This document shows positions 1-64,000 of a stretch of 64,000 nt of DNA, one piece after another. The number at the start of each line of letters is the position of its first letter. Positions within the stretch are counted from its first letter, which is position 1. The DNA comes from Devosia sp. Root436 (GTDB taxonomy: Bacteria; Pseudomonadota; Alphaproteobacteria; Rhizobiales; Devosiaceae). Below the pieces are notes generated by a model. The model was not told the DNA's origin, did no database searches, and saw nothing but the letters and a program-made list of their open reading frames with translations. The stretch lies in contig NZ_LMEM01000001.1 of NCBI RefSeq assembly GCF_001426345.1, positions 221,700 to 285,699 of the forward strand, written 5' to 3'. Position numbers and translations under genes: made by a program.

Positions 1-1
1 G

Positions 2-2107
<2,106 letters not shown>

Positions 2108-2117
2108 GGCTGGTTCC

Positions 2118-2648
2118 GTGGAACAGGAGGGCCAATTGCCCGAGCAGCAGATTCAGTGGAAGCGCATTGCCGGCAGCTTCGCCGTCATGGCGGCCTGCGC
2201 GTTCTTTCTCTTCGTGCTTGCAGCCGTCCTGAACTATCTGGCCTCGGTCGTGGGACTGTCGACCCAGGAGCGGCTGACGGCGATCATCACCTCGCTCAGC
2301 AGTTCCTCGACGCTGCAGGCCATCATGGCCATCTGGCTGTTTACGGCGGCGCTCGCCATCGTCGCCCCGAGGCTCTGGGGCTTGCTCTGGATCGCTACGG
2401 CGCTGCTGTTTGACATCGGTTACGGCGTGCTCGGAGCGCTGACCGGCTTTGGCCTTGCCATCGGTATCTTCGGCAGCAACTGGTACGTGTTGATGTGGGC
2501 CATCATCTACAGCCTGCTCGTCGCGGCCGGCTATTTTGCCGTGAAGCGCTGGTTGGTGGGTGACGTACAGGCCATGGGCGGACGAGCCCGGTGGATCGTT
2601 GCCGGCCTGCTGGCGATCGCCGCACCGGTCCTGCTGCTCTGGCTCTGA
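2118..2648 (+). CDS. Hypothetical polytopic membrane protein
   Basis: A 176-residue protein that I do not recognise. It starts with GTG ten bases after dnaE. A short charged N-terminus (EQEGQLPEQQIQWKR) is followed by about five hydrophobic segments, near residues 17-40, 64-82, 83-110, 122-142 and 156-176. These read as an inner-membrane protein with short loops and no soluble domain. There are no catalytic motifs and few charged residues after position 50. Its position between dnaE and rpsB suggests co-transcription with dnaE, but nothing in it indicates a replication role. Codon use and GC content match the neighbours, so it is likely a real lineage-specific gene. Confidence 0.75.
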   Translation: MEQEGQLPEQQIQWKRIAGSFAVMAACAFFLFVLAAVLNYLASVVGLSTQERLTAIITSLSSSSTLQAIMAIWLFTAALAIVAPRLWGLLWIATALLFDIGYGVLGALTGFGLAIGIFGSNWYVLMWAIIYSLLVAAGYFAVKRWLVGDVQAMGGRARWIVAGLLAIAAPVLLLWL

Positions 2649-2839
2649 TCCCGCCCGACACCCCCGTACGCCCTTGCGCTTTCCCCGCGCTTCCCCTATA
2701 TCGCCCCTGCGTTTGACTGCGTGTCAGCGCGATTTCACACACGAGGCAGGGCTATCGGGCAACCGAGAATCCATCCGGTGGCGGGCAACCGTCGCAAGGC
2801 TTCGTGGAGGCATCAACCGGTAAACAAGGAGCAGCCATC

Positions 2840-3634
2840 ATGGCACTGCCCGATTTTTCTATGCGTCAACTGCTCGAAGCAGGCGTCCACTTCGGTCACC
2901 AGAAGCACCGCTGGAACCCCAAGATGGAGCGCTACATTTTTGGCGTTCGCAACGACATCCACATTCTCGACCTGAGCCAGACCGTGCCGGCCCTCAGCCG
3001 CGCCCTGCAGCTTGTCTCCGACACCGTTGCCGATGGTGGCCGTGTGCTGTTCGTCGGCACCAAGCGCCAGGCGGCTCCGTTGGTGGCTGACGCCGCCAAG
3101 CAGTCGGCGCAGTATTATGTCAATTCCCGCTGGCTCGGCGGCACGCTGACCAACTGGCAGACCATCTCGAACTCGATCGCGCGCCTGCGCGAACTCGAAT
3201 CGATGAGCGAAGACACGCTCGCTTTGCGCACCAAGAAGGAGCGCCTGATGATGAGCCGCGAGCAGGAACGCCTTGAGCGTGACCTGGGCGGCATCAAGGA
3301 CATGGGCAACCTGCCCAGCCTGCTGTTCGTCATCGACACCAACAAGGAAGCCAACGCGATCAAGGAAGCCCGTCGCCTGGGTATTCCGGTCGTCGCCATC
3401 GTCGATACCAACTGCGATCCCGATACGGTCGATTACGCCATTCCGGGCAATGACGACGCCTCGCGCGCGCTTGAGCTCTATGTCTCGCTGATCTCCAAGG
3501 CTGCCATCGACGGCATCGGCCGTTCGGCTTCGGGCCTGGGTGCCGATCTGGGCGCTTCGGACCGCGCACCGGCCGAAGATCTGCCGGGCGAAGACGCTCC
3601 GGCCGCTGCCGAAGCTCCGGCTGCCGCCAACTAA
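2840..3634 (+). CDS. rpsB: 30S ribosomal protein S2
   Basis: Small-subunit ribosomal protein S2, 264 residues. The start at 2840 ([19 protein letters not shown]) is chosen because an AAGGA Shine-Dalgarno lies about 9 bases upstream and the family N-terminus begins here; an in-frame start at 2804 would add a non-conserved leader. Conserved segments include [13 protein letters not shown], the RNA-binding VGTKRQA and [11 protein letters not shown] blocks and [15 protein letters not shown]. The C-terminus carries an acidic and alanine-rich tail ([20 protein letters not shown]), a common extension in alphaproteobacteria. It is the first gene of the classic rpsB-tsf-pyrH-frr series. Confidence 0.97.
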
Positions 3635-3670
3635 GCACGCATCGCGTATTTTCGTACTGATTTGAACCAT

Positions 3671-3692
3671 GCGGCCCCTTGAATGGGGTCGC
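3671..3692 (+). other. Hairpin in the rpsB-tsf spacer
   Basis: GCGGCCCC and GGGGTCGC pair (eight pairs, one G-U) around a six-base loop. The hairpin ends just before the tsf Shine-Dalgarno and has no T run, so it resembles a leader or processing hairpin more than a terminator. Confidence 0.4.
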
Positions 3693-3706
3693 CAAGAGGT
3701 GAACCC

Positions 3707-4648
3707 ATGGAAATCACTGCAGGAATGGTCAAGCAGCTCCGCGACTCGACGGGCGTCGGGATGATGGACTGCAAGAAGGCCCTCGCCGAAACCAATGGCG
3801 ACATGGAAGCCGCGGTCGATTGGCTGCGCACCCGCGGCCTGGCCAAGGCGGCCAAGAAGGCTGACCGCGTGGCCGCCGAAGGCCTGGTCGGTGTTGCCAC
3901 AGCAGGCACCAAGGCTGCCGTCGTCGAAGTGAACTCGGAAACCGACTTCGTTGCCCGCAACGAGCAGTTCCAGGGCATCGTCGGCAATGTCGCCAAGCTG
4001 GCGCTCGACGCCGATGGCGACGTGGTCAAGCTCGGCGAAATGCCGTTCCCCGGTTCGGGCCACTCGGTTTCGGCCGAGCTGACCGAGGCTATCGCCAAGA
4101 TCGGCGAGAACATGAACCTGCGCCGCACCGAGGTTGTTTCGGTCAGCGATGGCGTGGTCGAGAGCTATATCCACAATGCCGTCAAGGGCGGCCTCGGCCG
4201 TATCGGCATTCTGGTGGCGCTCGAATCGACCGGCGACAAGGCTGCGCTCGGCACCCTCGGCAAGCAGCTTGCCATGCATATCGCTGCCGCCCAGCCGCAG
4301 GCGATTTCGCCCGAGGAACTGGATCAGGACGTTGTCGCCCGCGAGCGCGCCATCATCCTCGAGCAGGTCAAGGAATCGGGCAAGTCGGCCGAGATCGCCG
4401 AAAAGATGGTCGATGGCCGCATGCGCAAGTATTTCGAGGAAGTCACGCTCCTGGCGCAGACTTTCGTGATCGACGGCGAAACCAAGGTCCGCGATGCGAT
4501 CAAGAATGCCGAGAAGGACGTGGGCGCCCCGATCAAGCTGACCAGGTTCGTGCGCTATGCGCTGGGCGAGGGCATTGAGAAGGCCGAGACCGACTTCGCC
4601 GCCGAAGTCGCCGCTACGGCAGGCACCAAGCCTGCCAATTCCAACTGA
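3707..4648 (+). CDS. tsf: Translation elongation factor Ts
   Basis: Guanine-nucleotide exchange factor for EF-Tu, 313 residues. The start at 3707 ([20 protein letters not shown]) follows a good AAGAGGTGA Shine-Dalgarno at 3694-3702; the ORF could open at 3683 but the family begins here. The UBA-like N-terminal domain has the signature [16 protein letters not shown], and the core contains the EF-Tu contact motif [10 protein letters not shown]. The order after rpsB with a 72-base spacer is universal in this group. Confidence 0.97.
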
Positions 4649-4654
4649 TAGTTG

Positions 4655-4680
4655 ATGGGCGGGCCCGCGGGCCTGCCCAT
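4655..4680 (+). terminator. Strong hairpin after tsf
   Basis: ATGGGCGGGCCC pairs with GGGCCTGCCCAT (12 pairs, one G-U) starting 7 bases after the tsf stop. It is followed only by TGCTCTCCC, a weak T tract. It may attenuate transcription between tsf and pyrH. Confidence 0.5.
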
Positions 4681-4846
4681 TGCTCTCCCGGCAGTCATGA
4701 TTTGGCCGGGATCGAGCGCAAATACCCAGCCGTTATTCCAGTTCCATGGTAGCACGCCTTCTTTTGAAGGCGATTTTGCCATAGGGTCTGCCGGGTGCTG
4801 CCGGATTCGGTGCCCCATTCATGTTCCAAGTCAAAGGGGTTTGCCG

Positions 4847-5566
4847 ATGGCGCCTGCCTATAAACGCATTCTCCTCAAGGTTTCGGGCGAGGCGCTGGCA
4901 GGGGACAACTCCTTCGGGATCGAACCGCCATTCCTGCAGGCCGTGGCCAAGCAGATCGCCGATGTCGCCAATAGCGGTGTCGAGATCGCCATCGTGGTCG
5001 GCGGCGGCAATATCTTCCGCGGTATGGCCGGCGCGGCCGACGGCACGGACCGCGTTACCGCCGACATGATGGGCATGCTGGGCACCATGATCAACGCCCT
5101 GGCCCTGAGCAACGCCATTTCGCGCCAGGGGGCAAAGTCCAAGCCCTATAGCGCCGTGTCCATGCCCTCGGTAGCCGATACGTTCACCGCGCGCGACGCG
5201 AAGCTGTCGCTCGAGGACGGGTTCGTGGTCGTGATGGGCGGCGGCATCGGCAATCCATTTTTCACTACCGATACGGCTTCCACCCTGCGCGCCATCGAGC
5301 TCGATTGCGACGTGGTGCTCAAGGGCACCAAGGTCGATGGGGTCTATTCGGAGGACCCGATGAAGAATCCGAATGCGACGCGCTACGAAACCGTCAGCTA
5401 TGATGAAGTTATCGGCAAGAATCTGCGTGTTATGGATACTGCGGCCTTCGCTCTTGCCCGCGACAACGCCATGCCGATAATCGTATATGCTCTCGACGAC
5501 ACGGCGGGCCTGGCGGGTGTATTGGCGGGGACCACCCGCTCGACCCGCGTGGGCACGCCGCTCTAG
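4847..5566 (+). CDS. pyrH: UMP kinase
   Basis: Phosphorylates UMP to UDP in the cytoplasm; amino-acid-kinase fold, 239 residues. The start at 4847 (MAPAYKRILLKVSGEAL) is preceded by AAAGGGGT at 4833-4840. The upstream in-frame extension to 4652 is not conserved and covers the tsf terminator region, so it was rejected. Visible motifs are the phosphate-binding LLKVSGEALAG, VGGGNIFRG, MGMLGTMINALAL and the ATP-site GTKVDGVYSEDP. It sits between tsf and frr as in most bacteria. Confidence 0.97.
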   Translation: MAPAYKRILLKVSGEALAGDNSFGIEPPFLQAVAKQIADVANSGVEIAIVVGGGNIFRGMAGAADGTDRVTADMMGMLGTMINALALSNAISRQGAKSKPYSAVSMPSVADTFTARDAKLSLEDGFVVVMGGGIGNPFFTTDTASTLRAIELDCDVVLKGTKVDGVYSEDPMKNPNATRYETVSYDEVIGKNLRVMDTAAFALARDNAMPIIVYALDDTAGLAGVLAGTTRSTRVGTPL

Positions 5567-5585
5567 AATCTGAAGGACGACAATA

Positions 5586-6140
5586 ATGGCCTATGACCTC
5601 CCTGACCTGAAGAACCGCATGCAGAAGTCGATTTCTTCGCTGCGCGACGAGTTGACGGGTCTCAGGACCGGGCGTGCCAGCGCCAGCCTGCTCGAGCCGG
5701 TGACCGTGGACGCCTATGGTACGCGCATGCCGCTGAACCAGGTGGCCACCGTGACCGTGCCGGAGCCGCGCATGCTGAGCGTGCAGGTGTGGGACCGGCA
5801 GATGGCCAATGCGGTCGAAAAGGCCATCCGCGACAGCGGCCTCGGCCTCAATCCCATGGGCGAAGGACAGATCATCCGCGTGCCGCTGCCCGAGCTCAAT
5901 GAGCAGCGCCGCAAGGAACTGGCCAAGGTCGCGCACAATTATGCCGAGGCCGCCCGCGTTGCAGTGCGCCATATTCGCCGCGATGGCATGGATGCGCTCA
6001 AGAAGGCCGAGAAGGATGGCGACCTGAGCCAGGACGACAGCCGCGTCCAGTCCGATCTCGTGCAGAAGGCAACCGACGCTGCCGTGGCCGAAATCGACCA
6101 GGTGGTCGCGGCCAAAGAAGCGGAAATCATGCAGGTCTAA
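5586..6140 (+). CDS. frr: Ribosome-recycling factor
   Basis: Splits post-termination ribosomes together with EF-G; 184 residues, the usual family length. It starts at ATG 5586 behind GAAGGACGA. Characteristic segments are [33 protein letters not shown] and the helical [21 protein letters not shown]. It follows pyrH by 19 bases, so the two are surely co-transcribed. Confidence 0.97.
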
Positions 6141-6169
6141 GTCGGCTGAACTGCGCCGGGAGGGCGTAG

Positions 6170-6931
6170 ATGTCCATCGATCCAGCCATAGCCAATGATA
6201 TTGCGGAGCGCCCCCGCCTGCGCATTCCCACGCATCTTGGCGTGATCATGGATGGCAATGGCCGCTGGGCCGAGGCGCGCGGCAAGCGCCGCACCGAGGG
6301 TCATATCGAGGGCGTCAAGGCGCTGCGGAACCTCGTCGAGCTCTGCATCAATTACGGCGTCGGGCACCTCACCGTATTCAGCTTCTCATCCGAAAACTGG
6401 ACGCGGCCAAAGGACGAGATATCGTTCATATTCAATCTGCTGCGCCGCTTTGTTGCATCGGACCTGCAAAGGTTGATCCGCAACAACGTGCAGGTCCGCA
6501 TCATCGGTAGCCGCACCGGGCTGGAGCCCAGCCTGGTCCGCCTGATCGACGATGTCGAAGCCAAGACCGCGTCCAATACGGGCCTCGTGCTCATCGTCGC
6601 CTTCAACTATGGCGGCAAGGCCGAAATCGCCGATGCGACGCGCCGGATTGCCGCCGAGGTGGCCGCCGGCCGCCTGGTGCCCGAGGCCATTACCGAGGCC
6701 ACGATCGCGGCGGCGCTGTACACGGCCGGGCTGCCCGATCCGGACCTCATCATCCGCACCAGCGGCGAACAGCGCATTTCCAATTTCCTGCTGTGGCAGG
6801 CCGCCTATGCCGAGTTCGTTTTCGTCGATGAAAACTGGCCCGATTTCGGGGAAGCCAGCTTCATTCGCGTGCTCGAAACCTTCGCGCGGCGCGACCGGCG
6901 TTTTGGCGGTATCGAGGCGGAGCGATCTTGA
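6170..6931 (+). CDS. uppS: Isoprenyl transferase (undecaprenyl diphosphate synthase)
   Basis: cis-Prenyltransferase making the undecaprenyl-PP carrier for peptidoglycan and O-antigen synthesis; 253 residues. The pyrophosphate-binding signature HLGVIMDGNGRWAEARG and GHIEGVKALRNL lie near the N-terminus, FSFSSENWTRP in the middle, and DLIIRTSGEQRISNFL with the Mg-binding ENWPDF at the C-terminus. It begins 29 bases after frr and its stop overlaps the TTG start of cdsA. Confidence 0.96.
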   Translation: MSIDPAIANDIAERPRLRIPTHLGVIMDGNGRWAEARGKRRTEGHIEGVKALRNLVELCINYGVGHLTVFSFSSENWTRPKDEISFIFNLLRRFVASDLQRLIRNNVQVRIIGSRTGLEPSLVRLIDDVEAKTASNTGLVLIVAFNYGGKAEIADATRRIAAEVAAGRLVPEAITEATIAAALYTAGLPDPDLIIRTSGEQRISNFLLWQAAYAEFVFVDENWPDFGEASFIRVLETFARRDRRFGGIEAERS

Positions 6932-7788
6932 GCAATCCAGGCGATCCCGCGTCAGATCCTGTCGTCAGTCGCCGCCGTACCTGGTCCGATCTGGGGCCTC
7001 GCCTCGTCTCGGCCCTGGTGCTGATCGCGCTGACGGCGACAGCGCTCTATATCGGAACCTATGTGTTCGCTGCCGTGGTTGGTGCCGTCTTTGCCGGGGC
7101 CTATCGCGAATGGGAAACCATGGTGTCCCGTGCCCCGCTGACGCCGGCAGGCATGGCGCTGATTGGCCTGGTGGCCGTATCGGGGCTGGTCTATCCGCTG
7201 TTCGGGCCGCTGGGCACGATCGCCGTGATCGCCCTGGCCTGCCTGGTCGCCGTGGCCATGCGGGGCGAGGGCGTGCTGTGGCGCATCCTGGGCCTCGTGA
7301 TCTACGGCGCCATCATCGTGGCGGCGCTGGCCATGCGGGGCGATACGCTGACCGGGGTCTGGGCCGGGGTCTATCTCGGCACCGTGGTCTGGATGACGGA
7401 TTCGGCGGCCTTCTTTACCGGCAGGCAGATTGGCGGCGAGAAGCTGGCGCCCGAGATTTCGCCCTCCAAGACCTGGTCGGGGGCGCTTGGCGGATTGGCA
7501 CTGGGCACCGGGGCAGGGCTGCTGGTCTGGATCGTGGCAACCGATTCCCCCTGGTGGATCGGGTTTGTGCTGTCTGCGGCGATCAGCGTGCTTGGCCAGT
7601 TGGGCGATCTCAGCGAAAGTGCGATCAAGCGGCATTTCCGCATCAAGGACAGCGGCGACATCATTCCCGGCCATGGCGGGTTGATGGACCGGCTGGACAG
7701 CCTCACATTTGGCGTCTTGCTGGTATTGCTGGTGGGGGCGCTGCATGCCGGCTACGGCGCGGTCGCCGAAGGCCTGCTCTACTGGTAG
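6928..7788 (+). CDS. cdsA: Phosphatidate cytidylyltransferase
   Basis: Makes CDP-diacylglycerol from phosphatidate and CTP in the inner membrane; 286 residues. It starts with TTG overlapping the uppS stop (TTGA). After a short basic N-terminus there are about eight hydrophobic segments. The C-terminal CDP-DAG synthase signature is clear: SPSKTWSG, GQLGDLSESAIKRHF and the GHGGLMDRLDSL metal and substrate motif. In many bacteria dxr follows; here rseP follows after 42 bases. Confidence 0.95.
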   Translation: MSNPGDPASDPVVSRRRTWSDLGPRLVSALVLIALTATALYIGTYVFAAVVGAVFAGAYREWETMVSRAPLTPAGMALIGLVAVSGLVYPLFGPLGTIAVIALACLVAVAMRGEGVLWRILGLVIYGAIIVAALAMRGDTLTGVWAGVYLGTVVWMTDSAAFFTGRQIGGEKLAPEISPSKTWSGALGGLALGTGAGLLVWIVATDSPWWIGFVLSAAISVLGQLGDLSESAIKRHFRIKDSGDIIPGHGGLMDRLDSLTFGVLLVLLVGALHAGYGAVAEGLLYW

Positions 7789-7830
7789 CGGCGGTGCGCG
7801 GGCACTGCATTCGCTGACGCAAGGATACCC

Positions 7831-8967
7831 ATGTTCGAATTTCTCTATTGGCTCTTGTCCTATGTCGTGCCGTTCCTGGCGGTACTGACGGTGATCGTGT
7901 TCGTGCACGAAATGGGGCACTATCTGGTGGCCAGGTGGAATGGCGTGGCGATCGATGCCTTTTCGGTCGGCTTCGGCCGCGAGCTGATCGGCTGGAACGA
8001 CAAGCACGGCACGCGCTGGCGTATCTCGGCGATTCCGCTGGGCGGCTATGTGCGCTTTACCGGCGACATGAACGCCGCCAGCGTTCCCGACCCCGAGGCC
8101 CTGGCCAATGTCGATCCCGAACTGGCGCCGCGCCTGTTCGCCAACAAAAATGTGTGGCAGCGCATTGCCGTCGTCGCGGCCGGGCCGCTGGCCAATGTCA
8201 TCCTGACCTTCCTCATTCTCTATGCCCTGCTGCTGGGCTATGGCCGCTACACGATTCCGCCTGTTGTCGGCGACGTCATCGCCGGTTCGGTGGCCGAGGC
8301 GGCCGGCATCGAGCCGGGCGACATCATCATATCGGTCGATGGCTATGCCGTGCGCGGCTTCGAAGATTTTCAACGCCTGGTGGCGACCAGCCCGGAACGG
8401 CCCGTGACCGTGGAACTGGATCGTGGCAGCGTCAGCAAGACTCTGGTCCTCGTGCCCGAGGCGGTCGATGTGGAAGACCGTTTCGGCAACAGCCAGCGCA
8501 TCGGTCGAATCGGGGCGAGCCGCGACGTGGCGGAGACCGATGTGACGCTCTACCGGCCGGGACCGGTCGAGGCGATCGGCATGACCGTCGAGGAAATTCG
8601 CTTCATCGTCCAGCGGACCGCCGCGTTCCTCGGCGATTTCTTCGTCGGGCGCGGCGATGTCGAGCAGTTGGGCGGGCCGGTCAAGGTGGCCAAGGTTTCC
8701 GGGGAAGTGGCGACGCTGGGCATCGTGGCGCTGATCAACCTCACCGCTTTGCTGTCGCTAAATATCGGTATTTTCAATCTTTTACCGGTTCCCATGCTCG
8801 ACGGCGGCCACCTTCTGTACTATCTGGTTGAAGCTGTCAGGGGGCGTCCGCTGAGCATGAGGGTGCAGGAAATGGGCTTCCGGTTCGGATTTGCCCTGGT
8901 CCTCGCACTCATGGTGTTCACGCTGTTCAACGACACACTGTTCGCCTATTTCGGAATCTTGCGTTAA
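7831..8967 (+). CDS. rseP: Site-2 protease RseP (intramembrane zinc metalloprotease)
   Basis: Intramembrane M50 protease that cleaves anti-sigma factors and remnant signal peptides; 378 residues. The zinc motif HEMGH lies at residues 26-30 in the first membrane helix. A PDZ domain follows (about 120-210; PGDIIISVDGYAVRGFEDFQ). The C-terminal M50 motif MLDGGH supplies the third zinc ligand. It has a single PDZ domain, as usual in alphaproteobacteria, whereas E. coli RseP has two. It sits directly upstream of bamA, its common partner. Confidence 0.95.
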   Translation: MFEFLYWLLSYVVPFLAVLTVIVFVHEMGHYLVARWNGVAIDAFSVGFGRELIGWNDKHGTRWRISAIPLGGYVRFTGDMNAASVPDPEALANVDPELAPRLFANKNVWQRIAVVAAGPLANVILTFLILYALLLGYGRYTIPPVVGDVIAGSVAEAAGIEPGDIIISVDGYAVRGFEDFQRLVATSPERPVTVELDRGSVSKTLVLVPEAVDVEDRFGNSQRIGRIGASRDVAETDVTLYRPGPVEAIGMTVEEIRFIVQRTAAFLGDFFVGRGDVEQLGGPVKVAKVSGEVATLGIVALINLTALLSLNIGIFNLLPVPMLDGGHLLYYLVEAVRGRPLSMRVQEMGFRFGFALVLALMVFTLFNDTLFAYFGILR

Positions 8968-9151
8968 CACCCGGTTAACCTAGGTTTGTGAGGTGTTGCA
9001 GGAATACAAGAGCACCAATCATTTGCTAACCGCGTCGAGGCTTCCGCCTTGTCCTTGGTTAAAAAGACGGTAAAACGGTGCAATGGAGTTAGCTTGGGGG
9101 AGCGCTATGCATGGCGATTCTCCGGGCGTGGTCGCAGAAGGCAATAACAAT

Positions 9152-11272
9152 ATGATCCATCCCACCAAGCTGATGCGCGGCGCTCTTCTGGCGCTTGCGA
9201 TACTGGGTGCAGCACCGCTCGCCGGGCCCAGTATTCCGCTTCTTGGCTATGCGACTGTTCAGGCTCAGGAACAACTGGTCGGCGCGGTGCTGTTCGACGG
9301 CAACCGGCGCTTCTCCGACAGCCAGCTTCTGGCCATGGTCGACGTGTCGGCCTCCGGCATTTTTACCCAGCAGCGTCTTGCCGCCGATGTCGAAAGCATC
9401 CGCCAGGCCTATGATCGTGACGGGTTCCTTTCCGTTTCCGTGACGGCGCGCACCGAGGCGACCACCGATGGCCGCGTTCGAGTGCTGTTCACCATCAACG
9501 AAGGCAATCGCGCGGGAATCGCGGCGATCAACTTCACCGGCAACAACGCCTTTGGCGGCAACAGCCTCAAGAGCGCCATGCTCACCAAGGAAACCAGCAT
9601 CCTGAGCTGGCTGTTCAAGGATGACGGCTATGACGAGCAGAAGCTCGCCGTCGATCGTGAGCGCATCCGGCTGTATTATGCCAACCGCGGCTATCCCGAC
9701 GTCCAGGTGACCTCGGTCGGCGAGTACGACGCCAGCAAGAACGCCTACTTCATCAACTTCACCATCAATGAAGGCCAGAAGTACGAGTTCTCCAATGTCG
9801 GCATCGAGACCAGCATTGCCGGCCTCAACACCGATGCCCTCAAGGGCACGGTGCAGACGGGGCAGGGCAGCACGTATTCCGCTGGCGACCTGCAGAAGAG
9901 CATCGAGGACATGGCTTATGAAGCCGCTGTCCAGGGCTATTCCTTTGCCGATGTCCGGGCGCGTCTCGACCGCGATGTGGCGACCGGCACGTTCAAGGTG
10001 ACATATCTGGTGGATGAGGGTGCGCGGCTCTATGTCGAGCGCATCAACATCACCGGCAATACCAAGACGCGTGACTTCGTCATCCGTCGCGAACTGGAGT
10101 TTGCCGAAGGCGACCCCTTCAACCGTTCTCTGGTGCTTCGTGGCCGTCAGCATATCGACGCGCTGGGCTTTTTCTCGGCCGTCAATGTCACTACAGGTCC
10201 GGGCTCGGCGCCCGACAAGGTGGTGATAAACATCGCCGTGACTGAAACCTCGACGGGCGAATACGGTGCCACTGCCGGCTATTCCACCACCGATGGCGTG
10301 CTGGGCGAAGTGTCGCTGACCGAACGCAACTTCCTGGGTCGTGGCCAGTATCTGCGGGCAGCCATCGGCGCCTCGCAGGCCGGCCGTACCTTCGACTTCT
10401 CGTTCACCGAGCCGCGTTTCATGGGCCTCAAGGTCTCGGCCGGTGTCGATGTCTACCATCGCATCAATGAGGAAACGACTGCCGGCTTCTATGGCTCGCA
10501 GGCGACCGGCGGACAGTTCCGCGTCGGTATTCCGCTGACCGGCGATCTGTCGGGCACCGTGTTTGCGGGCATGGAACGCAAGATCATCACCGACGCCGAC
10601 GCTCCTGCTTCGTTGCTCGTCAATGACGGCGACGAGTTCTACAAGGGCTTCGTGGGCTATACCCTCACCTGGAACAACCTCGACGATACCAAGAAGCCGA
10701 CCGAAGGTCTGCTGGCGACGTTCACCCAGCAGTATATCGGCTGGGATCACAGCCTGGTGCGCTCGGAAGCAAAGGCGCGCTACTTCATCCCCGTGGTCGA
10801 GGATAGTGGCATCATCGCCAGCGTGCGTGGCCAGGCCGGTATCATCAATGACCTGAGCGGCAATGGCGTTCACGCGGTCGAGGCCTTTATGCCCGGTGCC
10901 CAGCTGATCCGCGGCTTCGAGGGCCGTGGTCTTGGTCCGCGTCTGACCACTGGTGAATATCTCGGTGCCGTCGCCTATGCTGGGCTTTCTGCCGAAGTGC
11001 AGTTCCCGATCCCCGGTGTGCCGGAGAGCTACGGCCTTTCTGCGGCTCTCTGGGCCGACGCGGCCTGGATTGATGGTGTGAATACGCCGTTCCTCAATGG
11101 CAACACGGTTGACAATGGCAGCATCGACGTGCCGTGGCGCACCTCGGTTGGTGCGTCGCTGATCTGGGACAGCCCGTTCGGCCCGCTGCGTGGCGACTTC
11201 GCTCACGTGCTGAACAAGTCGACCTCGGATCGTACCCAGGTCTTCCAGCTGACGATGTCCACCTTGTTCTAG
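9152..11272 (+). CDS. bamA: Outer membrane protein assembly factor BamA
   Basis: Central Omp85-family subunit of the beta-barrel assembly machine in the outer membrane. From ATG 9152 it has 706 residues with a signal peptide (basic MIHPTKLMR, hydrophobic ALLALAILG, ending near VQAQEQ). Five POTRA repeats follow (about 35-360; for example VLFDGNRRFSDSQL and INITGNTKTRDFVIRREL), then a 16-strand barrel with the RGFEGRGLGPR loop-6 motif and the terminal aromatic FQLTMSTLF. In-frame ATGs at 9083 and 9107 also exist; 9107 has a GGGGGAG Shine-Dalgarno and is a realistic alternative, giving 15 extra residues before the signal sequence. Confidence 0.95.
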   Translation: MIHPTKLMRGALLALAILGAAPLAGPSIPLLGYATVQAQEQLVGAVLFDGNRRFSDSQLLAMVDVSASGIFTQQRLAADVESIRQAYDRDGFLSVSVTARTEATTDGRVRVLFTINEGNRAGIAAINFTGNNAFGGNSLKSAMLTKETSILSWLFKDDGYDEQKLAVDRERIRLYYANRGYPDVQVTSVGEYDASKNAYFINFTINEGQKYEFSNVGIETSIAGLNTDALKGTVQTGQGSTYSAGDLQKSIEDMAYEAAVQGYSFADVRARLDRDVATGTFKVTYLVDEGARLYVERINITGNTKTRDFVIRRELEFAEGDPFNRSLVLRGRQHIDALGFFSAVNVTTGPGSAPDKVVINIAVTETSTGEYGATAGYSTTDGVLGEVSLTERNFLGRGQYLRAAIGASQAGRTFDFSFTEPRFMGLKVSAGVDVYHRINEETTAGFYGSQATGGQFRVGIPLTGDLSGTVFAGMERKIITDADAPASLLVNDGDEFYKGFVGYTLTWNNLDDTKKPTEGLLATFTQQYIGWDHSLVRSEAKARYFIPVVEDSGIIASVRGQAGIINDLSGNGVHAVEAFMPGAQLIRGFEGRGLGPRLTTGEYLGAVAYAGLSAEVQFPIPGVPESYGLSAALWADAAWIDGVNTPFLNGNTVDNGSIDVPWRTSVGASLIWDSPFGPLRGDFAHVLNKSTSDRTQVFQLTMSTLF

Positions 11273-11294
11273 CCGTTGTGGCATGAGACAGTTC

Positions 11295-11334
11295 ATTGAG
11301 CCGCGGGCGGCAAGCACCGCGGCTCAATTCTTTT
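11295..11334 (+). terminator. Rho-independent terminator between bamA and lpxD
   Basis: ATTGAGCCGCGG (11295-11306) and CCGCGGCTCAAT (11317-11328) form a perfect 12-bp stem with a ten-base loop, followed by TCTTTT. It lies after the bamA stop and only ten bases before the lpxD start. Confidence 0.8.
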
Positions 11335-11344
11335 AAGTGACATC

Positions 11345-12373
11345 ATGGTCGACACCCGTTTTCATCGCTTTGCCGGCCCGTCCACGATTGGCGATATCCT
11401 GACCGCGCTTGGCCGCGCCCACCTGCTTTCCGGGCTTGGCAATGGGGGGCTCTCCGTCCTGGGGGTGGCCGAGCTCGACCTTGCCGGTCCGGGCGATGTG
11501 GCACTGGCCGCCCACACCAATTACATCGAGGAATTGCGGGCCACCGCGGCGGGCGTCGTCGTGGTGCTGCCGGCCCTGCGCGACACGGTGCCGGCGCATA
11601 GCCTGGCCATCGCGGTCGACAAGCCGCACCAGTTGTTCGCCGATATCCTCGACCACCTCTATCCATCCAACACCCGCGCGGTCATCGCGGCGGGGCGGGA
11701 CGATCTGGGTGCCCCGGTCTTCGAGCGGGATGTATTCATCGGCTCCAACGTCGTGGTCGGCCCGGGCGTCGAGATCGGGCGGGGCACCATCATCGGCGCC
11801 AATACGGTCATCGGTGCCGGCGTCACCATCGGCCGCAACTGCACCATTGCCGCCAATTGCACCATCGATTGCGCCCATATCGGCAATGACGTGGTGATCC
11901 ATTCCGGCGTGCGCGTTGGCACCGAAGGCTTCGGCTGGCTCGATTTCGGGCAGTCCAATCGCAAGGTGCCGCAACTGGGGCGGGTGCTTATCCAGGACCG
12001 GGTGGAGATCGGGGCCAATTCCACCATCGATCGCGGCGCGCTCGGCGACACGATGATCGGGGAAGGCACCAAGATCGATAACCTCGTGCAGATCGGCCAT
12101 AACTGCAAGATCGGCCGGGCCTGCCTCATCGCCGCGATGAGCGGGCTTTCGGGCTCGACAGTCGTTGAGGATGGCGTGCTGATGGGTGGGGGCGTCGGCA
12201 CTTCGGGCCACCTCACCATCGGGGCGGGCAGCGTGGTTCACGGTCGCGCCGCGGTCACCAAGAACTGGCCCGCGGGCAGCAAACTTGCCGGTGCGCCGGC
12301 GCAGGATATAAGAGATTTCTGGCGGGAGATCGCCACGATGCGGAAACTTTCCAAGGGGGACAAGCGGGGATGA
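11345..12373 (+). CDS. lpxD: UDP-3-O-(3-hydroxyacyl)glucosamine N-acyltransferase
   Basis: Third step of lipid A synthesis: transfers a 3-hydroxyacyl chain from ACP to the amine of UDP-3-O-acylglucosamine; 342 residues. An N-terminal uridine-binding domain (about 1-105) is followed by a left-handed beta helix of hexapeptide repeats (about 115-300; for example [20 protein letters not shown]). The catalytic-histidine region is [16 protein letters not shown]. Its TGA overlaps the fabZ ATG. Confidence 0.95.
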
Positions 12374-12846
12374 TCGACAGCGCACCAGCGAGCACGGAAC
12401 TCGGCGCAATGCATATTGCCGAGATTTTGAAGAGCCTGCCCCATCGCTATCCGTTCCTGATGATCGATCGGATTGTCCGCATCGACCGTGACGAGACGGC
12501 TGTCGGCATCAAGAACGTGACCTTCAACGAGCCGATCTTCCAGGGGCACTTCCCGGAGAACCCGATCTTTCCGGGCGTGCTGATCATCGAGGGCATGGCA
12601 CAGACGGCCGGCGCTATCGTCATCAAGCACGATTCAGGCAGCGGCAAGAAGAACATCGTGCTCATGCTGGGCGTGGACAAGGCCAAGTTCCGCAAGCCGG
12701 CGGGGCCGGGCGACACGATCGAGTTCCACATCGCCAAGATCCAGCGCCGACGCAATGTCGGCCGCTACGAGGCCAAGGCCATGGTGGACGGGACAATCAT
12801 CGCGGAAGCGGAGATCACGGCGATGATCGTCGAGGCGGCTTCGTGA
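12370..12846 (+). CDS. fabZ: 3-hydroxyacyl-[ACP] dehydratase FabZ
   Basis: Dehydrates 3-hydroxyacyl-ACP in fatty-acid synthesis; hot-dog fold, 158 residues. The active-site histidine is in [13 protein letters not shown] and the catalytic glutamate in [12 protein letters not shown]. An N-terminal [12 protein letters not shown] segment is diagnostic. Both ends overlap neighbours by four bases (ATGA with lpxD, GTGA with lpxA), so translation of the three is coupled. Confidence 0.96.
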
Positions 12847-13652
12847 GCGAGCCTGTCGTTCACCCGACGGCAATCGTCGGTTCGGGGGCCCGGCTGGGCA
12901 AGGGCGTGAAGATCGGGCCCTATTGCATTGTCGGTGATAATGTCGTGCTGCATGACGATGTGGAACTGATTTCCCACGTCTCGATAGACGGCCATACCGA
13001 AATCGGCGCGGCCACGCAGATTTATCCGTTCGCCTCCATCGGCCACAAGCCGCAGGATCTCAAATATCATGGCGAGGCGTCGCGGCTGGTCATCGGCGAG
13101 CGCTGCACCATCCGCGAATCCGTGACCATCAATCCGGGTACGGAAGGCGGTGGCATGCTGACCCGGATCGGCAATGATTGCCTGATCATGGCCAGCGCCC
13201 ATGTGGCGCATGACGCGATCGTCGGCAACAATGTCATCATGGCCAATTATGTCGGCATCGCCGGACACTGCCAGATCGGCGACAATGTGATCTTCGGCGG
13301 CACCTGCGTCATCCATCAATTCACCCGTATAGGGGCGCATGCCTTCATCGGTGCCTCCTCGATGGTCGATGGCGACGTGATCCCCTATGGCATGGCGGTG
13401 GGCAATCGCGCCGCGCTCACCGGGCTGAACCTGATCGGGCTCAAGCGCCGCAAGTTCGACCGCGAAGTCATCCACCAGCTGCGCGCCGCCTATCGGATGA
13501 TCTTTGCCAGCGAAGGCACGTTGCGCGAGCGCGTCGAGGATGCTGCCGAACTGTTCAAGAACGACCCGCTGGTGCAGGACGTCGTCGCCTTCATCGCCGC
13601 CGCGTCGGATCGGCCGATCCTGATGCCGCGCAACGGCCATGATCCAGACTAG
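12843..13652 (+). CDS. lpxA: UDP-N-acetylglucosamine O-acyltransferase
   Basis: First step of lipid A synthesis; 269 residues, GTG start overlapping the fabZ stop. The N-terminal beta helix is built of hexapeptides (HPTAIVGSGARLGKGVKIG onward). The catalytic histidine lies in MASAHVAHDAIVGNN, and the C-terminal helical domain (about 195-269) starts at GLNLIGLKRRKFDRE. The next base after the stop is the lpxB start, leaving no room for lpxI, which usually lies here in alphaproteobacteria. Confidence 0.95.
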   Translation: MSEPVVHPTAIVGSGARLGKGVKIGPYCIVGDNVVLHDDVELISHVSIDGHTEIGAATQIYPFASIGHKPQDLKYHGEASRLVIGERCTIRESVTINPGTEGGGMLTRIGNDCLIMASAHVAHDAIVGNNVIMANYVGIAGHCQIGDNVIFGGTCVIHQFTRIGAHAFIGASSMVDGDVIPYGMAVGNRAALTGLNLIGLKRRKFDREVIHQLRAAYRMIFASEGTLRERVEDAAELFKNDPLVQDVVAFIAAASDRPILMPRNGHDPD

Positions 13653-14831
13653 ATGAGCGGGCCGGCGCGTGCTGCCGATCCAGCAGGCGGGGCCGAATGG
13701 CTCAGGCTGTTCATTCTTGCCGGCGAGCCTTCGGGCGACCGCATCGCCGCGGACCTCGTGGCGCGTCTGCAGCAGCGCGTGAAGCTGGCTTTCAGCGGCG
13801 TCGGCGGGCAGGAACTGGAAGCGCTGGGCCTGCGCCCGCTGTTTCCCATGAGCGACCTGGCGGTGATGGGCGTCAGCGACGTGGTGCTGCGCCTGCCACT
13901 CCTGCTGTGGCGCATCGAACAGACCGCCCGCGCGATACGGAGGGCGAAGCCCGATATCGTCGTGCTGGTCGATTCCCAGGACTTTTCGAGGCTCCTGGCG
14001 CGCCGGCTGAAGCAGCTTGGCTATGGCGGCAAGCTCGTCCTCTATGTGGCGCCATCGGTGTGGGCGCGGGCGCCGCAGCGCGCTGCCAAGCTCAGGCCTT
14101 TATTCGAGGAAGTGCTGGCCGTGCTGCCGTTCGAGCCCGCCGTCATGCAGCGGCTCGATGGTCCGCCCACCAGCTATGTCGGCCATCCGGCGCTGGGCGA
14201 ACGGCTGGCGCGCGATGCTGTCGGGCGCGGCCCGCTGGTGCTGCTGCCGGGCAGCCGCGATGGCGAGCTGCGGCGCCACCTGGCCCTGTTCCGGCAGGTT
14301 GCCGAGCAGGCCGGCACCCATCCCGCCGTGGATGGCATCGTCGTTCCCACGCTGCCATCGCTGCATGATCGGCTGGTACGCGAGGTGGCCGATTGGCCCG
14401 TGCCGGTGCGGATCGTTTCCGAACGGGCGGCACGCGCCGAAATCTACCGCCAGGCGGTGCTGGCCCTGGCGGTGTCGGGCACGGTGACGCTGGAACTGGC
14501 TTTGGCGCGAGTGCCAATGGTCGTGACCTATGTGCTCGATCCGCATCAGGCGCGGATTTACGAGCAACATGGCCGCCCGCCCGTATCGTTGCCCAATATC
14601 GTGCTGGGCCGGCCCGCCGTGCCCGAACTGGTGCAGGCGGCGGGGGACGCCGCCGCGATGGCGAGGGAAGTCCGCACCTTGCTGGACGACAAAAAAGCCC
14701 GCCAGGACCAGATCGAGGCCTTTGGCGAGCTTTCAAATCTCATGGAAACCGGCGAAGCCGAATTCCCGCGGCAGGATCCGGCGGACCGGATCCTGGCCCA
14801 CTGGCATCAGCGGGCGTTGAGCGCGGAATAA
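13653..14831 (+). CDS. lpxB: Lipid-A-disaccharide synthase
   Basis: GT19 glycosyltransferase joining 2,3-diacylglucosamine 1-phosphate and its UDP form at the inner membrane; 392 residues. Motifs are [16 protein letters not shown] (residues 21-36), [16 protein letters not shown] and [19 protein letters not shown] with [12 protein letters not shown]. It abuts lpxA with no gap. Its last 25 bases overlap the 3' end of gltA on the other strand. Confidence 0.95.
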
Positions 14832-16096
14832 TCGCGTGCCGGGGCGCCGTTGTAGAGCTGGCGCGGACGGCCGATCTTCTTCTGCGGATCGGCGATCATT
14901 TCCTTCCACTGGCTGATCCAGCCCACGGTGCGGGCCACCGAGAACAGCACGGTGAACATCGAGGTCGGGAAGCCGATGGCTTCCAGGATGATGCCCGAAT
15001 AGAAATCGACATTGGGATAGAGCTTGCGGTCGATGAAGTAGGGGTCTTCGAGCGCGATCTTTTCAAGCGCCTGGGCCACCTGCAGCGTCGGGTTATTGTG
15101 CACGCCCAGCAGGTCGAGCACTTCCTTGGCGGTCTTCTGCATCACGGTCGCGCGCGGGTCGAAGTTCTTGTAGACCCGGTGGCCGAAGCCCATCAGCTTG
15201 AAGCTGTCCGACTTGTCCTTGGCGCGTTCGATGAATTCGGGAATGCGGTCGACGGTGCCGATTTCCTTGAGCATGTTGAGCGCCGCTTCGTTGGCGCCGC
15301 CATGGGCCGGGCCCCAGAGGCAGGCTACGCCGGCCGCGATGCAGGCAAACGGATTGGCGTCGGACGAGCCGGCCAGGCGCACGGTCGAGGTCGAGGCATT
15401 CTGCTCGTGATCGGCATGCAGGGTGAAGATCAGGTCCATCGCCTTGGCGATGGTGGGATTGACCTTGTATTCCTCGGCCGGCACCGAGAAGCACATATGC
15501 AGGAAGTTCGACGCGTAATCGAGGTCGTTGCGCGGGTAAACGAAGGGCTGGCCTACCGAATATTTATAGGCCATCGCCGCGATCGTCGGCATCTTGGCGA
15601 TCATGCGGATCGAGGCGATCTCACGCTGGCGCGGATCGGCGATATCGGTGGAGTCGTGGTAGAAGGCGGCCATGGCGCCGACCACGCCGGTCATGACAGC
15701 CATCGGATGGGCATCACGGCGGAAGCCGCGGAAGAAGTAGTGCATCTGCTCATGCACCATCGTATGGCGGGTCACCAGTTCGTCGAATTCGACCATCTGG
15801 GCCTTGCTGGGCAACTCGCCATAAAGCAGCAGGTAGCAGACTTCGAGATAGTTGCTCTTGTCGGAGAGCTGTTCGATCGGGTAGCCGCGATAGAGCAGTT
15901 GGCCCTTGTCGCCGTCGATATAGGTGATGGCGCTGTCGCAGGCTGCCGTCGAGGTAAAACCAGGGTCGTAAGTAAACATCCCGGTCTTGGCGTAAAGCGA
16001 TCTTATGTCGATCACATCCGGACCCACCGAGCCGGACAGAACCGGAAATTCGTGGGTCTGGTCCCCGATGACGAGTTTGGCGACTTTTTCGGTCAT
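14807..16096 (-). CDS. gltA: Citrate synthase (type II)
   Basis: Condenses acetyl-CoA and oxaloacetate; 429 residues, the length of Gram-negative hexameric NADH-sensitive citrate synthases. Catalytic residues are seen in [18 protein letters not shown], the [10 protein letters not shown] block and [14 protein letters not shown]. It reads toward lpxB and the two genes share 25 bases at their 3' ends. It is transcribed on the same strand as gltX but is separated from it by 147 bases that hold its own promoter region. Confidence 0.97.
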
Positions 16097-16213
16097 TGAG
16101 CTCTCCTCGAAGGCCTCCGCGTCCGCAATTGTTCCGGTCGCTCGAAGCCGTAAACTGGGCAGTCATGGCTGCTTCGCAGGGGTATCAGTTTTACCCCTTC
16201 GGACGCAACCGAT

Positions 16214-16232
16214 GGGTAAGCAAGGCTTACCC
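16214..16232. other. Perfect inverted repeat between gltX and gltA
   Basis: GGGTAAGC and GCTTACCC around AAG, in the 147-base spacer upstream of gltA and downstream of gltX. There is no T tract on either strand. It could be an operator for gltA or a weak gltX terminator. Confidence 0.35.
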
Positions 16233-16243
16233 TCCGATTAGCA

Positions 16244-17662
16244 CTAGACAGCGCCGATTTGATCCTCAAGGCGAGCCATACTTTCGGCTCGTCCGATCAG
16301 CACCATGACTTCGAAAATACCCGGCGAAACAGTGCGCCCGGTCAGCGCCGCGCGCAGTGGCTGGGCCAGCTTGCCGAGCTTCAATCCCTTGGCCTCGGCC
16401 AGCGCCCGCATCGCTGCGTCGATAGCCGGCACCGACCAGTCGTTGAGGCCGCGCAGCGTCTCCGCCATGTCCTTGAGCACCGTCCGCGTGTCCGTGGTCA
16501 GCAGGGCCGCCGCCGCCGCATCGATAGCAAGTGGGCGTGACGCGTAGATGAACTGCGCCAGGTCGATCAGCTCCAGCACCGTCTTGGCGCGCGGCTGCAG
16601 CTCGGGCAAGGCGGTCAACACCGTGTCCCTATTGGCCGAAAGACCATCCACGTCCACCTGCCGGCCCAGCTCGGCGGCCGTGGCCAGCATCACGTCATAG
16701 AGATAGGCCGGTGCCGCTTCGCGGATATAGTGGCCGTTGATATTCTCCAGCTTGACGAAATCGAAGCGCGCCGCGCCCTTGTTGAGCCCTTCGAGGCTGA
16801 ACCATTCCACCATCTGCTGGGTCGAGAAAATCTCGTCGTCACCATGGCTCCAGCCGAGGCGGGCGAGATAGTTGCGCAGGGCTTCGGGCAGATAGCCCAT
16901 CTGCCGATAGGCCTCCACGCCCAGCGCACCGTGGCGCTTGGAGAGCTTGGCGCCGTCCGGGCCGTGGATCAGCGGGATATGGGCCATCTCGGGCACGGTC
17001 CAGCCCATGGCATTGTAGATGACGATCTGGCGGGCGGCATTGGTCAGGTGGTCGTCGCCGCGGATAATGTGGGTCACGCCCATGTCGTGGTCGTCGACCA
17101 CCACGGCGTGCATGTAGGTCGGGGTGCCATCCGAGCGCAGGATGATGAAGTCATCGAGGTTCTCGGTCTTGAACACCACCTTGCCCTGCACATGGTCGTC
17201 GACCACGATATCCCCCGACAGCGGCGCCTTGATACGGATCACCGGCGCGACCCCGGCAGGCGCCTCGCCCTGGTCGCGGTCGCGCCAATAGCCGTTGTAG
17301 CGGGGGGGCTTGCCGGCGGCGCGGGCCTCCTCACGCATCTGGTCCAGCTCGGCCGGCGAGCAATAGCAGTAATAGGCGTGACCCATTTTCACGAGTTCAT
17401 GAGCGATCTCGGCATGGCGGGCCGCCCGGCCGAACTGGCTGATCGGCTCGCCCTCCCAGTCGAGACCCAGCCATTTGAGCCCGTCGACCAGCGCCACCAC
17501 CGCCGCTTCGGTCGAGCGTTCGCGGTCGGTATCCTCGATGCGCAGCAGCATCTTGCCGCCCTTGTTCTGGGCATAGGCCCAACTGAACAGGGCCGTGCGG
17601 GCGCCACCGATATGCAGGTAGCCGGTGGGCGAAGGGGCGAAGCGGGTGACGACCTGGGACAT
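16244..17662 (-). CDS. gltX: Glutamate--tRNA ligase
   Basis: Class I aminoacyl-tRNA synthetase charging tRNA-Glu; 472 residues from ATG 17662 ([20 protein letters not shown]). The ORF could extend upstream to 17803 but that part is not conserved. The HIGH-type motif is [13 protein letters not shown] and the KMSKS-type motif is AKLSKRHG. The segment [20 protein letters not shown] corresponds to the insert region of bacterial GluRS. The divergent comEC starts 77 bases away. Confidence 0.96.
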
Positions 17663-17739
17663 GAGACCGGAATGCTTGGAGGATTTGTGGGCCGTGTGTA
17701 GCATAGAGCGGCACGAGCGCAAGGGCGGGGGCGAAGCGG

Positions 17740-19848
17740 GTGCTGGAGGCCGAAACACGCGAGCGCGAAACCGGCACCGCGCCTGTGCCGGTGCGCGCGC
17801 CATTGCGGCGCCTGCGCCCCGCGTCGGCGGTGGACAAGGGCCTTGCCGATGCTGCGGTGGCGCGGCGTCTTTTCGTGCTGCTGCCCTTCGCCATGATCGC
17901 CGGACTTATTGCCTATGCGGCGCTGCCCTTCGAGCCGGCGCCGCAGGCGCTGGCCATGCTGGCTGCTGCTGCGCTGCTGCCGGCCGTGCTGCTGTGGCGT
18001 TCGCCCGGCCTGCCACTTGCCGGCCTGCTGCTGGCGGCCTGGGCCGGGTTCTGCCTGCTGCCGCTGCATGGGCTGTGGTTCGGCACCACCATGCTGACGC
18101 GCCCCGCCTACGGGCTCTATCAGGGCCGGGTGGACGAGATCGTGTCGGCCACCGATGAAAGCCGACGCATCATCGTTTCGGGCCTCGTCCCCCTGTCCGA
18201 TGACCGGCCTGTCGATATTGCCCGCGCGCGGCTGGTGGTGCCGCCGCAGCCGCCGCTGGCGCCGGGCGATATCATCCGCGCCAACATGCGGCTGGCGCCG
18301 GTGCCCGGTCCGATCCTGCCGGGCGCGTTCGACGGCCAGTTCCACGCCTATTTCGCCGGTATCGGCGCCTATGGCAACGTCACCAGCGATTTCGCCCTGG
18401 TGAGCACCGGCGGGCCTGATCCGACGCGCGCCGTGGAAGGCCTGCGCATGGCTATCGGCAGCCGCATCGACGCGGTGCTGACGGGCCCGTCGGCCGCGAT
18501 TGGCCGGGCAATGGTGGTGGGCGACCAGAGCGCCATCGATGACGCAACTCGCAAGGTCATGGCCGCCGCGGGGCTGGCCCATGTCTATTCGATATCGGGC
18601 CTGCATCTGTCCATCGTGGCGGGCGGCATGTTCTTCCTGCTGCGGTTGCTGCTGGCCGCGATTCCGGCAACGGCCACGCGCTGGCCGGTCAAGAAGATCG
18701 CGGCTGTCGGCGGCATTGTCGCGGCGGCCGGCTACCTGCTGCTGGCGGGCGGGCTGGCCAATGTGCCGGCCCTGCGCTCCACCATCATGCTGGGCCTGAT
18801 CTTCGGCGCGGTGCTGGCCGGACGGCGGGCCTTGACCATGCGCAACGTCGCCATCGCGGCTTTGGCCATCATCGTCATCGATCCGGCCAGCGTCTTCCGC
18901 GCCAGCTTCCAGCTTTCCTTTGCCGCCGTGGTGGCGCTGATCGGCATCTACGAGATGCCGCGTCCGCCACCGGCTGGGGAGCGCAACTGGGGCCAGCGCC
19001 TGTGGGCCACCATCTGGGCCACCGCGATTACCAGCCTTATCGCCGGCACCGCGACATTGCTGTTTTCGGCCTACCACTTCCAGCAGACGGCGCCGCTGGG
19101 CGTGGTGGGCAATGTGCTGGTGCTGCCGGTGGTCAGCCTGGTCATCATGCCCTTTGCCGTGCTGTCGGTCCTCGCCATGCCGTTCGGGGTCGAGGCGCCG
19201 TTCATCATGGCGATGGGCTGGGGCATAGACCGCATGATCGACGGCGCCGTTCTGGTGGCCGGCTGGAGCGCGGGGCTGACCGGTAACCCATTGCTGACCG
19301 GTCTTGCCTTGATCATCGGCCTCGTGGCCTTGGCCTGGTTCGCCTTCCTCAACAGCTGGTGGCGGCTGCTCGGGCCGGCGCTGGCGCTGCCGCTGATCCT
19401 GCTGGTGGGTGTCGATCAGCGACCGGACCTGCTTGTCGCCGATACCACGCAGGCGGTGGCCTTGCGCACGGAAGCCGGCCTGGGGCTCATCACCGGCCGC
19501 ACCGGCAGCTTTGCCACCGATGTCTGGAGCGAACACTATCAGGAGTCCATCGCGGCCATGGCGGAAGGGGTACGCTGCGACAGCCTGGGCTGTATCGCGA
19601 CATCAGACCGTTTCTCGGTCGCGGTGGTGCGCAATGCGGCGGCCTTCGCCGAGGATTGCGGCCTCAATCAACTCGTCATCGCCCGCATCCGGGCGCCGGC
19701 GAATTGCACCGGCAGTCAGGTGATCGATGCCGACGCGCTGGCCGCGGGCGGCGTCCACTGGCTGCGCTGGAACGCGGCGGCGGGGCGGTTCGATATCCGC
19801 ACCGCCATTCCCAATCTCACCCGGCCGTGGCGAGTCGTGCCACGGTGA
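17740..19848 (+). CDS. comEC: ComEC/Rec2-family DNA uptake channel protein
   Basis: Predicted inner-membrane channel for single-stranded DNA in natural transformation; 702 residues, GTG start. It has a basic N-terminus, three early membrane helices, a DUF4131 OB-like segment (about 115-230) and the Competence domain with the signature [12 protein letters not shown] near residue 287, followed by many helices. The C-terminal soluble part (about 545-702) is related in position to the metallo-beta-lactamase domain but shows no HxHxDH motif. That is common in alphaproteobacterial members. No other competence gene is nearby. Its last 32 bases overlap the convergent beta-galactosidase gene. Confidence 0.9.
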
Positions 19849-21778
19849 CACCGGCCGCCGGCATGTCGGCCGATCCGAGCACATAGCCGGCTTCGTCCTT
19901 GCTCGTGCTGAGCGTCGCGGGGCGCGAACCGTAGTTCACATAGACGCGGAAGCCGTCGCGGGTGCGGCAGCGCACGCCCGCGGGCAAAGCCAGCGTGGGC
20001 ACATCGGCTTCGGCGATCAGGTAGTCCGCCACGCGCTGCACCAGTGCCTTGGTGCCGCTGGCGCCGAGATAAAACAGCTTGCCTTGCGATACCAGCACCG
20101 GCCAGCCTTCATTGTCCTCGATAACCACGTCGGCCCCGGTTTCGATGCGCTCGCGCCAGTGGCGCACCGCCCCGCCGCCGCCCCTGACCTCGACTTCCAC
20201 TGCCGGATCGATGCTGTCGATCCGCGCCACTTTCACGTCGAGCAGGTTGGTCGGCAGGTGCGGCGCGAGCGCGGCCGGGATGGCGAAATTTTCGGTCTTG
20301 GAGCCCGAGCGCGGCCCGATCAGCAGGCGGCCGTCGAATTCGGTGATGGCGTGCCGCAGCGCGTCGTTCCAGGCGAACAGCGCCGGAATGGCGACGATGT
20401 CATAGCCGGCAAAGCTCCTGGTGCTCGGCGGCAGGATGTCGATGTCGATGCCGTGCTTGCGGAAGGCGGCATAGAGCGCCCGCACATGCGCGCCATGCGA
20501 AAAGCCCTTGGCCTGCGGCTGGATTTCCCAGGCCCATTCGCTCTGGTAGTCGAAGACGATGGCCACGCGCCCCTTGGCGGCATTGCCGCTGATGCCGACC
20601 GTCTTCAGCTCCTGGGCGACCTGGATGGCCTCGTGATAGGCCGGCGCCGGCTCGCTGTCGGGCCGCAGCAGGCCGGCATGCATCTGCTCCTGCGCGAACG
20701 GCGCCTGCCGCCAGCGGAAATAGGTCACCACTTCGGCACCGTGGGAGAAGGCCTCCCAGGCCCAGAGGCGGGCCATGCCGGACAGCGGGTCGGGATTGAA
20801 CTGGGCCCAGTTCACCGGGCCGGGCTGCTGTTCCATGACCCACCAGCGGCCATGCCCCACGGCGCGATAGAGATCGTGGTGGAACGCCGCATTATCAGGA
20901 TCGCCCTGGCGCATATAGAGGCGCTTGATCTCCTCCGGCTCGTCGCTGACGGCAAGATGGCCGATGGGATAGCTGTCCCAACTGGCGATATCGAGCGTTT
21001 CGGCCAGGTCGTAGTGGTCGAACTCGGTATAGCGCGACATGAAATTGTGGATGACAGGCAGGTCCGGGCGCCGGGCCTTGAGAATGTCGAACTGCACTTT
21101 GTTGAAGGCGGCAACCTGGTCGGATGAGTAGCGGCGGAAATCGAGGTCATGCGCCGGTGCCGCTTCGCAGACCAGCAGGTTGGGCAGGTCCACCTGGTCG
21201 AAGCGGTTATATTCCATCGACCAGAACACATTGCCCCAGGCCTCGTTCAGGGCATCGACCGTGCCGTACTTTTCGGCCAGCCAGCGCTGGAAGCCTTCCC
21301 GCGCGGCGGGCGAATAGGAATAGGTGGTGCCGTGGCAGCCATATTCGTTATCGGTCTGCCAGGCCCCCAGCGCCGGATGATCGCCAACTGCATCGGCCAG
21401 CAGGCGCGTGATGCGGCCGGCTTCCTCGCGATAGCCGAGATGGCTGAAATCATAGTGCCGGCGCGAGCCGAAACCCTTGCGGCGGCCCTGCGCATCGACC
21501 GCCAGCATGTCGGGATGCTTGTCCACCATCCAGCGCGGCGGTGTGGCCGTGGGCGTGCCGAACACGATCCTGAGCCCATGCCGCCCCAGCACGTCCATGG
21601 CGCGAATGATCCAGTCGAAGGTCAGCTTGCCCGGTTCGGGTTCCAGTTTGGACCAGGCGAATTCGCCGATACGCACCCAGGCGATGCCGGCCTCGGCCAT
21701 GCCCGCGGCGTCGCTTTCCCAAACATCCTCGGGCCAGTGTTCGGGATAGTAGCAGACGCCGAGGGCGGGAGCGGTCAT
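19817..21778 (-). CDS. GH42 beta-galactosidase
   Basis: Hydrolyses terminal beta-D-galactosides; cytoplasmic, no signal peptide, 653 residues from ATG 21778 (MTAPALGVCYYPEHWPEDVW). The N-terminal TIM barrel holds the acid/base pair in AWQTDNEYGCH (Glu145) and the nucleophile in WWVMEQQPGPVNW. A beta-galactosidase trimerisation domain follows (KGRVAIVFDYQSEWAWE; IVAIPALFAWNDALRHAI), then a C-terminal beta domain. It is the last gene of a minus-strand operon with a lactonase, dgoA and dgoK, which would feed it into galactose breakdown. Its 3' end overlaps comEC by 32 bases. Confidence 0.93.
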   Translation of the reverse strand: MTAPALGVCYYPEHWPEDVWESDAAGMAEAGIAWVRIGEFAWSKLEPEPGKLTFDWIIRAMDVLGRHGLRIVFGTPTATPPRWMVDKHPDMLAVDAQGRRKGFGSRRHYDFSHLGYREEAGRITRLLADAVGDHPALGAWQTDNEYGCHGTTYSYSPAAREGFQRWLAEKYGTVDALNEAWGNVFWSMEYNRFDQVDLPNLLVCEAAPAHDLDFRRYSSDQVAAFNKVQFDILKARRPDLPVIHNFMSRYTEFDHYDLAETLDIASWDSYPIGHLAVSDEPEEIKRLYMRQGDPDNAAFHHDLYRAVGHGRWWVMEQQPGPVNWAQFNPDPLSGMARLWAWEAFSHGAEVVTYFRWRQAPFAQEQMHAGLLRPDSEPAPAYHEAIQVAQELKTVGISGNAAKGRVAIVFDYQSEWAWEIQPQAKGFSHGAHVRALYAAFRKHGIDIDILPPSTRSFAGYDIVAIPALFAWNDALRHAITEFDGRLLIGPRSGSKTENFAIPAALAPHLPTNLLDVKVARIDSIDPAVEVEVRGGGGAVRHWRERIETGADVVIEDNEGWPVLVSQGKLFYLGASGTKALVQRVADYLIAEADVPTLALPAGVRCRTRDGFRVYVNYGSRPATLSTSKDEAGYVLGSADMPAAGVTVARLATAG

Positions 21779-21788
21779 GGCAAAAGTC

Positions 21789-22667
21789 TCAGAGAACGAT
21801 AGGGGCTTCGGGCTGGCCGGCGACGTCGACCGCGATGGCAAAGAGGCTCCCGGCATGCTTTTCGGCGGCAAGCTGCTCGGCACTCAGATTCTTGGCGGCC
21901 GTGGTGATGAACATGGTCTTGAGGTCCGGCCCGCCAAAGGCGGGGCAGGTGACCTGGCTCACCGGCACTTCCACGATCCGGTCCACCGAGCCATCCGGGG
22001 CGTGGCGCACCACGCAGGAGCCGCCCCAGCGGGCGTTCCACAGATAGCCCTCGCTATCCACCACGGCGCCATCGGGCCAGCCACGATGCCCGGCCACGTC
22101 GGCAAACAGCGTCCATTCGCCCACCGGCAGGCCAGTGGCCGGGTCGGTGGCGCATTGCAGGATCTTCTTGGTCGGGGTGTCGGTCCAATAGGCGATGCGG
22201 CCATCGGGCGAGAAGCAGGTGGCGTTGGGGATGCTTATGCCCGATTTGAGCGTGGTCAGCACACCCGCGCGATAATGGTAGACAGAGCCGATCGGCGCCT
22301 CCGCCTCGCTCTTGGTCATGGTGCCGATCCAGAACGCCCCGGAGGGATGGATGCGGCTGTCATTGGTGCGGGTGAGGGGATTGTCGGCTTCGATCTCGTT
22401 GATCCGGTTCATGCCGCCCGTCGCCAGGTCGAATTCCTTGAGCCCGGTTTCCGTCGCGAGTACCAGCATGTGGTCATCCACGATCGCCGCTGCAGCCACC
22501 GTTTCATTGAACAGCCAGCTATCGGCCACTTCGCCATCCATCGTTACCGCGAACAGTGTCTGCTCGTTGATATCGAAGAAGAACAATTGCTGGCGGCCGG
22601 CATGCCAGATCGGGCCTTCGCCCAGTTGGCACTGGCTGTCGAACAACAGGCTTGCGGTGGCGTTCAT
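21789..22667 (-). CDS. SMP-30/gluconolactonase family sugar lactonase
   Basis: Metal-dependent six-bladed beta-propeller lactonase, 292 residues. Metal ligands are visible as the glutamate in LGEGPIWHAG, Asn in TRTNDSRIHPSG, Asn in IPNATCFSPDG and Asp in GWPDGAVVDSEG. By family it opens aldonolactones; next to dgoA, dgoK and a beta-galactosidase the likely substrate is galactono-1,4- or 1,5-lactone. Its start overlaps the dgoA stop by four bases, and it ends 10 bases before the beta-galactosidase. Exact substrate is inference. Confidence 0.88.
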   Translation of the reverse strand: MNATASLLFDSQCQLGEGPIWHAGRQQLFFFDINEQTLFAVTMDGEVADSWLFNETVAAAAIVDDHMLVLATETGLKEFDLATGGMNRINEIEADNPLTRTNDSRIHPSGAFWIGTMTKSEAEAPIGSVYHYRAGVLTTLKSGISIPNATCFSPDGRIAYWTDTPTKKILQCATDPATGLPVGEWTLFADVAGHRGWPDGAVVDSEGYLWNARWGGSCVVRHAPDGSVDRIVEVPVSQVTCPAFGGPDLKTMFITTAAKNLSAEQLAAEKHAGSLFAIAVDVAGQPEAPIVL

Positions 22668-23281
22668 CGGGCTTTCCCCGCATCGTAGGCGGCGACGGCC
22701 GCAGCGGCGCGCTCGGCCACCTGGGCGGCGTCCATGCCGGGCTTGTAGATATAGGTGCCCAGCCCGAAGCCGGTGCAGCCGGCGGCGAAATATTCGCCGA
22801 AATTATCGGGATTGGCTCCGCCCACCGCATAGACCGGCAATTCGGGCGGTAGCACCGCCTTCATGGCCTTGATGCCCTTGGGGCCCAGCACTTCGGCGGG
22901 GAAGAATTTGAGCCCGGTGGCACCGGCCTTGATGGCGCGGAACGCATCGGTAGGGGTGAACACGCCGGGGTAGGACAGCATCTGCAGCCGCACGGTCTCC
23001 TCGATCACCTGCTTGTTGGTGTCGGGCGAAACGATGAAGGTGCCTCCGGCGTCCGAAACCGCCCAGACCTGTTTCTTGCTCAGCACGGTTCCAGCGCCGA
23101 TGGCCGCCTGTTCGCCCAGCGCGTTGGAGGCCAGCGCGATCGATGTCAGCGCCTCGGGCGAATTGAGCGGCACTTCGATCATGGTGATGCCGGCCGCAAT
23201 TAGCGCCTGGCAGACGTCCACCGTCTCGCCCGGCGTGATGCCGCGCAGGATGGCGATGATGTGGCGATGGTCCATGCTCAT
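22664..23281 (-). CDS. dgoA: 2-dehydro-3-deoxy-6-phosphogalactonate aldolase
   Basis: Class I KDPG/KDPGal aldolase giving pyruvate and glyceraldehyde 3-phosphate; 205 residues. It has the RGITPGE phosphate-side start, the glutamate in MIEVPLNSPEA (Glu36) and the Schiff-base lysine in TGLKFFPAE (about residue 125). The EVPLNSPE form and GPKGIKAMKAVLP resemble DgoA rather than Eda. Pairing with dgoK supports galactonate rather than gluconate chemistry. It lies one base downstream of dgoK and overlaps the lactonase gene. Confidence 0.92.
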   Translation of the reverse strand: MSMDHRHIIAILRGITPGETVDVCQALIAAGITMIEVPLNSPEALTSIALASNALGEQAAIGAGTVLSKKQVWAVSDAGGTFIVSPDTNKQVIEETVRLQMLSYPGVFTPTDAFRAIKAGATGLKFFPAEVLGPKGIKAMKAVLPPELPVYAVGGANPDNFGEYFAAGCTGFGLGTYIYKPGMDAAQVAERAAAAVAAYDAGKAR

Positions 23282-23282
23282 T

Positions 23283-24209
23283 TTACTCCCAGGCGACGAA
23301 GCTGCGCGCGGCCTTGAGGCCGGCGAGCACGATTTCGGTGGCGTCGCGGGTTTCGCCGCGGGCGCCGGTCATGCCCAGCACCTGCGCATAGAGCGCGCAG
23401 AGGATGGGCGAGCCGATCAATGGCACGGCCTGCTGGCCGATCAGATGACGGTTGCTGCCGATTTCGGTACCAATCAGCAGGCCCGAGAGGTAGCCGGCGC
23501 ACCAATCAGGCTGGCGGCCCGAGAGCAGCGAGCCCGCCCGCACCTGGAACAGCATGCCCAGCAGCCGTTCGGGATGCTCCAATCCGGCCTCGGCGCCCGC
23601 CGCAAAGCCATCGGCGCGCTCGGGGCCGTCGAGATCGCCGTTGAGCGAGTGGCGCAGCACCGAATGGGTGCGCAGCACCTCGAACAGTTCGCCGGTCATC
23701 GCCGTCGAAAAGTGCTCGATGCGCGTGCCCGATAGCTGCGCCCATTTCGAATGCGTGCCGGGCATACAGACGATACCGGAAAATCCGGGTGTCAGTGCCG
23801 CCAGCCCCAGCAATTGGGTTTCCTCGCCGCGCATCACATTGTCGGCGCCGGCCTTCTGGCACACGCCGGGCAGGATGGCCGGGGCGATCCGCCCGTCGGG
23901 CATTGTCGGGCGCACGGCGCCGTCGAGCAGGCCGCGCAGGTCGGTGGGGGCTTCGAGATAGGGGGCTTCGAGCCATCCCTGGCGCGCGCCGGCCATGCCG
24001 CAGATCAGCACGTCGAGCGGACCGGGGCGGGCAGGGGCCACCCCGTCCAGCAATTGGGCCAATGCGTCGGGGAATTCCTCGCGTGCGAGCTTGCCCATGC
24101 CCTTGGGCGAGGTCTTCTCGAACGTCACCGCGCCGTTGGGGTCGATGCCCCAGGCGCGGAGGTTGGAGGTGCCCCAATCCACGGCAACCCAGTCTACAAT
24201 TTCAGTCAC
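23283..24209 (-). CDS. dgoK: 2-dehydro-3-deoxygalactonokinase
   Basis: Phosphorylates 2-keto-3-deoxygalactonate at C6 using ATP; 308 residues. It has the DgoK N-terminal phosphate loop VAVDWGTSNLRAW, CGMAGARQGW, the substrate-side VCMPGTHSKWAQL and GYLSGLLIGTEI. It is the first gene of the minus-strand dgoK-dgoA-lactonase-beta-galactosidase operon. The promoter must lie in the 273-base divergent region shared with the dehydratase gene. Confidence 0.93.
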   Translation of the reverse strand: MTEIVDWVAVDWGTSNLRAWGIDPNGAVTFEKTSPKGMGKLAREEFPDALAQLLDGVAPARPGPLDVLICGMAGARQGWLEAPYLEAPTDLRGLLDGAVRPTMPDGRIAPAILPGVCQKAGADNVMRGEETQLLGLAALTPGFSGIVCMPGTHSKWAQLSGTRIEHFSTAMTGELFEVLRTHSVLRHSLNGDLDGPERADGFAAGAEAGLEHPERLLGMLFQVRAGSLLSGRQPDWCAGYLSGLLIGTEIGSNRHLIGQQAVPLIGSPILCALYAQVLGMTGARGETRDATEIVLAGLKAARSFVAWE

Positions 24210-24482
24210 TCATATCCCTCATCGCGGCTCGCCCGGCGCGGCGCGACCCTAGCGGCTGTGTCCTGTTTCAGCCAGCCCGATTCTGAGCGGAACAACAGCC
24301 CGGATTACCTGGCCTGGTCCCCTCGTTTGGTAAGATTTTCAGAGCGTTGGGAAATATCGGCAAGGCCGCTTCTCATTTGTATGATTTTTTCCTCGGAATC
24401 GCGTTCACTCTGGCGTAAGCCGTGCTAGAACGGCTCCAAACGGCGGGCATTTCGCGCCCCTCGGGTCCAAGAGGAAAATGAC
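24210..24482. promoter_or_regulatory. Divergent promoter region dgoK / dehydratase, with candidate operator at 24418-24435
   Basis: This 273-base spacer has no convincing ORF. AGCCGT (24418-24423) and ACGGCT (24430-24435) form an inverted repeat about 48 bases before the dehydratase start. An AT-richer stretch (24395 area, TTTGTATGATTTTTT) may carry promoter elements. No regulator gene is present in the island, so the controlling protein is unknown. Confidence 0.35.
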
Positions 24483-26294
24483 ATGACTGCAGGCAATGGC
24501 CACGGCGATGCGCCCAAGAAATTGCGTTCGCGTGCCTGGTTCGACAATCCGGACAATCCCGACATGACGGCGCTCTATCTCGAGCGCTACATGAATTTCG
24601 GCGTGTCGCGCGAGGAACTGCAGTCGGACAAGCCGATTATCGGCATCGCCCAGACCGGCTCGGACCTCAGCCCCTGCAACCGCCATCACATCGTGCTGGC
24701 CGAACGCGTGCGCGAAGGCATTCGCGAAGCCGGCGGCATCGCAATTGAATTCCCGGTGCATCCGATCCAGGAAACCGGCAAGCGCCCCACCGCCGGTCTC
24801 GACCGCAACCTGGCCTATCTCGGCCTCGTCGAAGTGCTTTATGGCTATCCGCTTGATGGCGTCGTGCTCACCATCGGCTGCGACAAGACCACGCCCGCCA
24901 TGCTGATGGGTGCGGCCACGGTCAATATCCCGGCCATCGCGCTGTCGGTCGGCCCCATGCTCAATGGCTGGCACAAGGGCGAACGCACCGGCTCGGGCAC
25001 CATCGTCTGGAAGGCCCGCCAGATGATGGCGGCCGGCGAAATCGACTATCCGCAATTCATCGAGCTGGTGGCCTCGTCCGCCCCCTCGACCGGCTTCTGC
25101 AACACGATGGGCACCGCCTCGACCATGAATTCGCTGGCCGAAGCGCTGGGCATGCAGCTACCCGGCTCGGCCGCCATTCCCGCGCCCTATCGCGACCGCC
25201 AGGAAATGGCCTATCGCACCGGCAAGCGTATCGTCGACATGGTGCATGAGGACCTCAAGCCCTCCGACATCCTGACCAAGGACAATTTCCTCAACGCCAT
25301 CGTGGTCAATTCGGCCATCGGCGGCTCGACCAATGCACCGATCCACATCAATGCCATTGCCAAGCATATCGGCGTGCCGCTCGATATCGACGACTGGCAG
25401 AAGCATGGCCACAAGGTGCCGCTGCTGGTCAATCTGCAGCCGGCCGGCGAATATCTGGGCGAGGATTTCTACCATGCCGGCGGCGTGCCCGCCGTGGTCA
25501 ACGAACTGATGGGGCAGGGGCTGATCCGCGAGGGCGCGCCCACCGTCAACGGCAAGGCCATCGGCGAGAATTGCCGCGCCACGCCCATCCAGGACGACAA
25601 GGTCATCCGTCATTTCGACAACCCGCTCAAGGCGGAGGCCGGGTTCCTGGTTTTGCGTGGCAATCTCTTCGACAACGCCATCATGAAGACCAGCGTGATC
25701 TCGTCCGAATTTCGTGATCGCTACCTCAACAATCCTGACCATCCTGGCATGTTCGAGGGCAAGGCGGTGGTGTTCGACGGGCCGGAGGATTACCACCACC
25801 GCATCGACGATCCGGCGCTCGATATCGACGAGAACACGCTGCTGTTCATGCGCGGCGCCGGCCCCATCGGCTATCCGGGCGCGGCCGAAGTGGTCAACAT
25901 GCGGCCGCCGGCCTATCTCATCAAGAAGGGCATCCATTCGCTGGCCTGTATCGGCGACGGCCGCCAGTCGGGCACTTCGGGTTCGCCCTCGATACTCAAT
26001 GCCTCGCCTGAGGCGGCAGCCGGCGGCAATCTCGCCATCCTCAAGACCGGGGATCGCGTGCGCATCGACCTCAACAAGGGCGAGGCCGATATCCTGATCC
26101 CGGGCGAGGAAATCGCCCAGCGGCGTGCCGATCTCGAAGCGGCGGGCGGCTATAAATATCCCGGGCACCAGACGCCGTGGCAGGAAATCCAGCGCGGCAT
26201 CGTCGGCCAGCTCGGCGAGGGCGCCATCCTCAAGCCGGCCGAGAAATACCAGCGCATCGCCCAGACCAACGGCGTTCCGCGCGATAACCACTGA
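24483..26294 (+). CDS. IlvD/Edd-family sugar-acid dehydratase (xylonate/galactonate type)
   Basis: Fe-S dehydratase removing water from an aldonate to give a 2-keto-3-deoxy acid; 603 residues, start behind AAGAGGAAA. Cluster-ligand cysteines are in [24 protein letters not shown] and [13 protein letters not shown]. The opening [20 protein letters not shown] closely resembles Caulobacter xylonate dehydratase XylD as I recall it. Because dgoK and dgoA are divergent neighbours and no DgoD-type enolase-fold dehydratase is present, it may act on D-galactonate here; xylonate or fuconate are alternatives. Family call is firm, substrate is not. Confidence 0.85.
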
Positions 26295-26300
26295 CCGACC

Positions 26301-26327
26301 ACAAGGCCCGCACTGTGCGGGCCTTGT
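26301..26327 (+). terminator. GC-rich hairpin after the dehydratase gene
   Basis: ACAAGGCCCG and CGGGCCTTGT pair around CACTGTG, seven bases after the stop. It is followed by GCCTTC without a T run, so termination may be partial or rho-assisted. Confidence 0.55.
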
Positions 26328-26458
26328 GCCTTCATGCCGGGACCCGGGCGGCTCCAACCGGCTTGGCCACTCAGGTCAGCATGTCCATGAGCGCCGCTCA
26401 TTGCCGCCAATGTGGCGCCGACCGTCTCCCATTAGACGCGTGGTGCCAGCGACCGGCC

Positions 26459-26491
26459 AAAAAAAGACCACCACGTTTTTCAACGCGGTGG
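26459..26491 (-). terminator. Rho-independent terminator of cspA
   Basis: On the minus strand CCACCGCGTT and AACGTGGTGG (one G-U) pair around GAAA, and seven T's follow within two bases. It lies 48 bases after the cspA stop. Confidence 0.85.
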
Positions 26492-26538
26492 CCCTGATGC
26501 GAGCGGCGCCGAAGCGCGCTCGCCAGATATCGCTGAAC

Positions 26539-26751
26539 CTAGAGCAGGGTCAGGTTGGTCGCCGATTCCTTGCCGTCACGGCCGGTCTCGAGCTCATAGG
26601 TCACCTTGTCATTCTCGTAGAGGCCCTGCAGGCCCGAACGCTGAACGGCGGAGATGTGGACGAAGGCATCCTTACCGCCATTTTCAGGCGAAATGAAGCC
26701 GAAGCCCTTGGTGGTGTTGAAGAATTTCACGGTGCCGGTGATAAGGGCCAT
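26539..26751 (-). CDS. cspA: Cold-shock domain protein (CspA family)
   Basis: Small nucleic-acid chaperone, 70 residues, single OB fold. It has the RNP1 motif KGFGFI and the RNP2 motif DAFVHI. Start ATG 26751 (MALITGTVKFFNTTKG) follows AAAAGGAAAC; the frame extends upstream to 26802 but that is leader. It stands alone with its own terminator. The GC-moderate 5' leader (about 26752-26880) is of a length typical for csp mRNAs whose leaders act as thermosensors, though no specific cold box was identified. Confidence 0.95.
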   Translation of the reverse strand: MALITGTVKFFNTTKGFGFISPENGGKDAFVHISAVQRSGLQGLYENDKVTYELETGRDGKESATNLTLL

Positions 26752-27059
26752 GATAGTTTCCTTTTGCTCGTACCGAGCGGTTATCCGATGGCAACATGCC
26801 AAGGGGACATAACGTTCGCATGATCGAGAAGGAAGCCACGGACCGGCGCACCGGCGTCAGGCAGCCGACTTAGGCTGAAAACGTATGAGCTCTATGTGGC
26901 ACGGAAACGGTCATTCCGCAAGATGTGTGCCCGTAAGAGTTTGCCGATACTTCGATTTTGCCGTTACAGCCGTACCCGCAAGTACTGTCAAGGTCACGAC
27001 AACTTGCCGGAGTCGGCCCGCCTCGCTTCTGCCCGTGCGTGCCATCATCCGCTCGAAAG
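26752..27059. other. Intergenic region between cspA and the decayed ORF
   Basis: About 300 bases with no supportable gene. Overlapping short ORFs on both strands show no conserved motif and biased, low-complexity composition. It must hold the cspA promoter and 5' leader. The plus-strand ORF spanning 26896-27552 runs into lexA antisense and was not accepted. Confidence 0.5.
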
Positions 27060-27477
27060 GGTGAGAAATGACAAGCGGCGGACCAGCGGACCACCACCCG
27101 ACCATGCAACCGATCTCGTCGGCCGCCGAAAGCCAACGCTCTCGATCAGCCCTCGCTTTTGGCCGCCAATATCGTCCAGCGGCCGCTGGCACCGCAGCAT
27201 CAGGCTGTCATTGTTGCGGATACCGACCACGGCGCCGACTGAGGACAATTCGCCTTCGAGCAGGCAATCAATGACCGCCGCTCCGGCCCCAGCTTCTCTT
27301 CCAGCCACGGCCGGCTTCGCAGACCGCGGTCGAATTGCCGGCATTGATGCCCGCGCCCGCCGAGAAGGTGACATCCCCGACTCAGCCTCGGGTTTCCTTC
27401 ACGCTCGCCTCCCGGGCAAATGTCGGGCCGCACGGAAAAGCAACCAGTCCCGATGCCAGAAGCAGGGCGGGGCGCAT
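27060..27477 (-). pseudogene. Decayed ORF coupled to lexA (frameshifted secreted-protein remnant)
   Basis: The lexA stop overlaps an ATG at 27477 (TGATG), which opens a signal-peptide-like sequence ([14 protein letters not shown], then CGPTFAREASV) that stops after 32 residues. Coherent coding-like sequence continues in the other two minus-strand frames: GDVTFSAGAGINAGNSTAV with a cysteine, then AVIDCLLEGELSSVGAVVG and IRNNDSLMLRCQ. This pattern suggests a small exported protein broken by two frameshifts. Family unknown. It could also be a very short intact ORF with chance downstream frames. Confidence 0.35.
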
Positions 27478-28190
27478 CAGTATTTCCGCAACAGGCCGAC
27501 CAGGCGCCCCTGGACCTTCACCCGGTCGGGCGGGAAGATGCGGGTCTCGTAAGCTGGGTTGGCGGCTTCGAGTGCCACGGTGTTTCCCTTGCGACGCAGG
27601 CGCTTGAGGGTAGCTTCTTCATCATCCACGAGAGCCACGATGATCTCGCCGGTGCTGGCGGCTTCCTGCTTCTTGATGAGCACGGTATCGCCATCGAAGA
27701 TGCCCGCATCGATCATCGAGTCGCCGCGCACTTCGAGCGCATAATGTTCGCCGGCGCCCAGCATTTCGGGAGGCACCATGATGGTATGGGAATGGGTCTG
27801 GATCGCTTCGATGGGCGTACCGGCAGCGATGCGGCCCATGACCGGGATGGCGATGGGGCGCACATAATCCTCGGCGGCCGAGATACGCGAAGGCGGCGAG
27901 GCCACCTTGCCCAGATTGCCCTCGATGACTGACGGCTCGAAGCGCACCTTGCGGCCGCCAAGCGACGGGTTCATCGAATCCGGCAGCTTCACCACTTCCA
28001 GCGCCCGCGCCCGGTTGGGCAGCCGGCGGATGAAGCCGCGTTCCTCCAGCGCCGTGATCAGGCGGTGAATGCCCGATTTGGACGCCAGATCGAGCGCATC
28101 CTTCATCTCATCGAATGATGGGGGGATGCCGCTTTCCTTCATCCGTTCGTGGATGAACATCAGCAGCTCGTGTTGTTTGCGCGTGAGCAT
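27477..28190 (-). CDS. lexA: SOS repressor LexA
   Basis: Transcriptional repressor of the DNA-damage response with self-cleavage activity; 237 residues. The winged-helix DNA-binding domain covers 1-65 ([35 protein letters not shown]). The cleavage site Ala123-Gly124 sits in [10 protein letters not shown], with catalytic Ser158 in RGDSM and Lys196 in [10 protein letters not shown]. Two GTTC-N7-GTTC boxes lie 23-62 bases upstream, so autorepression is very likely. The length and recognition helix are alphaproteobacterial. Confidence 0.97.
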
Positions 28191-28212
28191 GGGCCCCTCG
28201 GGGAAAGAATCG

Positions 28213-28227
28213 GAACATAGACAGAAC
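28213..28227 (-). promoter_or_regulatory. LexA (SOS) box 1, proximal to lexA
   Basis: On the minus strand this reads GTTC-TGTCTAT-GTTC, an exact match to the alphaproteobacterial LexA direct-repeat box GTTC-N7-GTTC. It lies 23 bases from the lexA start and has the same orientation as lexA. Confidence 0.9.
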
Positions 28228-28237
28228 GACTATACGT

Positions 28238-28252
28238 GTTCCATTTATGTTC
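28238..28252 (+). promoter_or_regulatory. LexA (SOS) box 2, opposite orientation
   Basis: On the plus strand this reads GTTC-CATTTAT-GTTC, a second exact SOS box whose centre lies 25 bp from that of box 1 and which is inverted relative to it. Its distance to lexA fits cooperative autorepression. Confidence 0.85.
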
Positions 28253-28297
28253 TGCAATATCTCTCTGCGCGAAGTAGTCTTGGCCTGCGCTCGACTG

Positions 28298-29500
28298 TCA
28301 GAAGACGTCGATGGGCAAGGCTTCGACAATTGAGCCGGCTGGCTGGCCCGGATCGTTTTCCGGCTGCACGATCAGCATGTCGGCGGCGGCAAGCGAGGAT
28401 GTATGCCCGCTGTCGGTCTGGGCGATCGGCAGCAGGGCCGGTCCGCCCGCCGTGTGGAGCAACTGTGCCCGCATGAAGTGGCGGCGGGCTGTGTTGGGCG
28501 GGGTCGCTGCCAGCAGGGGCAGCCGCCAGCTCGGCGGTTGTGCATAGCCCAGCCACTGCCGCAAAGCCGGCCGTATGAAGACCAGTGCGGTCACCATGGC
28601 GGAGACCGGATTGCCCGGCAGCCCGAAAATCAGCGTCTTGCCGCGCGTGCCGAACATCAGCGGCTTGCCCGGCCGCATATTGATGCGCCAGAAATCCAGC
28701 GTCACCCCCAGTTCGACGAGGATGTCCTGGACGATATCGTGGTCGCCCACGCTGGCCCCGCCGGTGGTGACCACCACATCTGGCTCGCCGGCAAACACCG
28801 CTTCCAGCTTGCCGCGCAGTGCGTCGCGGTCGTCGCGGGCGATGCCGTGGTCGGTCACCTCGGCGGCATAGGGCGCCAGCAGCGGCTGGAGGCCGAAGCT
28901 GTTGGAGGCAACGATCTGGTCCGGCCCCAGAGCCGCGCCGGGCAATGCCAGTTCATCGCCGGTGGCCAGCAGGGCGATGCGGGGGCGTTTCGCCACCGTC
29001 AGCGTTGCCGCATTGGCCGCTGCAGCAACCGCCAGTTGCATCGCCGCCAGCCGCGTCCCGGCCTCGACCAGTGTCTGCCCGCGCGCAAAGTCATTGCCTA
29101 GCGCCCGCACGCTGTGGCTTGGCCGGGCAGGGGCGGTGAAGGAGACGAAGCCGCCATCCGCCACGGCCTGTTCCTGCATGATCACGGTGTCCGCTCCGGC
29201 GGGCACCGGCGCGCCGGTGAATATCCGCACCGCTTCGCCTGCCCCTAGCGTCCCGGCAAAGCCGGCCCCGGCCTGCGACGTGCCGACGATAGCCAGCCTA
29301 TGGCCCGCCACCACGTCGGCGGCGCGCATGGCATAGCCGTCCATGGCGCTGGCATGGAATGGCGGCTGGTCGTGCGTGGCAACCACGGGCGCCAGCAGCA
29401 CCCGCCCCGCAGCGTCGCCCAGGCTCACGCTTTCGACCACCGGTTCGGGCACCCGTTTGAGAATGGCGGCAATGGCGTCGTCGACCGGAAGCAGGCTCAC
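28298..29500 (-). CDS. moeA: Molybdopterin molybdotransferase MoeA
   Basis: Inserts molybdate into adenylylated molybdopterin; 400 residues. GTG 29500 ([14 protein letters not shown]) overlapping the moaC stop is preferred to the GTG at 29545, which would overlap moaC by 49 bases. Landmarks are [46 protein letters not shown] and the MPT-binding [12 protein letters not shown]. It follows moaC as in many alphaproteobacteria. Confidence 0.95.
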
Positions 29501-29970
29501 CGGGTAAAATCGCCCGATTTGCCGCCGGATTTTTCCAGCAGACACAGTTCGCTGATGACCATGGCGCGGTCGATGGCCTTGGCCATGTCGTAAAGCGTCA
29601 GCGCCGCTGTGGACGCCGCCAGCAGCGCTTCCATTTCCACCCCGGTCTGCCCGGTAGTCTCCGCCGTGGCGTGGATAAGGATTGCCCCCTCGCCATCCGC
29701 CTCAATCTCAACCTCGACCTTGGTCAGCGGAATCGGATGGCAGAGCGGGATGAGATCGGATGTTTTCTTGGCCGCCATGATGCCGGCGACACGCGCCACT
29801 GCCAGCGCGTCGCCCTTTTTGAGCCCCCCGCCCATGATGGCCGCAATCGTCTCCGGCTGGGCCAATAGCCGCGCCTGCGCCACGGCGCGACGGCGCGTCA
29901 CCGCCTTGTCGCCGATATCGACGATATGGGCCTCGCCCTTTTCGTTGAGGTGGGTCAGGCCCCCGGCCAT
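29497..29970 (-). CDS. moaC: Cyclic pyranopterin monophosphate synthase MoaC
   Basis: Converts 3',8-cyclo-GTP to cPMP in molybdenum cofactor synthesis; 157 residues, the family length. It has the start [15 protein letters not shown], the active-site loop [15 protein letters not shown] and [23 protein letters not shown]. It overlaps trpC by one base (TGATG) and moeA by four, showing that the trp and moa genes form one transcript. Confidence 0.96.
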
Positions 29971-30782
29971 CAGCGCACGGCCTGCGGCGCGCCCATCAGG
30001 AGGGCTCTTGTGGCGGCCGCCACGTCCTCCTGCCGCATCAGGCTTTCGCCGACGAGGAAGGTGCCGATGCCGGCTTCGTGGTCGAGCTTGACGATATGCT
30101 CGTGGTTGACGATGCCGCTTTCGCTGACCAGCAGCGTCCCCTTGGGCACGCCCGCAGCCAGGTTGACCGAGGTGTCGAGCGTGGTCTCGAAGGTGCGCAG
30201 GTTGCGGTTGTTGATGCCGATGAATTCGGCGCCCAAAGCCAGCGCGCGGTCCAGCTCGAGCTGGTCATGCACCTCCACCAGCGCATCCATCTTCCACTCC
30301 TCGGCCGCGTCCAGCAGGTAGCGCGCCACGTCGTCGCCCACGGCGGCGAGAATGATGAGGATGCAGTCGGCGCCCCAGGCACGGGCTTCGGCCACCTGAT
30401 AGGTCTCGAACAAAAAGTCCTTGCGCAGGACCGGCAGGTTGGTCGCCGCCCGCGCCTCGATCAGGTAGCTCGGCGAGCCCTGGAAGCTCGGCCGGTCGGT
30501 CAGCACCGACAGGCACGCCGCCCCCGCCATTTCATAGGAGCGGGCGATCTCGGCTGGGTTGAAATCGGCGCGGATCAGCCCCTTGGACGGGCTGGCCTTC
30601 TTCACCTCGGCGATCAGTGCATAATGCCCCGCCGCCCGCTTGGCCTTGATGGCCCTGATAAAGCCCCGCGGCGGGGGCTGGTCATGCGCCTGCGCCACCA
30701 CTTCGGCCCAGGGCCGCATGCTTTTGGCGGCTGCGATTTCCTCGCGCTTATAGGCCTCGATCTGCTGGAGAATATCGCTCAT
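29970..30782 (-). CDS. trpC: Indole-3-glycerol phosphate synthase
   Basis: Closes the indole ring in tryptophan synthesis; TIM barrel, 270 residues. Active-site segments are [56 protein letters not shown] and LVSESGI. It is not fused to TrpF. The start overlaps the trpD stop by four bases. Confidence 0.97.
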
Positions 30783-31798
30783 CGCTCTCGTCCGTTCGAA
30801 ACCGCCACGAGGCGGGCGAGTTTTTCCTTGGCCTTGCCGCTGTCGATGATGCCGGCTGCCGCTTCGGCGCCTTCGCGCAGGTCGGCCACCTTGTCGGCCA
30901 CGATGAGCGCGGCTGCTGAATTGAGCAGCACCACATCGCGATAAGCCCCCGGCGCGCCATCGAACAGCGCATGGATGGCGGCCGCATTATAGTCCGGATC
31001 GGCGCCAGCCAGGTCTTTGGCATCGTGGGTCTTGAGCCCCGCATCTTCGGGCGACACTTCAAAGCTCCGCAGGTCGCCATTGGCGATCTGCGCCACGAAG
31101 CTCGGGCCGGTCACGGTGATTTCGTCCAGCCCGTCGCTGCCATGCACCACCCAGGCCTTGATGGCCCGATTGGCGAGCAGGGCGGCGGCCACCGGCTCCA
31201 CCCATTCCTGCGCATAGACGCCCAGCATATAGCGGCGCACCCCGGCCGGGTTGGATTGCGGCCCCAGCAGGTTGAACATGGTGCGCACGCCCATTTCGGC
31301 GCGCGACGGCCCGACATGGCGCATGGCCGGGTGGTGGCTCGGCGCGAACATGAAGCCGATGCCGGTCTGCCTGATGGTGTGCGCGATTTCCGCCGGCGTC
31401 AGGTCCAGCTTCACCCCCAGCGCCTCGAGCGCCTGCGACGAGCCCGATTTGGACGACAAAGCCCGATTGCCGTGCTTGGCGACCGGAATCCCCGCGGCCG
31501 CCACGACGATGGCGCTGGCCGTGGAAATATTGAGCGTGCCGCCGCCGTCCCCGCCGGTGCCGACGATGTCGATGGCATTTTCGGGCGCTTCCACCGGGAT
31601 CATCTGCTCGCGCAGAATGGAGACCGCAGCGGCAATTTCGCCCACCGTCTCTCCCTTGATGCGCATGCCCATCAGGAAGGCGCCGATCTGGCTCGGCGTG
31701 GCTTCGCCGGCCATGATGATGCGCATCACGCCGCGCATTTCCTCGCCGGTCAGGTCCTTGCGGTCGGCGATCTTGTGGAGGGCTGCCTTGATATCCAT
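30779..31798 (-). CDS. trpD: Anthranilate phosphoribosyltransferase
   Basis: Transfers phosphoribose from PRPP to anthranilate; 339 residues from ATG 31798, which overlaps the trpG stop by one base (a GTG three bases earlier is less likely). The PRPP site [15 protein letters not shown], the [15 protein letters not shown] anthranilate-binding loop and the [12 protein letters not shown] block are clear. A separate trpG is used rather than a fused TrpGD. Confidence 0.97.
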
Positions 31799-32397
31799 CA
31801 CGCGGCTCGCTTCTGGTTGAAGTCGCGGGCGAGGTTCAAAAAATTCTGCAGCAGCGCGTGGCCATTCTCGCTGGCAATGCTTTCGGGGTGAAACTGCACG
31901 CCATGCACCGGCAGGCTTTTGTGCTGCATCCCCATGATCAGCCCATCATCGGTCGTCGCGGTCACTTCAAGCACGTCCGGCAGGGTGTCCTGCTTGACGA
32001 TCAGCGAATGATAGCGCGTCGCCTCGAAGTCGTTGTTGAGCCCACGGAACAGGCCCTTGCCATTGTGGTGGATCTTGGATGTCTTGCCATGCACCAGGTG
32101 CGGCGCGCGGATCACGTCGCCGCCCATGGCCTGGCCGATGGCCTGGTGCCCCAGGCAGACGCCCAGGATAGGCATGTCGGCCTTGAAGCGGTCGATCAGC
32201 GCGAGGCAGATGCCGGCCTCATTGGGCGTGCACGGACCGGGCGACAGCACGATGGCCTCGGGCGCCATGGCGGCGATTTCATCCAGCGTGATCTTGTCGT
32301 TGCGCACGACGGTAATATCGGCACCCAGCTCGCCCAGGAAATGGACGAGGTTGTAGGTAAAACTGTCGTAGTTATCGATGACGAGGGTTTTGGTCAT
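31798..32397 (-). CDS. trpG: Anthranilate synthase, glutamine amidotransferase component
   Basis: Supplies ammonia to TrpE; class I amidotransferase, 199 residues. The nucleophile is in [17 protein letters not shown] and the His-Glu pair in [30 protein letters not shown] opens the protein. It could also serve PabA function, since no pabA is seen. It is separated from trpE by a repeat-bearing spacer of 134 bases. Confidence 0.96.
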
Positions 32398-32431
32398 TTC
32401 TGTTCCTCAGCAGGCTGTTTCTAACCACGAG

Positions 32432-32514
32432 GTCATTCCCGCGAAAGCGGGAATCTCCCGTCAGAACCAGCTCCGCCATCGCAACAGGAAGATTCCCGCT
32501 TTCGCGGGACTGAC
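32432..32514. repeat. Palindromic intergenic repeat (REP-like pair) between trpE and trpG
   Basis: ATTCCCGC-GAAA-GCGGGAAT (32435-32454) forms a perfect hairpin. An inverted copy (GATTCCCGCTTTCGCGGGA, from 32491) lies about 40 bases on, flanked by GTC and GAC. Related elements occur at 39942, 42024 and 51281. Confidence 0.85.
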
Positions 32515-32531
32515 GTTGTGAACAAAACCCA

Positions 32532-34040
32532 TCATTGCCCGATCCTCGCCTCGCCGGCATAGCGTAGCGCTTCCTCGGCGGCGCTGAAAAGGGCGCGGGC
32601 CTTGTTTTCGCATTCGAGCTGTTCGAGTTCCGGCTTGCTGTCGGCGACGATGCCGGCGCCCGACTGCACATAGAGCTTGCCGTCCTTGAGGATAGCCGTG
32701 CGCAGCACGATACAGGTGTCCATGGTGCCATCGGCGCCGAAATAGCCCACGCAGCCGCCATAGATGCCGCGCCGCGACTTTTCCAGCTCGTCGATGATCT
32801 CCATCGCCCGCACTTTTGGCGCGCCCGAAACAGTGCCCGCCGGAAACCCCGCGGACAGTGCATCGACGAAGTCATATTTCGGGTCCAGCACGCCCACGAC
32901 GTTGGAGACGATGTGCATGACGTGGGAATAATATTCGAGGAAGAACTTGTCGGTGACCTTGACCGTGCCGGTCTTGGCCACGCGACCCACATCGTTGCGG
33001 CCCAGGTCGAGCAGCATCAGGTGCTCGGCCAGTTCCTTCGGATCGGCCAGCAGTTCTGCCGCCAGCTCGTGGTCCCGCGTCGGCGTGGCGCCGCGCTTGC
33101 GCGTGCCGGCGATGGGGCGGATGGTCACTTCCCCATCCTGCACCCGCACCAGGATTTCCGGGCTCGATCCGGCCACGGCGAAGTCGCCGAAGTCGAGGAA
33201 ATACATATAGGGGCTGGGATTGGTCCGCCGCAAAGCCCGATAGAGCGCGGTCGGGGGCAGAGTGAAGTCGGCCTCGAAGCGCTGGCTCAGCACCACCTGG
33301 AAAATGTCCCCGGCGGTGATGTAGTCCTTGGCCTTGGCCACCATGCCGAAATATTCGTCTTTCGAGGTGTTGCTGGTGACGGCCATGGATTCGAGATCGG
33401 GCAGGGCAGGGGCAGTCGGCATGGCTTGCGTCAGCCGCGCAATGGCGTCGTCGATCCGGGCTTCGGCTGCCTCATAGGCCTGTCTTGCCGATACGCCCGC
33501 CCGAACATAGACCGGCGCGGTGAAATAGAGTTCGTCCTTGAGCGTATCGAAAATCGCCAGCAGCGAGGGCCGCATCAGCATGGCTTCAGGCGTCTGCAGA
33601 TGGTCCGGGTTGCTGTCGGGCAGCTTTTCCATATAGCGGACCATTTCATAGCCCAGGAACCCGTAGATGCCGGCCGATTGCGGCGGCAGCCCCTCGGGCA
33701 CCTCGATCTTGCTGTCCGCCACCAGGTTGCGCAGCGCATCGAGCGGCAGGTCGGGCAGGGGCTCGAACGCCGTCTCGTCGATCTGCGCCTTCAGGTTGAT
33801 CCTCGCCGTGCCGGCTTCGACCTTGAGCATCACGTCGGGCTGGCTGCCGATGATGGAATAGCGGCCCCGCGTCGTCCCATCCTGCACCGATTCAAGCAGG
33901 AAGGTATTCTTCCGGCCCTGCGCGAGCTTGAGATAGGTGCCGACAGGCGTTTCCAGATCCGCCACAATGCGACGCCAGACGATCTGCGACTTTCCAGCAT
34001 CGTATTGCTCGGAGAAGCGCTGATAGAAGTCGTCGCCCAT
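32532..34040 (-). CDS. trpE: Anthranilate synthase component I
   Basis: Forms anthranilate from chorismate with TrpG; 502 residues. The N-terminal regulatory part has the tryptophan-binding LLES region (NTFLLESVQDG). The catalytic C-terminus contains SPEILVRVQDGEVTIRPIAG, LDLGRNDVGRVAKTGTVKV, SHVMHIVSNV, SGAPKVRAMEII and GCVGYFGADGTMDTCI. Start ATG 34040. It lies 39 bases after the parvulin chaperone gene, the usual alphaproteobacterial order, with possible read-through. Confidence 0.97.
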   Translation of the reverse strand: MGDDFYQRFSEQYDAGKSQIVWRRIVADLETPVGTYLKLAQGRKNTFLLESVQDGTTRGRYSIIGSQPDVMLKVEAGTARINLKAQIDETAFEPLPDLPLDALRNLVADSKIEVPEGLPPQSAGIYGFLGYEMVRYMEKLPDSNPDHLQTPEAMLMRPSLLAIFDTLKDELYFTAPVYVRAGVSARQAYEAAEARIDDAIARLTQAMPTAPALPDLESMAVTSNTSKDEYFGMVAKAKDYITAGDIFQVVLSQRFEADFTLPPTALYRALRRTNPSPYMYFLDFGDFAVAGSSPEILVRVQDGEVTIRPIAGTRKRGATPTRDHELAAELLADPKELAEHLMLLDLGRNDVGRVAKTGTVKVTDKFFLEYYSHVMHIVSNVVGVLDPKYDFVDALSAGFPAGTVSGAPKVRAMEIIDELEKSRRGIYGGCVGYFGADGTMDTCIVLRTAILKDGKLYVQSGAGIVADSKPELEQLECENKARALFSAAEEALRYAGEARIGQ

Positions 34041-34079
34041 CGTTGTCGTGTCCAGTTGGGGTAAGGCCCGGCCTGCCGG

Positions 34080-35951
34080 TTACAGGCCGGTATTGAGTTC
34101 CAGCACCTGCTGCAGGGCCTGCTGGTTGATGACCATGCGGGCGTCATCGCGGATGGCGGTTACGAAGTCGCCATAGACGCCGATGCGGGCCTCGTTTTCG
34201 AGGCTGGCATTGGCGGCCTCTTCCAGCGGGCCTTCGGCCGGGGTGAGGTCGGTCACCTGGAAGACGATGAATTCGCCCGACTGGCTTACCGCCGAGCCAT
34301 GATGGCTTGCGTCGCCGGCAAAGGCAGCCGAAGCGACCGTCGCATCGATGGTGCCGTCCTCCGAGCCGAAGCGGGTGAAGGGCGCGCTGATCTGCGGGAA
34401 GACGCTGTAGGACGCCGCCACGTCGGCCAGCGCCTCGCCATTGTCGAGGCGGGTCACGGCATCCTTCTGGGCGGCCATGAGCGCGTTGTTGACGCGCTCG
34501 GTGGTCATGGTCTCGGTCAGTTGATCGCGCACTTCGTCCAGCGTCTGGTCGCGGGCCGGTTCGACTGCATTGAGGTCGAACCACAGCGTGCCATTGCCGG
34601 CCAGCGGGATGCCTGCGGTCAGCGCGCCCTGTTCGGCCTTGAAGATGGCCTGGCTGACGCGCGGCACGTCCTCGGCGGCGCGATCGGAGATCACGTTCAG
34701 TTCCGCACCGCCCGAGGTTACGTCGGCCTCGTAGAGGTCGAGCCCGAAGCGCTCGGCGATCTCAGGCAGCGGCCGGAACGCGGCACGCAGTTCCTCGATC
34801 TGGTCCTGCACGTCGGCAACTTCGTTGCGGGCCTCGGCCAGCGCCAGATTGTTGGCGACCTGGTCGCGCACTTCGGCCAGCTCAGGCACGCCACCGGCCT
34901 CGATGGCCGAAACATGCACGGCGCGCTTGCCGGCAACGCCGTCGATCACCGCAAAACCGCCATCCGCCAGCCCGAAGGCTGCCGAGGCGAGGCCCGCATC
35001 GAGAATATCGGCCTGCGCCAGCGTGCCCAACTCGGTCGGGGTCAGGCCGGCTTCGCTCACCAGCGTCTCGAACGGCGTACCGGCAACCTTGCCGGCCTCG
35101 AAAGCGGCAACCTGGTCGGCATTGAGCACCACCTGCTGGAGCGTGCGCCGCTCCGCCTTGCTCAGCGTTGCCTTGGTGCGCTCGTATTCTGCGGCGATCG
35201 CGTCATCCGAAATGGTCTTGGTAGCCGCCAGGTCCGCCGTCGACAGGCGCAGCATCTGCACATTGCGGGTTTCGACCGTGCGGAACTCGGCCTGGTGCTC
35301 GCTCAGATAGGCGGCGAGCTCTTCTTCCGTCGGCGCGGCCGGGGTTTCGACATTGGTTTCGGCCAGTGCGAAATATTCGATCGTGCGCTGGTCCGCCGCA
35401 TAGCGGTTGACCAGGTTCGACGCCGTCTCGGGCAGTTTGGTGTCGCCAAACAGGCTCAGGATGAGCTGCTGGCGGCGTGCCGCATCGCTCTGGTCCTCGA
35501 AATATTCGGCCTCGGTCAACCCGCTCATCTGCAGCACCTGGCTGAAGCTCTGCGGATTGAAGGCGCCCAGCGCATTCTGGAACGACGGATCCTCGCGCAG
35601 CATCTGGCTCAGCTTGCTCTGCGACACGCCAAGCCCGAAGCCTTCCGCCATCTGGTCGAGCGCTGCGTCCTGGGCCAGGTTCTGCAACACCATGGAGGGA
35701 ATGCCCAGATTGATGGCATCCTGCGCCGTCGGGACCGAGCCGAGCTGCTGGGCGACCTGGTTGACCTGGTTCTGGTAGGCACGCAGGAACTGGCGCGACG
35801 TAATGTCCTCGCCGCCCACCTTGGCCACAGTATTGCTGCCCAGGTCGGCGATGACATTGTTGATGCCGAAGCCGGCCAGGCCGACCAGCAGCAGCCCCCC
35901 CATGACCTTGCCGGGCCAGGATTTTGCAAAAACACGCAAACTATCGAGCAT
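34080..35951 (-). CDS. ppiD: Periplasmic peptidyl-prolyl isomerase / chaperone (PpiD-SurA type)
   Basis: Membrane-anchored folding factor for exported proteins; 623 residues from ATG 35951 (MLDSLRVFAKSWPGKVMG). The longer frame to 36332 is not conserved. One N-terminal membrane helix (about 16-36, GGLLLVGLAGFGINNVI) is followed by a SurA-N-like region (VGGEDITSRQFLRAYQNQV) and a parvulin-like domain (about 240-380) that looks divergent, so isomerase activity is uncertain. It diverges from tpiA and precedes trpE. Confidence 0.88.
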   Translation of the reverse strand: MLDSLRVFAKSWPGKVMGGLLLVGLAGFGINNVIADLGSNTVAKVGGEDITSRQFLRAYQNQVNQVAQQLGSVPTAQDAINLGIPSMVLQNLAQDAALDQMAEGFGLGVSQSKLSQMLREDPSFQNALGAFNPQSFSQVLQMSGLTEAEYFEDQSDAARRQQLILSLFGDTKLPETASNLVNRYAADQRTIEYFALAETNVETPAAPTEEELAAYLSEHQAEFRTVETRNVQMLRLSTADLAATKTISDDAIAAEYERTKATLSKAERRTLQQVVLNADQVAAFEAGKVAGTPFETLVSEAGLTPTELGTLAQADILDAGLASAAFGLADGGFAVIDGVAGKRAVHVSAIEAGGVPELAEVRDQVANNLALAEARNEVADVQDQIEELRAAFRPLPEIAERFGLDLYEADVTSGGAELNVISDRAAEDVPRVSQAIFKAEQGALTAGIPLAGNGTLWFDLNAVEPARDQTLDEVRDQLTETMTTERVNNALMAAQKDAVTRLDNGEALADVAASYSVFPQISAPFTRFGSEDGTIDATVASAAFAGDASHHGSAVSQSGEFIVFQVTDLTPAEGPLEEAANASLENEARIGVYGDFVTAIRDDARMVINQQALQQVLELNTGL

Positions 35952-36075
35952 CTGAGACGTTCCAGTTGGGCAACACCAGGCTTTACCGCAGCAGCGGGAG
36001 GGCACTAGTAATCCATTTTGACAGCCGGGGTTAGGGCAAACCTTGCCCCGGTGCAAGAGGCAGCAGGAGCAAAGA

Positions 36076-36831
36076 GTGACAACGACAATAACGCCGCTGA
36101 TCGCAGGGAACTGGAAAATGAACGGCCTGCGGGCGTCGCTGGACGAGCTGACGGCCCTTGCCGGCATGATGACGACGGGCGACGCGCCGCGTGCCATGGT
36201 CGTGATCTGCCCGCCGGCGACCATCCTGGCTGCCGTTGCCCGGCAGGGCGCCACATCGGGCATCCTGGCCGGCGGGCAGGATTGCCACCCGGCCGCCTCT
36301 GGCGCCCATACCGGCGATATTGCTGCCGGCATGCTGGCCGATGCCGGTGCCCAATATGTGATCGTCGGCCACTCCGAGCGGCGGGCGAGCTATGGTGAAA
36401 CCGACGATCTGGTGCGCGCCAAGGCGGAAGCCGCCATCGGCGCGGGCCTCAAGCCGATCATCTGCGTCGGCGAGACCGAGGCCGAGCGCGATGGCGGGCA
36501 GGCCGACGCCGTGGTTGCCCGCCAGTTGGCCGGCTCCATTCCCGATGCCGGCGGCCAGCACGATGTCATCGTCGCCTATGAACCCGTCTGGGCCATCGGC
36601 ACCGGCCGCACCCCCGGCAATGACGACATCGCCCAGATGCACAATTCGATCCGCCGCCAGCTCGTCGACCGTTTCGGAGACAAGGGCCAGGCCATCCATA
36701 TTCTCTATGGTGGCTCGCTCAAGCCGCAGAATGCCCGCGAAATCCTGGCCATCGACAACGTCAATGGTGGTCTCGTCGGCGGCGCCAGCCTCTTGGCAAA
36801 GGACTTCGCGACCATTATCTCGGCCGTATAG
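36076..36831 (+). CDS. tpiA: Triosephosphate isomerase
   Basis: Interconverts DHAP and glyceraldehyde 3-phosphate; 251 residues. GTG 36076 is chosen ([17 protein letters not shown]) behind AGGAG at 36065-36069; the frame extends to 36043 without support. Catalytic residues are in GNWKMNG (Lys), IVGHSERR (His) and [12 protein letters not shown] (Glu), with the phosphate loop [11 protein letters not shown]. It is divergent from the chaperone gene and is followed by secG, a frequent arrangement. Confidence 0.97.
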
Positions 36832-36939
36832 CGACGCTGGTGCTGCAGGCTGGCCGGAAAATCCGGGCGGCCTCTGGCATTTGCGGCGTGAGGCGTGTAT
36901 GACGCCGCATCCTTTGAAGACCAATTTGACTGAGACACG

Positions 36940-37416
36940 ATGGCAAACGTCCTGATTGTGGCCTATCTGCTGATCGTCCTGGCGCTGATTGCGGTGATCC
37001 TGCTGCAGCGCTCCGAGGGCGGCGCATTGGGCATTGGCGGTGGTGGCGGCGGCGGGTTCATGACCGCGCGCGGGTCTGCCAATCTGCTCACCCGCACCAC
37101 GGCGATTCTGGCGACCCTGTTCTTTGCCACGGCGATCGGCCTCACCGTGCTGTCCGAACTCGATCGCGGCACGTCGGGCATTCTCGAAGGCGCTACCGTC
37201 AACGCGGATGGCACGACGCCGACCAACGTTCTCGACGCGCTGAACGCCTTGCAGCCGGAAACCCCGGCCTCCGACCTCCCGGTGCCCACCACCGATGCCG
37301 CGCCGGCTGCCCAGGCCCCCGCAGCCGATGCTGCCACCCCCGATGCGACCAGCGACCTGCCGGTGCCCCCGGCGGAAACGCCGACCGATGAGCCGGCCGC
37401 TCCGGCGACCAACTAA
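36940..37416 (+). CDS. secG: Preprotein translocase subunit SecG
   Basis: Accessory subunit of the SecYEG channel; 158 residues. Two membrane helices (about 4-20 and 52-72) flank the SecG loop QRSEGGALGIGGGGGGGFMTARG followed by SANLLTRTTAILATLFF; only parts of this are needed to identify it. The protein has a long Ala/Pro/Thr-rich C-terminal tail (about 90-158) with a repeated SDLPVP motif, longer than E. coli SecG (110 residues). It ends at a strong terminator. Confidence 0.93.
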   Translation: MANVLIVAYLLIVLALIAVILLQRSEGGALGIGGGGGGGFMTARGSANLLTRTTAILATLFFATAIGLTVLSELDRGTSGILEGATVNADGTTPTNVLDALNALQPETPASDLPVPTTDAAPAAQAPAADAATPDATSDLPVPPAETPTDEPAAPATN

Positions 37417-37435
37417 CCGCCGCAAGGCGAACCGA

Positions 37436-37469
37436 AAGAGGGGGATGGAAACATCCCCTTCTTCTTTTT
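37436..37469 (+). terminator. Rho-independent terminator after secG
   Basis: AAGAGGGGGATG (37436-37447) pairs with CATCCCCTTCTT (37452-37463) with one G-U and a GAAA loop, followed by CTTTTT. It ends the tpiA-secG unit. Confidence 0.88.
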
Positions 37470-37471
37470 GT

Positions 37472-37494
37472 GTAGAGCGCATTGCGCGCTCTAC
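37472..37494 (+). promoter_or_regulatory. Perfect hairpin in the pyrG leader
   Basis: GTAGAGCGC and GCGCTCTAC with the five-base loop ATTGC, 33 bases before the pyrG start and directly after the secG terminator. It has no T tract. It may be an operator or a second element of the terminator. Confidence 0.45.
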
Positions 37495-37521
37495 GAATCG
37501 ACGCTGATGTGATTAAGGTGA

Positions 37522-39156
<1,635 letters not shown>

Positions 39157-39162
39157 CCCTTG

Positions 39163-39183
39163 CCTCTCCCTTCGGGGGAGAGG
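39163..39183 (+). terminator. Hairpin after pyrG inside a repeat-like spacer
   Basis: CCTCTCCC pairs with GGGAGAGG around TTCGG, seven bases after the pyrG stop, without a T tract. The surrounding 39160-39220 sequence (GGCGCCGGGTGAGGGGG) resembles the element at 52544-52691. Confidence 0.5.
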
Positions 39184-39327
39184 TCGGCGCGCGGCGCCGG
39201 GTGAGGGGGCCTTGGTGCAGCTCGAAGCACCCGGCGCGTCGCGTCCACCACCGACGACGTCCCCCGAAACAGGGGTAGGCCGTCCCACCACTCTCGGCCA
39301 TTCTCCTCGCCCAAGAGGAGAAGCGTC

Positions 39328-39696
39328 ATGATCCGCACAATCTTCGCCGCCGGCCTGCTGCTCGCCACAGCCGTCCCCGCCAGCGCCCAGGTGCCGGGCG
39401 ATTTCGACTGTTATTCGGACCTTAATGGTCCCTATACGCCCGGCGGTCTGCTGCGCATCGAGGAGCCGACCAGTTTCAGCTTCCTCGCGCCGGCCACCGC
39501 CAAGCCCGGCAAGTCCTTCCCGATGGAAATGGTCACCGATGAAATCGTCAACTTCGACGACGCCTTCGCCAACCACATCTCGCCCGGCGCCATCATGATC
39601 GAAGCCTCCTGGATCGAGGACGCCTATAGCTACGAAGCCGCCATCCTCACCGCCGCCGGGCAGGTGGTGTCGGTATCCTGCCCGTTCATCCCCTGA
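39328..39696 (+). CDS. Hypothetical exported protein
   Basis: A 122-residue protein that I do not recognise, with a strong AGAGGAGAAG Shine-Dalgarno. A cleavable signal peptide (MIRTIFAAGLLLATAVPASAQ) is evident, so the mature protein of about 101 residues is periplasmic or secreted. It has two cysteines (DFDCYSD near the start and VSCPFIP at the end), which could form a disulphide. It is rich in acidic and aromatic residues and has no known motif. It sits alone between pyrG and a DUF4169 gene. Confidence 0.75.
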   Translation: MIRTIFAAGLLLATAVPASAQVPGDFDCYSDLNGPYTPGGLLRIEEPTSFSFLAPATAKPGKSFPMEMVTDEIVNFDDAFANHISPGAIMIEASWIEDAYSYEAAILTAAGQVVSVSCPFIP

Positions 39697-39740
39697 ACGT
39701 CCACGTGCTATAGCTGGACGAAACCGCTCCGAGTCCCGCC

Positions 39741-39917
39741 ATGGCCGACATCATCAACCTCCGCAACGTCCGCAAGCAGAAAGCCCGCGCCGGCAAGGAG
39801 GCGCAGGCCGCGCAGAACCGGGTGCTGTTCGGGCGGACCAGGGCGGAGAAGTTGAAGCAGGCGGCCGAGAAGGCGCAGGCGGACAAGCATATCGAGGGGC
39901 ACAAGAAGGAGGAGTAG
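39741..39917 (+). CDS. DUF4169 family small protein
   Basis: A 58-residue, highly charged, probably helical protein. It matches the DUF4169 pattern typical of alphaproteobacteria: MADIINLRNVRKQKARAGKE at the start, then NRVLFGRTRAEK and a C-terminal HIEGHKKEE. It is rich in Lys, Arg, Ala and Glu, which suggests nucleic-acid or ribosome contact, but the function is unknown. The start is weakly supported by upstream sequence, but the family N-terminus begins exactly here. Confidence 0.85.
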   Translation: MADIINLRNVRKQKARAGKEAQAAQNRVLFGRTRAEKLKQAAEKAQADKHIEGHKKEE

Positions 39918-39941
39918 CCACTGGTCCTTCCACAACCACAA

Positions 39942-40040
39942 TGTCATCCCGGCGAAGGCCGGGATCCATCCTGAGGTTCCTCCAACAGCACGGCAGGCTC
40001 ATTCATCTCAGGATGGATTCCGGCCTTCGCCGGAATGACA
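39942..40040. repeat. Palindromic intergenic repeat (REP-like pair)
   Basis: TGTCATCCCGGCGAAGGCCG at the left end and CGGCCTTCGCCGGAATGACA at the right end form long inverted arms. Inner arms ATCCATCCTGAG and CTCAGGATGGAT also pair. It lies between the DUF4169 and VOC genes and is the same family as 42024-42128. Confidence 0.88.
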
Positions 40041-40070
40041 CTGAGTGCGTTGCTGGTGCGCGGATTGCCC

Positions 40071-40502
40071 CTACCAGTTCACCTGGCAAACCCCGCCTTT
40101 GGCCTGAAACTGCATGCTGTTTTCGGTATACTGGAATATCTCCAGCTTCACGCCATTGGGGTCCTTGGTCCAGGCCTGCCAGGTTCCGTCCACGCCCAGC
40201 TTCTTGTCGGTGATGTCGACGCCCTGTGCCCGCACATGGGCGATCAGCCCATCCAGGTCTTCGGTCTCGAGGCAGATATGGTTGATCTGGTCGGTCTCGG
40301 CAAAGCGCGATTCCCCCTTGCGGAACACCTCGATGAAGGTCCGTTCTCCCAGGTCCATATAAAACCCGATCCACTCCTCGCCGCGCCGGAAATCGAATGC
40401 CTTGGCGATGCCGAAAACGTAGCGATAGAAATTCGCGGTCTTTTCGAGGTCGTGGGCGAAGATGCAGGTATGGGCGACCTGCTTGATGAGCTGCGTGGTC
40501 AT
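40071..40502 (-). CDS. VOC-family (glyoxalase/dioxygenase-fold) protein
   Basis: A 143-residue single-domain protein with the vicinal-oxygen-chelate fold. The N-terminal module begins VAHTCIFAHDLEKTANFY, with His as first metal ligand, and a second ligand lies in INHICLETEDLDGLI. The C-terminal TKDPNGVKLEIFQY supplies the usual glutamate. It resembles lactoylglutathione-lyase-like proteins of unknown substrate. It is transcribed opposite to its neighbours, upstream of and divergent from eno. Metal dependence is family inference. Confidence 0.87.
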   Translation of the reverse strand: MTTQLIKQVAHTCIFAHDLEKTANFYRYVFGIAKAFDFRRGEEWIGFYMDLGERTFIEVFRKGESRFAETDQINHICLETEDLDGLIAHVRAQGVDITDKKLGVDGTWQAWTKDPNGVKLEIFQYTENSMQFQAKGGVCQVNW

Positions 40503-40632
40503 GGTTCCTCCGGAAAGCGCCTGCCGTATTAACGATAAAGCGTCGGCCGATCAATCGCCCGGGCGGCCCGGATGCCCGCGAAGCGGCATTTTTTTGTGCC
40601 GCCCTCTTTTACTTGTCACGCCCCGCGTCTAG

Positions 40633-41955
<1,323 letters not shown>

Positions 41956-41975
41956 ACGGTCCGGATGAATGCAAA

Positions 41976-42006
41976 GCCCGGCAGCAATGCCGGGCATTTT
42001 TGTTTG
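41976..42006 (+). terminator. Rho-independent terminator of eno
   Basis: Perfect eight-base stem GCCCGGCA / TGCCGGGC with a GCAA loop followed by TTTTTGTTT, starting 21 bases after the eno stop. Confidence 0.95.
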
Positions 42007-42023
42007 GTGACTCATCCCACCCG

Positions 42024-42128
42024 CGATGTCATTCCGGCGCAGGCCGGAATCCATCTTGAGATGGCTAAGCTCACTGTGGGCGAGGAGAGACCTCAGGATG
42101 GATCCCGGCCTGCGCCGGGATGACATCG
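42024..42128. repeat. Palindromic intergenic repeat (REP-like pair)
   Basis: CGATGTCATTCCGGCGCAGG at the left and CCTGCGCCGGGATGACATCG at the right are inverted arms with one mismatch. Inner arms ATCCATCTTGAG and CTCAGGATGGAT pair as in the copy at 39942. It lies between the eno terminator and the convergent amn gene. Confidence 0.88.
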
Positions 42129-42146
42129 TGTGAGTGGGGCGCCCAG

Positions 42147-43622
42147 TTACTGGAACGCCGTCTCGGCAAAGCTCCGCAGCTTCCGCGAATGCAGCCGTTC
42201 CGCCGGCTGGTCGCGCAGGATTTCCATCGCCCGCAGCCCGATCTGCAAATGCCGGTTGACCTGCGTGCGGTAAAAATCCGAAGCCATGCCCGGCAGCTTC
42301 AGCTCGCCATGCAGCGGCTTGTCCGACACACAGAGCAGCGTCCCATACGGCACCCGGAACCGGAATCCGTTGGCTGCGATGGTCGCGCTTTCCATGTCCA
42401 GCGCCACGGCGCGCGACTGGCTGAGCTGGCGCACGATTTCGGTCTGGTCGCGCAATTCCCAGTTGCGGTTGTCGAAGGTCGCCACCGTGCCGGTGCGCAT
42501 GATCTTCTTGGTCTCGATGCCCTCGGTCTCGGTGATTTCATGCACCGCCTGTTCCAGCGCCACCTGCACTTCGGCCAGAGCCGGTACCGGCACGGTCAGC
42601 GGCAGGTCGGCATCGAGCACATGGTCCTCGCGCACATAGGCATGGGCCAGCACATAGTCGCCCAGTTCCTGCGAATTCCTGAGCCCCGCGCAATGCCCCA
42701 GCATGATCCAGGCATGCGGCCGCAGCACGGCGATATGGTCGGTGATGGTCTTGGCGTTGGAGGGGCCCACGCCGATATTGACCATGGTGATGCCGCGCCC
42801 GCGATCCGCCGTAAGGTGATAGGCCGGCATCTGCGGCGCCCGCACCGGCGCCGTGCCCGCCACCGCTCCGCCGCGCAGCATATTGTCGGTCACCACATTG
42901 CCCGGCTCGATGAAGCTCTCGTAGTGGGGATGCCCCTCGGCCATGTACTGCTTGGCCACCCGGCAGAATTCGTCGATGTAGAAGGCGTAGTTGGTAAAGA
43001 TCACGAAATTCTGGAAATGGCCGGCATCGGTGCCGGTATAGTGGCTCAGCCGGAACAGCGAATAGTCCACCCGTGGCGCCGTGAAGGCCGATAGCGGGTA
43101 GGGCCCGCCCTTGGGCGGCACGAAGGTCCCGTTGGCGATCTCGTCGTCGGTATTGCCCAGGTCGGGCGCATCGAACACGTCGCGCAGCGGTATGTTGAGC
43201 GCGTTCAGCGCCTCCCCGTCGATCCGCTCATTGGCGTTCACCGCGAAATGCAGCGGAATCGGGGTGTCGGATTCCCCGATATCGATCGTGCCGCCATGGT
43301 TCTTGAGGATGACGGTGAACTGCTCCTGGAAGTAGGTGCGGAACAGGTCGGGCGCCGTCACCGTCGTCCGGTACAGCCCCGGCGTATGCAGGAACCCGTA
43401 GGGCAGGGTGCTTTCGTGCCGGGAATAGCTGGTGGAGCGCACCTCCACCTGCGGATAACACGCCCGCACCCGCCCCTCGGGCACCACGCCCTTGGCTAAA
43501 GCCGCCAGATGCCCGCGGATGAAGCCGGTATTGCGATGATAGAGCTCGGCCAGATATTCCCACGCCTTCTCCGGGTCGGTGAAGGACTGCTTGTCGAGGC
43601 GGGGTGGGCTGATCGTGGTCAT
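42147..43622 (-). CDS. amn: AMP nucleosidase
   Basis: Hydrolyses AMP to adenine and ribose 5-phosphate; 491 residues from ATG 43622 (MTTISPPRLDKQSF). The N-terminal AMP-nucleosidase-specific domain (about 10-170) includes YPQVEVRSTSYSRHESTLPY. The C-terminal phosphorylase-fold domain contains MVNIGVGPSNAKTITDHI, WIMLGHCAGLRNSQELGDYV and the substrate-side ALDMESATIAANGFRFRVPY. The upstream in-frame region to 43685 lacks conservation. Confidence 0.94.
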   Translation of the reverse strand: MTTISPPRLDKQSFTDPEKAWEYLAELYHRNTGFIRGHLAALAKGVVPEGRVRACYPQVEVRSTSYSRHESTLPYGFLHTPGLYRTTVTAPDLFRTYFQEQFTVILKNHGGTIDIGESDTPIPLHFAVNANERIDGEALNALNIPLRDVFDAPDLGNTDDEIANGTFVPPKGGPYPLSAFTAPRVDYSLFRLSHYTGTDAGHFQNFVIFTNYAFYIDEFCRVAKQYMAEGHPHYESFIEPGNVVTDNMLRGGAVAGTAPVRAPQMPAYHLTADRGRGITMVNIGVGPSNAKTITDHIAVLRPHAWIMLGHCAGLRNSQELGDYVLAHAYVREDHVLDADLPLTVPVPALAEVQVALEQAVHEITETEGIETKKIMRTGTVATFDNRNWELRDQTEIVRQLSQSRAVALDMESATIAANGFRFRVPYGTLLCVSDKPLHGELKLPGMASDFYRTQVNRHLQIGLRAMEILRDQPAERLHSRKLRSFAETAFQ

Positions 43623-43923
43623 CTTGCTCTTTCGAAATCGCCGGCCCCGGATCGGGCCGGCCGTCCTGTCTGAATCGCGCTGCATATCCGGCAGCGTCTA
43701 GCCCTCTTGAATGACAGCTTCGCGGCAGCGCTTCAACTGCGCGGCCACCGCCCGGGAAGTTTCACATCGCTGTGATGGCCACTTTTCTTGCCGCAATTGC
43801 TCCCCATCTTCTCAGTCAGTTCACTGGCACGGCAAGCGACCCATGCAACCGGTGAGCGAGGAATGTCGCGCTGGCCGCTTTGTCCCCCAAGCCCTCAACA
43901 GTGCGGATGGCCGATATTCCCAA
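43623..43923. other. Leader/intergenic region upstream of folD, candidate structured RNA
   Basis: About 300 bases without a convincing ORF between amn and the terminator before folD. Near the 3' end GGAATGTCG...CCGC (from about 43861) can pair with GCGG...CGATATTCC (to about 43919). The resulting long interrupted hairpin sits directly before the terminator. No known riboswitch or SRP RNA core was recognised. It may encode a small RNA or the folD leader; ORFs here look spurious. Confidence 0.4.
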
Positions 43924-43962
43924 GGCTGCAACGGCAGAAATGCTGTTGCAGCCTTTTATTTT
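43924..43962 (+). terminator. Strong rho-independent terminator in the folD leader
   Basis: GGCTGCAACGGCA (43924-43936) pairs with TGCTGTTGCAGCC (43941-43953) with one G-U around GAAA, followed by TTTTATTTT. It is 71 bases before folD and on its strand. The nearest upstream plus-strand gene is eno, which has its own terminator, so it must end a short unannotated transcript or attenuate folD. Confidence 0.92.
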
Positions 43963-44033
43963 GCCCCAACCGTAGACGAACGCCGCCGCGTTTTCTATTG
44001 CTGCGCCCGCGCATTGGTATTGCGGAGGGACCC

Positions 44034-44936
44034 ATGACGGCAACGATCATCGACGGCAAGAGCTTCGCCGAGGGCCTGCGTGGTCGCATTGCCGGCCACG
44101 TGCAGCGCCTCAAGGCTGAACACGGCATCACGCCCGGCCTGGCCGTCGTCATTGTCGGCCACGATCCCGCCAGCCAGGTCTATGTCACCAACAAGGCCAG
44201 GCAGACCGCCGAAGTCGGCATGGCCTCGTTCAAGCATGAACTGCCCGAAGACACGAGCGAAGCCGACCTGCTGGCTCTCGTCCATCGCTTGAACAATGAT
44301 GATCAGGTCCATGGCATCCTTGTGCAAATGCCGGTGCCCAAGCAGATCGACTCCATCAAGGTGATCGAGGCCATCGCCCCATCGAAGGATGTCGATTGCT
44401 TCACCCCGGCCAATGTCGGCAAGGTGCAGATCGGCCTGCCGGGCCCGGTCTCCTGCACGCCGCTCGGCTGCCTCATGCTGCTGCGCGACCAGATCGGCTC
44501 GCTGGCCGGGCTCAACGCCGTCATCATCGGCCGCTCCAACCTCGTCGGCAAACCGATGATGCAGCTGCTGCTGCGCGAGAACTGCACCGTCACCGTGGCG
44601 CATTCCAGGACGAAGAACCTCGCCGATGTGGTGCGCGGCGCCGATATCGTTGTCGCCGCCGTCGGTCGCCCCGAAATGATCCGCGGCGACTGGATCAAGC
44701 CGGGCGCCACGGTCATCGATGTCGGTATCAACCGCATTCCCGCGCCCGAACGCGGCGAAGGCAAGACCCGGCTGGTTGGCGACGTGGCCTATGCCGAAGC
44801 CGCCGCGATCGCCGGCGCCATCACCCCGGTTCCGGGCGGCGTCGGCCCCATGACCATTGCGTGCCTCCTCGCCAACACCGTCACCACCGCCAGCCTGATC
44901 AACGGCCTCGCGCCGCCGACCGACCTCACGGCATGA
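44034..44936 (+). CDS. folD: Bifunctional methylenetetrahydrofolate dehydrogenase/cyclohydrolase
   Basis: Interconverts methylene-, methenyl- and 10-formyl-tetrahydrofolate; 300 residues. ATG 44034 ([19 protein letters not shown]) follows GCGGAGGGA; the frame opens upstream at 43788 but crosses the leader terminator. Motifs are [20 protein letters not shown] with the catalytic lysine, the NADP site [20 protein letters not shown] and the C-terminal [16 protein letters not shown]. Its stop overlaps the DUF1643 start (ATGA). Confidence 0.96.
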
Positions 44937-45484
44937 TCGACGGCACCGCCCACGATCCCGGCGGCAAGGTGCGCCTGCGCCTGCTGCCGGGCGTCCATGG
45001 CGACGTGGTCATGAGCCCGGACACCCGCTACCGCCAGCGCATGCGCCGCTGGCTGGGCGATGCCTTCCCCGAGCGCTACATTCTCTTCATCGGCATGAAT
45101 CCCTCCACCGCCGATGCGACAGTGGACGACCCCACCTGCGCCCGCGAATGGACTTTCGCCCGCCGCGAGGGCTTTTCCGGCATGGTGAAATGCAATGTCG
45201 GCGACTATCGCGCCACCGACCCGAAAATGCTGGTCCAGCCGGACATTGTCGCGGTCTCGCCCGCCAATCTTCCCGTCATCCGCCAGGCCGCCAGCGGAGC
45301 AGACCGCGTCGTCCTCTGCCACGGCAAGCTCAACAAGGCCCTGGCGCCAGCGGGCAAGACGATCGTGGAAGCGCTCAAGGCTGACGGCGTGGAGTTATGG
45401 TGCTTCGGCACCAATGCCGATGGTTCACCCAAGCACCCGCTCTATCTGCGGGCCGATACGCCGCTGGTGCGGTTTTCGGGCTGA
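44933..45484 (+). CDS. DUF1643 family protein
   Basis: A 183-residue cytoplasmic protein of unknown role, translationally coupled to folD. The DUF1643 pattern is clear: [20 protein letters not shown], a [20 protein letters not shown] block, the VVLCHGKLN segment and a C-terminal [18 protein letters not shown]. The conserved GMNPS and [11 protein letters not shown] suggest a nucleotide- or base-binding pocket similar to uracil-glycosylase-like folds, but this is inference. Confidence 0.85.
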
Positions 45485-45486
45485 TA

Positions 45487-45614
45487 GCCACGCCCTCGTG
45501 GTTCGAGGGTCGCTGCGCTCCCGCCTCACCATGAGGGCTACTGATACACCGAACTACAAGTAGCCCTCATGGTGAGGTGCGCTTCTTCAGCGCCTCGAAC
45601 CACGAGGGCGTGGC
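45487..45614. repeat. Large nested palindrome between convergent genes
   Basis: Outer arms of 22 bases are perfect: GCCACGCCCTCGTGGTTCGA plus GG (45487-45508) against 45593-45614. Inner arms CCTCACCATGAGGGCTAC (45524-45541) and GTAGCCCTCATGGTGAGG (45560-45577) are also perfect. It starts three bases after the DUF1643 stop and ends eight bases before the next gene's stop, so it could act as a bidirectional terminator. Confidence 0.9.
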
Positions 45615-45621
45615 ACGATCT

Positions 45622-45981
45622 TTAAGCCGCCCCCGCCAGATAAAACAACCGCGCCACCGTGTGATCCCGCAGCGCCTGCGCCGGCAGTTTCCCCGTCAAT
45701 GCCGCGATCACCTGGCCCTTGTCCGCCACCGCGCTGGCATCGACCACAACCCGCTTGAATCCCGGCCGCAAACCCTGCTTGGCCCCTTCCAGCAGGTCGA
45801 ACAGCAGGGCCCGCACATCGGTCCGCATGGCGCAGGCAATACACTGTTCGCCATCCGCATGGCCGTGCCCGCTGTTGGCCGGCAGGCGGAGCAGGGCGGT
45901 ATCGGCGTCGAGCGGGACGAGATGGATGGGCTCGGTAACGAGGGTTACGGGGATGGGTTCAAGAGGATGTTTCGCATTCAT
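45622..45981 (-). CDS. Small degenerate CobW/COG0523-like protein
   Basis: A 119-residue protein from ATG 45981 (MNAKHPLEPIPVTLVTEPIH). It aligns by eye with the middle of CobW-family GTPases: the opening PVTLVT, a His-rich SGHGHADGE, then CIAC at residues 47-50 in the place of the CxCC metal motif, followed by RTDVRALLFDLLEG and RVVVDASAVADKGQVIAAL (the VVIETTGLADP position). The P-loop and the NKxD motif are absent, so GTPase activity is not expected. It may bind zinc or cobalt. It lies downstream of metH, separated by repeats. The frame upstream to 46155 passes through a repeat and was not used. Confidence 0.7.
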   Translation of the reverse strand: MNAKHPLEPIPVTLVTEPIHLVPLDADTALLRLPANSGHGHADGEQCIACAMRTDVRALLFDLLEGAKQGLRPGFKRVVVDASAVADKGQVIAALTGKLPAQALRDHTVARLFYLAGAA

Positions 45982-46055
45982 TGGGGATATCCCCCTCCAG
46001 CCACCCCGACGCGGGGAATATTGCTTCGGGCATATGGCAAGAAATATGGTTCTTG

Positions 46056-46200
46056 CCCTTCCTCCCCTTTTGAGGGGAGGGTAGCGGCGCTCGGCCCGCC
46101 GGGCCGTAGCAGAGCTGGGGAGGGGTGGTTTCGTGAACCATCCAAGGACCCCCACCCTCGGTCCCTCCCCTCAGGGGGAGGGAGGCGAAGGAACCGCGAG
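46056..46200. repeat. Imperfect palindromic repeat between metH and the CobW-like gene
   Basis: CTTCCTCCCCTTTTGAGGGG (from 46059) and a run CCCTCCCCTCAGGGGGAGGG ending near 46182 are imperfect copies of one hairpin. Between them lies CTCGGCCCGCCGGGCCG. It resembles the CTCTCCC/GGGAGAG elements at 39163 and 52544. Confidence 0.7.
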
Positions 46201-46226
46201 CCGGGTAGACAAACCCAATATCCCGT

Positions 46227-49200
46227 CTACTCCGCCGCCACGATAGCCGGCCCCGGAATGTAGTTCAAAATCGGCCCCAGCCACCGTTCCACGTCCGCCA
46301 CCGGCATGTTCTTGCGCTCGGCATAGTCCATCACCTGGTCGCGCTCCACCTTGGCCACGCCGAAGTAATAGGCGTCCGGATGGCTGAAATAGAGCCCCGA
46401 AACCGATGAGCCCGGCCACATGGCATAGCTTTCGGTCAGCGTCACGCCCACGGCCTGTTCGGCATCGAGCAGGCGGAACAGGGTGGTCTTTTCGGTATGG
46501 TCGGGCTGGGCTGGATAGCCAGGGGCGGGGCGGATGCCGCGATAGGGCTCGGCGGCCAGCTCGTCGGGCGCAAAGCTCTCGTCGGCGCCATAGCCCCAAT
46601 AGTCCTTGCGCACCCGCTCGTGCATCGCCTCGGCCAAGGCCTCGGCAAAGCGGTCGGCCAGTGCCTTGACCAGGATCGACGAGTAGTCGTCATTGGCGCG
46701 TTCGAACCGCTCGGCAATGGCCACTTCCTCGATGCCCGCCGTCACCACGAACCCGCCCATATAGTCCGGCACTCCATCGGGCGCCACGAAGTCGGCCAGC
46801 GCCATGTTGGGCTTGCCGTCGCGCTTGGAGAGCTGCTGGCGCAAGGTGAACAAAGTTGCGAGGTCTTCGGCGCGGCCTTCGTCCTTGTAGAGACGGATGT
46901 CGTCGCCATGGGCATTGGCCGGCCAGAAGCCGACCACCGCGCGCGGCTTGAACCACTTTTCGCCGATGATCTGCTTGAGCATCAGCTGCGCGTCATCGAA
47001 CAGCTGCCGCGCCGCCTCGCCCTGCCGCTCGTCCTCGAGAATGGCCGGATAACGCCCCTTGAGTTCCCAGGTCTGGAAGAAGGGCGTCCAGTCGATATAT
47101 CGGGCCAACGCCTCAAGGTCGAAGTCCTCGATCACCCGCGTACCCAAAAAGCTCGGCTTGGGCGGCGTGTAGCTGGCCCAGTCCGGCTTGAAGGCATTGG
47201 CGCGCGCCTTTTCCAGCGGCACGCGCTGCTTCTCGCTCTCGGCCCGCTCATGGGCTGCCGCGGCCTTGGCATATTCCTTGCGGATATCCTCGATGAAACT
47301 CACCTTGCTGTCGGCTGACAGCAGGTTGCCCACCACGCCCACGGCGCGGCTGGCGTCGTTGACATAGACGGCCTGGCCCCGCTCATAGCGCGGATGGATT
47401 TTGACGGCCGTATGCACCCGGCTGGTCGTCGCCCCGCCGATCAGCAGGGGAATGTCGAAGCCCTCGCGCTCCATTTCGGCCGCCACATGCACCATCTCGT
47501 CCAGCGACGGCGTGATGAGGCCGGAGAGCCCGATGATATCGACATTGAGCTCCCTCGCCGTCTGCAGAATTTTGGCCGTCGGCACCATGACGCCGAGATC
47601 GATGATCTCGTAATTGTTGCAGGAGAGCACGACGCCGACGATATTCTTGCCGATATCGTGCACGTCGCCCTTTACCGTGGCCATCAGCACCTTGCCGGCG
47701 CTCTGCCGTTCGGTTTCCACGCCGCCATTGGCCAGCTTTTCCGCCTCCATATAGGGCAGCAGCAAAGCCACGGCCTGCTTCATCACGCGGGCCGATTTCA
47801 CCACCTGCGGCAGGAACATCTTGCCCGAGCCGAACAGGTCGCCGACCACGCTCATGCCGGCCATCAGCGGGCCTTCGATCACATGCAGCGGCCGGGGCAG
47901 CTTCTGGCGGGCTTCCTCGGTGTCGGCATCGATGAATTCGGTAATGCCGTTGACCAGCGCGTAGGAAATGCGCTCCTCCACCGTGCCCTCGCGCCAGCTC
48001 ATGTCCTTGGCGGCGACTTCCTTGCCGGCCGCCCCGCGATAGCGCTCGGCCAGGGCCAACAGCCGGTCGGTCGCATCCTCGCGGCGGTTGAGGATCACGT
48101 CCTCGCAGGCGTCGCGCAATTCGGGATCGATGCTCTCATACACCGCCAGTTGCCCGGCATTGACGATGCCCATGTCCATACCCTGCTGGATGGCATAGTA
48201 CAGGAACACCGCGTGCATGGCTTCGCGCACCGGCTCATTGCCGCGGAACGAGAAGCTCAGGTTGGAGATGCCGCCAGAAATATGCACATGGGGCAGGGTG
48301 TCGGTGATCTGCCTGGTGGCCTCGATGAAGGCGAGGCCATAGCCATTGTGCTCCTCGATGCCCGTCGCCACCGCGAAGACGTTGGGATCGAAGATGATGT
48401 CCTCGGGCGGGAAACCGACCTTCTCGGTCAGCAGCTTGTAGGCCCGGGTGCAGATGGAAACCTTGCGCTCGATCGTATCGGCCTGGCCCTGCTCGTCGAA
48501 CGCCATCACCACCACGGCCGCGCCATAGGCGCGCACCAGCCGCGCGTGATGCAGGAACGCCTCCTCGCCTTCCTTCATCGAGATGGAATTGACCAGCGCC
48601 TTGCCCTGCACGCATTTCAGCCCCGCCTCGATCACCTCCCATTTGGAGCTGTCGATCATCAGCGGCACCTTGGCGATATCGGGTTCGGCGGCCAGCAGGT
48701 TGAGGAAGTCGATCATCACCTGCTTGCTGTCGATCAGCCCCTCATCCATGTTGATGTCGATGATCTGGGCGCCATTGGCCACCTGGTCGCGCGCCACGTC
48801 CAGCGCCGCGGTATAGTCGCCCGCCGTTATCAGCTTGCGGAAGCGCGCCGAGCCGGTGACATTGGTGCGCTCGCCCACATTCACGAACGGAATTTCCGGC
48901 GTCAGCGTGAACGGCTCCAGCCCTGACAGCCGCAGGAATTTCTCGGCCGTCGGTACGGCGCGCGGCTTGTGTTTGCTGACAGCCTGGGCGATGGCGCTGA
49001 TATGCTCGGGCGTCGAGCCGCAGCAGCCGCCCACGATGTTGACATAGCCGGCGGCGGCAAAGCCCTCGATCTGCTCGGCCATGAATTCGGGGCTCTCGTC
49101 ATACTGGCCGAAAGCGTTGGGCAGGCCCGCATTGGGATAGGCGCAGATGAAAGTGTCCGCCACATCGGACAATTCGCCCAGATGCGCCCGCATGGCATTG

Positions 49201-49982
49201 GCGCCCAGCGCGCAATTGAGCCCGATGGTGAACGGGTTGGCGTGGCGCACCGAATACCAGAATGCCGAGGGCGTCTGCCCGCTGAGGGTGCGGCCGCTGA
49301 GGTCGGTAATGGTGCCCGAAATCATGATCGGCACGTCGATGCCGCGCTCGTCGAACAGCTTTCGCGCCGCGAAGATGCCGGCCTTGGTGTTGAGCGTATC
49401 GGTGATGGTCTCGAACAGCAGCAGGTCGGCACCGGCATCCACCAGTCCGCGGATCGCCTCACCATAGGCTTCCACCAGCTGGTCGAAGGTGATGGCGCGG
49501 TGGCCGGGGCTGTTGACGTCGGTCGACATGGACGAAGTCTTGTTGGTCGGCCCCAGCGCCCCGGCCACGAAGCGCCGCCGTCCATCCGCCGCCTCAGCAC
49601 GCTGCGCCGCCCGGCGCGCGACGATCACGCCCTGGTAGTTGATGTCATAGACCGCGTCCTCGCAGGCATAGTCCGCCTGGGCGACCGAGGTGGCCGAGAA
49701 GGTGTTGGTCTCCGCGATATCGGCGCCGGCCATGTAGTAATCGAAATGGATATCCTCGATCAGTTTTGGCTCGGTTATAACCAGCAGGTCGTTGTTGCCC
49801 TGCAGCGGCAGCTTCCAGCCCTTGAAGCGCTCGCCGCGGAAATTCTCCTCGGTCAGCTTCAACCGCTGGATCATGGTGCCCATGGCGCCGTCCAGAATCA
49901 GGATGCGCTCGCGCGCCGCCCTGGTCAGCGCGGTGCGGACCTCGTTCCAGTCGGGAATGTGGGGATCATCATGCTGGCTCAT
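46227..49982 (-). CDS. metH: Cobalamin-dependent methionine synthase
   Basis: Methylates homocysteine with methyl-THF via B12; 1251 residues from ATG 49982 (a TTG six bases earlier is possible). Four modules are visible. The homocysteine domain has zinc cysteines in GLNCALGAN and [13 protein letters not shown] pterin-binding domain begins near [16 protein letters not shown]. The cobalamin domain has the [11 protein letters not shown] (DxHxxG) motif. The C-terminal AdoMet reactivation domain is full length. All modules are intact and in the usual order. A palindromic operator lies 36 bases upstream. Confidence 0.97.
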
Positions 49983-50017
49983 CGCCAAATACCTCAGCTA
50001 CCTGCTATTCCTGTGAC

Positions 50018-50033
50018 ATAAAGATATCTTTAT
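50018..50033. promoter_or_regulatory. Perfect 16-bp palindrome upstream of metH (SahR/ArsR-type operator candidate)
   Basis: ATAAAGATATCTTTAT is a perfect palindrome centred about 43 bases before the metH start in an AT-rich island. It resembles, from memory, operators assigned to ArsR-family S-adenosylhomocysteine-responsive regulators (SahR) in Rhizobiales. The regulator gene is not in the window. Confidence 0.7.
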
Positions 50034-50157
50034 ATCAGCAACTGCGCAAGGCCGGTGCGGGGACGCATTTATCCCCGATCCGTCACGCATTGGCATCAAA
50101 TGCTACGCCAAACGCTAACAGTCTGTTCCCCTTAACCTCACCGAAACCAGAAAACCT

Positions 50158-50216
50158 CTAACTGACTGCGAGTGCTCCGGGATCGCGTTATGATCTGCGC
50201 TCGCAGTGTCAGTTAG
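50158..50216. promoter_or_regulatory. Long inverted repeat in the rlpA upstream region
   Basis: CTAACTGACTGCGAGTGC (50158-50175) and GCGCTCGCAGTGTCAGTTAG (50197-50216) pair over about 17 bases with a two-base bulge and one mismatch. The spacer contains GCGTTATGATCT, which could be a -10 region. The right arm ends nine bases before the rlpA start. Confidence 0.6.
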
Positions 50217-50225
50217 CGTAGAGTA

Positions 50226-51275
50226 ATGCGTACCGTGACGACGACCTCCTGGCGCCATGCCATCCGCCTTGTCGCCCTCGCGGCCCTTGTCGCCCCCATG
50301 ATCGCGGCTTGCGGCGGGGGCCTTGGCGCCACCGTCAATCGTGCCGCCTTCAGCTCCTCCGAATATGGCGTCGGCGTTTCTCCCCGCGTCACCACCGCGG
50401 CCAATCCCCCCAAGGGTGGCGGCCGCTACCAGGTCGGCAGGCCCTATACGGTGCGCGGCAAGGTCTACACGCCGGCTGAGCAGCCCGACTATGTCGCGGT
50501 GGGCGATGCCTCGTGGTACGGCGCCGATTTCCATGGCCGCAGAACGGCTAACGGGGAAATCTTCTCAGCCAACGCGATCACCGGCGCCCATCCCACGCTG
50601 CCTTTGCCCTCTTATGTCCGCGTCACCAACCAGGCCAATGGCCGCTCGGTCATCGTCCGCGTCAACGATCGCGGCCCCTATATGCCCGGCCGCATCATGG
50701 ACTTGTCCTACAGGGCGGCGGCCATGCTGGGCTATGTCAACAACGGCCATACCCAGATCCAGGCCGAGTATGTCGGCCCGGCGCCGCTCGAAGGCGACGA
50801 CACCCGCATGCTGATGGCTTCCTATTCCGGCCCGGCCGATTTCGGCGGCGGCAACACCCAGTTCGCCCAGGCCGACAATACCAATAGCCTCGCCGACATA
50901 GCCGGTAACTTCTTCGGCAACCTGTTCTCCTATGCCGACACCACGCCGCAGGAGCAGGACGCCGCCATCGGCACCGCCTTCGCGGCGGTCAACGCCATGG
51001 CCACCCGTGCCGGCGGCCTTGACGATTGGGCGCAGTCCGTCGACATGGATGCCCGTAACATCAAGCTGGGCCTCGGTATTTTCGCCGATCAGGGTAATGC
51101 CGTCGCCCTGGCCGAGCGCTTCGCCCTGCTGGGTGCGGTCGACGAGGAGGCCGTGACCGTCAATGGCGGGCCGGCAACCCGGCTGACCCTGACCCATCTC
51201 AAGCCCGGCGTGTCACGCATAGATGTTCTCGACCTGGCTCGCGAACTCGGGCTCAATGATCTAAAGTTGAACTAG
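50226..51275 (+). CDS. rlpA: Septal-ring lytic transglycosylase RlpA family lipoprotein
   Basis: Predicted outer-membrane lipoprotein cleaving denuded glycan strands at division sites; 349 residues. A lipobox (MIAACGGG) puts the lipid cysteine at residue 29. The double-psi beta-barrel domain (about 95-185) has the signature GDASWYGADFHGRRTANGE, with ALPSYVRVTN-like and IVRVNDRGPYMPGRIMDLS blocks including the catalytic-site Asp. A C-terminal segment (about 280-349) looks like a divergent SPOR domain. An unusual long linker lies between. Confidence 0.9.
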   Translation: MRTVTTTSWRHAIRLVALAALVAPMIAACGGGLGATVNRAAFSSSEYGVGVSPRVTTAANPPKGGGRYQVGRPYTVRGKVYTPAEQPDYVAVGDASWYGADFHGRRTANGEIFSANAITGAHPTLPLPSYVRVTNQANGRSVIVRVNDRGPYMPGRIMDLSYRAAAMLGYVNNGHTQIQAEYVGPAPLEGDDTRMLMASYSGPADFGGGNTQFAQADNTNSLADIAGNFFGNLFSYADTTPQEQDAAIGTAFAAVNAMATRAGGLDDWAQSVDMDARNIKLGLGIFADQGNAVALAERFALLGAVDEEAVTVNGGPATRLTLTHLKPGVSRIDVLDLARELGLNDLKLN

Positions 51276-51280
51276 ACCAC

Positions 51281-51310
51281 GACGTCATTCCCGTGAAAGC
51301 GGGGATCTAT
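51281..51310. repeat. Half copy of the REP-like hairpin
   Basis: GACGTCATTCCCGTGAAAGC followed by GGGGATC matches one arm of the repeat at 32432. The inverted partner copy is absent. It lies between rlpA and the D,D-carboxypeptidase gene. Confidence 0.65.
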
Positions 51311-51350
51311 TCTTTGCTGGGCTGGTATTGAAACGGGGGAAGGGGGCAAC

Positions 51351-52496
51351 GTGAAGAAAATCCTGCGAATTCTCGCGGCAGCGCTGACCTTGACTATGCC
51401 GGCTTTGGCCCAGGCCGATTTCGACACCAAAGCCAAGTTCGCCATCCTGATGGACGAGGATTCCGGCACGGTGATCTTCCAGAAGGATGCCGACCTGCCG
51501 ATGGAGCCGGCCAGCATGGCCAAGCTCATGACCATTGCCGTGGTGTTCAACGAAATCCGCAGCGGCCGGCTTTCCATGACCGACGAGTTCTTCGTCTCCG
51601 AACATGCCTGGCGCACCGGCGGCGCCTCGTCCGGCGGCTCGACCATGTTTGCCGAGCTCAATTCGCAGATATCGGTCGAAAACCTCATCCGCTCGGTGAT
51701 CATCCAGTCGGGCAACGATGCGGCGATCATCCTGGCCGAAGGCATTGCCGGCTCCGAGGGCAGCTTTGCGGCGATGATGAACGAGTTGGGCGAGGAAATC
51801 GGCCTCGCCGATTCCCATTTCACCAATCCCACCGGCCTGCCGGACCCGGATATGTATGTCACCGCCCGCGACCTGGCCGACCTGGCGCGCTACCTGATCC
51901 GCGAATTCCCCGAATACTACCACTACTTCTCCGAGCCCGAGATGGAGTGGAACGGCATCAAGCAGCCCAACCGCAATTCATTGGTAGAACTCGGCATTGG
52001 CGTCGATGGCCTCAAGACCGGCCATACCGAGGCGGCTGGCTACGGCTCGGTCATCTCCACCGATGAAGGGGGCCGCCGGCTGGTCGCCGTGCTGCATGGC
52101 CTCACTTCCATGGCCCAGCGCACCGAGGAAGGCCGCAAGCTCATCACCTGGGGCGCCCGCGCCTTCGAGCGTGTCGCCGCCTATCCCGAAGGCGCTGTGG
52201 TGGCCTATGCCAATGTCTATGGCGGCACCAGCCCCAGCGTCGGCCTGGTCGGGGAGGGTGAAGTGGCGCTCTACCTGCCGCGCGGCTCGCGCAAATGCCT
52301 CAATGCCCAGGTCAACTATACCGGACCGCTGCTGCCCCCGGTCATGCAGGGCGACCAGATCGCCGAACTCCAGGTCTTCTGCGACGACCAGCTCGTCCAG
52401 ACCGCCCCGCTCTATGCCGCCGAAACGGTGGGAGAGGGCGATATCGTGCGCAAGGCCACCGACGCGCTGAAGCAACTGGCCCTTGGTTGGTTGTGA
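51351..52496 (+). CDS. D-alanyl-D-alanine carboxypeptidase (class C low-molecular-weight PBP)
   Basis: Trims the terminal D-Ala from peptidoglycan stems in the periplasm; 381 residues. Signal peptide MKKILRILAAALTLTMPALA then AQA. The penicillin-binding motifs are SMAK (SxxK, near residue 61), SGN (IIQSGNDAA) and KTGHTEAAGYG. A PBP5-type C-terminal beta domain (about 285-365) and a final short amphipathic helix (ATDALKQLALGWL) anchor it to the membrane. It is the DacA/DacF type found upstream of tmk in this group. Confidence 0.95.
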   Translation: MKKILRILAAALTLTMPALAQADFDTKAKFAILMDEDSGTVIFQKDADLPMEPASMAKLMTIAVVFNEIRSGRLSMTDEFFVSEHAWRTGGASSGGSTMFAELNSQISVENLIRSVIIQSGNDAAIILAEGIAGSEGSFAAMMNELGEEIGLADSHFTNPTGLPDPDMYVTARDLADLARYLIREFPEYYHYFSEPEMEWNGIKQPNRNSLVELGIGVDGLKTGHTEAAGYGSVISTDEGGRRLVAVLHGLTSMAQRTEEGRKLITWGARAFERVAAYPEGAVVAYANVYGGTSPSVGLVGEGEVALYLPRGSRKCLNAQVNYTGPLLPPVMQGDQIAELQVFCDDQLVQTAPLYAAETVGEGDIVRKATDALKQLALGWL

Positions 52497-52543
52497 ACTC
52501 CTCCCCGTTAGGGCGGTATCCACCCCGGGCCGCTTGGGCGCTT

Positions 52544-52691
52544 CCCTTCTCCCCTTGAGGGAGAAGGTGCCCGAAGGGCGGATGAGGGGTTTGGAGCTAT
52601 CCAAGAGCATTGACGCATGGGATGGCGCAGAACCCCTCACCCGGAAATCCGCTGGACGCGGATTTCCACCTCTCCCTCAAGGGGAGAGGGC
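52544..52691. repeat. Imperfect palindromic repeat between the carboxypeptidase gene and tmk
   Basis: CCTTCTCCCCTTGAGGGAGA near 52544 and CCTCTCCCTCAAGGGGAGAG near 52669 are related hairpins. GATGAGGGGTT (52581) and AACCCCTCACC (52631) also pair. A perfect inner hairpin GGAAATCCGC-TGGAC-GCGGATTTCC lies at 52642-52666. The 293-base spacer holds no gene. Confidence 0.8.
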
Positions 52692-52789
52692 TTTCGCTCC
52701 GTGTCCAGCCGCTACCCGAGGGCTCTTCAACTTGACGAGCGCGCCCCAAGTGCATAGCCCTCGGATCGAGACAATTGAAGCCGGAAGAC

Positions 52790-53485
52790 ATGTTGCAAGA
52801 GGCACCGACTTCCAAAGCCAGCCGCGCCCGCTTCATCACCTTCGAGGGTGGCGAGGGCGTCGGCAAATCCACCCAGGTCAAGCGCCTGCTGCAAAACCTG
52901 CAGCGGCACGACATCGAGGCCGTTCGCACGCGCGAACCCGGTGGCACGCCCAAGGCCGAGGCCATCCGCTCCTTCATCCTGCAGGGGCGATCGGAAAGCT
53001 GGGGGCCGGGTGCCGAAGCGGTGCTCTTCGCCGCGGCCCGGCTCGACCACGTCAACCAGCTCATCGCTCCCAACCTGAGCAACGGCATCTGGGTTCTGTC
53101 CGACCGGTTCCATGATTCCACCCGCGCCTATCAGGGCTTGACCGGTGGCGTCGATGACAAGCTCATCGCGGGGCTGGAATCCCTCGCTCTCGACGGGCAT
53201 GCGCCCGACCTCACCATCATCCTCGACATGGACCCCGAAGCCGCCTTCAAGCGCGTCGCCGAACGGGCCATCGAAGACGGGCTGGCACTGACCGGCGATC
53301 GCTTCGAGAAGGAAGAGATCGAGTGGCACAAGAAGCTGCGTGACGGCTTCCTCGCCATTGCACGGGACAATCCGGACCGCTGCGTCGTCATCTCTGCCGC
53401 CCAGCCCGAGGATGCCCTCGAGGCTGCCATCTGGGAGGCCGTGAGCCAGCGTTTTCCCGAGCTACAGCGTGGTTCGCCGGCGTGA
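52790..53485 (+). CDS. tmk: Thymidylate kinase
   Basis: Phosphorylates dTMP to dTDP; 231 residues from ATG 52790 (a TTG at 52775 is an alternative). The P-loop FEGGEGVGKSTQ, the DR(Y/F)-type motif VLSDRFHDSTRAYQG and TREPGGTPKAEAIR are all present. The lid is short, as in Gram-negative enzymes. The stop overlaps the holB GTG, so translation is coupled. Confidence 0.95.
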   Translation: MLQEAPTSKASRARFITFEGGEGVGKSTQVKRLLQNLQRHDIEAVRTREPGGTPKAEAIRSFILQGRSESWGPGAEAVLFAAARLDHVNQLIAPNLSNGIWVLSDRFHDSTRAYQGLTGGVDDKLIAGLESLALDGHAPDLTIILDMDPEAAFKRVAERAIEDGLALTGDRFEKEEIEWHKKLRDGFLAIARDNPDRCVVISAAQPEDALEAAIWEAVSQRFPELQRGSPA

Positions 53486-54510
53486 CCGACCCCGATGCCC
53501 TCGAAGACATTGCCTTGCCCGAACGCCGCCAGCGGGTGCGTGGCCATGACCGTCCCCGTGCCGCCATCCTCGGCCAGCTTGCCGAGCGCCGCCTGCCCGG
53601 CGCCATCCTGCTGCATGGCCCGCAGGGCATCGGCAAGGCCACTTTCGCCTTCGAGATGGCCGCCGCCATCCTGACGGCCACCGGCGACGAGGCCGCACAC
53701 CGCGTGGAAGAACAGGTCGGGGCGATGTCGCATCCCAATCTCTTCCTGCTGCGCCGCCGCCCCAGGGACACCAAGGGCTACTATACCGTCATCCGCGTCG
53801 AGGATGTCCGGGAGTTGCGCGACAGCCTGCATCACACGCGGGGCAGGGCGGGGTACCGCGTCGCCATTGTCGACAGCATCGACGATTGCAATCCCTCGGC
53901 TGCCAATGCCCTGCTCAAGACGCTGGAAGAGCCGCCCGCCGACACCATCTTCCTGCTGGTCTCACATCGCCCCGGCCAGTTGCTGCCCACCATCAAGTCC
54001 CGCTGCCACAATCTGGCATTGCGGCCGGTGGGGCCCGACGCCGTGCGCGCGGTGCTGCTGGAGCACGATCCCAGCCTGGGCCAGGCCGAGCTCGACCGCG
54101 CCGTCGCCCTGGCCGGCGGGCGCCCGCGCCGCGCCTTCGAGACGCTGGCGCTGGCGCCGGAATCGGCCCTTGGGGCTTTGCAGGCCTGGCTGAGCGACCC
54201 CGCCCGGCACCCGGCTGCGGTGGCCATGCAACTGGCCGACGCGCTGGGCGCCGACACCCAGAGTACCGAGCTCAGCTTCGCCCGCGAAATGCTGGATGAC
54301 TGGATGGCCGACGAAGCCCGCAACGCCGCCATGCAGGCGCGGGGGCGCATGCGCCTTGCCTCCGCCAACGAGCTATGGGACAAGGCACACGCCCTCTTCG
54401 CCGAGGCCGATGATATCAATCTGGACATGAAGCAGACCCTCGTCGCCATTTTCGACGCGATCAGGAAGCACGCTGCAATGACCGCCTCCGTTTCTGCCGA
54501 GCCCCTATGA
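53482..54510 (+). CDS. holB: DNA polymerase III subunit delta'
   Basis: Clamp-loader subunit; AAA+ fold, 342 residues, GTG start. It has a Walker-A-like loop [17 protein letters not shown] (a lysine is present, unlike E. coli delta'), a sensor region [21 protein letters not shown] and the SRC motif IKSRCHNL that supplies the arginine finger. The gene order tmk-holB-metG-tatD is standard. Both ends overlap neighbours by four bases. Confidence 0.94.
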
Positions 54511-56048
54511 CCAGCAAGCCGTTTTACGTCACCACGCCGATCTTCTACCCGAATGGCGATCCGCATATCGGCCATGCCTATACCTCTGTGGTGGCAGACG
54601 TTCTGGCGCGCTTTCAGCGCCTCGCGGGACGGGATGTGTTCTTTCTGAGCGGCACCGACGAGCACGGTATCAAGATGCTGCAGACGGCCCGGGCCGAGGG
54701 TATCACGCCCCTCGAACTGGCCGATCGCAATTCCCAGCGCTTCCGCGACATGCAGGCGGCGCTCGATGTGCTGCCCGATGATTTCATCCGTACCACCGAA
54801 GCCCGTCATCACGCTGCCGGGCAGGAAATCTGGCGCCGGATGGAGGCCAATGGCGACATCTACCTCGACGCCTATTCCGGCTGGTACTCCGTCCGGCAGG
54901 AAGCCTTTTTCGATGAGAAGGAAACCACCGTTCGCCCAGACGGGGTGCGTGTGGAGCCGCTTGGCTCGCCGGTCGAGTGGGTCGAGGAACAGAGCTACTT
55001 CTTCCGGCTTTCCGCGTATCAGGATCGACTGCTGGCCTTCTTCGAAGCCAATCCCGATTTCATTGCTCCCGCCGAGCGCCGCAACGAGGTGGTGAGCTTC
55101 GTCAAGTCGGGCCTGCGTGATCTCTCCATATCGCGTACCACCTTCGACTGGGGCATCAAGGTGCCCGGCAACCCTGCCCACGTCATGTATGTCTGGGTCG
55201 ATGCGCTGACCAACTACATCACCGCTACCGATTGGCCTCAGGGCGGTCCGCGCAGCAAATACTGGCCGGCCGATCTGCATCTGATCGGTAAGGACATCGT
55301 CCGGTTCCACACCGTCTATTGGCCCGCCTTCCTGATGTCGGCAAATCTTCCATTGCCGAAGAAGGTCTTTGCGCACGGCTTCTGGCTCAACAGCGGCGAG
55401 AAGATGAGCAAGTCGCTCGGCAATGTCGTCGATCCGTTCGAACTCACTGCCGAGTTCGGCATCGACGCGGTCCGCTATTTCTTCCTGCGCGAGGTGCCAC
55501 TCGGCAATGACGGCGACTACAGCGCCGACAAGCTGATCACCCGCGTCAATGCCGACCTTGCCAACAATCTGGGCAATCTGGCCCAGCGCTCGCTGTCGAT
55601 GATCAACAAGAACTGCGACGGCAAGGTTCCTCAGCCAGGTCCTCTGACCGGCGGCGATCAGGCGCTGATTGACGAGGTCACCGAAGCCCTCGGCGTCGCG
55701 CAGAAGGCCATGGACGAACAGCTCGTCCACGAAGCCACGGGCGCCATCATCGGGGCCCTCAGCTCGGCCAACAACTACTTCGCCGGGCAGGAGCCCTGGG
55801 CGCTGAAAAAGACCGATCCGGATCGCATGGCGACCGTACTCTATGTTACGGCCGACACGGTTCGCCGCCTGACCATTCCCATGCTCGCCTTCGTGCCGGC
55901 ATCGGCATCGCGCCTGCTCGACCAGCTTGCCATTCCGGATGACCAGCGTTCACTCGCTGCCGCGCTCGATGCTAACAGTCTGCTAACCCATACGCCCCTT
56001 CCGCTGCCGCAGGGCGTCTTCGCCCGCCTCGAACGCAAGGCCGAATAG
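54507..56048 (+). CDS. metG: Methionine--tRNA ligase
   Basis: Class I synthetase charging tRNA-Met; 513 residues. The HIGH motif is [20 protein letters not shown] and the KMSKS loop is [19 protein letters not shown]. The connective domain lacks the four-cysteine zinc knuckle, and the C-terminal tRNA-binding OB domain is absent, so it is the short MetG2 type usual in alphaproteobacteria. It starts inside the holB stop and ends one base before tatD. Confidence 0.96.
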
Positions 56049-56049
56049 C

Positions 56050-56826
56050 ATGTTGATCGACAGCCATTGCCACCTCGATTTCGAGGCCCTGGCCAATGAC
56101 ATCGACGGCGTCATGGCGCGGGCCGCGGCGGCAGGCGTCACCGGCATGGTGACGATTTCCACACATGTTGAAAAGTTTTCCACATATGCGGCACTGGCGG
56201 AACGTTTTGAAAACGTCTGGTGTTCGGTCGGCACGCATCCCCATCACGCCGATGAGGAATTGCATATACAGACAGATGATCTTGTCCGGCTAAGTGCCCA
56301 TCCGCGCTGCGTTGCCATCGGCGAAGCGGGGCTGGATTACTTCTACGACAACGCGCCCCGCGAGGCGCAGGCGACCGGCCTCCGCCGCCACATCGCCGCC
56401 GCGCGGACCACCGGTCTTCCACTGGTTATCCACAGCCGCAAATGCGATGACGACATGGCCGCCATCCTCAAGGACGAAGCCGGGCAGGGAGCCTTCCCCT
56501 TCCTGCTGCACTGCTTCACCGCCGGCCCCGACCTGGCCCGCACCGCGCTCGACCTGGGCGGGTATATCTCGTTTTCCGGCATCATCACCTTCAAGAATGC
56601 CGAGGAGATCCGCGAGGTCGCCAAATTCGTCCCCGCCGACCGCTATCTCGTTGAAACCGATGCCCCTTATCTCGCCCCGATCCCGCATCGCGGCGAATCC
56701 AACGAGCCGAGTTTCGTGCGCCACACGGCCGAAAGGGTCGCCGAGGTGCGGGGTATAAGTCTCGAACAGCTTGGCCGCGAAACCACCGCCAACTTCGCCC
56801 GCCTGTTCTCCAAAACAGGTCTCTGA
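56050..56826 (+). CDS. tatD: TatD-family metal-dependent DNase
   Basis: TIM-barrel nuclease involved in DNA repair and quality control; 258 residues. Metal ligands are in MLIDSHCHLDF, IGEAGLDYFYD, the His of PLVIHSRK and LLHCFTAG, and ETDAPYLAPIPHRG. All residues of the active site are preserved. It begins one base after metG and ends directly before the MBL gene. Confidence 0.95.
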   Translation: MLIDSHCHLDFEALANDIDGVMARAAAAGVTGMVTISTHVEKFSTYAALAERFENVWCSVGTHPHHADEELHIQTDDLVRLSAHPRCVAIGEAGLDYFYDNAPREAQATGLRRHIAAARTTGLPLVIHSRKCDDDMAAILKDEAGQGAFPFLLHCFTAGPDLARTALDLGGYISFSGIITFKNAEEIREVAKFVPADRYLVETDAPYLAPIPHRGESNEPSFVRHTAERVAEVRGISLEQLGRETTANFARLFSKTGL

Positions 56827-57663
56827 ATGGCGACCGCCCAGAGGATCATTGCCACCATCCTGGGCTGCGGATCGTCCGGTGGCGTACCACGCATCGGCAA
56901 TGTCTGGGGCGATTGCGATCCGGCCGAGCCGCGCAATCGCCGGTTGCGATGTTCCCTTTTGCTGGAAGGGTTTAGCGAAGGCAGCGACGAGCCGACCCGC
57001 ATACTCATCGATACCGGCTGCGACCTGCGCGAGCAGCTGCTGGCGGCTAAAGTCGATCGCGTCGAGGCGGTGTTCTACACCCATGCCCATGCCGACCACA
57101 TTCACGGCATCGACGACCTGCGCGTGCTGGCGCTGCACAATCGCCGCCGCGTCGATGTCTATGCCGACGCCCCGACCGGCGCCCGCCTGCGCGAGGCCTT
57201 CGGCTATTGCTTCGTCTCGCCCCCCGGCAGCGACTATCCGCCGATCCTCAATGCCCACGAGATTGCGCCCGGCGATGTGCTCGATATCGACGGGCCGGGC
57301 GGCACGATCAGCATGAGCGCCTTCGAGCAGACGCATGGCAATATCGTTTCGCTGGGCTTCCGTACCGGCAATTTCGCCTATTCCTGCGACCTGTCAGGCC
57401 TGCCCGAAGCGTCCCTGGCGGCCGTTTCCGGCCTTGATCTCTGGCTGATCGATGCGCTGCGCCCAACGCCGCATCCCAGCCATCTCAGCCTGCCCGAAAC
57501 GCTGGAATGGATCGCCCGGATGGCGCCGAAGCAGGCGGTGCTCACCAACATGCATATCGATCTCGATTATATCAGGACGGATGCGGCCACGCCTGACAAT
57601 GTCACGCCGGCCTTTGATGGCATGCAGATCGACGCGCTGGCCGGGCGAATACTTAACCGGTAG
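56827..57663 (+). CDS. MBL-fold metallo-hydrolase (PhnP-like)
   Basis: A 278-residue metal-dependent hydrolase that follows tatD with no gap. It has the opening ILGCGSSGGVPRIGNVWGDC seen in PhnP-type phosphodiesterases, the metal motif THAHADHIHGIDDLR, a later His in EQTHGN and Asp in SCDLSGLP, and a C-terminal NMHIDLDY. The order tatD-MBL is common in alphaproteobacteria. The substrate is probably a cyclic phosphodiester, by family analogy only. Confidence 0.9.
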   Translation: MATAQRIIATILGCGSSGGVPRIGNVWGDCDPAEPRNRRLRCSLLLEGFSEGSDEPTRILIDTGCDLREQLLAAKVDRVEAVFYTHAHADHIHGIDDLRVLALHNRRRVDVYADAPTGARLREAFGYCFVSPPGSDYPPILNAHEIAPGDVLDIDGPGGTISMSAFEQTHGNIVSLGFRTGNFAYSCDLSGLPEASLAAVSGLDLWLIDALRPTPHPSHLSLPETLEWIARMAPKQAVLTNMHIDLDYIRTDAATPDNVTPAFDGMQIDALAGRILNR

Positions 57664-57676
57664 GATATTGAAGACC

Positions 57677-58732
57677 TCATTGTGCCCCGACCTCGTCCTT
57701 CAACGGGCTCAGGATCAGGTCTACTGGACGTTTACCGAACGCCGGGATCACGTGCCGGCCGTAGCCCGCAATGATTTCTTCCTCGTCGCCGCTGTCGAGA
57801 TAGATGTTGAACTGGGTCACGCCCGCATCCTCGAGCGCGTGCATCTTGGCGATATGGTCTTCCGGTTCGCCCAGCACGCAGAAATTCTCCACCACGTCGG
57901 GCGTAATGAAATCGAGGAACGGATTATCCGACTGGCCGTGTTTGGAATAGTCATAGCCACGGCGCTTCTCGATATAGCTGGTGAGGCTCTTGGGAATCTG
58001 GTCGCTATCGGCGCCGTATTTCTCGACGATATCGGCGACATGGTTGCCCACCATGGCCGGGAACCACCTGGTGGCCTCGATGGCGCGGGCCTTGTCGCCG
58101 AAATAGGCCGGTGCCGCGGCCATGGAGCGGAACTTTGACATGTCCTTGCCCGCCGCCTTGCCGGCATCGACGCACTGGTCGGTGAACCATTTGCAGAGGC
58201 CGGGATCGGCCAGTTGCAGCACCACGCCACCGGCATGCTCGCCGGCGGTCTTGAGCGCCAGCGGGCCATAGGCGGCGATCCAGCTCGGCATTTCATGGCC
58301 CACGGCCCAGGGAAATTTCACCGCTGCCGGGATCTCGCCATAGGAGACTTCCTCGCCGCGCACCATGGCTTGCGTCTTGGCGATGAATTCGGCCACGCGG
58401 GCCAGCGTCGCCGGTTTCTTGCCCATGACGCGCATGGAGCTGTCGCCACGGCCTACGGCCAGGTCGAAGCGTCCGCCGCTCTGCTTGGAGAGGGAGCCGA
58501 AGATCGAGGCGGCGACTGACCAGTCGCGGACGTCGGGATTGGTCACCAGCGGGCCAAACCGCATGTTGGTCGTGTGTTCCATGCACATGGCGATGGCGGC
58601 GTAGCAATCGCGCCAGAGAATGTGGCTGTCATAGAACCAGCAATAGCTGAAGCCGGCATATTCGGCGGCGCGCACCAGGTAGCGTGCACGTTCGGGCTCT
58701 ATGAAACCCTTGAAGGTGATGCCGAATTCCAT
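57677..58732 (-). CDS. LLM-class oxidoreductase, probably F420-dependent
   Basis: Luciferase-like TIM-barrel oxidoreductase of 351 residues from ATG 58732 (MEFGITFKGFIEPERARYLV). The extension to 58804 crosses a palindromic operator and was rejected. The fold is shown by YSHILW-like YDSHILWRDCYAAIAM, RFGPLVTNPDVRD, GRFDLAVGRGDSSMRVMGKK and IAAYGPLALKTAGEHAGGV. It resembles the CPS_4043 family of putative F420 enzymes. Its substrate is unknown. It follows the F420-0 ABC transporter genes on the same strand and has its own operator-bearing upstream region, so it is the likely consumer of reduced F420. FMN use cannot be excluded. Confidence 0.82.
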   Translation of the reverse strand: MEFGITFKGFIEPERARYLVRAAEYAGFSYCWFYDSHILWRDCYAAIAMCMEHTTNMRFGPLVTNPDVRDWSVAASIFGSLSKQSGGRFDLAVGRGDSSMRVMGKKPATLARVAEFIAKTQAMVRGEEVSYGEIPAAVKFPWAVGHEMPSWIAAYGPLALKTAGEHAGGVVLQLADPGLCKWFTDQCVDAGKAAGKDMSKFRSMAAAPAYFGDKARAIEATRWFPAMVGNHVADIVEKYGADSDQIPKSLTSYIEKRRGYDYSKHGQSDNPFLDFITPDVVENFCVLGEPEDHIAKMHALEDAGVTQFNIYLDSGDEEEIIAGYGRHVIPAFGKRPVDLILSPLKDEVGAQ

Positions 58733-58748
58733 GAGCGCCTCCCGTCCG

Positions 58749-58772
58749 AAATTTGACCAGTCGATCAAATTT
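58749..58772. promoter_or_regulatory. Palindromic operator upstream of the LLM oxidoreductase gene
   Basis: AAATTTGA (58749-58756) and TCAAATTT (58765-58772) are perfect inverted arms around CCAGTCGA. The inner 18 bases TTTGACCAGTCGATCAAA match the operator-like palindrome before fgd (63459-63476) at most positions. It lies 17 bases before the LLM start codon. Confidence 0.7.
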
Positions 58773-58822
58773 TTGAGTTGCTGCCGCGCGATTGTCAATC
58801 GCAATCACGCGCCGGTATAGAT

Positions 58823-59605
58823 TTAGCCGGGCAGTCCATAGGCGATCAGCGGGCGGCCGGTGCCGGGGTGGCGCAATATGGCTGCGTCGACACCATAGAC
58901 CTGGCGGAGCAGGGCAGGGGTCAGCACCGTTTCCGGCGGTCCGGCAGCCGCCACCCGGCCGCCATGCAGCACTACCAGCGAATCGCAGAAACTGGCGGCC
59001 AGGTTGAGATCATGCAGCGCCAGCAATACCGTGGCGCCCGCATGCGCGCGTTGGCGCAGCAGGTCGAGCGTGGCGAGTTGCGCATGCACGTCGAGATGAT
59101 TGGTCGGCTCGTCGAGCAGCAGCAGGCGCGGCTGCTGCGCCAAGGCGCGGGCAATCTGGATGCGCTGTTGCTCGCCACCGGACAGCGTCTGATACAGGCG
59201 GTCGGTAAAGGCGGTCATGCCGACCGCAGTCAGTGCCGCCTCGGCCAGGGACAGGTCGTGGGGGGCGGGGCTTGCCTGCCAGACGGGCTGGAACGGGATG
59301 CGGCCGAGCATCACCACCTCACGCGCCGTGAGCCGCGCGTCGGTATCGCTGTTCTGTTCGACAAAGGCGGTGAACTGGGCACGCGCCCGGCGGGGAAGGG
59401 TGACCAGGTCCGAGCTGTCGAATGTCACCGAGCCGCCATGGGGCAAGAGACCGAGAATGGCCCGCATCAGCGTGGACTTCCCGGCGCCGTTGGGGCCGAT
59501 CAGGCCCGTCATGGTGCCCGACGCTGCCCGCATGTCGATGCCGCTGAGGATCGGCTGGCCGCCCAGTTGTACGCTGACTCCGCTGACCACCAGCCCCGCG
59601 CTCAT
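58823..59605 (-). CDS. ABC transporter ATP-binding protein, proposed F420-0 importer
   Basis: ATPase of a FecCDE/BtuCD-type importer, 260 residues from ATG 59605. Walker A GLIGPNGAGKSTLMRAIL, Q-loop AFVEQNSDTDARLTAREVV, signature LSGGEQQRIQIARAL, Walker B RLLLLDEPTNHLDV and switch His in LALHDLNLA are intact. The start overlaps the permease stop by four bases. By context with cofE and fgd it fits the cassette proposed to import coenzyme F420-0; a cobalamin or siderophore role is the alternative from family membership alone. Confidence 0.88.
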   Translation of the reverse strand: MSAGLVVSGVSVQLGGQPILSGIDMRAASGTMTGLIGPNGAGKSTLMRAILGLLPHGGSVTFDSSDLVTLPRRARAQFTAFVEQNSDTDARLTAREVVMLGRIPFQPVWQASPAPHDLSLAEAALTAVGMTAFTDRLYQTLSGGEQQRIQIARALAQQPRLLLLDEPTNHLDVHAQLATLDLLRQRAHAGATVLLALHDLNLAASFCDSLVVLHGGRVAAAGPPETVLTPALLRQVYGVDAAILRHPGTGRPLIAYGLPG

Positions 59606-60615
59606 GTGATCCGCCGGTAGCGCAGCAGCACGAGGAGGAAGATCGGCGCACCGAGCAGGGCTGTGATAATGCCGACCGGCAGTTCGCGCGGCTCGAACAG
59701 GCTGCGCGCTGCCGTATCGGTCCACACCATGAAGCTGGCGCCCAGCAGCATGGCGACAGGCAGCAACACGCGATGGCGCGAGCCGGTCACCAGCCGCGCC
59801 ACATGTGGCACGATGAGCCCGACAAAGCCGATGGCGCCGCCAATGGAGACCAGCACCCCGGTTAGCAGCGCCGTGCCGCCCAGCAACAGCCAACGTAGCC
59901 GTGCCACATCGACGCCAAGCGCCGCCGCGGCCGTATCGCCAAAGGCAAAGGCATCGAGCGAGCGCCCCGACAGCAGCACCGGCAAGCCCGCCAGAAGCAG
60001 CGCAGCGAGCACCAGCAATGCCTCCGACCAAACAACGCCGCTCAGCGAGCCCATAAGCCAGCTCAGGATTTCGCGGTAGGAATCGCCGGTCGCCGACCAG
60101 AAGATGAGGAATGACGTTGCCGCGGCGGCCAGCGCGGAAATGGAAATGCCGGCAAGGATCGCCCTTGTCGGCGTGGCGCCACCCAGCAATTGGGTGACCA
60201 GCAGGGTCAGGCCCATTGCCGCCGCCGCGCCGACAAAGGCGCCGAGCGGCATCAGTAAGGCAGCGCCGGCAAGCAGGAAGGCCACGGCGCCCAGCGATGC
60301 GCCAGACGACAGCCCCAGCAGATAGGGATCGGCCAGCGGATTGCGTGTCAGTGCCTGCATGACGGCGCCGCATAAGGCCAGGCCTGCTCCCACGGCAGCA
60401 GCGGCCAAGACCCGCGGCAGGCGCAAATCCCAGATGATGGCGTCACGCAAGCGGCCGACCGGGTTTTCGGCCACGAGACCAAGATGGTAGCCGATGGTCT
60501 GCCACACTTCTGATGGCGCGATATCGGCCGGCCCGAAGGTCACGGCCAGCACTAGGCTGGCCAGCAGCAGCGCCAGCAGGCTCGATATCAGCACTGCCAG
60601 CGTCGGCCGCTTCAC
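59602..60615 (-). CDS. ABC transporter permease (FecCD family), proposed F420-0 importer
   Basis: Inner-membrane permease of 337 residues, GTG 60615 overlapping the binding-protein stop. It has about ten hydrophobic segments and the FecCD hallmarks LRLPRVLAAAAVGAGLALCG, MQALTRNPLADPYLLGLSSG (residues around 80-105) and GFVGLIVPHVARLVTGSRHR, the ATPase-contact loop region. A single permease gene would act as a homodimer. The cassette lies between cofE and the LLM gene. Confidence 0.88.
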   Translation of the reverse strand: MKRPTLAVLISSLLALLLASLVLAVTFGPADIAPSEVWQTIGYHLGLVAENPVGRLRDAIIWDLRLPRVLAAAAVGAGLALCGAVMQALTRNPLADPYLLGLSSGASLGAVAFLLAGAALLMPLGAFVGAAAAMGLTLLVTQLLGGATPTRAILAGISISALAAAATSFLIFWSATGDSYREILSWLMGSLSGVVWSEALLVLAALLLAGLPVLLSGRSLDAFAFGDTAAAALGVDVARLRWLLLGGTALLTGVLVSIGGAIGFVGLIVPHVARLVTGSRHRVLLPVAMLLGASFMVWTDTAARSLFEPRELPVGIITALLGAPIFLLVLLRYRRIT

Positions 60616-61559
60616 GGCGCGAAACTGAGGCCGGCCAATTGGGCGGCCAAGTCGGCGGTCGCGCCCACATTGCGCACACCGGCTTCGGAGGCGGGAAAGG
60701 GTACCACGAGGTAGCGCTGGTGGATCACGGCATCGAGCTGGCTGGTGATCGGGTTCTCGACCAGCAGCGCCTTTTTCTGCTCCGCTGAATTCCAGAGGGC
60801 ATCGACCAGCACGATGACATCGGGATTGGCATCCACCACCGCCTCCCAACTGGCCGAAACCCAGCCGTCATCGACAGCGGCCATGATGTTTTCCAGCCCG
60901 AGCGCTTCCAGTATCATCTGCGGCGCGCCGCTGCCGGCGCCGACATAGGGCGTCTTGGTGCCCGAGGAATACCAGAGCGCCGTCAGCCCCCGCGTGTCCG
61001 GCGTGATGGCGGCCAATGCCGCCTCTTGCTGCGCAATCAGCGTATCGGCGGCGCCAGCGGCGTCGAAGATGGTGCCCATCTCCGCGATTTCGGCAAAGAC
61101 CTCGTCAAAGCTCAGCTTGGCCGGCTTCACCGAGCGGCAGGCGGCGGGCGACACGTAACCCGCCACGCCGAGCGCGGCCAGGGTCGGCCTTTCGCCTGCG
61201 CCATCGGCAGAAAAATTGCTCTCCCAGCCGGCATAGATCAGGTCCGGTTCGACTTCGAGCACCACCTCCTGCGAGGGCAGCTTGTCGGAAAGTACCGGCA
61301 GAGCCGCAGCGGCCGCCGTCCAAGGCTCGGGCGCTACGTCGTCCTGGAAGCCGACGCCGACGATCCGGTCGCCAAGGCCCAAAGCCAGCAGCATTTCGGT
61401 GGCGGTCGACTTGATGGTCACCACCCGCTGCGGCGCAGCCGCCAGTGTGACGTCCATGCCGCAATTGTTGAGGGTTAGCGGATAGCTTGTCTGGGCCATG
61501 ACATGGCCGGACGACAAAGCGAGCACGGCAAGGCTGAGAGACAAGGGCAGGGGGCGCAT
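60612..61559 (-). CDS. ABC transporter periplasmic binding protein, proposed F420-0 binder
   Basis: A 315-residue periplasmic protein from ATG 61559; the ORF extends upstream inside cofE but the signal peptide MRPLPLSLSLAVLALSSGHV (ending near MAQ) starts here. It has the class III fold with APQRVVTIKSTATEMLLALG, LGDRIVGVGF, EPDLIYAGWESNF, ALWYSSGTKTPYVGAG and NPDVIVLVDALWN. The NCGMDVTL, GWESNFSADGAGERP and SSGTKTPYVGAG segments resemble, from memory, the actinobacterial protein family proposed to bind F420-0. It begins four bases after cofE. Confidence 0.87.
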   Translation of the reverse strand: MRPLPLSLSLAVLALSSGHVMAQTSYPLTLNNCGMDVTLAAAPQRVVTIKSTATEMLLALGLGDRIVGVGFQDDVAPEPWTAAAAALPVLSDKLPSQEVVLEVEPDLIYAGWESNFSADGAGERPTLAALGVAGYVSPAACRSVKPAKLSFDEVFAEIAEMGTIFDAAGAADTLIAQQEAALAAITPDTRGLTALWYSSGTKTPYVGAGSGAPQMILEALGLENIMAAVDDGWVSASWEAVVDANPDVIVLVDALWNSAEQKKALLVENPITSQLDAVIHQRYLVVPFPASEAGVRNVGATADLAAQLAGLSFAP

Positions 61560-61563
61560 GGGG

Positions 61564-62400
61564 TCAGTCCTGTTTGACGCGTTCGGCCTTGGATTGCGGC
61601 GTGGGCTGGTCGCGCAGTTCAGCCTGTGCGGCCTCATAGCCCAGTCGATAGGCCTCGGCCGAACCGAAGCGGAACATGTCGTCATCCACTGAGCGCACCA
61701 GCGTATGGGCGCCCGGCGCATCCATGTCGGCCACCAGCCGCCCCAGCCCGCGCACCACGGCCACGGGAATGCCTGATGCCTTGCCCTTGACGAGGTCGGC
61801 AGCACCGGCCAGCTCGTCGGCCAACACGGTGATGGTGACATTGAGCGGCCGCCCATTGGCATCGACACCACCGCGCAGGTCGTCGGTGACTACAATGCCG
61901 GCAGCTCCGATGGCGACATCGGTCTGCCCCACGCGCCAGGGCCGGCCCAGTGTATCGGTGACGATGATGCCCAGCGCAACCCCGAACCGCGCCCGCAGGC
62001 CGGCGCACAGCGCCCGGGCGGAACGGTCAGGGTCTTCCGGCAGGCGCAGCGCCAGTCCGTCCGGCACGTTGGAGGTGTCGATGCCCGCCGCCGCCATGAT
62101 GAGGCCGTGCCGGGTCTCGACGATTTTGGTCACGCCGCCGGGATGGACGCGTTCCGCCACGATGCGGACGGTGTCCTGCGCAATGGCCTTTTCGCGGTCG
62201 GCCACCGGCACCTGCATGCCTTCGGCCTTGGAAACGATCTTGCTGGTGATGACGAGAATGTCGCCATGCCGCAGCGCTGCATCGGGATCATCGGCGATCG
62301 AAGCTTCTATGGCCGTAGCGATCAGCGCCACGAGATCGTCGCCCGCACCGATCTCCGGCACGCCCGTCACGCCCCAGACTGTATATCGCGGCATTGCCAT
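61564..62400 (-). CDS. cofE: Coenzyme F420-0:L-glutamate ligase
   Basis: Adds gamma-linked glutamates to F420-0 with GTP; 278 residues. The CofE landmarks are [18 protein letters not shown] at the N-terminus, [55 protein letters not shown] and [16 protein letters not shown]. It is stand-alone: the C-terminal nitroreductase-like domain of actinobacterial FbiB is absent. It starts 9 bases after fgd and precedes the ABC importer by four bases, so the three functions are one operon. No cofC, cofD, cofG or cofH lies in the window. Confidence 0.92.
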
Positions 62401-62409
62401 TGCCGTGAC

Positions 62410-63426
62410 CTAGCTGGCGCTCGCGGCGGGCGCAAGGGACCGCAGTCGCGGCAGGATTTCTCTGGCATAAAGAGCGATGAACCGGCTCTGGTCCTCGCCC
62501 GGCGCGTGGAACACCAGGTGATCGAAGCCGTAATCCATGTAGGTCTTGATCGCTGCCACATGCTCATCGGGGTCGCTGGAGACGATCCAGCGCTTGGCGA
62601 CACGCTCGATGGGCAATTGCGCCGCCAGCCGCTCCATTTCGGCCGGATCTTCGACCGAATGCTTTTCCTCCGGCGTCAGCGACAGGGCCGCCCAGCCGCG
62701 CGTATTGTTCAACGCCAGCTCGGGATCGGGGTCGAACGACACTTTCACCTCGATCATACGCTCGAAGGGCAACCCGGCGCGGTCGGATTCGGCCCGGCCG
62801 ATGGCGACGTTGGGCAGCAATTGATCGACATAGAGCTCGGCGCCCTTCCCAGAGGTGCAGATGAAACCGTCGCCGGCCCGGCCGGCATATTTGGCATTGA
62901 GCGGGCCGCCGGCAGCCAGGTAGATCGGCACCATCTTGTCGGGCCGGTCATAGATGGTCGCGCTCTGCGTCTGGTAGAATTCGCCCTCGAAGGTGACGCG
63001 TTCCTCGCTCCACAGCTTGCGGATCAGCGTCACCGCCTCGCGCAGCCGCGCGGAGCGTTCCTTGAGCTCGGGCCAGACCATGCCCGTGGAAGGCACTTCG
63101 TTGAGCGACTCGCCGGTGCCGACGCCGAGGATGACGCGTTCGGGAAACATGGCGCCCAGCGTGCCGAAGGCATGCGCGACGACCGACGGATGCAGCCGGA
63201 AAGTCGGCGTCAGCACCGAGGTTCCAACGATGATCTTTTCCGTGCGCGCCAAAGCCGCCGCCATCCAGGCCGGTGCGAAGGGCGCATGGCCATCGGTATG
63301 CTTCCACGGCTGGAAATGATCGCTGATGAACACCGATTCAAACCCGGCCTGTTCCGCCTCGATGGCGAAACGCAGCAGCGTATTGGGGGCGAACTGTTCG
63401 GCAGAAGCCTTGTAACCGAAGCGCAT
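62410..63426 (-). CDS. fgd: F420-dependent glucose-6-phosphate dehydrogenase
   Basis: Oxidises glucose 6-phosphate and reduces F420; LLM fold, 338 residues, strong GGAGGTC Shine-Dalgarno. It is very close to mycobacterial FGD1: [46 protein letters not shown]. The catalytic residues match FGD1 His40, Trp44 and Glu109 as His37, Trp41 and Glu106. The phosphate-binding residues are kept in [18 protein letters not shown] and VAKRWIVSS. It is the first gene of the F420 operon and has a palindromic operator upstream. Such a faithful FGD is unusual in a proteobacterium. Confidence 0.92.
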
Positions 63427-63458
63427 GCCTGACCTCCAATGCTCAGCGGTGGCAATAC

Positions 63459-63476
63459 TTTGACCAAATGGTCAAA
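63459..63476. promoter_or_regulatory. Palindromic operator upstream of fgd
   Basis: TTTGACCAAATGGTCAAA: eight-base perfect arms around AA, 32 bases before the fgd start. It closely matches the palindrome before the LLM gene (58752-58769). It is the kind of site bound by TetR- or MarR-type dimers; the regulator is not in the window. Confidence 0.75.
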
Positions 63477-63586
63477 ATTGTCCATCGGATTCGTGCGGAT
63501 GGCCGGAATGCGGTTGAGGTGAGCGCCGGCAACGGCTATCTGGTCACCATGCAGGCGGACCCGCAACGAACAAGGCGCATATCGGC

Positions 63587-64000
63587 ATGATTCCTGACTT
63601 TCTCGTCACCCATTCCGGTGGCTTCCATGCCGATGAGCTGCTGTCCAGCGTGGTGCTGACGCGGCTGTTTCCGCAAGCGAAAATCAAGCGCAGCCGGGCG
63701 CCGGAATGGATCGCGCCGGGCCCGGACCGCATCGTTTACGACGTGGGCGGGTTCTACGATGCCGAAAAGCGGATTTTCGACCACCACCAGCGCGGCGCGC
63801 CAGTGCGCGACGATGGCCAGCCCTATAGCTCTTTCGGGCTGATCTGGAAGCACTATGGCCGGCAATATCTGGCCGCTTCGAATGTTCCAGAAGCGCATAT
63901 TGCCGTGGTGCATGCGTCCTTCGACGCCAAATTCGTGCTGCCGGTCGACCTGATGGACAATGGCGCGCTGAGCCCGTTGGGTCCGCTGGCCGGGCTTATG
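63587..64000 (+). CDS. MYG1/UPF0160 family exonuclease-like protein (3' end outside window)
   Basis: The first 138 residues of a MYG1-type DHH-related protein, truncated by the window end. ATG 63587 gives MIPDFLVTHSGGFHADELLS, the exact family start with metal ligands in THSGGFHADE. YDVGGFYDAEKRIFDHHQRG follows, with the DHH-like metal motif. The upstream ATG at 63549 is out of frame and stops at once. MYG1 proteins are metal-dependent nucleases or related phosphoesterases. It is divergent from the F420 operon and probably unrelated to it. Confidence 0.9.
   Translation, partial: MIPDFLVTHSGGFHADELLSSVVLTRLFPQAKIKRSRAPEWIAPGPDRIVYDVGGFYDAEKRIFDHHQRGAPVRDDGQPYSSFGLIWKHYGRQYLAASNVPEAHIAVVHASFDAKFVLPVDLMDNGALSPLGPLAGLM

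Follow-up and report, generated by a model that had tools for sequence, protein, structure and literature searches.

The window analyzed here, a stretch of 64,000 nucleotides from the soil alphaproteobacterium Devosia sp. Root436, carries six genes for handling the cofactor F420 (positions 57677..63426), raising the question of where the host obtains this cofactor and what it spends it on.

A six-gene F420 operon and the apparent absence of F420 biosynthesis

All six open reading frames are intact and lie on the - strand (Table 1), as the preliminary description had claimed. The spacing is close: fgd and cofE are separated by 9 bp and cofE and the SBP gene by 4 bp, the SBP and permease genes and the permease and ATPase genes each overlap by 4 bp, and the 90-bp gap between the ATPase and LLM genes is the sole longer spacing in the operon. 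For five of the six proteins the score exceeds the curated cut-off that NCBIfam sets for the expected family; the exception is the ATPase. The earlier assignments of an FGD1-like fgd, a stand-alone CofE, and an LLM enzyme each pass with their own model. The top PDB match of fgd is 5lxe, FGD1 of Rhodococcus jostii (467.7 bits), and cofE matches 7uld/2phn at 96 bits.

Table 1. Genes and operators of the F420 operon of Devosia sp. Root436 (positions in the window)
Feature	Position	Strand	Evidence
fgd, F420-dependent G6P dehydrogenase	62410..63426	-	TIGR03554, 492.5 bits (cut-off 420)
cofE, F420-0:L-glutamate ligase, stand-alone	61564..62400	-	TIGR01916, 218.7 bits (cut-off 180.65)
SBP of deazaflavin importer (predicted)	60612..61559	-	TIGR03868, 433.8 bits (cut-off 392.4)
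FecCD-type permease, GTG start	59602..60615	-	TIGR03869, 448.3 bits (cut-off 437.35)
Importer ATPase	58823..59605	-	TIGR03873 top model, 340.9 bits (below cut-off 372.4)
LLM oxidoreductase, TIGR03842 family; proposed F420H2-dependent pyrimidine (uracil) reductase	57677..58732	-	TIGR03842, 481 bits (cut-off 295.45)
Operator 1, TTTGACCATTTGGTCAAA on - strand	63459..63476	.	RutR-box-like palindrome, ~48 bp upstream of fgd; exact match
Operator 2, TTTGATCGACTGGTCAAA on - strand	58752..58769	.	Within ATPase-LLM gap

The arrangement is conserved within the genus. Among 59 other Devosia loci, 55 carry the complete set of six genes, the remaining four being on contigs that end within the operon; in one of the 55 (L182) the three importer genes appear fragmented, probably through frameshifts. 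The SBP and an intact cofE co-occur in the identical 60 of 75 Devosia genomes, and the importer and intact cofE are missing from 15. Spread of the operon by plasmids or phages was considered and rejected: plasmid matches to the SBP are all below 60% identity (40.6% for the best among the matches listed), and the LLM has no phage match.

The preliminary description had reported no cofC, cofD, cofG, or cofH in the window, and for CofC, CofD, and CofH, the three searched individually, the absence extends to the whole genome. A profile search of the Root436 genome (99.97% complete) found no match for CofD, CofH, or CofC, leaving a host that has cofE without F420-0 synthesis as far as these three enzymes cover it; a full biosynthesis pathway elsewhere in the genome, named earlier as the finding that would speak against salvage, was looked for through the same enzymes and not found. 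Across the 75 Devosia genomes, matches over the cut-off number 0/75 for each of CofD, CofH, and CofC, with weak CofC matches below the cut-off in 26 genomes and none in Root436. The CofD model is functional in this class, with 57 of 385 Alphaproteobacteria above its cut-off. Some searches of an open-access library for F420 salvage or uptake came back empty, and in the portion consulted of an F420 review (PMC8498797) the whole words "uptake," "import," "salvage," and "auxotroph" each have 0 occurrences. Judged from these gene contents, F420 salvage in Devosia, as proposed in the preliminary description, is well supported.

The importer and its substrate

The earlier expectation that the three ABC proteins would match TIGR03868, TIGR03869, and TIGR03873 stood for the SBP and the permease and failed for the ATPase, which lies below the cut-off even though TIGR03873 is its top model and remains below it when the protein is restarted at an ATG. 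The cassette is therefore filed as a divergent variant and not as a clean member. These models describe the putative F420-0 importer cassette of Actinobacteria proposed in TIGRFAM/NCBIfam, and we know of no biochemical test of that label. Grouping with cobalamin or siderophore importers, which would have undercut the assignment, was tested as well: the SBP and permease score over the cut-offs of the F420-0 models, and for the ATPase TIGR03873 beats the next model by 90 bits, with heme, B12, and siderophore models lower. The SBP has a signal peptide without a lipobox cysteine, as judged by eye, and its nearest solved chain is 4mlz_A (301.7 bits). From these matches we infer F420-0 as the substrate in Devosia.

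Relatives of the importer suggest a wider range. A set of 50 importer genomes was drawn from 74 importer loci; several are drafts or MAGs of unstated completeness, so some of the gene absences counted here may be false. The set retains Aeromicrobium (L096/G196), though its SBP scores higher as EitA. CofD is found in 24 of the 50 genomes and CofH, with matches counted at E <= 1e-40, is above the cut-off in only two, one of them Aeromicrobium; a third case is a near miss resembling a divergent FbiC. The 22 genomes with CofD and without CofH over the cut-off suggest import of Fo in those genomes, and in 25 of the 50 CofC, CofD, and CofH are all under the cut-off. In many Cellulomonas loci the gene order is SBP-permease-ATPase-cofD, in genomes without an Fo synthase above the cut-off, which makes Fo a possible substrate at those loci. 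The importer tree has 78 rows, made up of the three-gene importer loci from the 74, 11 selected further Devosia loci, and the window. CofD presence, tallied over 49 rows (L033, which has no permease and no ATPase, is excluded), switches at least nine times on this tree, and substrate may thus not follow importer type. The family name "F420-0 importer" may understate what the family carries.

These observations bear on three other accounts of the Devosia locus. The one with most in its favor is that the importer transports Fo, or any deazaflavin, and not specifically F420-0. The excess of CofD over CofH among importer genomes, the Cellulomonas loci, and the repeated changes in CofD across the tree all point that way, as does a report of FO in the supernatant of a bacterial culture (the part consulted of PMC11104420). 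Against it, 25 importer genomes lack all three enzymes above the cut-off, and with no CofD detected in Devosia, Fo taken up there could not be turned into the CofE substrate; this remains a tentative contender, given roughly one chance in three. It is very unlikely that the locus holds a standard importer for siderophores, heme, or cobamides that lies by chance among F420 genes. Membership in the FecCD superfamily, the low-scoring ATPase, and a weak match of the SBP to the EitA siderophore protein (125 bits) would allow it, but the SBP tracks intact cofE through the same 60 Devosia genomes, the SBP and permease pass the F420-0 cut-offs, and cofE is above its cut-off in 50/50 importer genomes. 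Synthesis of F420 by an unrecognized route, with the importer as a supplement, is the most improbable of all. Nonhomologous enzymes would escape the HMM searches, which covered CofD, CofH, and CofC. Against this route, the CofD model finds its targets elsewhere in the class, the CofH model likewise succeeds in other genomes, and both find none in Devosia.

A RutR-box-like palindrome and a probable pyrimidine connection

The LLM enzyme belongs with the F420 enzymes by fold. Among PDB chains, the 22 leading matches of its model are all F420 enzymes, and the fold is closest to F420-dependent Mer, with 8qpm and 1f07 as the nearest solved structures. Mer function itself was rejected (TIGR03555, 121.3 vs a cut-off of 348.7). 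An RutA-type FMN monooxygenase was also rejected, given these first fold matches and no match to E. coli RutA at E 1e-6 in the window and the part of the genome read. E. coli PreA and PreT likewise have no match in the window, the LLM included, at E 1e-6; the kinship proposed here with PydA/PreTA would be one of the same reaction, not of the same family.

A palindrome, TTTGAYC-N4-GRTCAAA, stands upstream of both fgd and the LLM gene in Devosia. With one mismatch at most, it is found 37-74 bp upstream of fgd in 47/47 fgd-first loci and 37-106 bp upstream of the LLM gene in all 55 loci that hold one; in the 12 LLM-first operons the site is solely before the LLM gene (12/12). The exact pattern gave 100 matches vs 0 in five letter shuffles, off-target matches number 2 in 724,250 bases, and no exact match occurs in the non-Devosia loci examined. 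The arms are 96-99% conserved vs 44-62% in the flanks, partly by construction because the sites were selected by the pattern.

The Devosia operator resembles the RutR box, TTGACCAnnTGGTCAA. The E. coli rutA-rutR site has three mismatches to the Devosia pattern, and in two E. coli stretches the closest match (one mismatch) is inside preA. Operator sites and dehydrogenases were read in ~41% of the Root436 genome (~1.6 of 3.92 Mb). A RutR relative, 49% identical to E. coli RutR, is encoded divergently from the pyrimidine cluster of Root436 and has a two-mismatch operator site ~50 bp upstream of its chosen ATG; it scores under both curated RutR cut-offs (233.3 vs 368 and 216.6 vs 230). A further one-mismatch site at a CpdB-type gene, and in two other Devosia genomes a site between a nucleoside-hydrolase-like gene (below its cut-off) and an LLM fusion, fit nucleotide or nucleoside use. 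Going by these resemblances, a RutR-like TetR repressor probably binds both palindromes.

Root436 encodes a dihydropyrimidinase, a carbamoylase-family hydrolase, an AptA-type aminotransferase, and a semialdehyde dehydrogenase, and no recognizable dihydropyrimidine dehydrogenase occurs within its pyrimidine-degradation cluster. A PyrD/PyrK-like pair (L238) matches E. coli PreA (29%, 100 bits) and was judged by eye to be PyrD/PyrK; the reading for PreA/PreT homologs covered ~1.6 Mb, and a normal dihydropyrimidine dehydrogenase may lie elsewhere in the genome. Across loci L024-L097 the highest E. coli PreA/PreT score is 30.8 bits. In the Actinobacteria a dihydropyrimidinase gene is adjacent to the TIGR03842 LLM gene, on the same strand, in 31/31 loci that contain such an LLM. 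No F420-dependent uracil reductase is reported in the papers seen from an open-access library. From this adjacency, and from a dihydropyrimidinase near the LLM in Leisingera, the LLM is probably an F420H2-dependent uracil reductase.

The same salvage operon could instead serve an LLM that reduces something other than a pyrimidine, such as an unsaturated xenobiotic or a folate-like compound, with RutR control and Pyd neighbors reflecting general nitrogen scavenging. Several neighborhoods leave space for this: the LLM and the pyrimidine cluster of Devosia are on separate contigs, a Paracoccus plasmid carries cof genes and the LLM with no annotated pyrimidine genes within 9 kb, and 35 of 66 importer loci (L032-L097) have no LLM in the stretch examined, some stretches being partial and some full length. 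The nearest solved relatives are also Mer enzymes, but at position 6, where Mer has Glu, the window LLM has Thr and the 24 aligned actinobacterial LLMs have Val. Together with the 31 actinobacterial loci, other neighborhoods tell against it as well: in Streptomyces the dihydropyrimidinase gene directly adjoins the LLM gene, in Caballeronia a Zn hydrolase is next to a truncated LLM, and in Leisingera a cofGHDCE-npdG-LLM-RutR-like operon is divergent from genes for a transhydrogenase, AptA, a Zn hydrolase, a dihydropyrimidinase, and an NCS1 symporter. A nonpyrimidine substrate is unlikely, at about one chance in four.

Proposed pathway and comparison with known systems

With moderate confidence, the locus is read as an F420 salvage-and-use operon under RutR-type, pyrimidine-linked control, with the LLM reducing uracil or thymine. 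Through the ABC importer the cell would obtain F420-0, or a phospholactyl deazaflavin akin to it, given off by neighbors; CofE would add glutamate to the imported cofactor, FGD would reduce it at the expense of glucose-6-phosphate, and the LLM would spend F420H2 on converting uracil or thymine into the dihydropyrimidine, in place of the NAD(P)H-dependent PydA/PreTA. Enzymes whose genes lie elsewhere in the genome would then handle the product, namely a dihydropyrimidinase, an N-carbamoyl-beta-alanine hydrolase, an aminotransferase, and a semialdehyde dehydrogenase, and a RutR-like TetR repressor would act at both palindromes. Against this reading stand, besides the neighborhoods given above, an LLM of another family at the Labrenzia importer locus, the 15 Devosia genomes that lack importer and intact cofE, the sub-cut-off scores of the RutR relative, and the three mismatches at the E. 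coli rutA-rutR site.

A larger proposal stands at even chances: that TIGR03842 is a new class of F420H2 dihydropyrimidine dehydrogenase, that F420-0 is for Devosia a vitamin imported mainly for that step, that a RutR-type sensor co-induces its import, finishing, recharging, and use, and that Cellulomonas and its kin are also Fo auxotrophs importing Fo via the same transporter family. If true, F420 would be a traded vitamin in microbial communities, beyond a home-made cofactor, and TIGR03842, an LLM family known by model number alone, would gain a substrate. The importer proposal, which came from genome comparison, becomes a simple feeding experiment.

Among the closest known systems, the TIGRFAM cassette of Actinobacteria shares the three genes adjoining cofE in a host without CofD and CofH matches. 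The Devosia version differs in being alphaproteobacterial, in its sub-cut-off ATPase, and in having fgd and a TIGR03842 LLM joined to it, with an operator whose exact pattern was seen in Devosia alone. The cofGHDCE-npdG-LLM operons of Leisingera and Paracoccus share cofE and an LLM 68-69% identical to that of Devosia, and Leisingera also has the RutR-like regulator and Pyd genes; those operons pair de novo F420 synthesis with the NADPH-dependent F420 reductase NpdG, whereas Devosia has an importer and FGD. The Pyd pathway, in the part consulted of PMC7332683, has a gene set whose downstream members are present in Root436, and the electron donors known for PydA there are NADPH, NADH, or ferredoxin; in Devosia the PydA step would use F420H2, which would then be the fourth donor of pyrimidine catabolism. 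A comparable substitution, offered as a proposal only in the part consulted of PMC12507026, is the putative F420-dependent yanthine reductase of uric acid clusters in Chloroflexota, where a luciferase-family F420 enzyme would likewise stand in place of a nucleobase-type reductase, but in a purine pathway and another phylum, as against pyrimidines in Devosia.

Conservation of the operon and probable salvage of F420

The preliminary description of the window proposed that six same-strand genes form an F420-0 import-and-use operon, and all six open reading frames are indeed intact, on one strand and closely spaced. Its family assignments hold for five of the six products, which score above curated NCBIfam cut-offs, and fall short for the ATPase, whose top model is TIGR03873 at 340.9 against a cut-off of 372.4. 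The window (contig 1, 221700-285699) belongs to a genome of 3.92 Mb judged 99.97% complete. Contig 3 of this genome encodes a second, remoter relative of the substrate-binding protein (SBP), with its own permease and ATPase (L002/L186; 187.4 bits to TIGR03868, under cut-off).

The implied lack of F420 biosynthesis is supported across the genus: profile searches of 75 Devosia genomes, including that of the window, found CofD, CofH, and above-cut-off CofC in none of them. Weak CofC matches under cut-off occur in 26 of the 75, the window's genome not among them. The absence of CofD is informative because its model matches 57 of 385 Alphaproteobacteria. The SBP model (E 1e-60) matches 60 of the 75 Devosia genomes, none of 76 relatives outside the genus, and one of 385 genomes sampled from the class, namely the window's own. 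CofE is above cut-off in the same 60 genomes, as judged by matching the two lists by hand. The salvage reading stands; as searches found no CofD in Devosia, the sole imported substrate open to CofE would be F420-0 or a glutamylated form. The operon seems to have decayed in another genome of the genus, G053 (2.0 Mb), where only a broken piece of cofE and a piece of the LLM gene are left.

For the other 59 operon-bearing Devosia genomes, a region of up to 12.9 kb surrounding the SBP gene was compared. All six genes are present in 55 of these loci, contig ends cut the operon short in the remaining four, and the LLM gene is first rather than last in 12. The three importer genes of locus L182 appear to be in pieces. 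Genome G065, which also carries the standard operon, has a second importer copy (L179); the cofE there is a different one, scoring 265.8 bits to TIGR01916, and a 6-phosphogluconate dehydrogenase gene comes next. Of the 66 loci in the Devosia set L123-L188, 24 have a nucleoside-hydrolase-like match of >80 bits in the vicinity of the F420 operon.

Substrate and origin of the importer family

Fifty importer genomes were selected from 74 loci; several are MAGs, and some absences among the 50 may be false. CofE is above cut-off in all 50 and CofD in 24. CofC is above cut-off in 20 and fragmented in two more, and CofH in two, with one near miss resembling a divergent FbiC; 25 have none of CofC, CofD, or CofH above cut-off. 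The presence of CofD with CofH not above cut-off in 22 of the 50, together with the position of cofD immediately after the ATPase gene in many Cellulomonas loci, suggests that Fo may be what some members of the family take up. In a tree from a quick search with a midpoint root, the Devosia importers and that of Labrenzia, which is on a long branch, form one clade (SH-aLRT 98). The nesting of this clade among actinobacterial importers suggests transfer from Actinobacteria. The alphaproteobacterial locus of Labrenzia sp. DG1229 (L188) holds cofE, a TIGR03619 F420 LLM, and a divergent importer whose SBP, at 365.5 bits, is under cut-off.

A shared operator and a pyrimidine cluster

A palindrome is found upstream of fgd in the window, with a second copy upstream of the LLM gene. 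Searched for as TTTGAYC-N4-GRTCAAA with at most one mismatch, this operator is located 37-74 bp upstream of fgd in all 47 fgd-first loci and 37-106 bp upstream of the LLM gene in all 55 LLM-holding loci; the 12 LLM-first loci have it upstream of the LLM gene only. There are 100 exact matches versus none in five letter shuffles, and conservation is 96% and 99% in the two arms versus 44-62% in the flanks, in sites chosen by the pattern itself. Two other matches occur in 724,250 bases. Each separates a nucleoside-hydrolase-like gene from one that encodes an LLM fused with an FAD-linked oxidase. These fusion genes adjoin the F420 operon and share its operator, with the nucleoside-hydrolase-like gene divergent. 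Across 1,531,768 bases of the window's genome, one more one-mismatch site is found 161-178 bp before the chosen ATG of a CpdB-type gene (product 837.9 bits, cut-off 486). When two mismatches are allowed, the total there rises to eight sites, including one ~50 bp before the chosen ATG of a RutR relative.

The operator may resemble the RutR box. In two E. coli stretches scanned, the site in the rutA-rutR gap has three mismatches to the Devosia pattern, and the top match (one mismatch) falls within preA. The RutR box is described as a palindrome of roughly 16 bp (PMC10891134).

The RutR relative is 49% identical to E. coli RutR, under curated RutR cut-offs, and its gene is divergent from a pyrimidine-degradation-like cluster (see table). 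Judged by gene content, the cluster resembles the reductive pyrimidine pathway minus its first enzyme, as that gene set has been described (PMC7332683). Queries with E. coli PreA and PreT gave no match near the cluster; elsewhere in the ~41% of the genome read, the best matches scored 100 bits and 52.8 bits, the former looking PyrD/PyrK-like by eye. The PyrD/PyrK-like pair and the adjacent hydrolase at L238 perhaps serve an orotate or hydantoin route.

Features of the pyrimidine cluster and of other loci
Feature	Location	Score	Cut-off
AptA-type aminotransferase	Pyrimidine cluster, window genome	755.6	500
Methylmalonate-semialdehyde-dehydrogenase-family enzyme	Pyrimidine cluster	561.8	448.5
Hydantoinase/carbamoylase	Pyrimidine cluster	388.8	204
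Dihydropyrimidinase	Pyrimidine cluster	596.4	393.25
ABC importer with NMT1-type binding protein	Pyrimidine cluster		
LLM/FAD-linked (BBE-type) oxidase fusion, 758-759 aa, F420-type LLM domain	L026:2483-4762; L180:1744-4020		
PyrD/PyrK-like pair (by eye) beside Zn-dependent hydrolase, window genome	L238, near 17300-19900		
cofE and LLM remnants, G053	L185:5992-6466		
Insert of ~1.3 kb between SBP and permease genes of one Devosia operon	L152, ~6855-8189 (oriented)		
Second FecCD-type importer, ~40% identical, divergent from adjoining F420 operon	L134 and L136, first 3 kb (oriented)		

LLM relatives and their neighbors

An LLM relative is present in 31 of 66 importer loci (L032-L097), all 31 actinobacterial; the remaining loci have no LLM within the stretch examined. 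In every one of the 31, a dihydropyrimidinase gene adjoins the LLM gene on the same strand, 7-191 bp apart, and an amidase gene, its product read as beta-ureidopropionase-like, is also present; the order of transcription is amidase, dihydropyrimidinase, LLM. Two more importer loci have dihydropyrimidinase at a contig end. In a family scan of one set, L092, the dihydropyrimidinase scored 530.5 (cut-off 393.25), and the top model for the amidase was TIGR03381 at 252.8, under the cut-off of 410.25. Dihydropyrimidinase also adjoins the LLM in Streptomyces, and a Zn hydrolase adjoins a truncated LLM in Caballeronia. Paracoccus has a cof operon with the LLM, but no annotated pyrimidine genes within 9 kb.

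The operon is predicted, as its likely purpose, to provide F420H2 with which pyrimidines are reduced, a RutR-type regulator acting as the switch; the literature searched holds no earlier account of this. The first 22 PDB chains matched by the predicted LLM structure (mean pLDDT 82.3), which represent fewer entries than chains, are F420 enzymes. Mer is the nearest fold, yet Mer models score far under cut-off. The LLM also matches 13 plasmid records, ten of them from Leisingera, and five of the 13 were inspected. Two Leisingera species have an operon of cofG-cofH-cofD-cofC-cofE-npdG-LLM and a TetR regulator that is RutR-like (194.1 versus 368 in one species). This operon is divergent from genes for a transhydrogenase, an aminotransferase, a Zn hydrolase, a dihydropyrimidinase, and an NCS1 nucleobase symporter.
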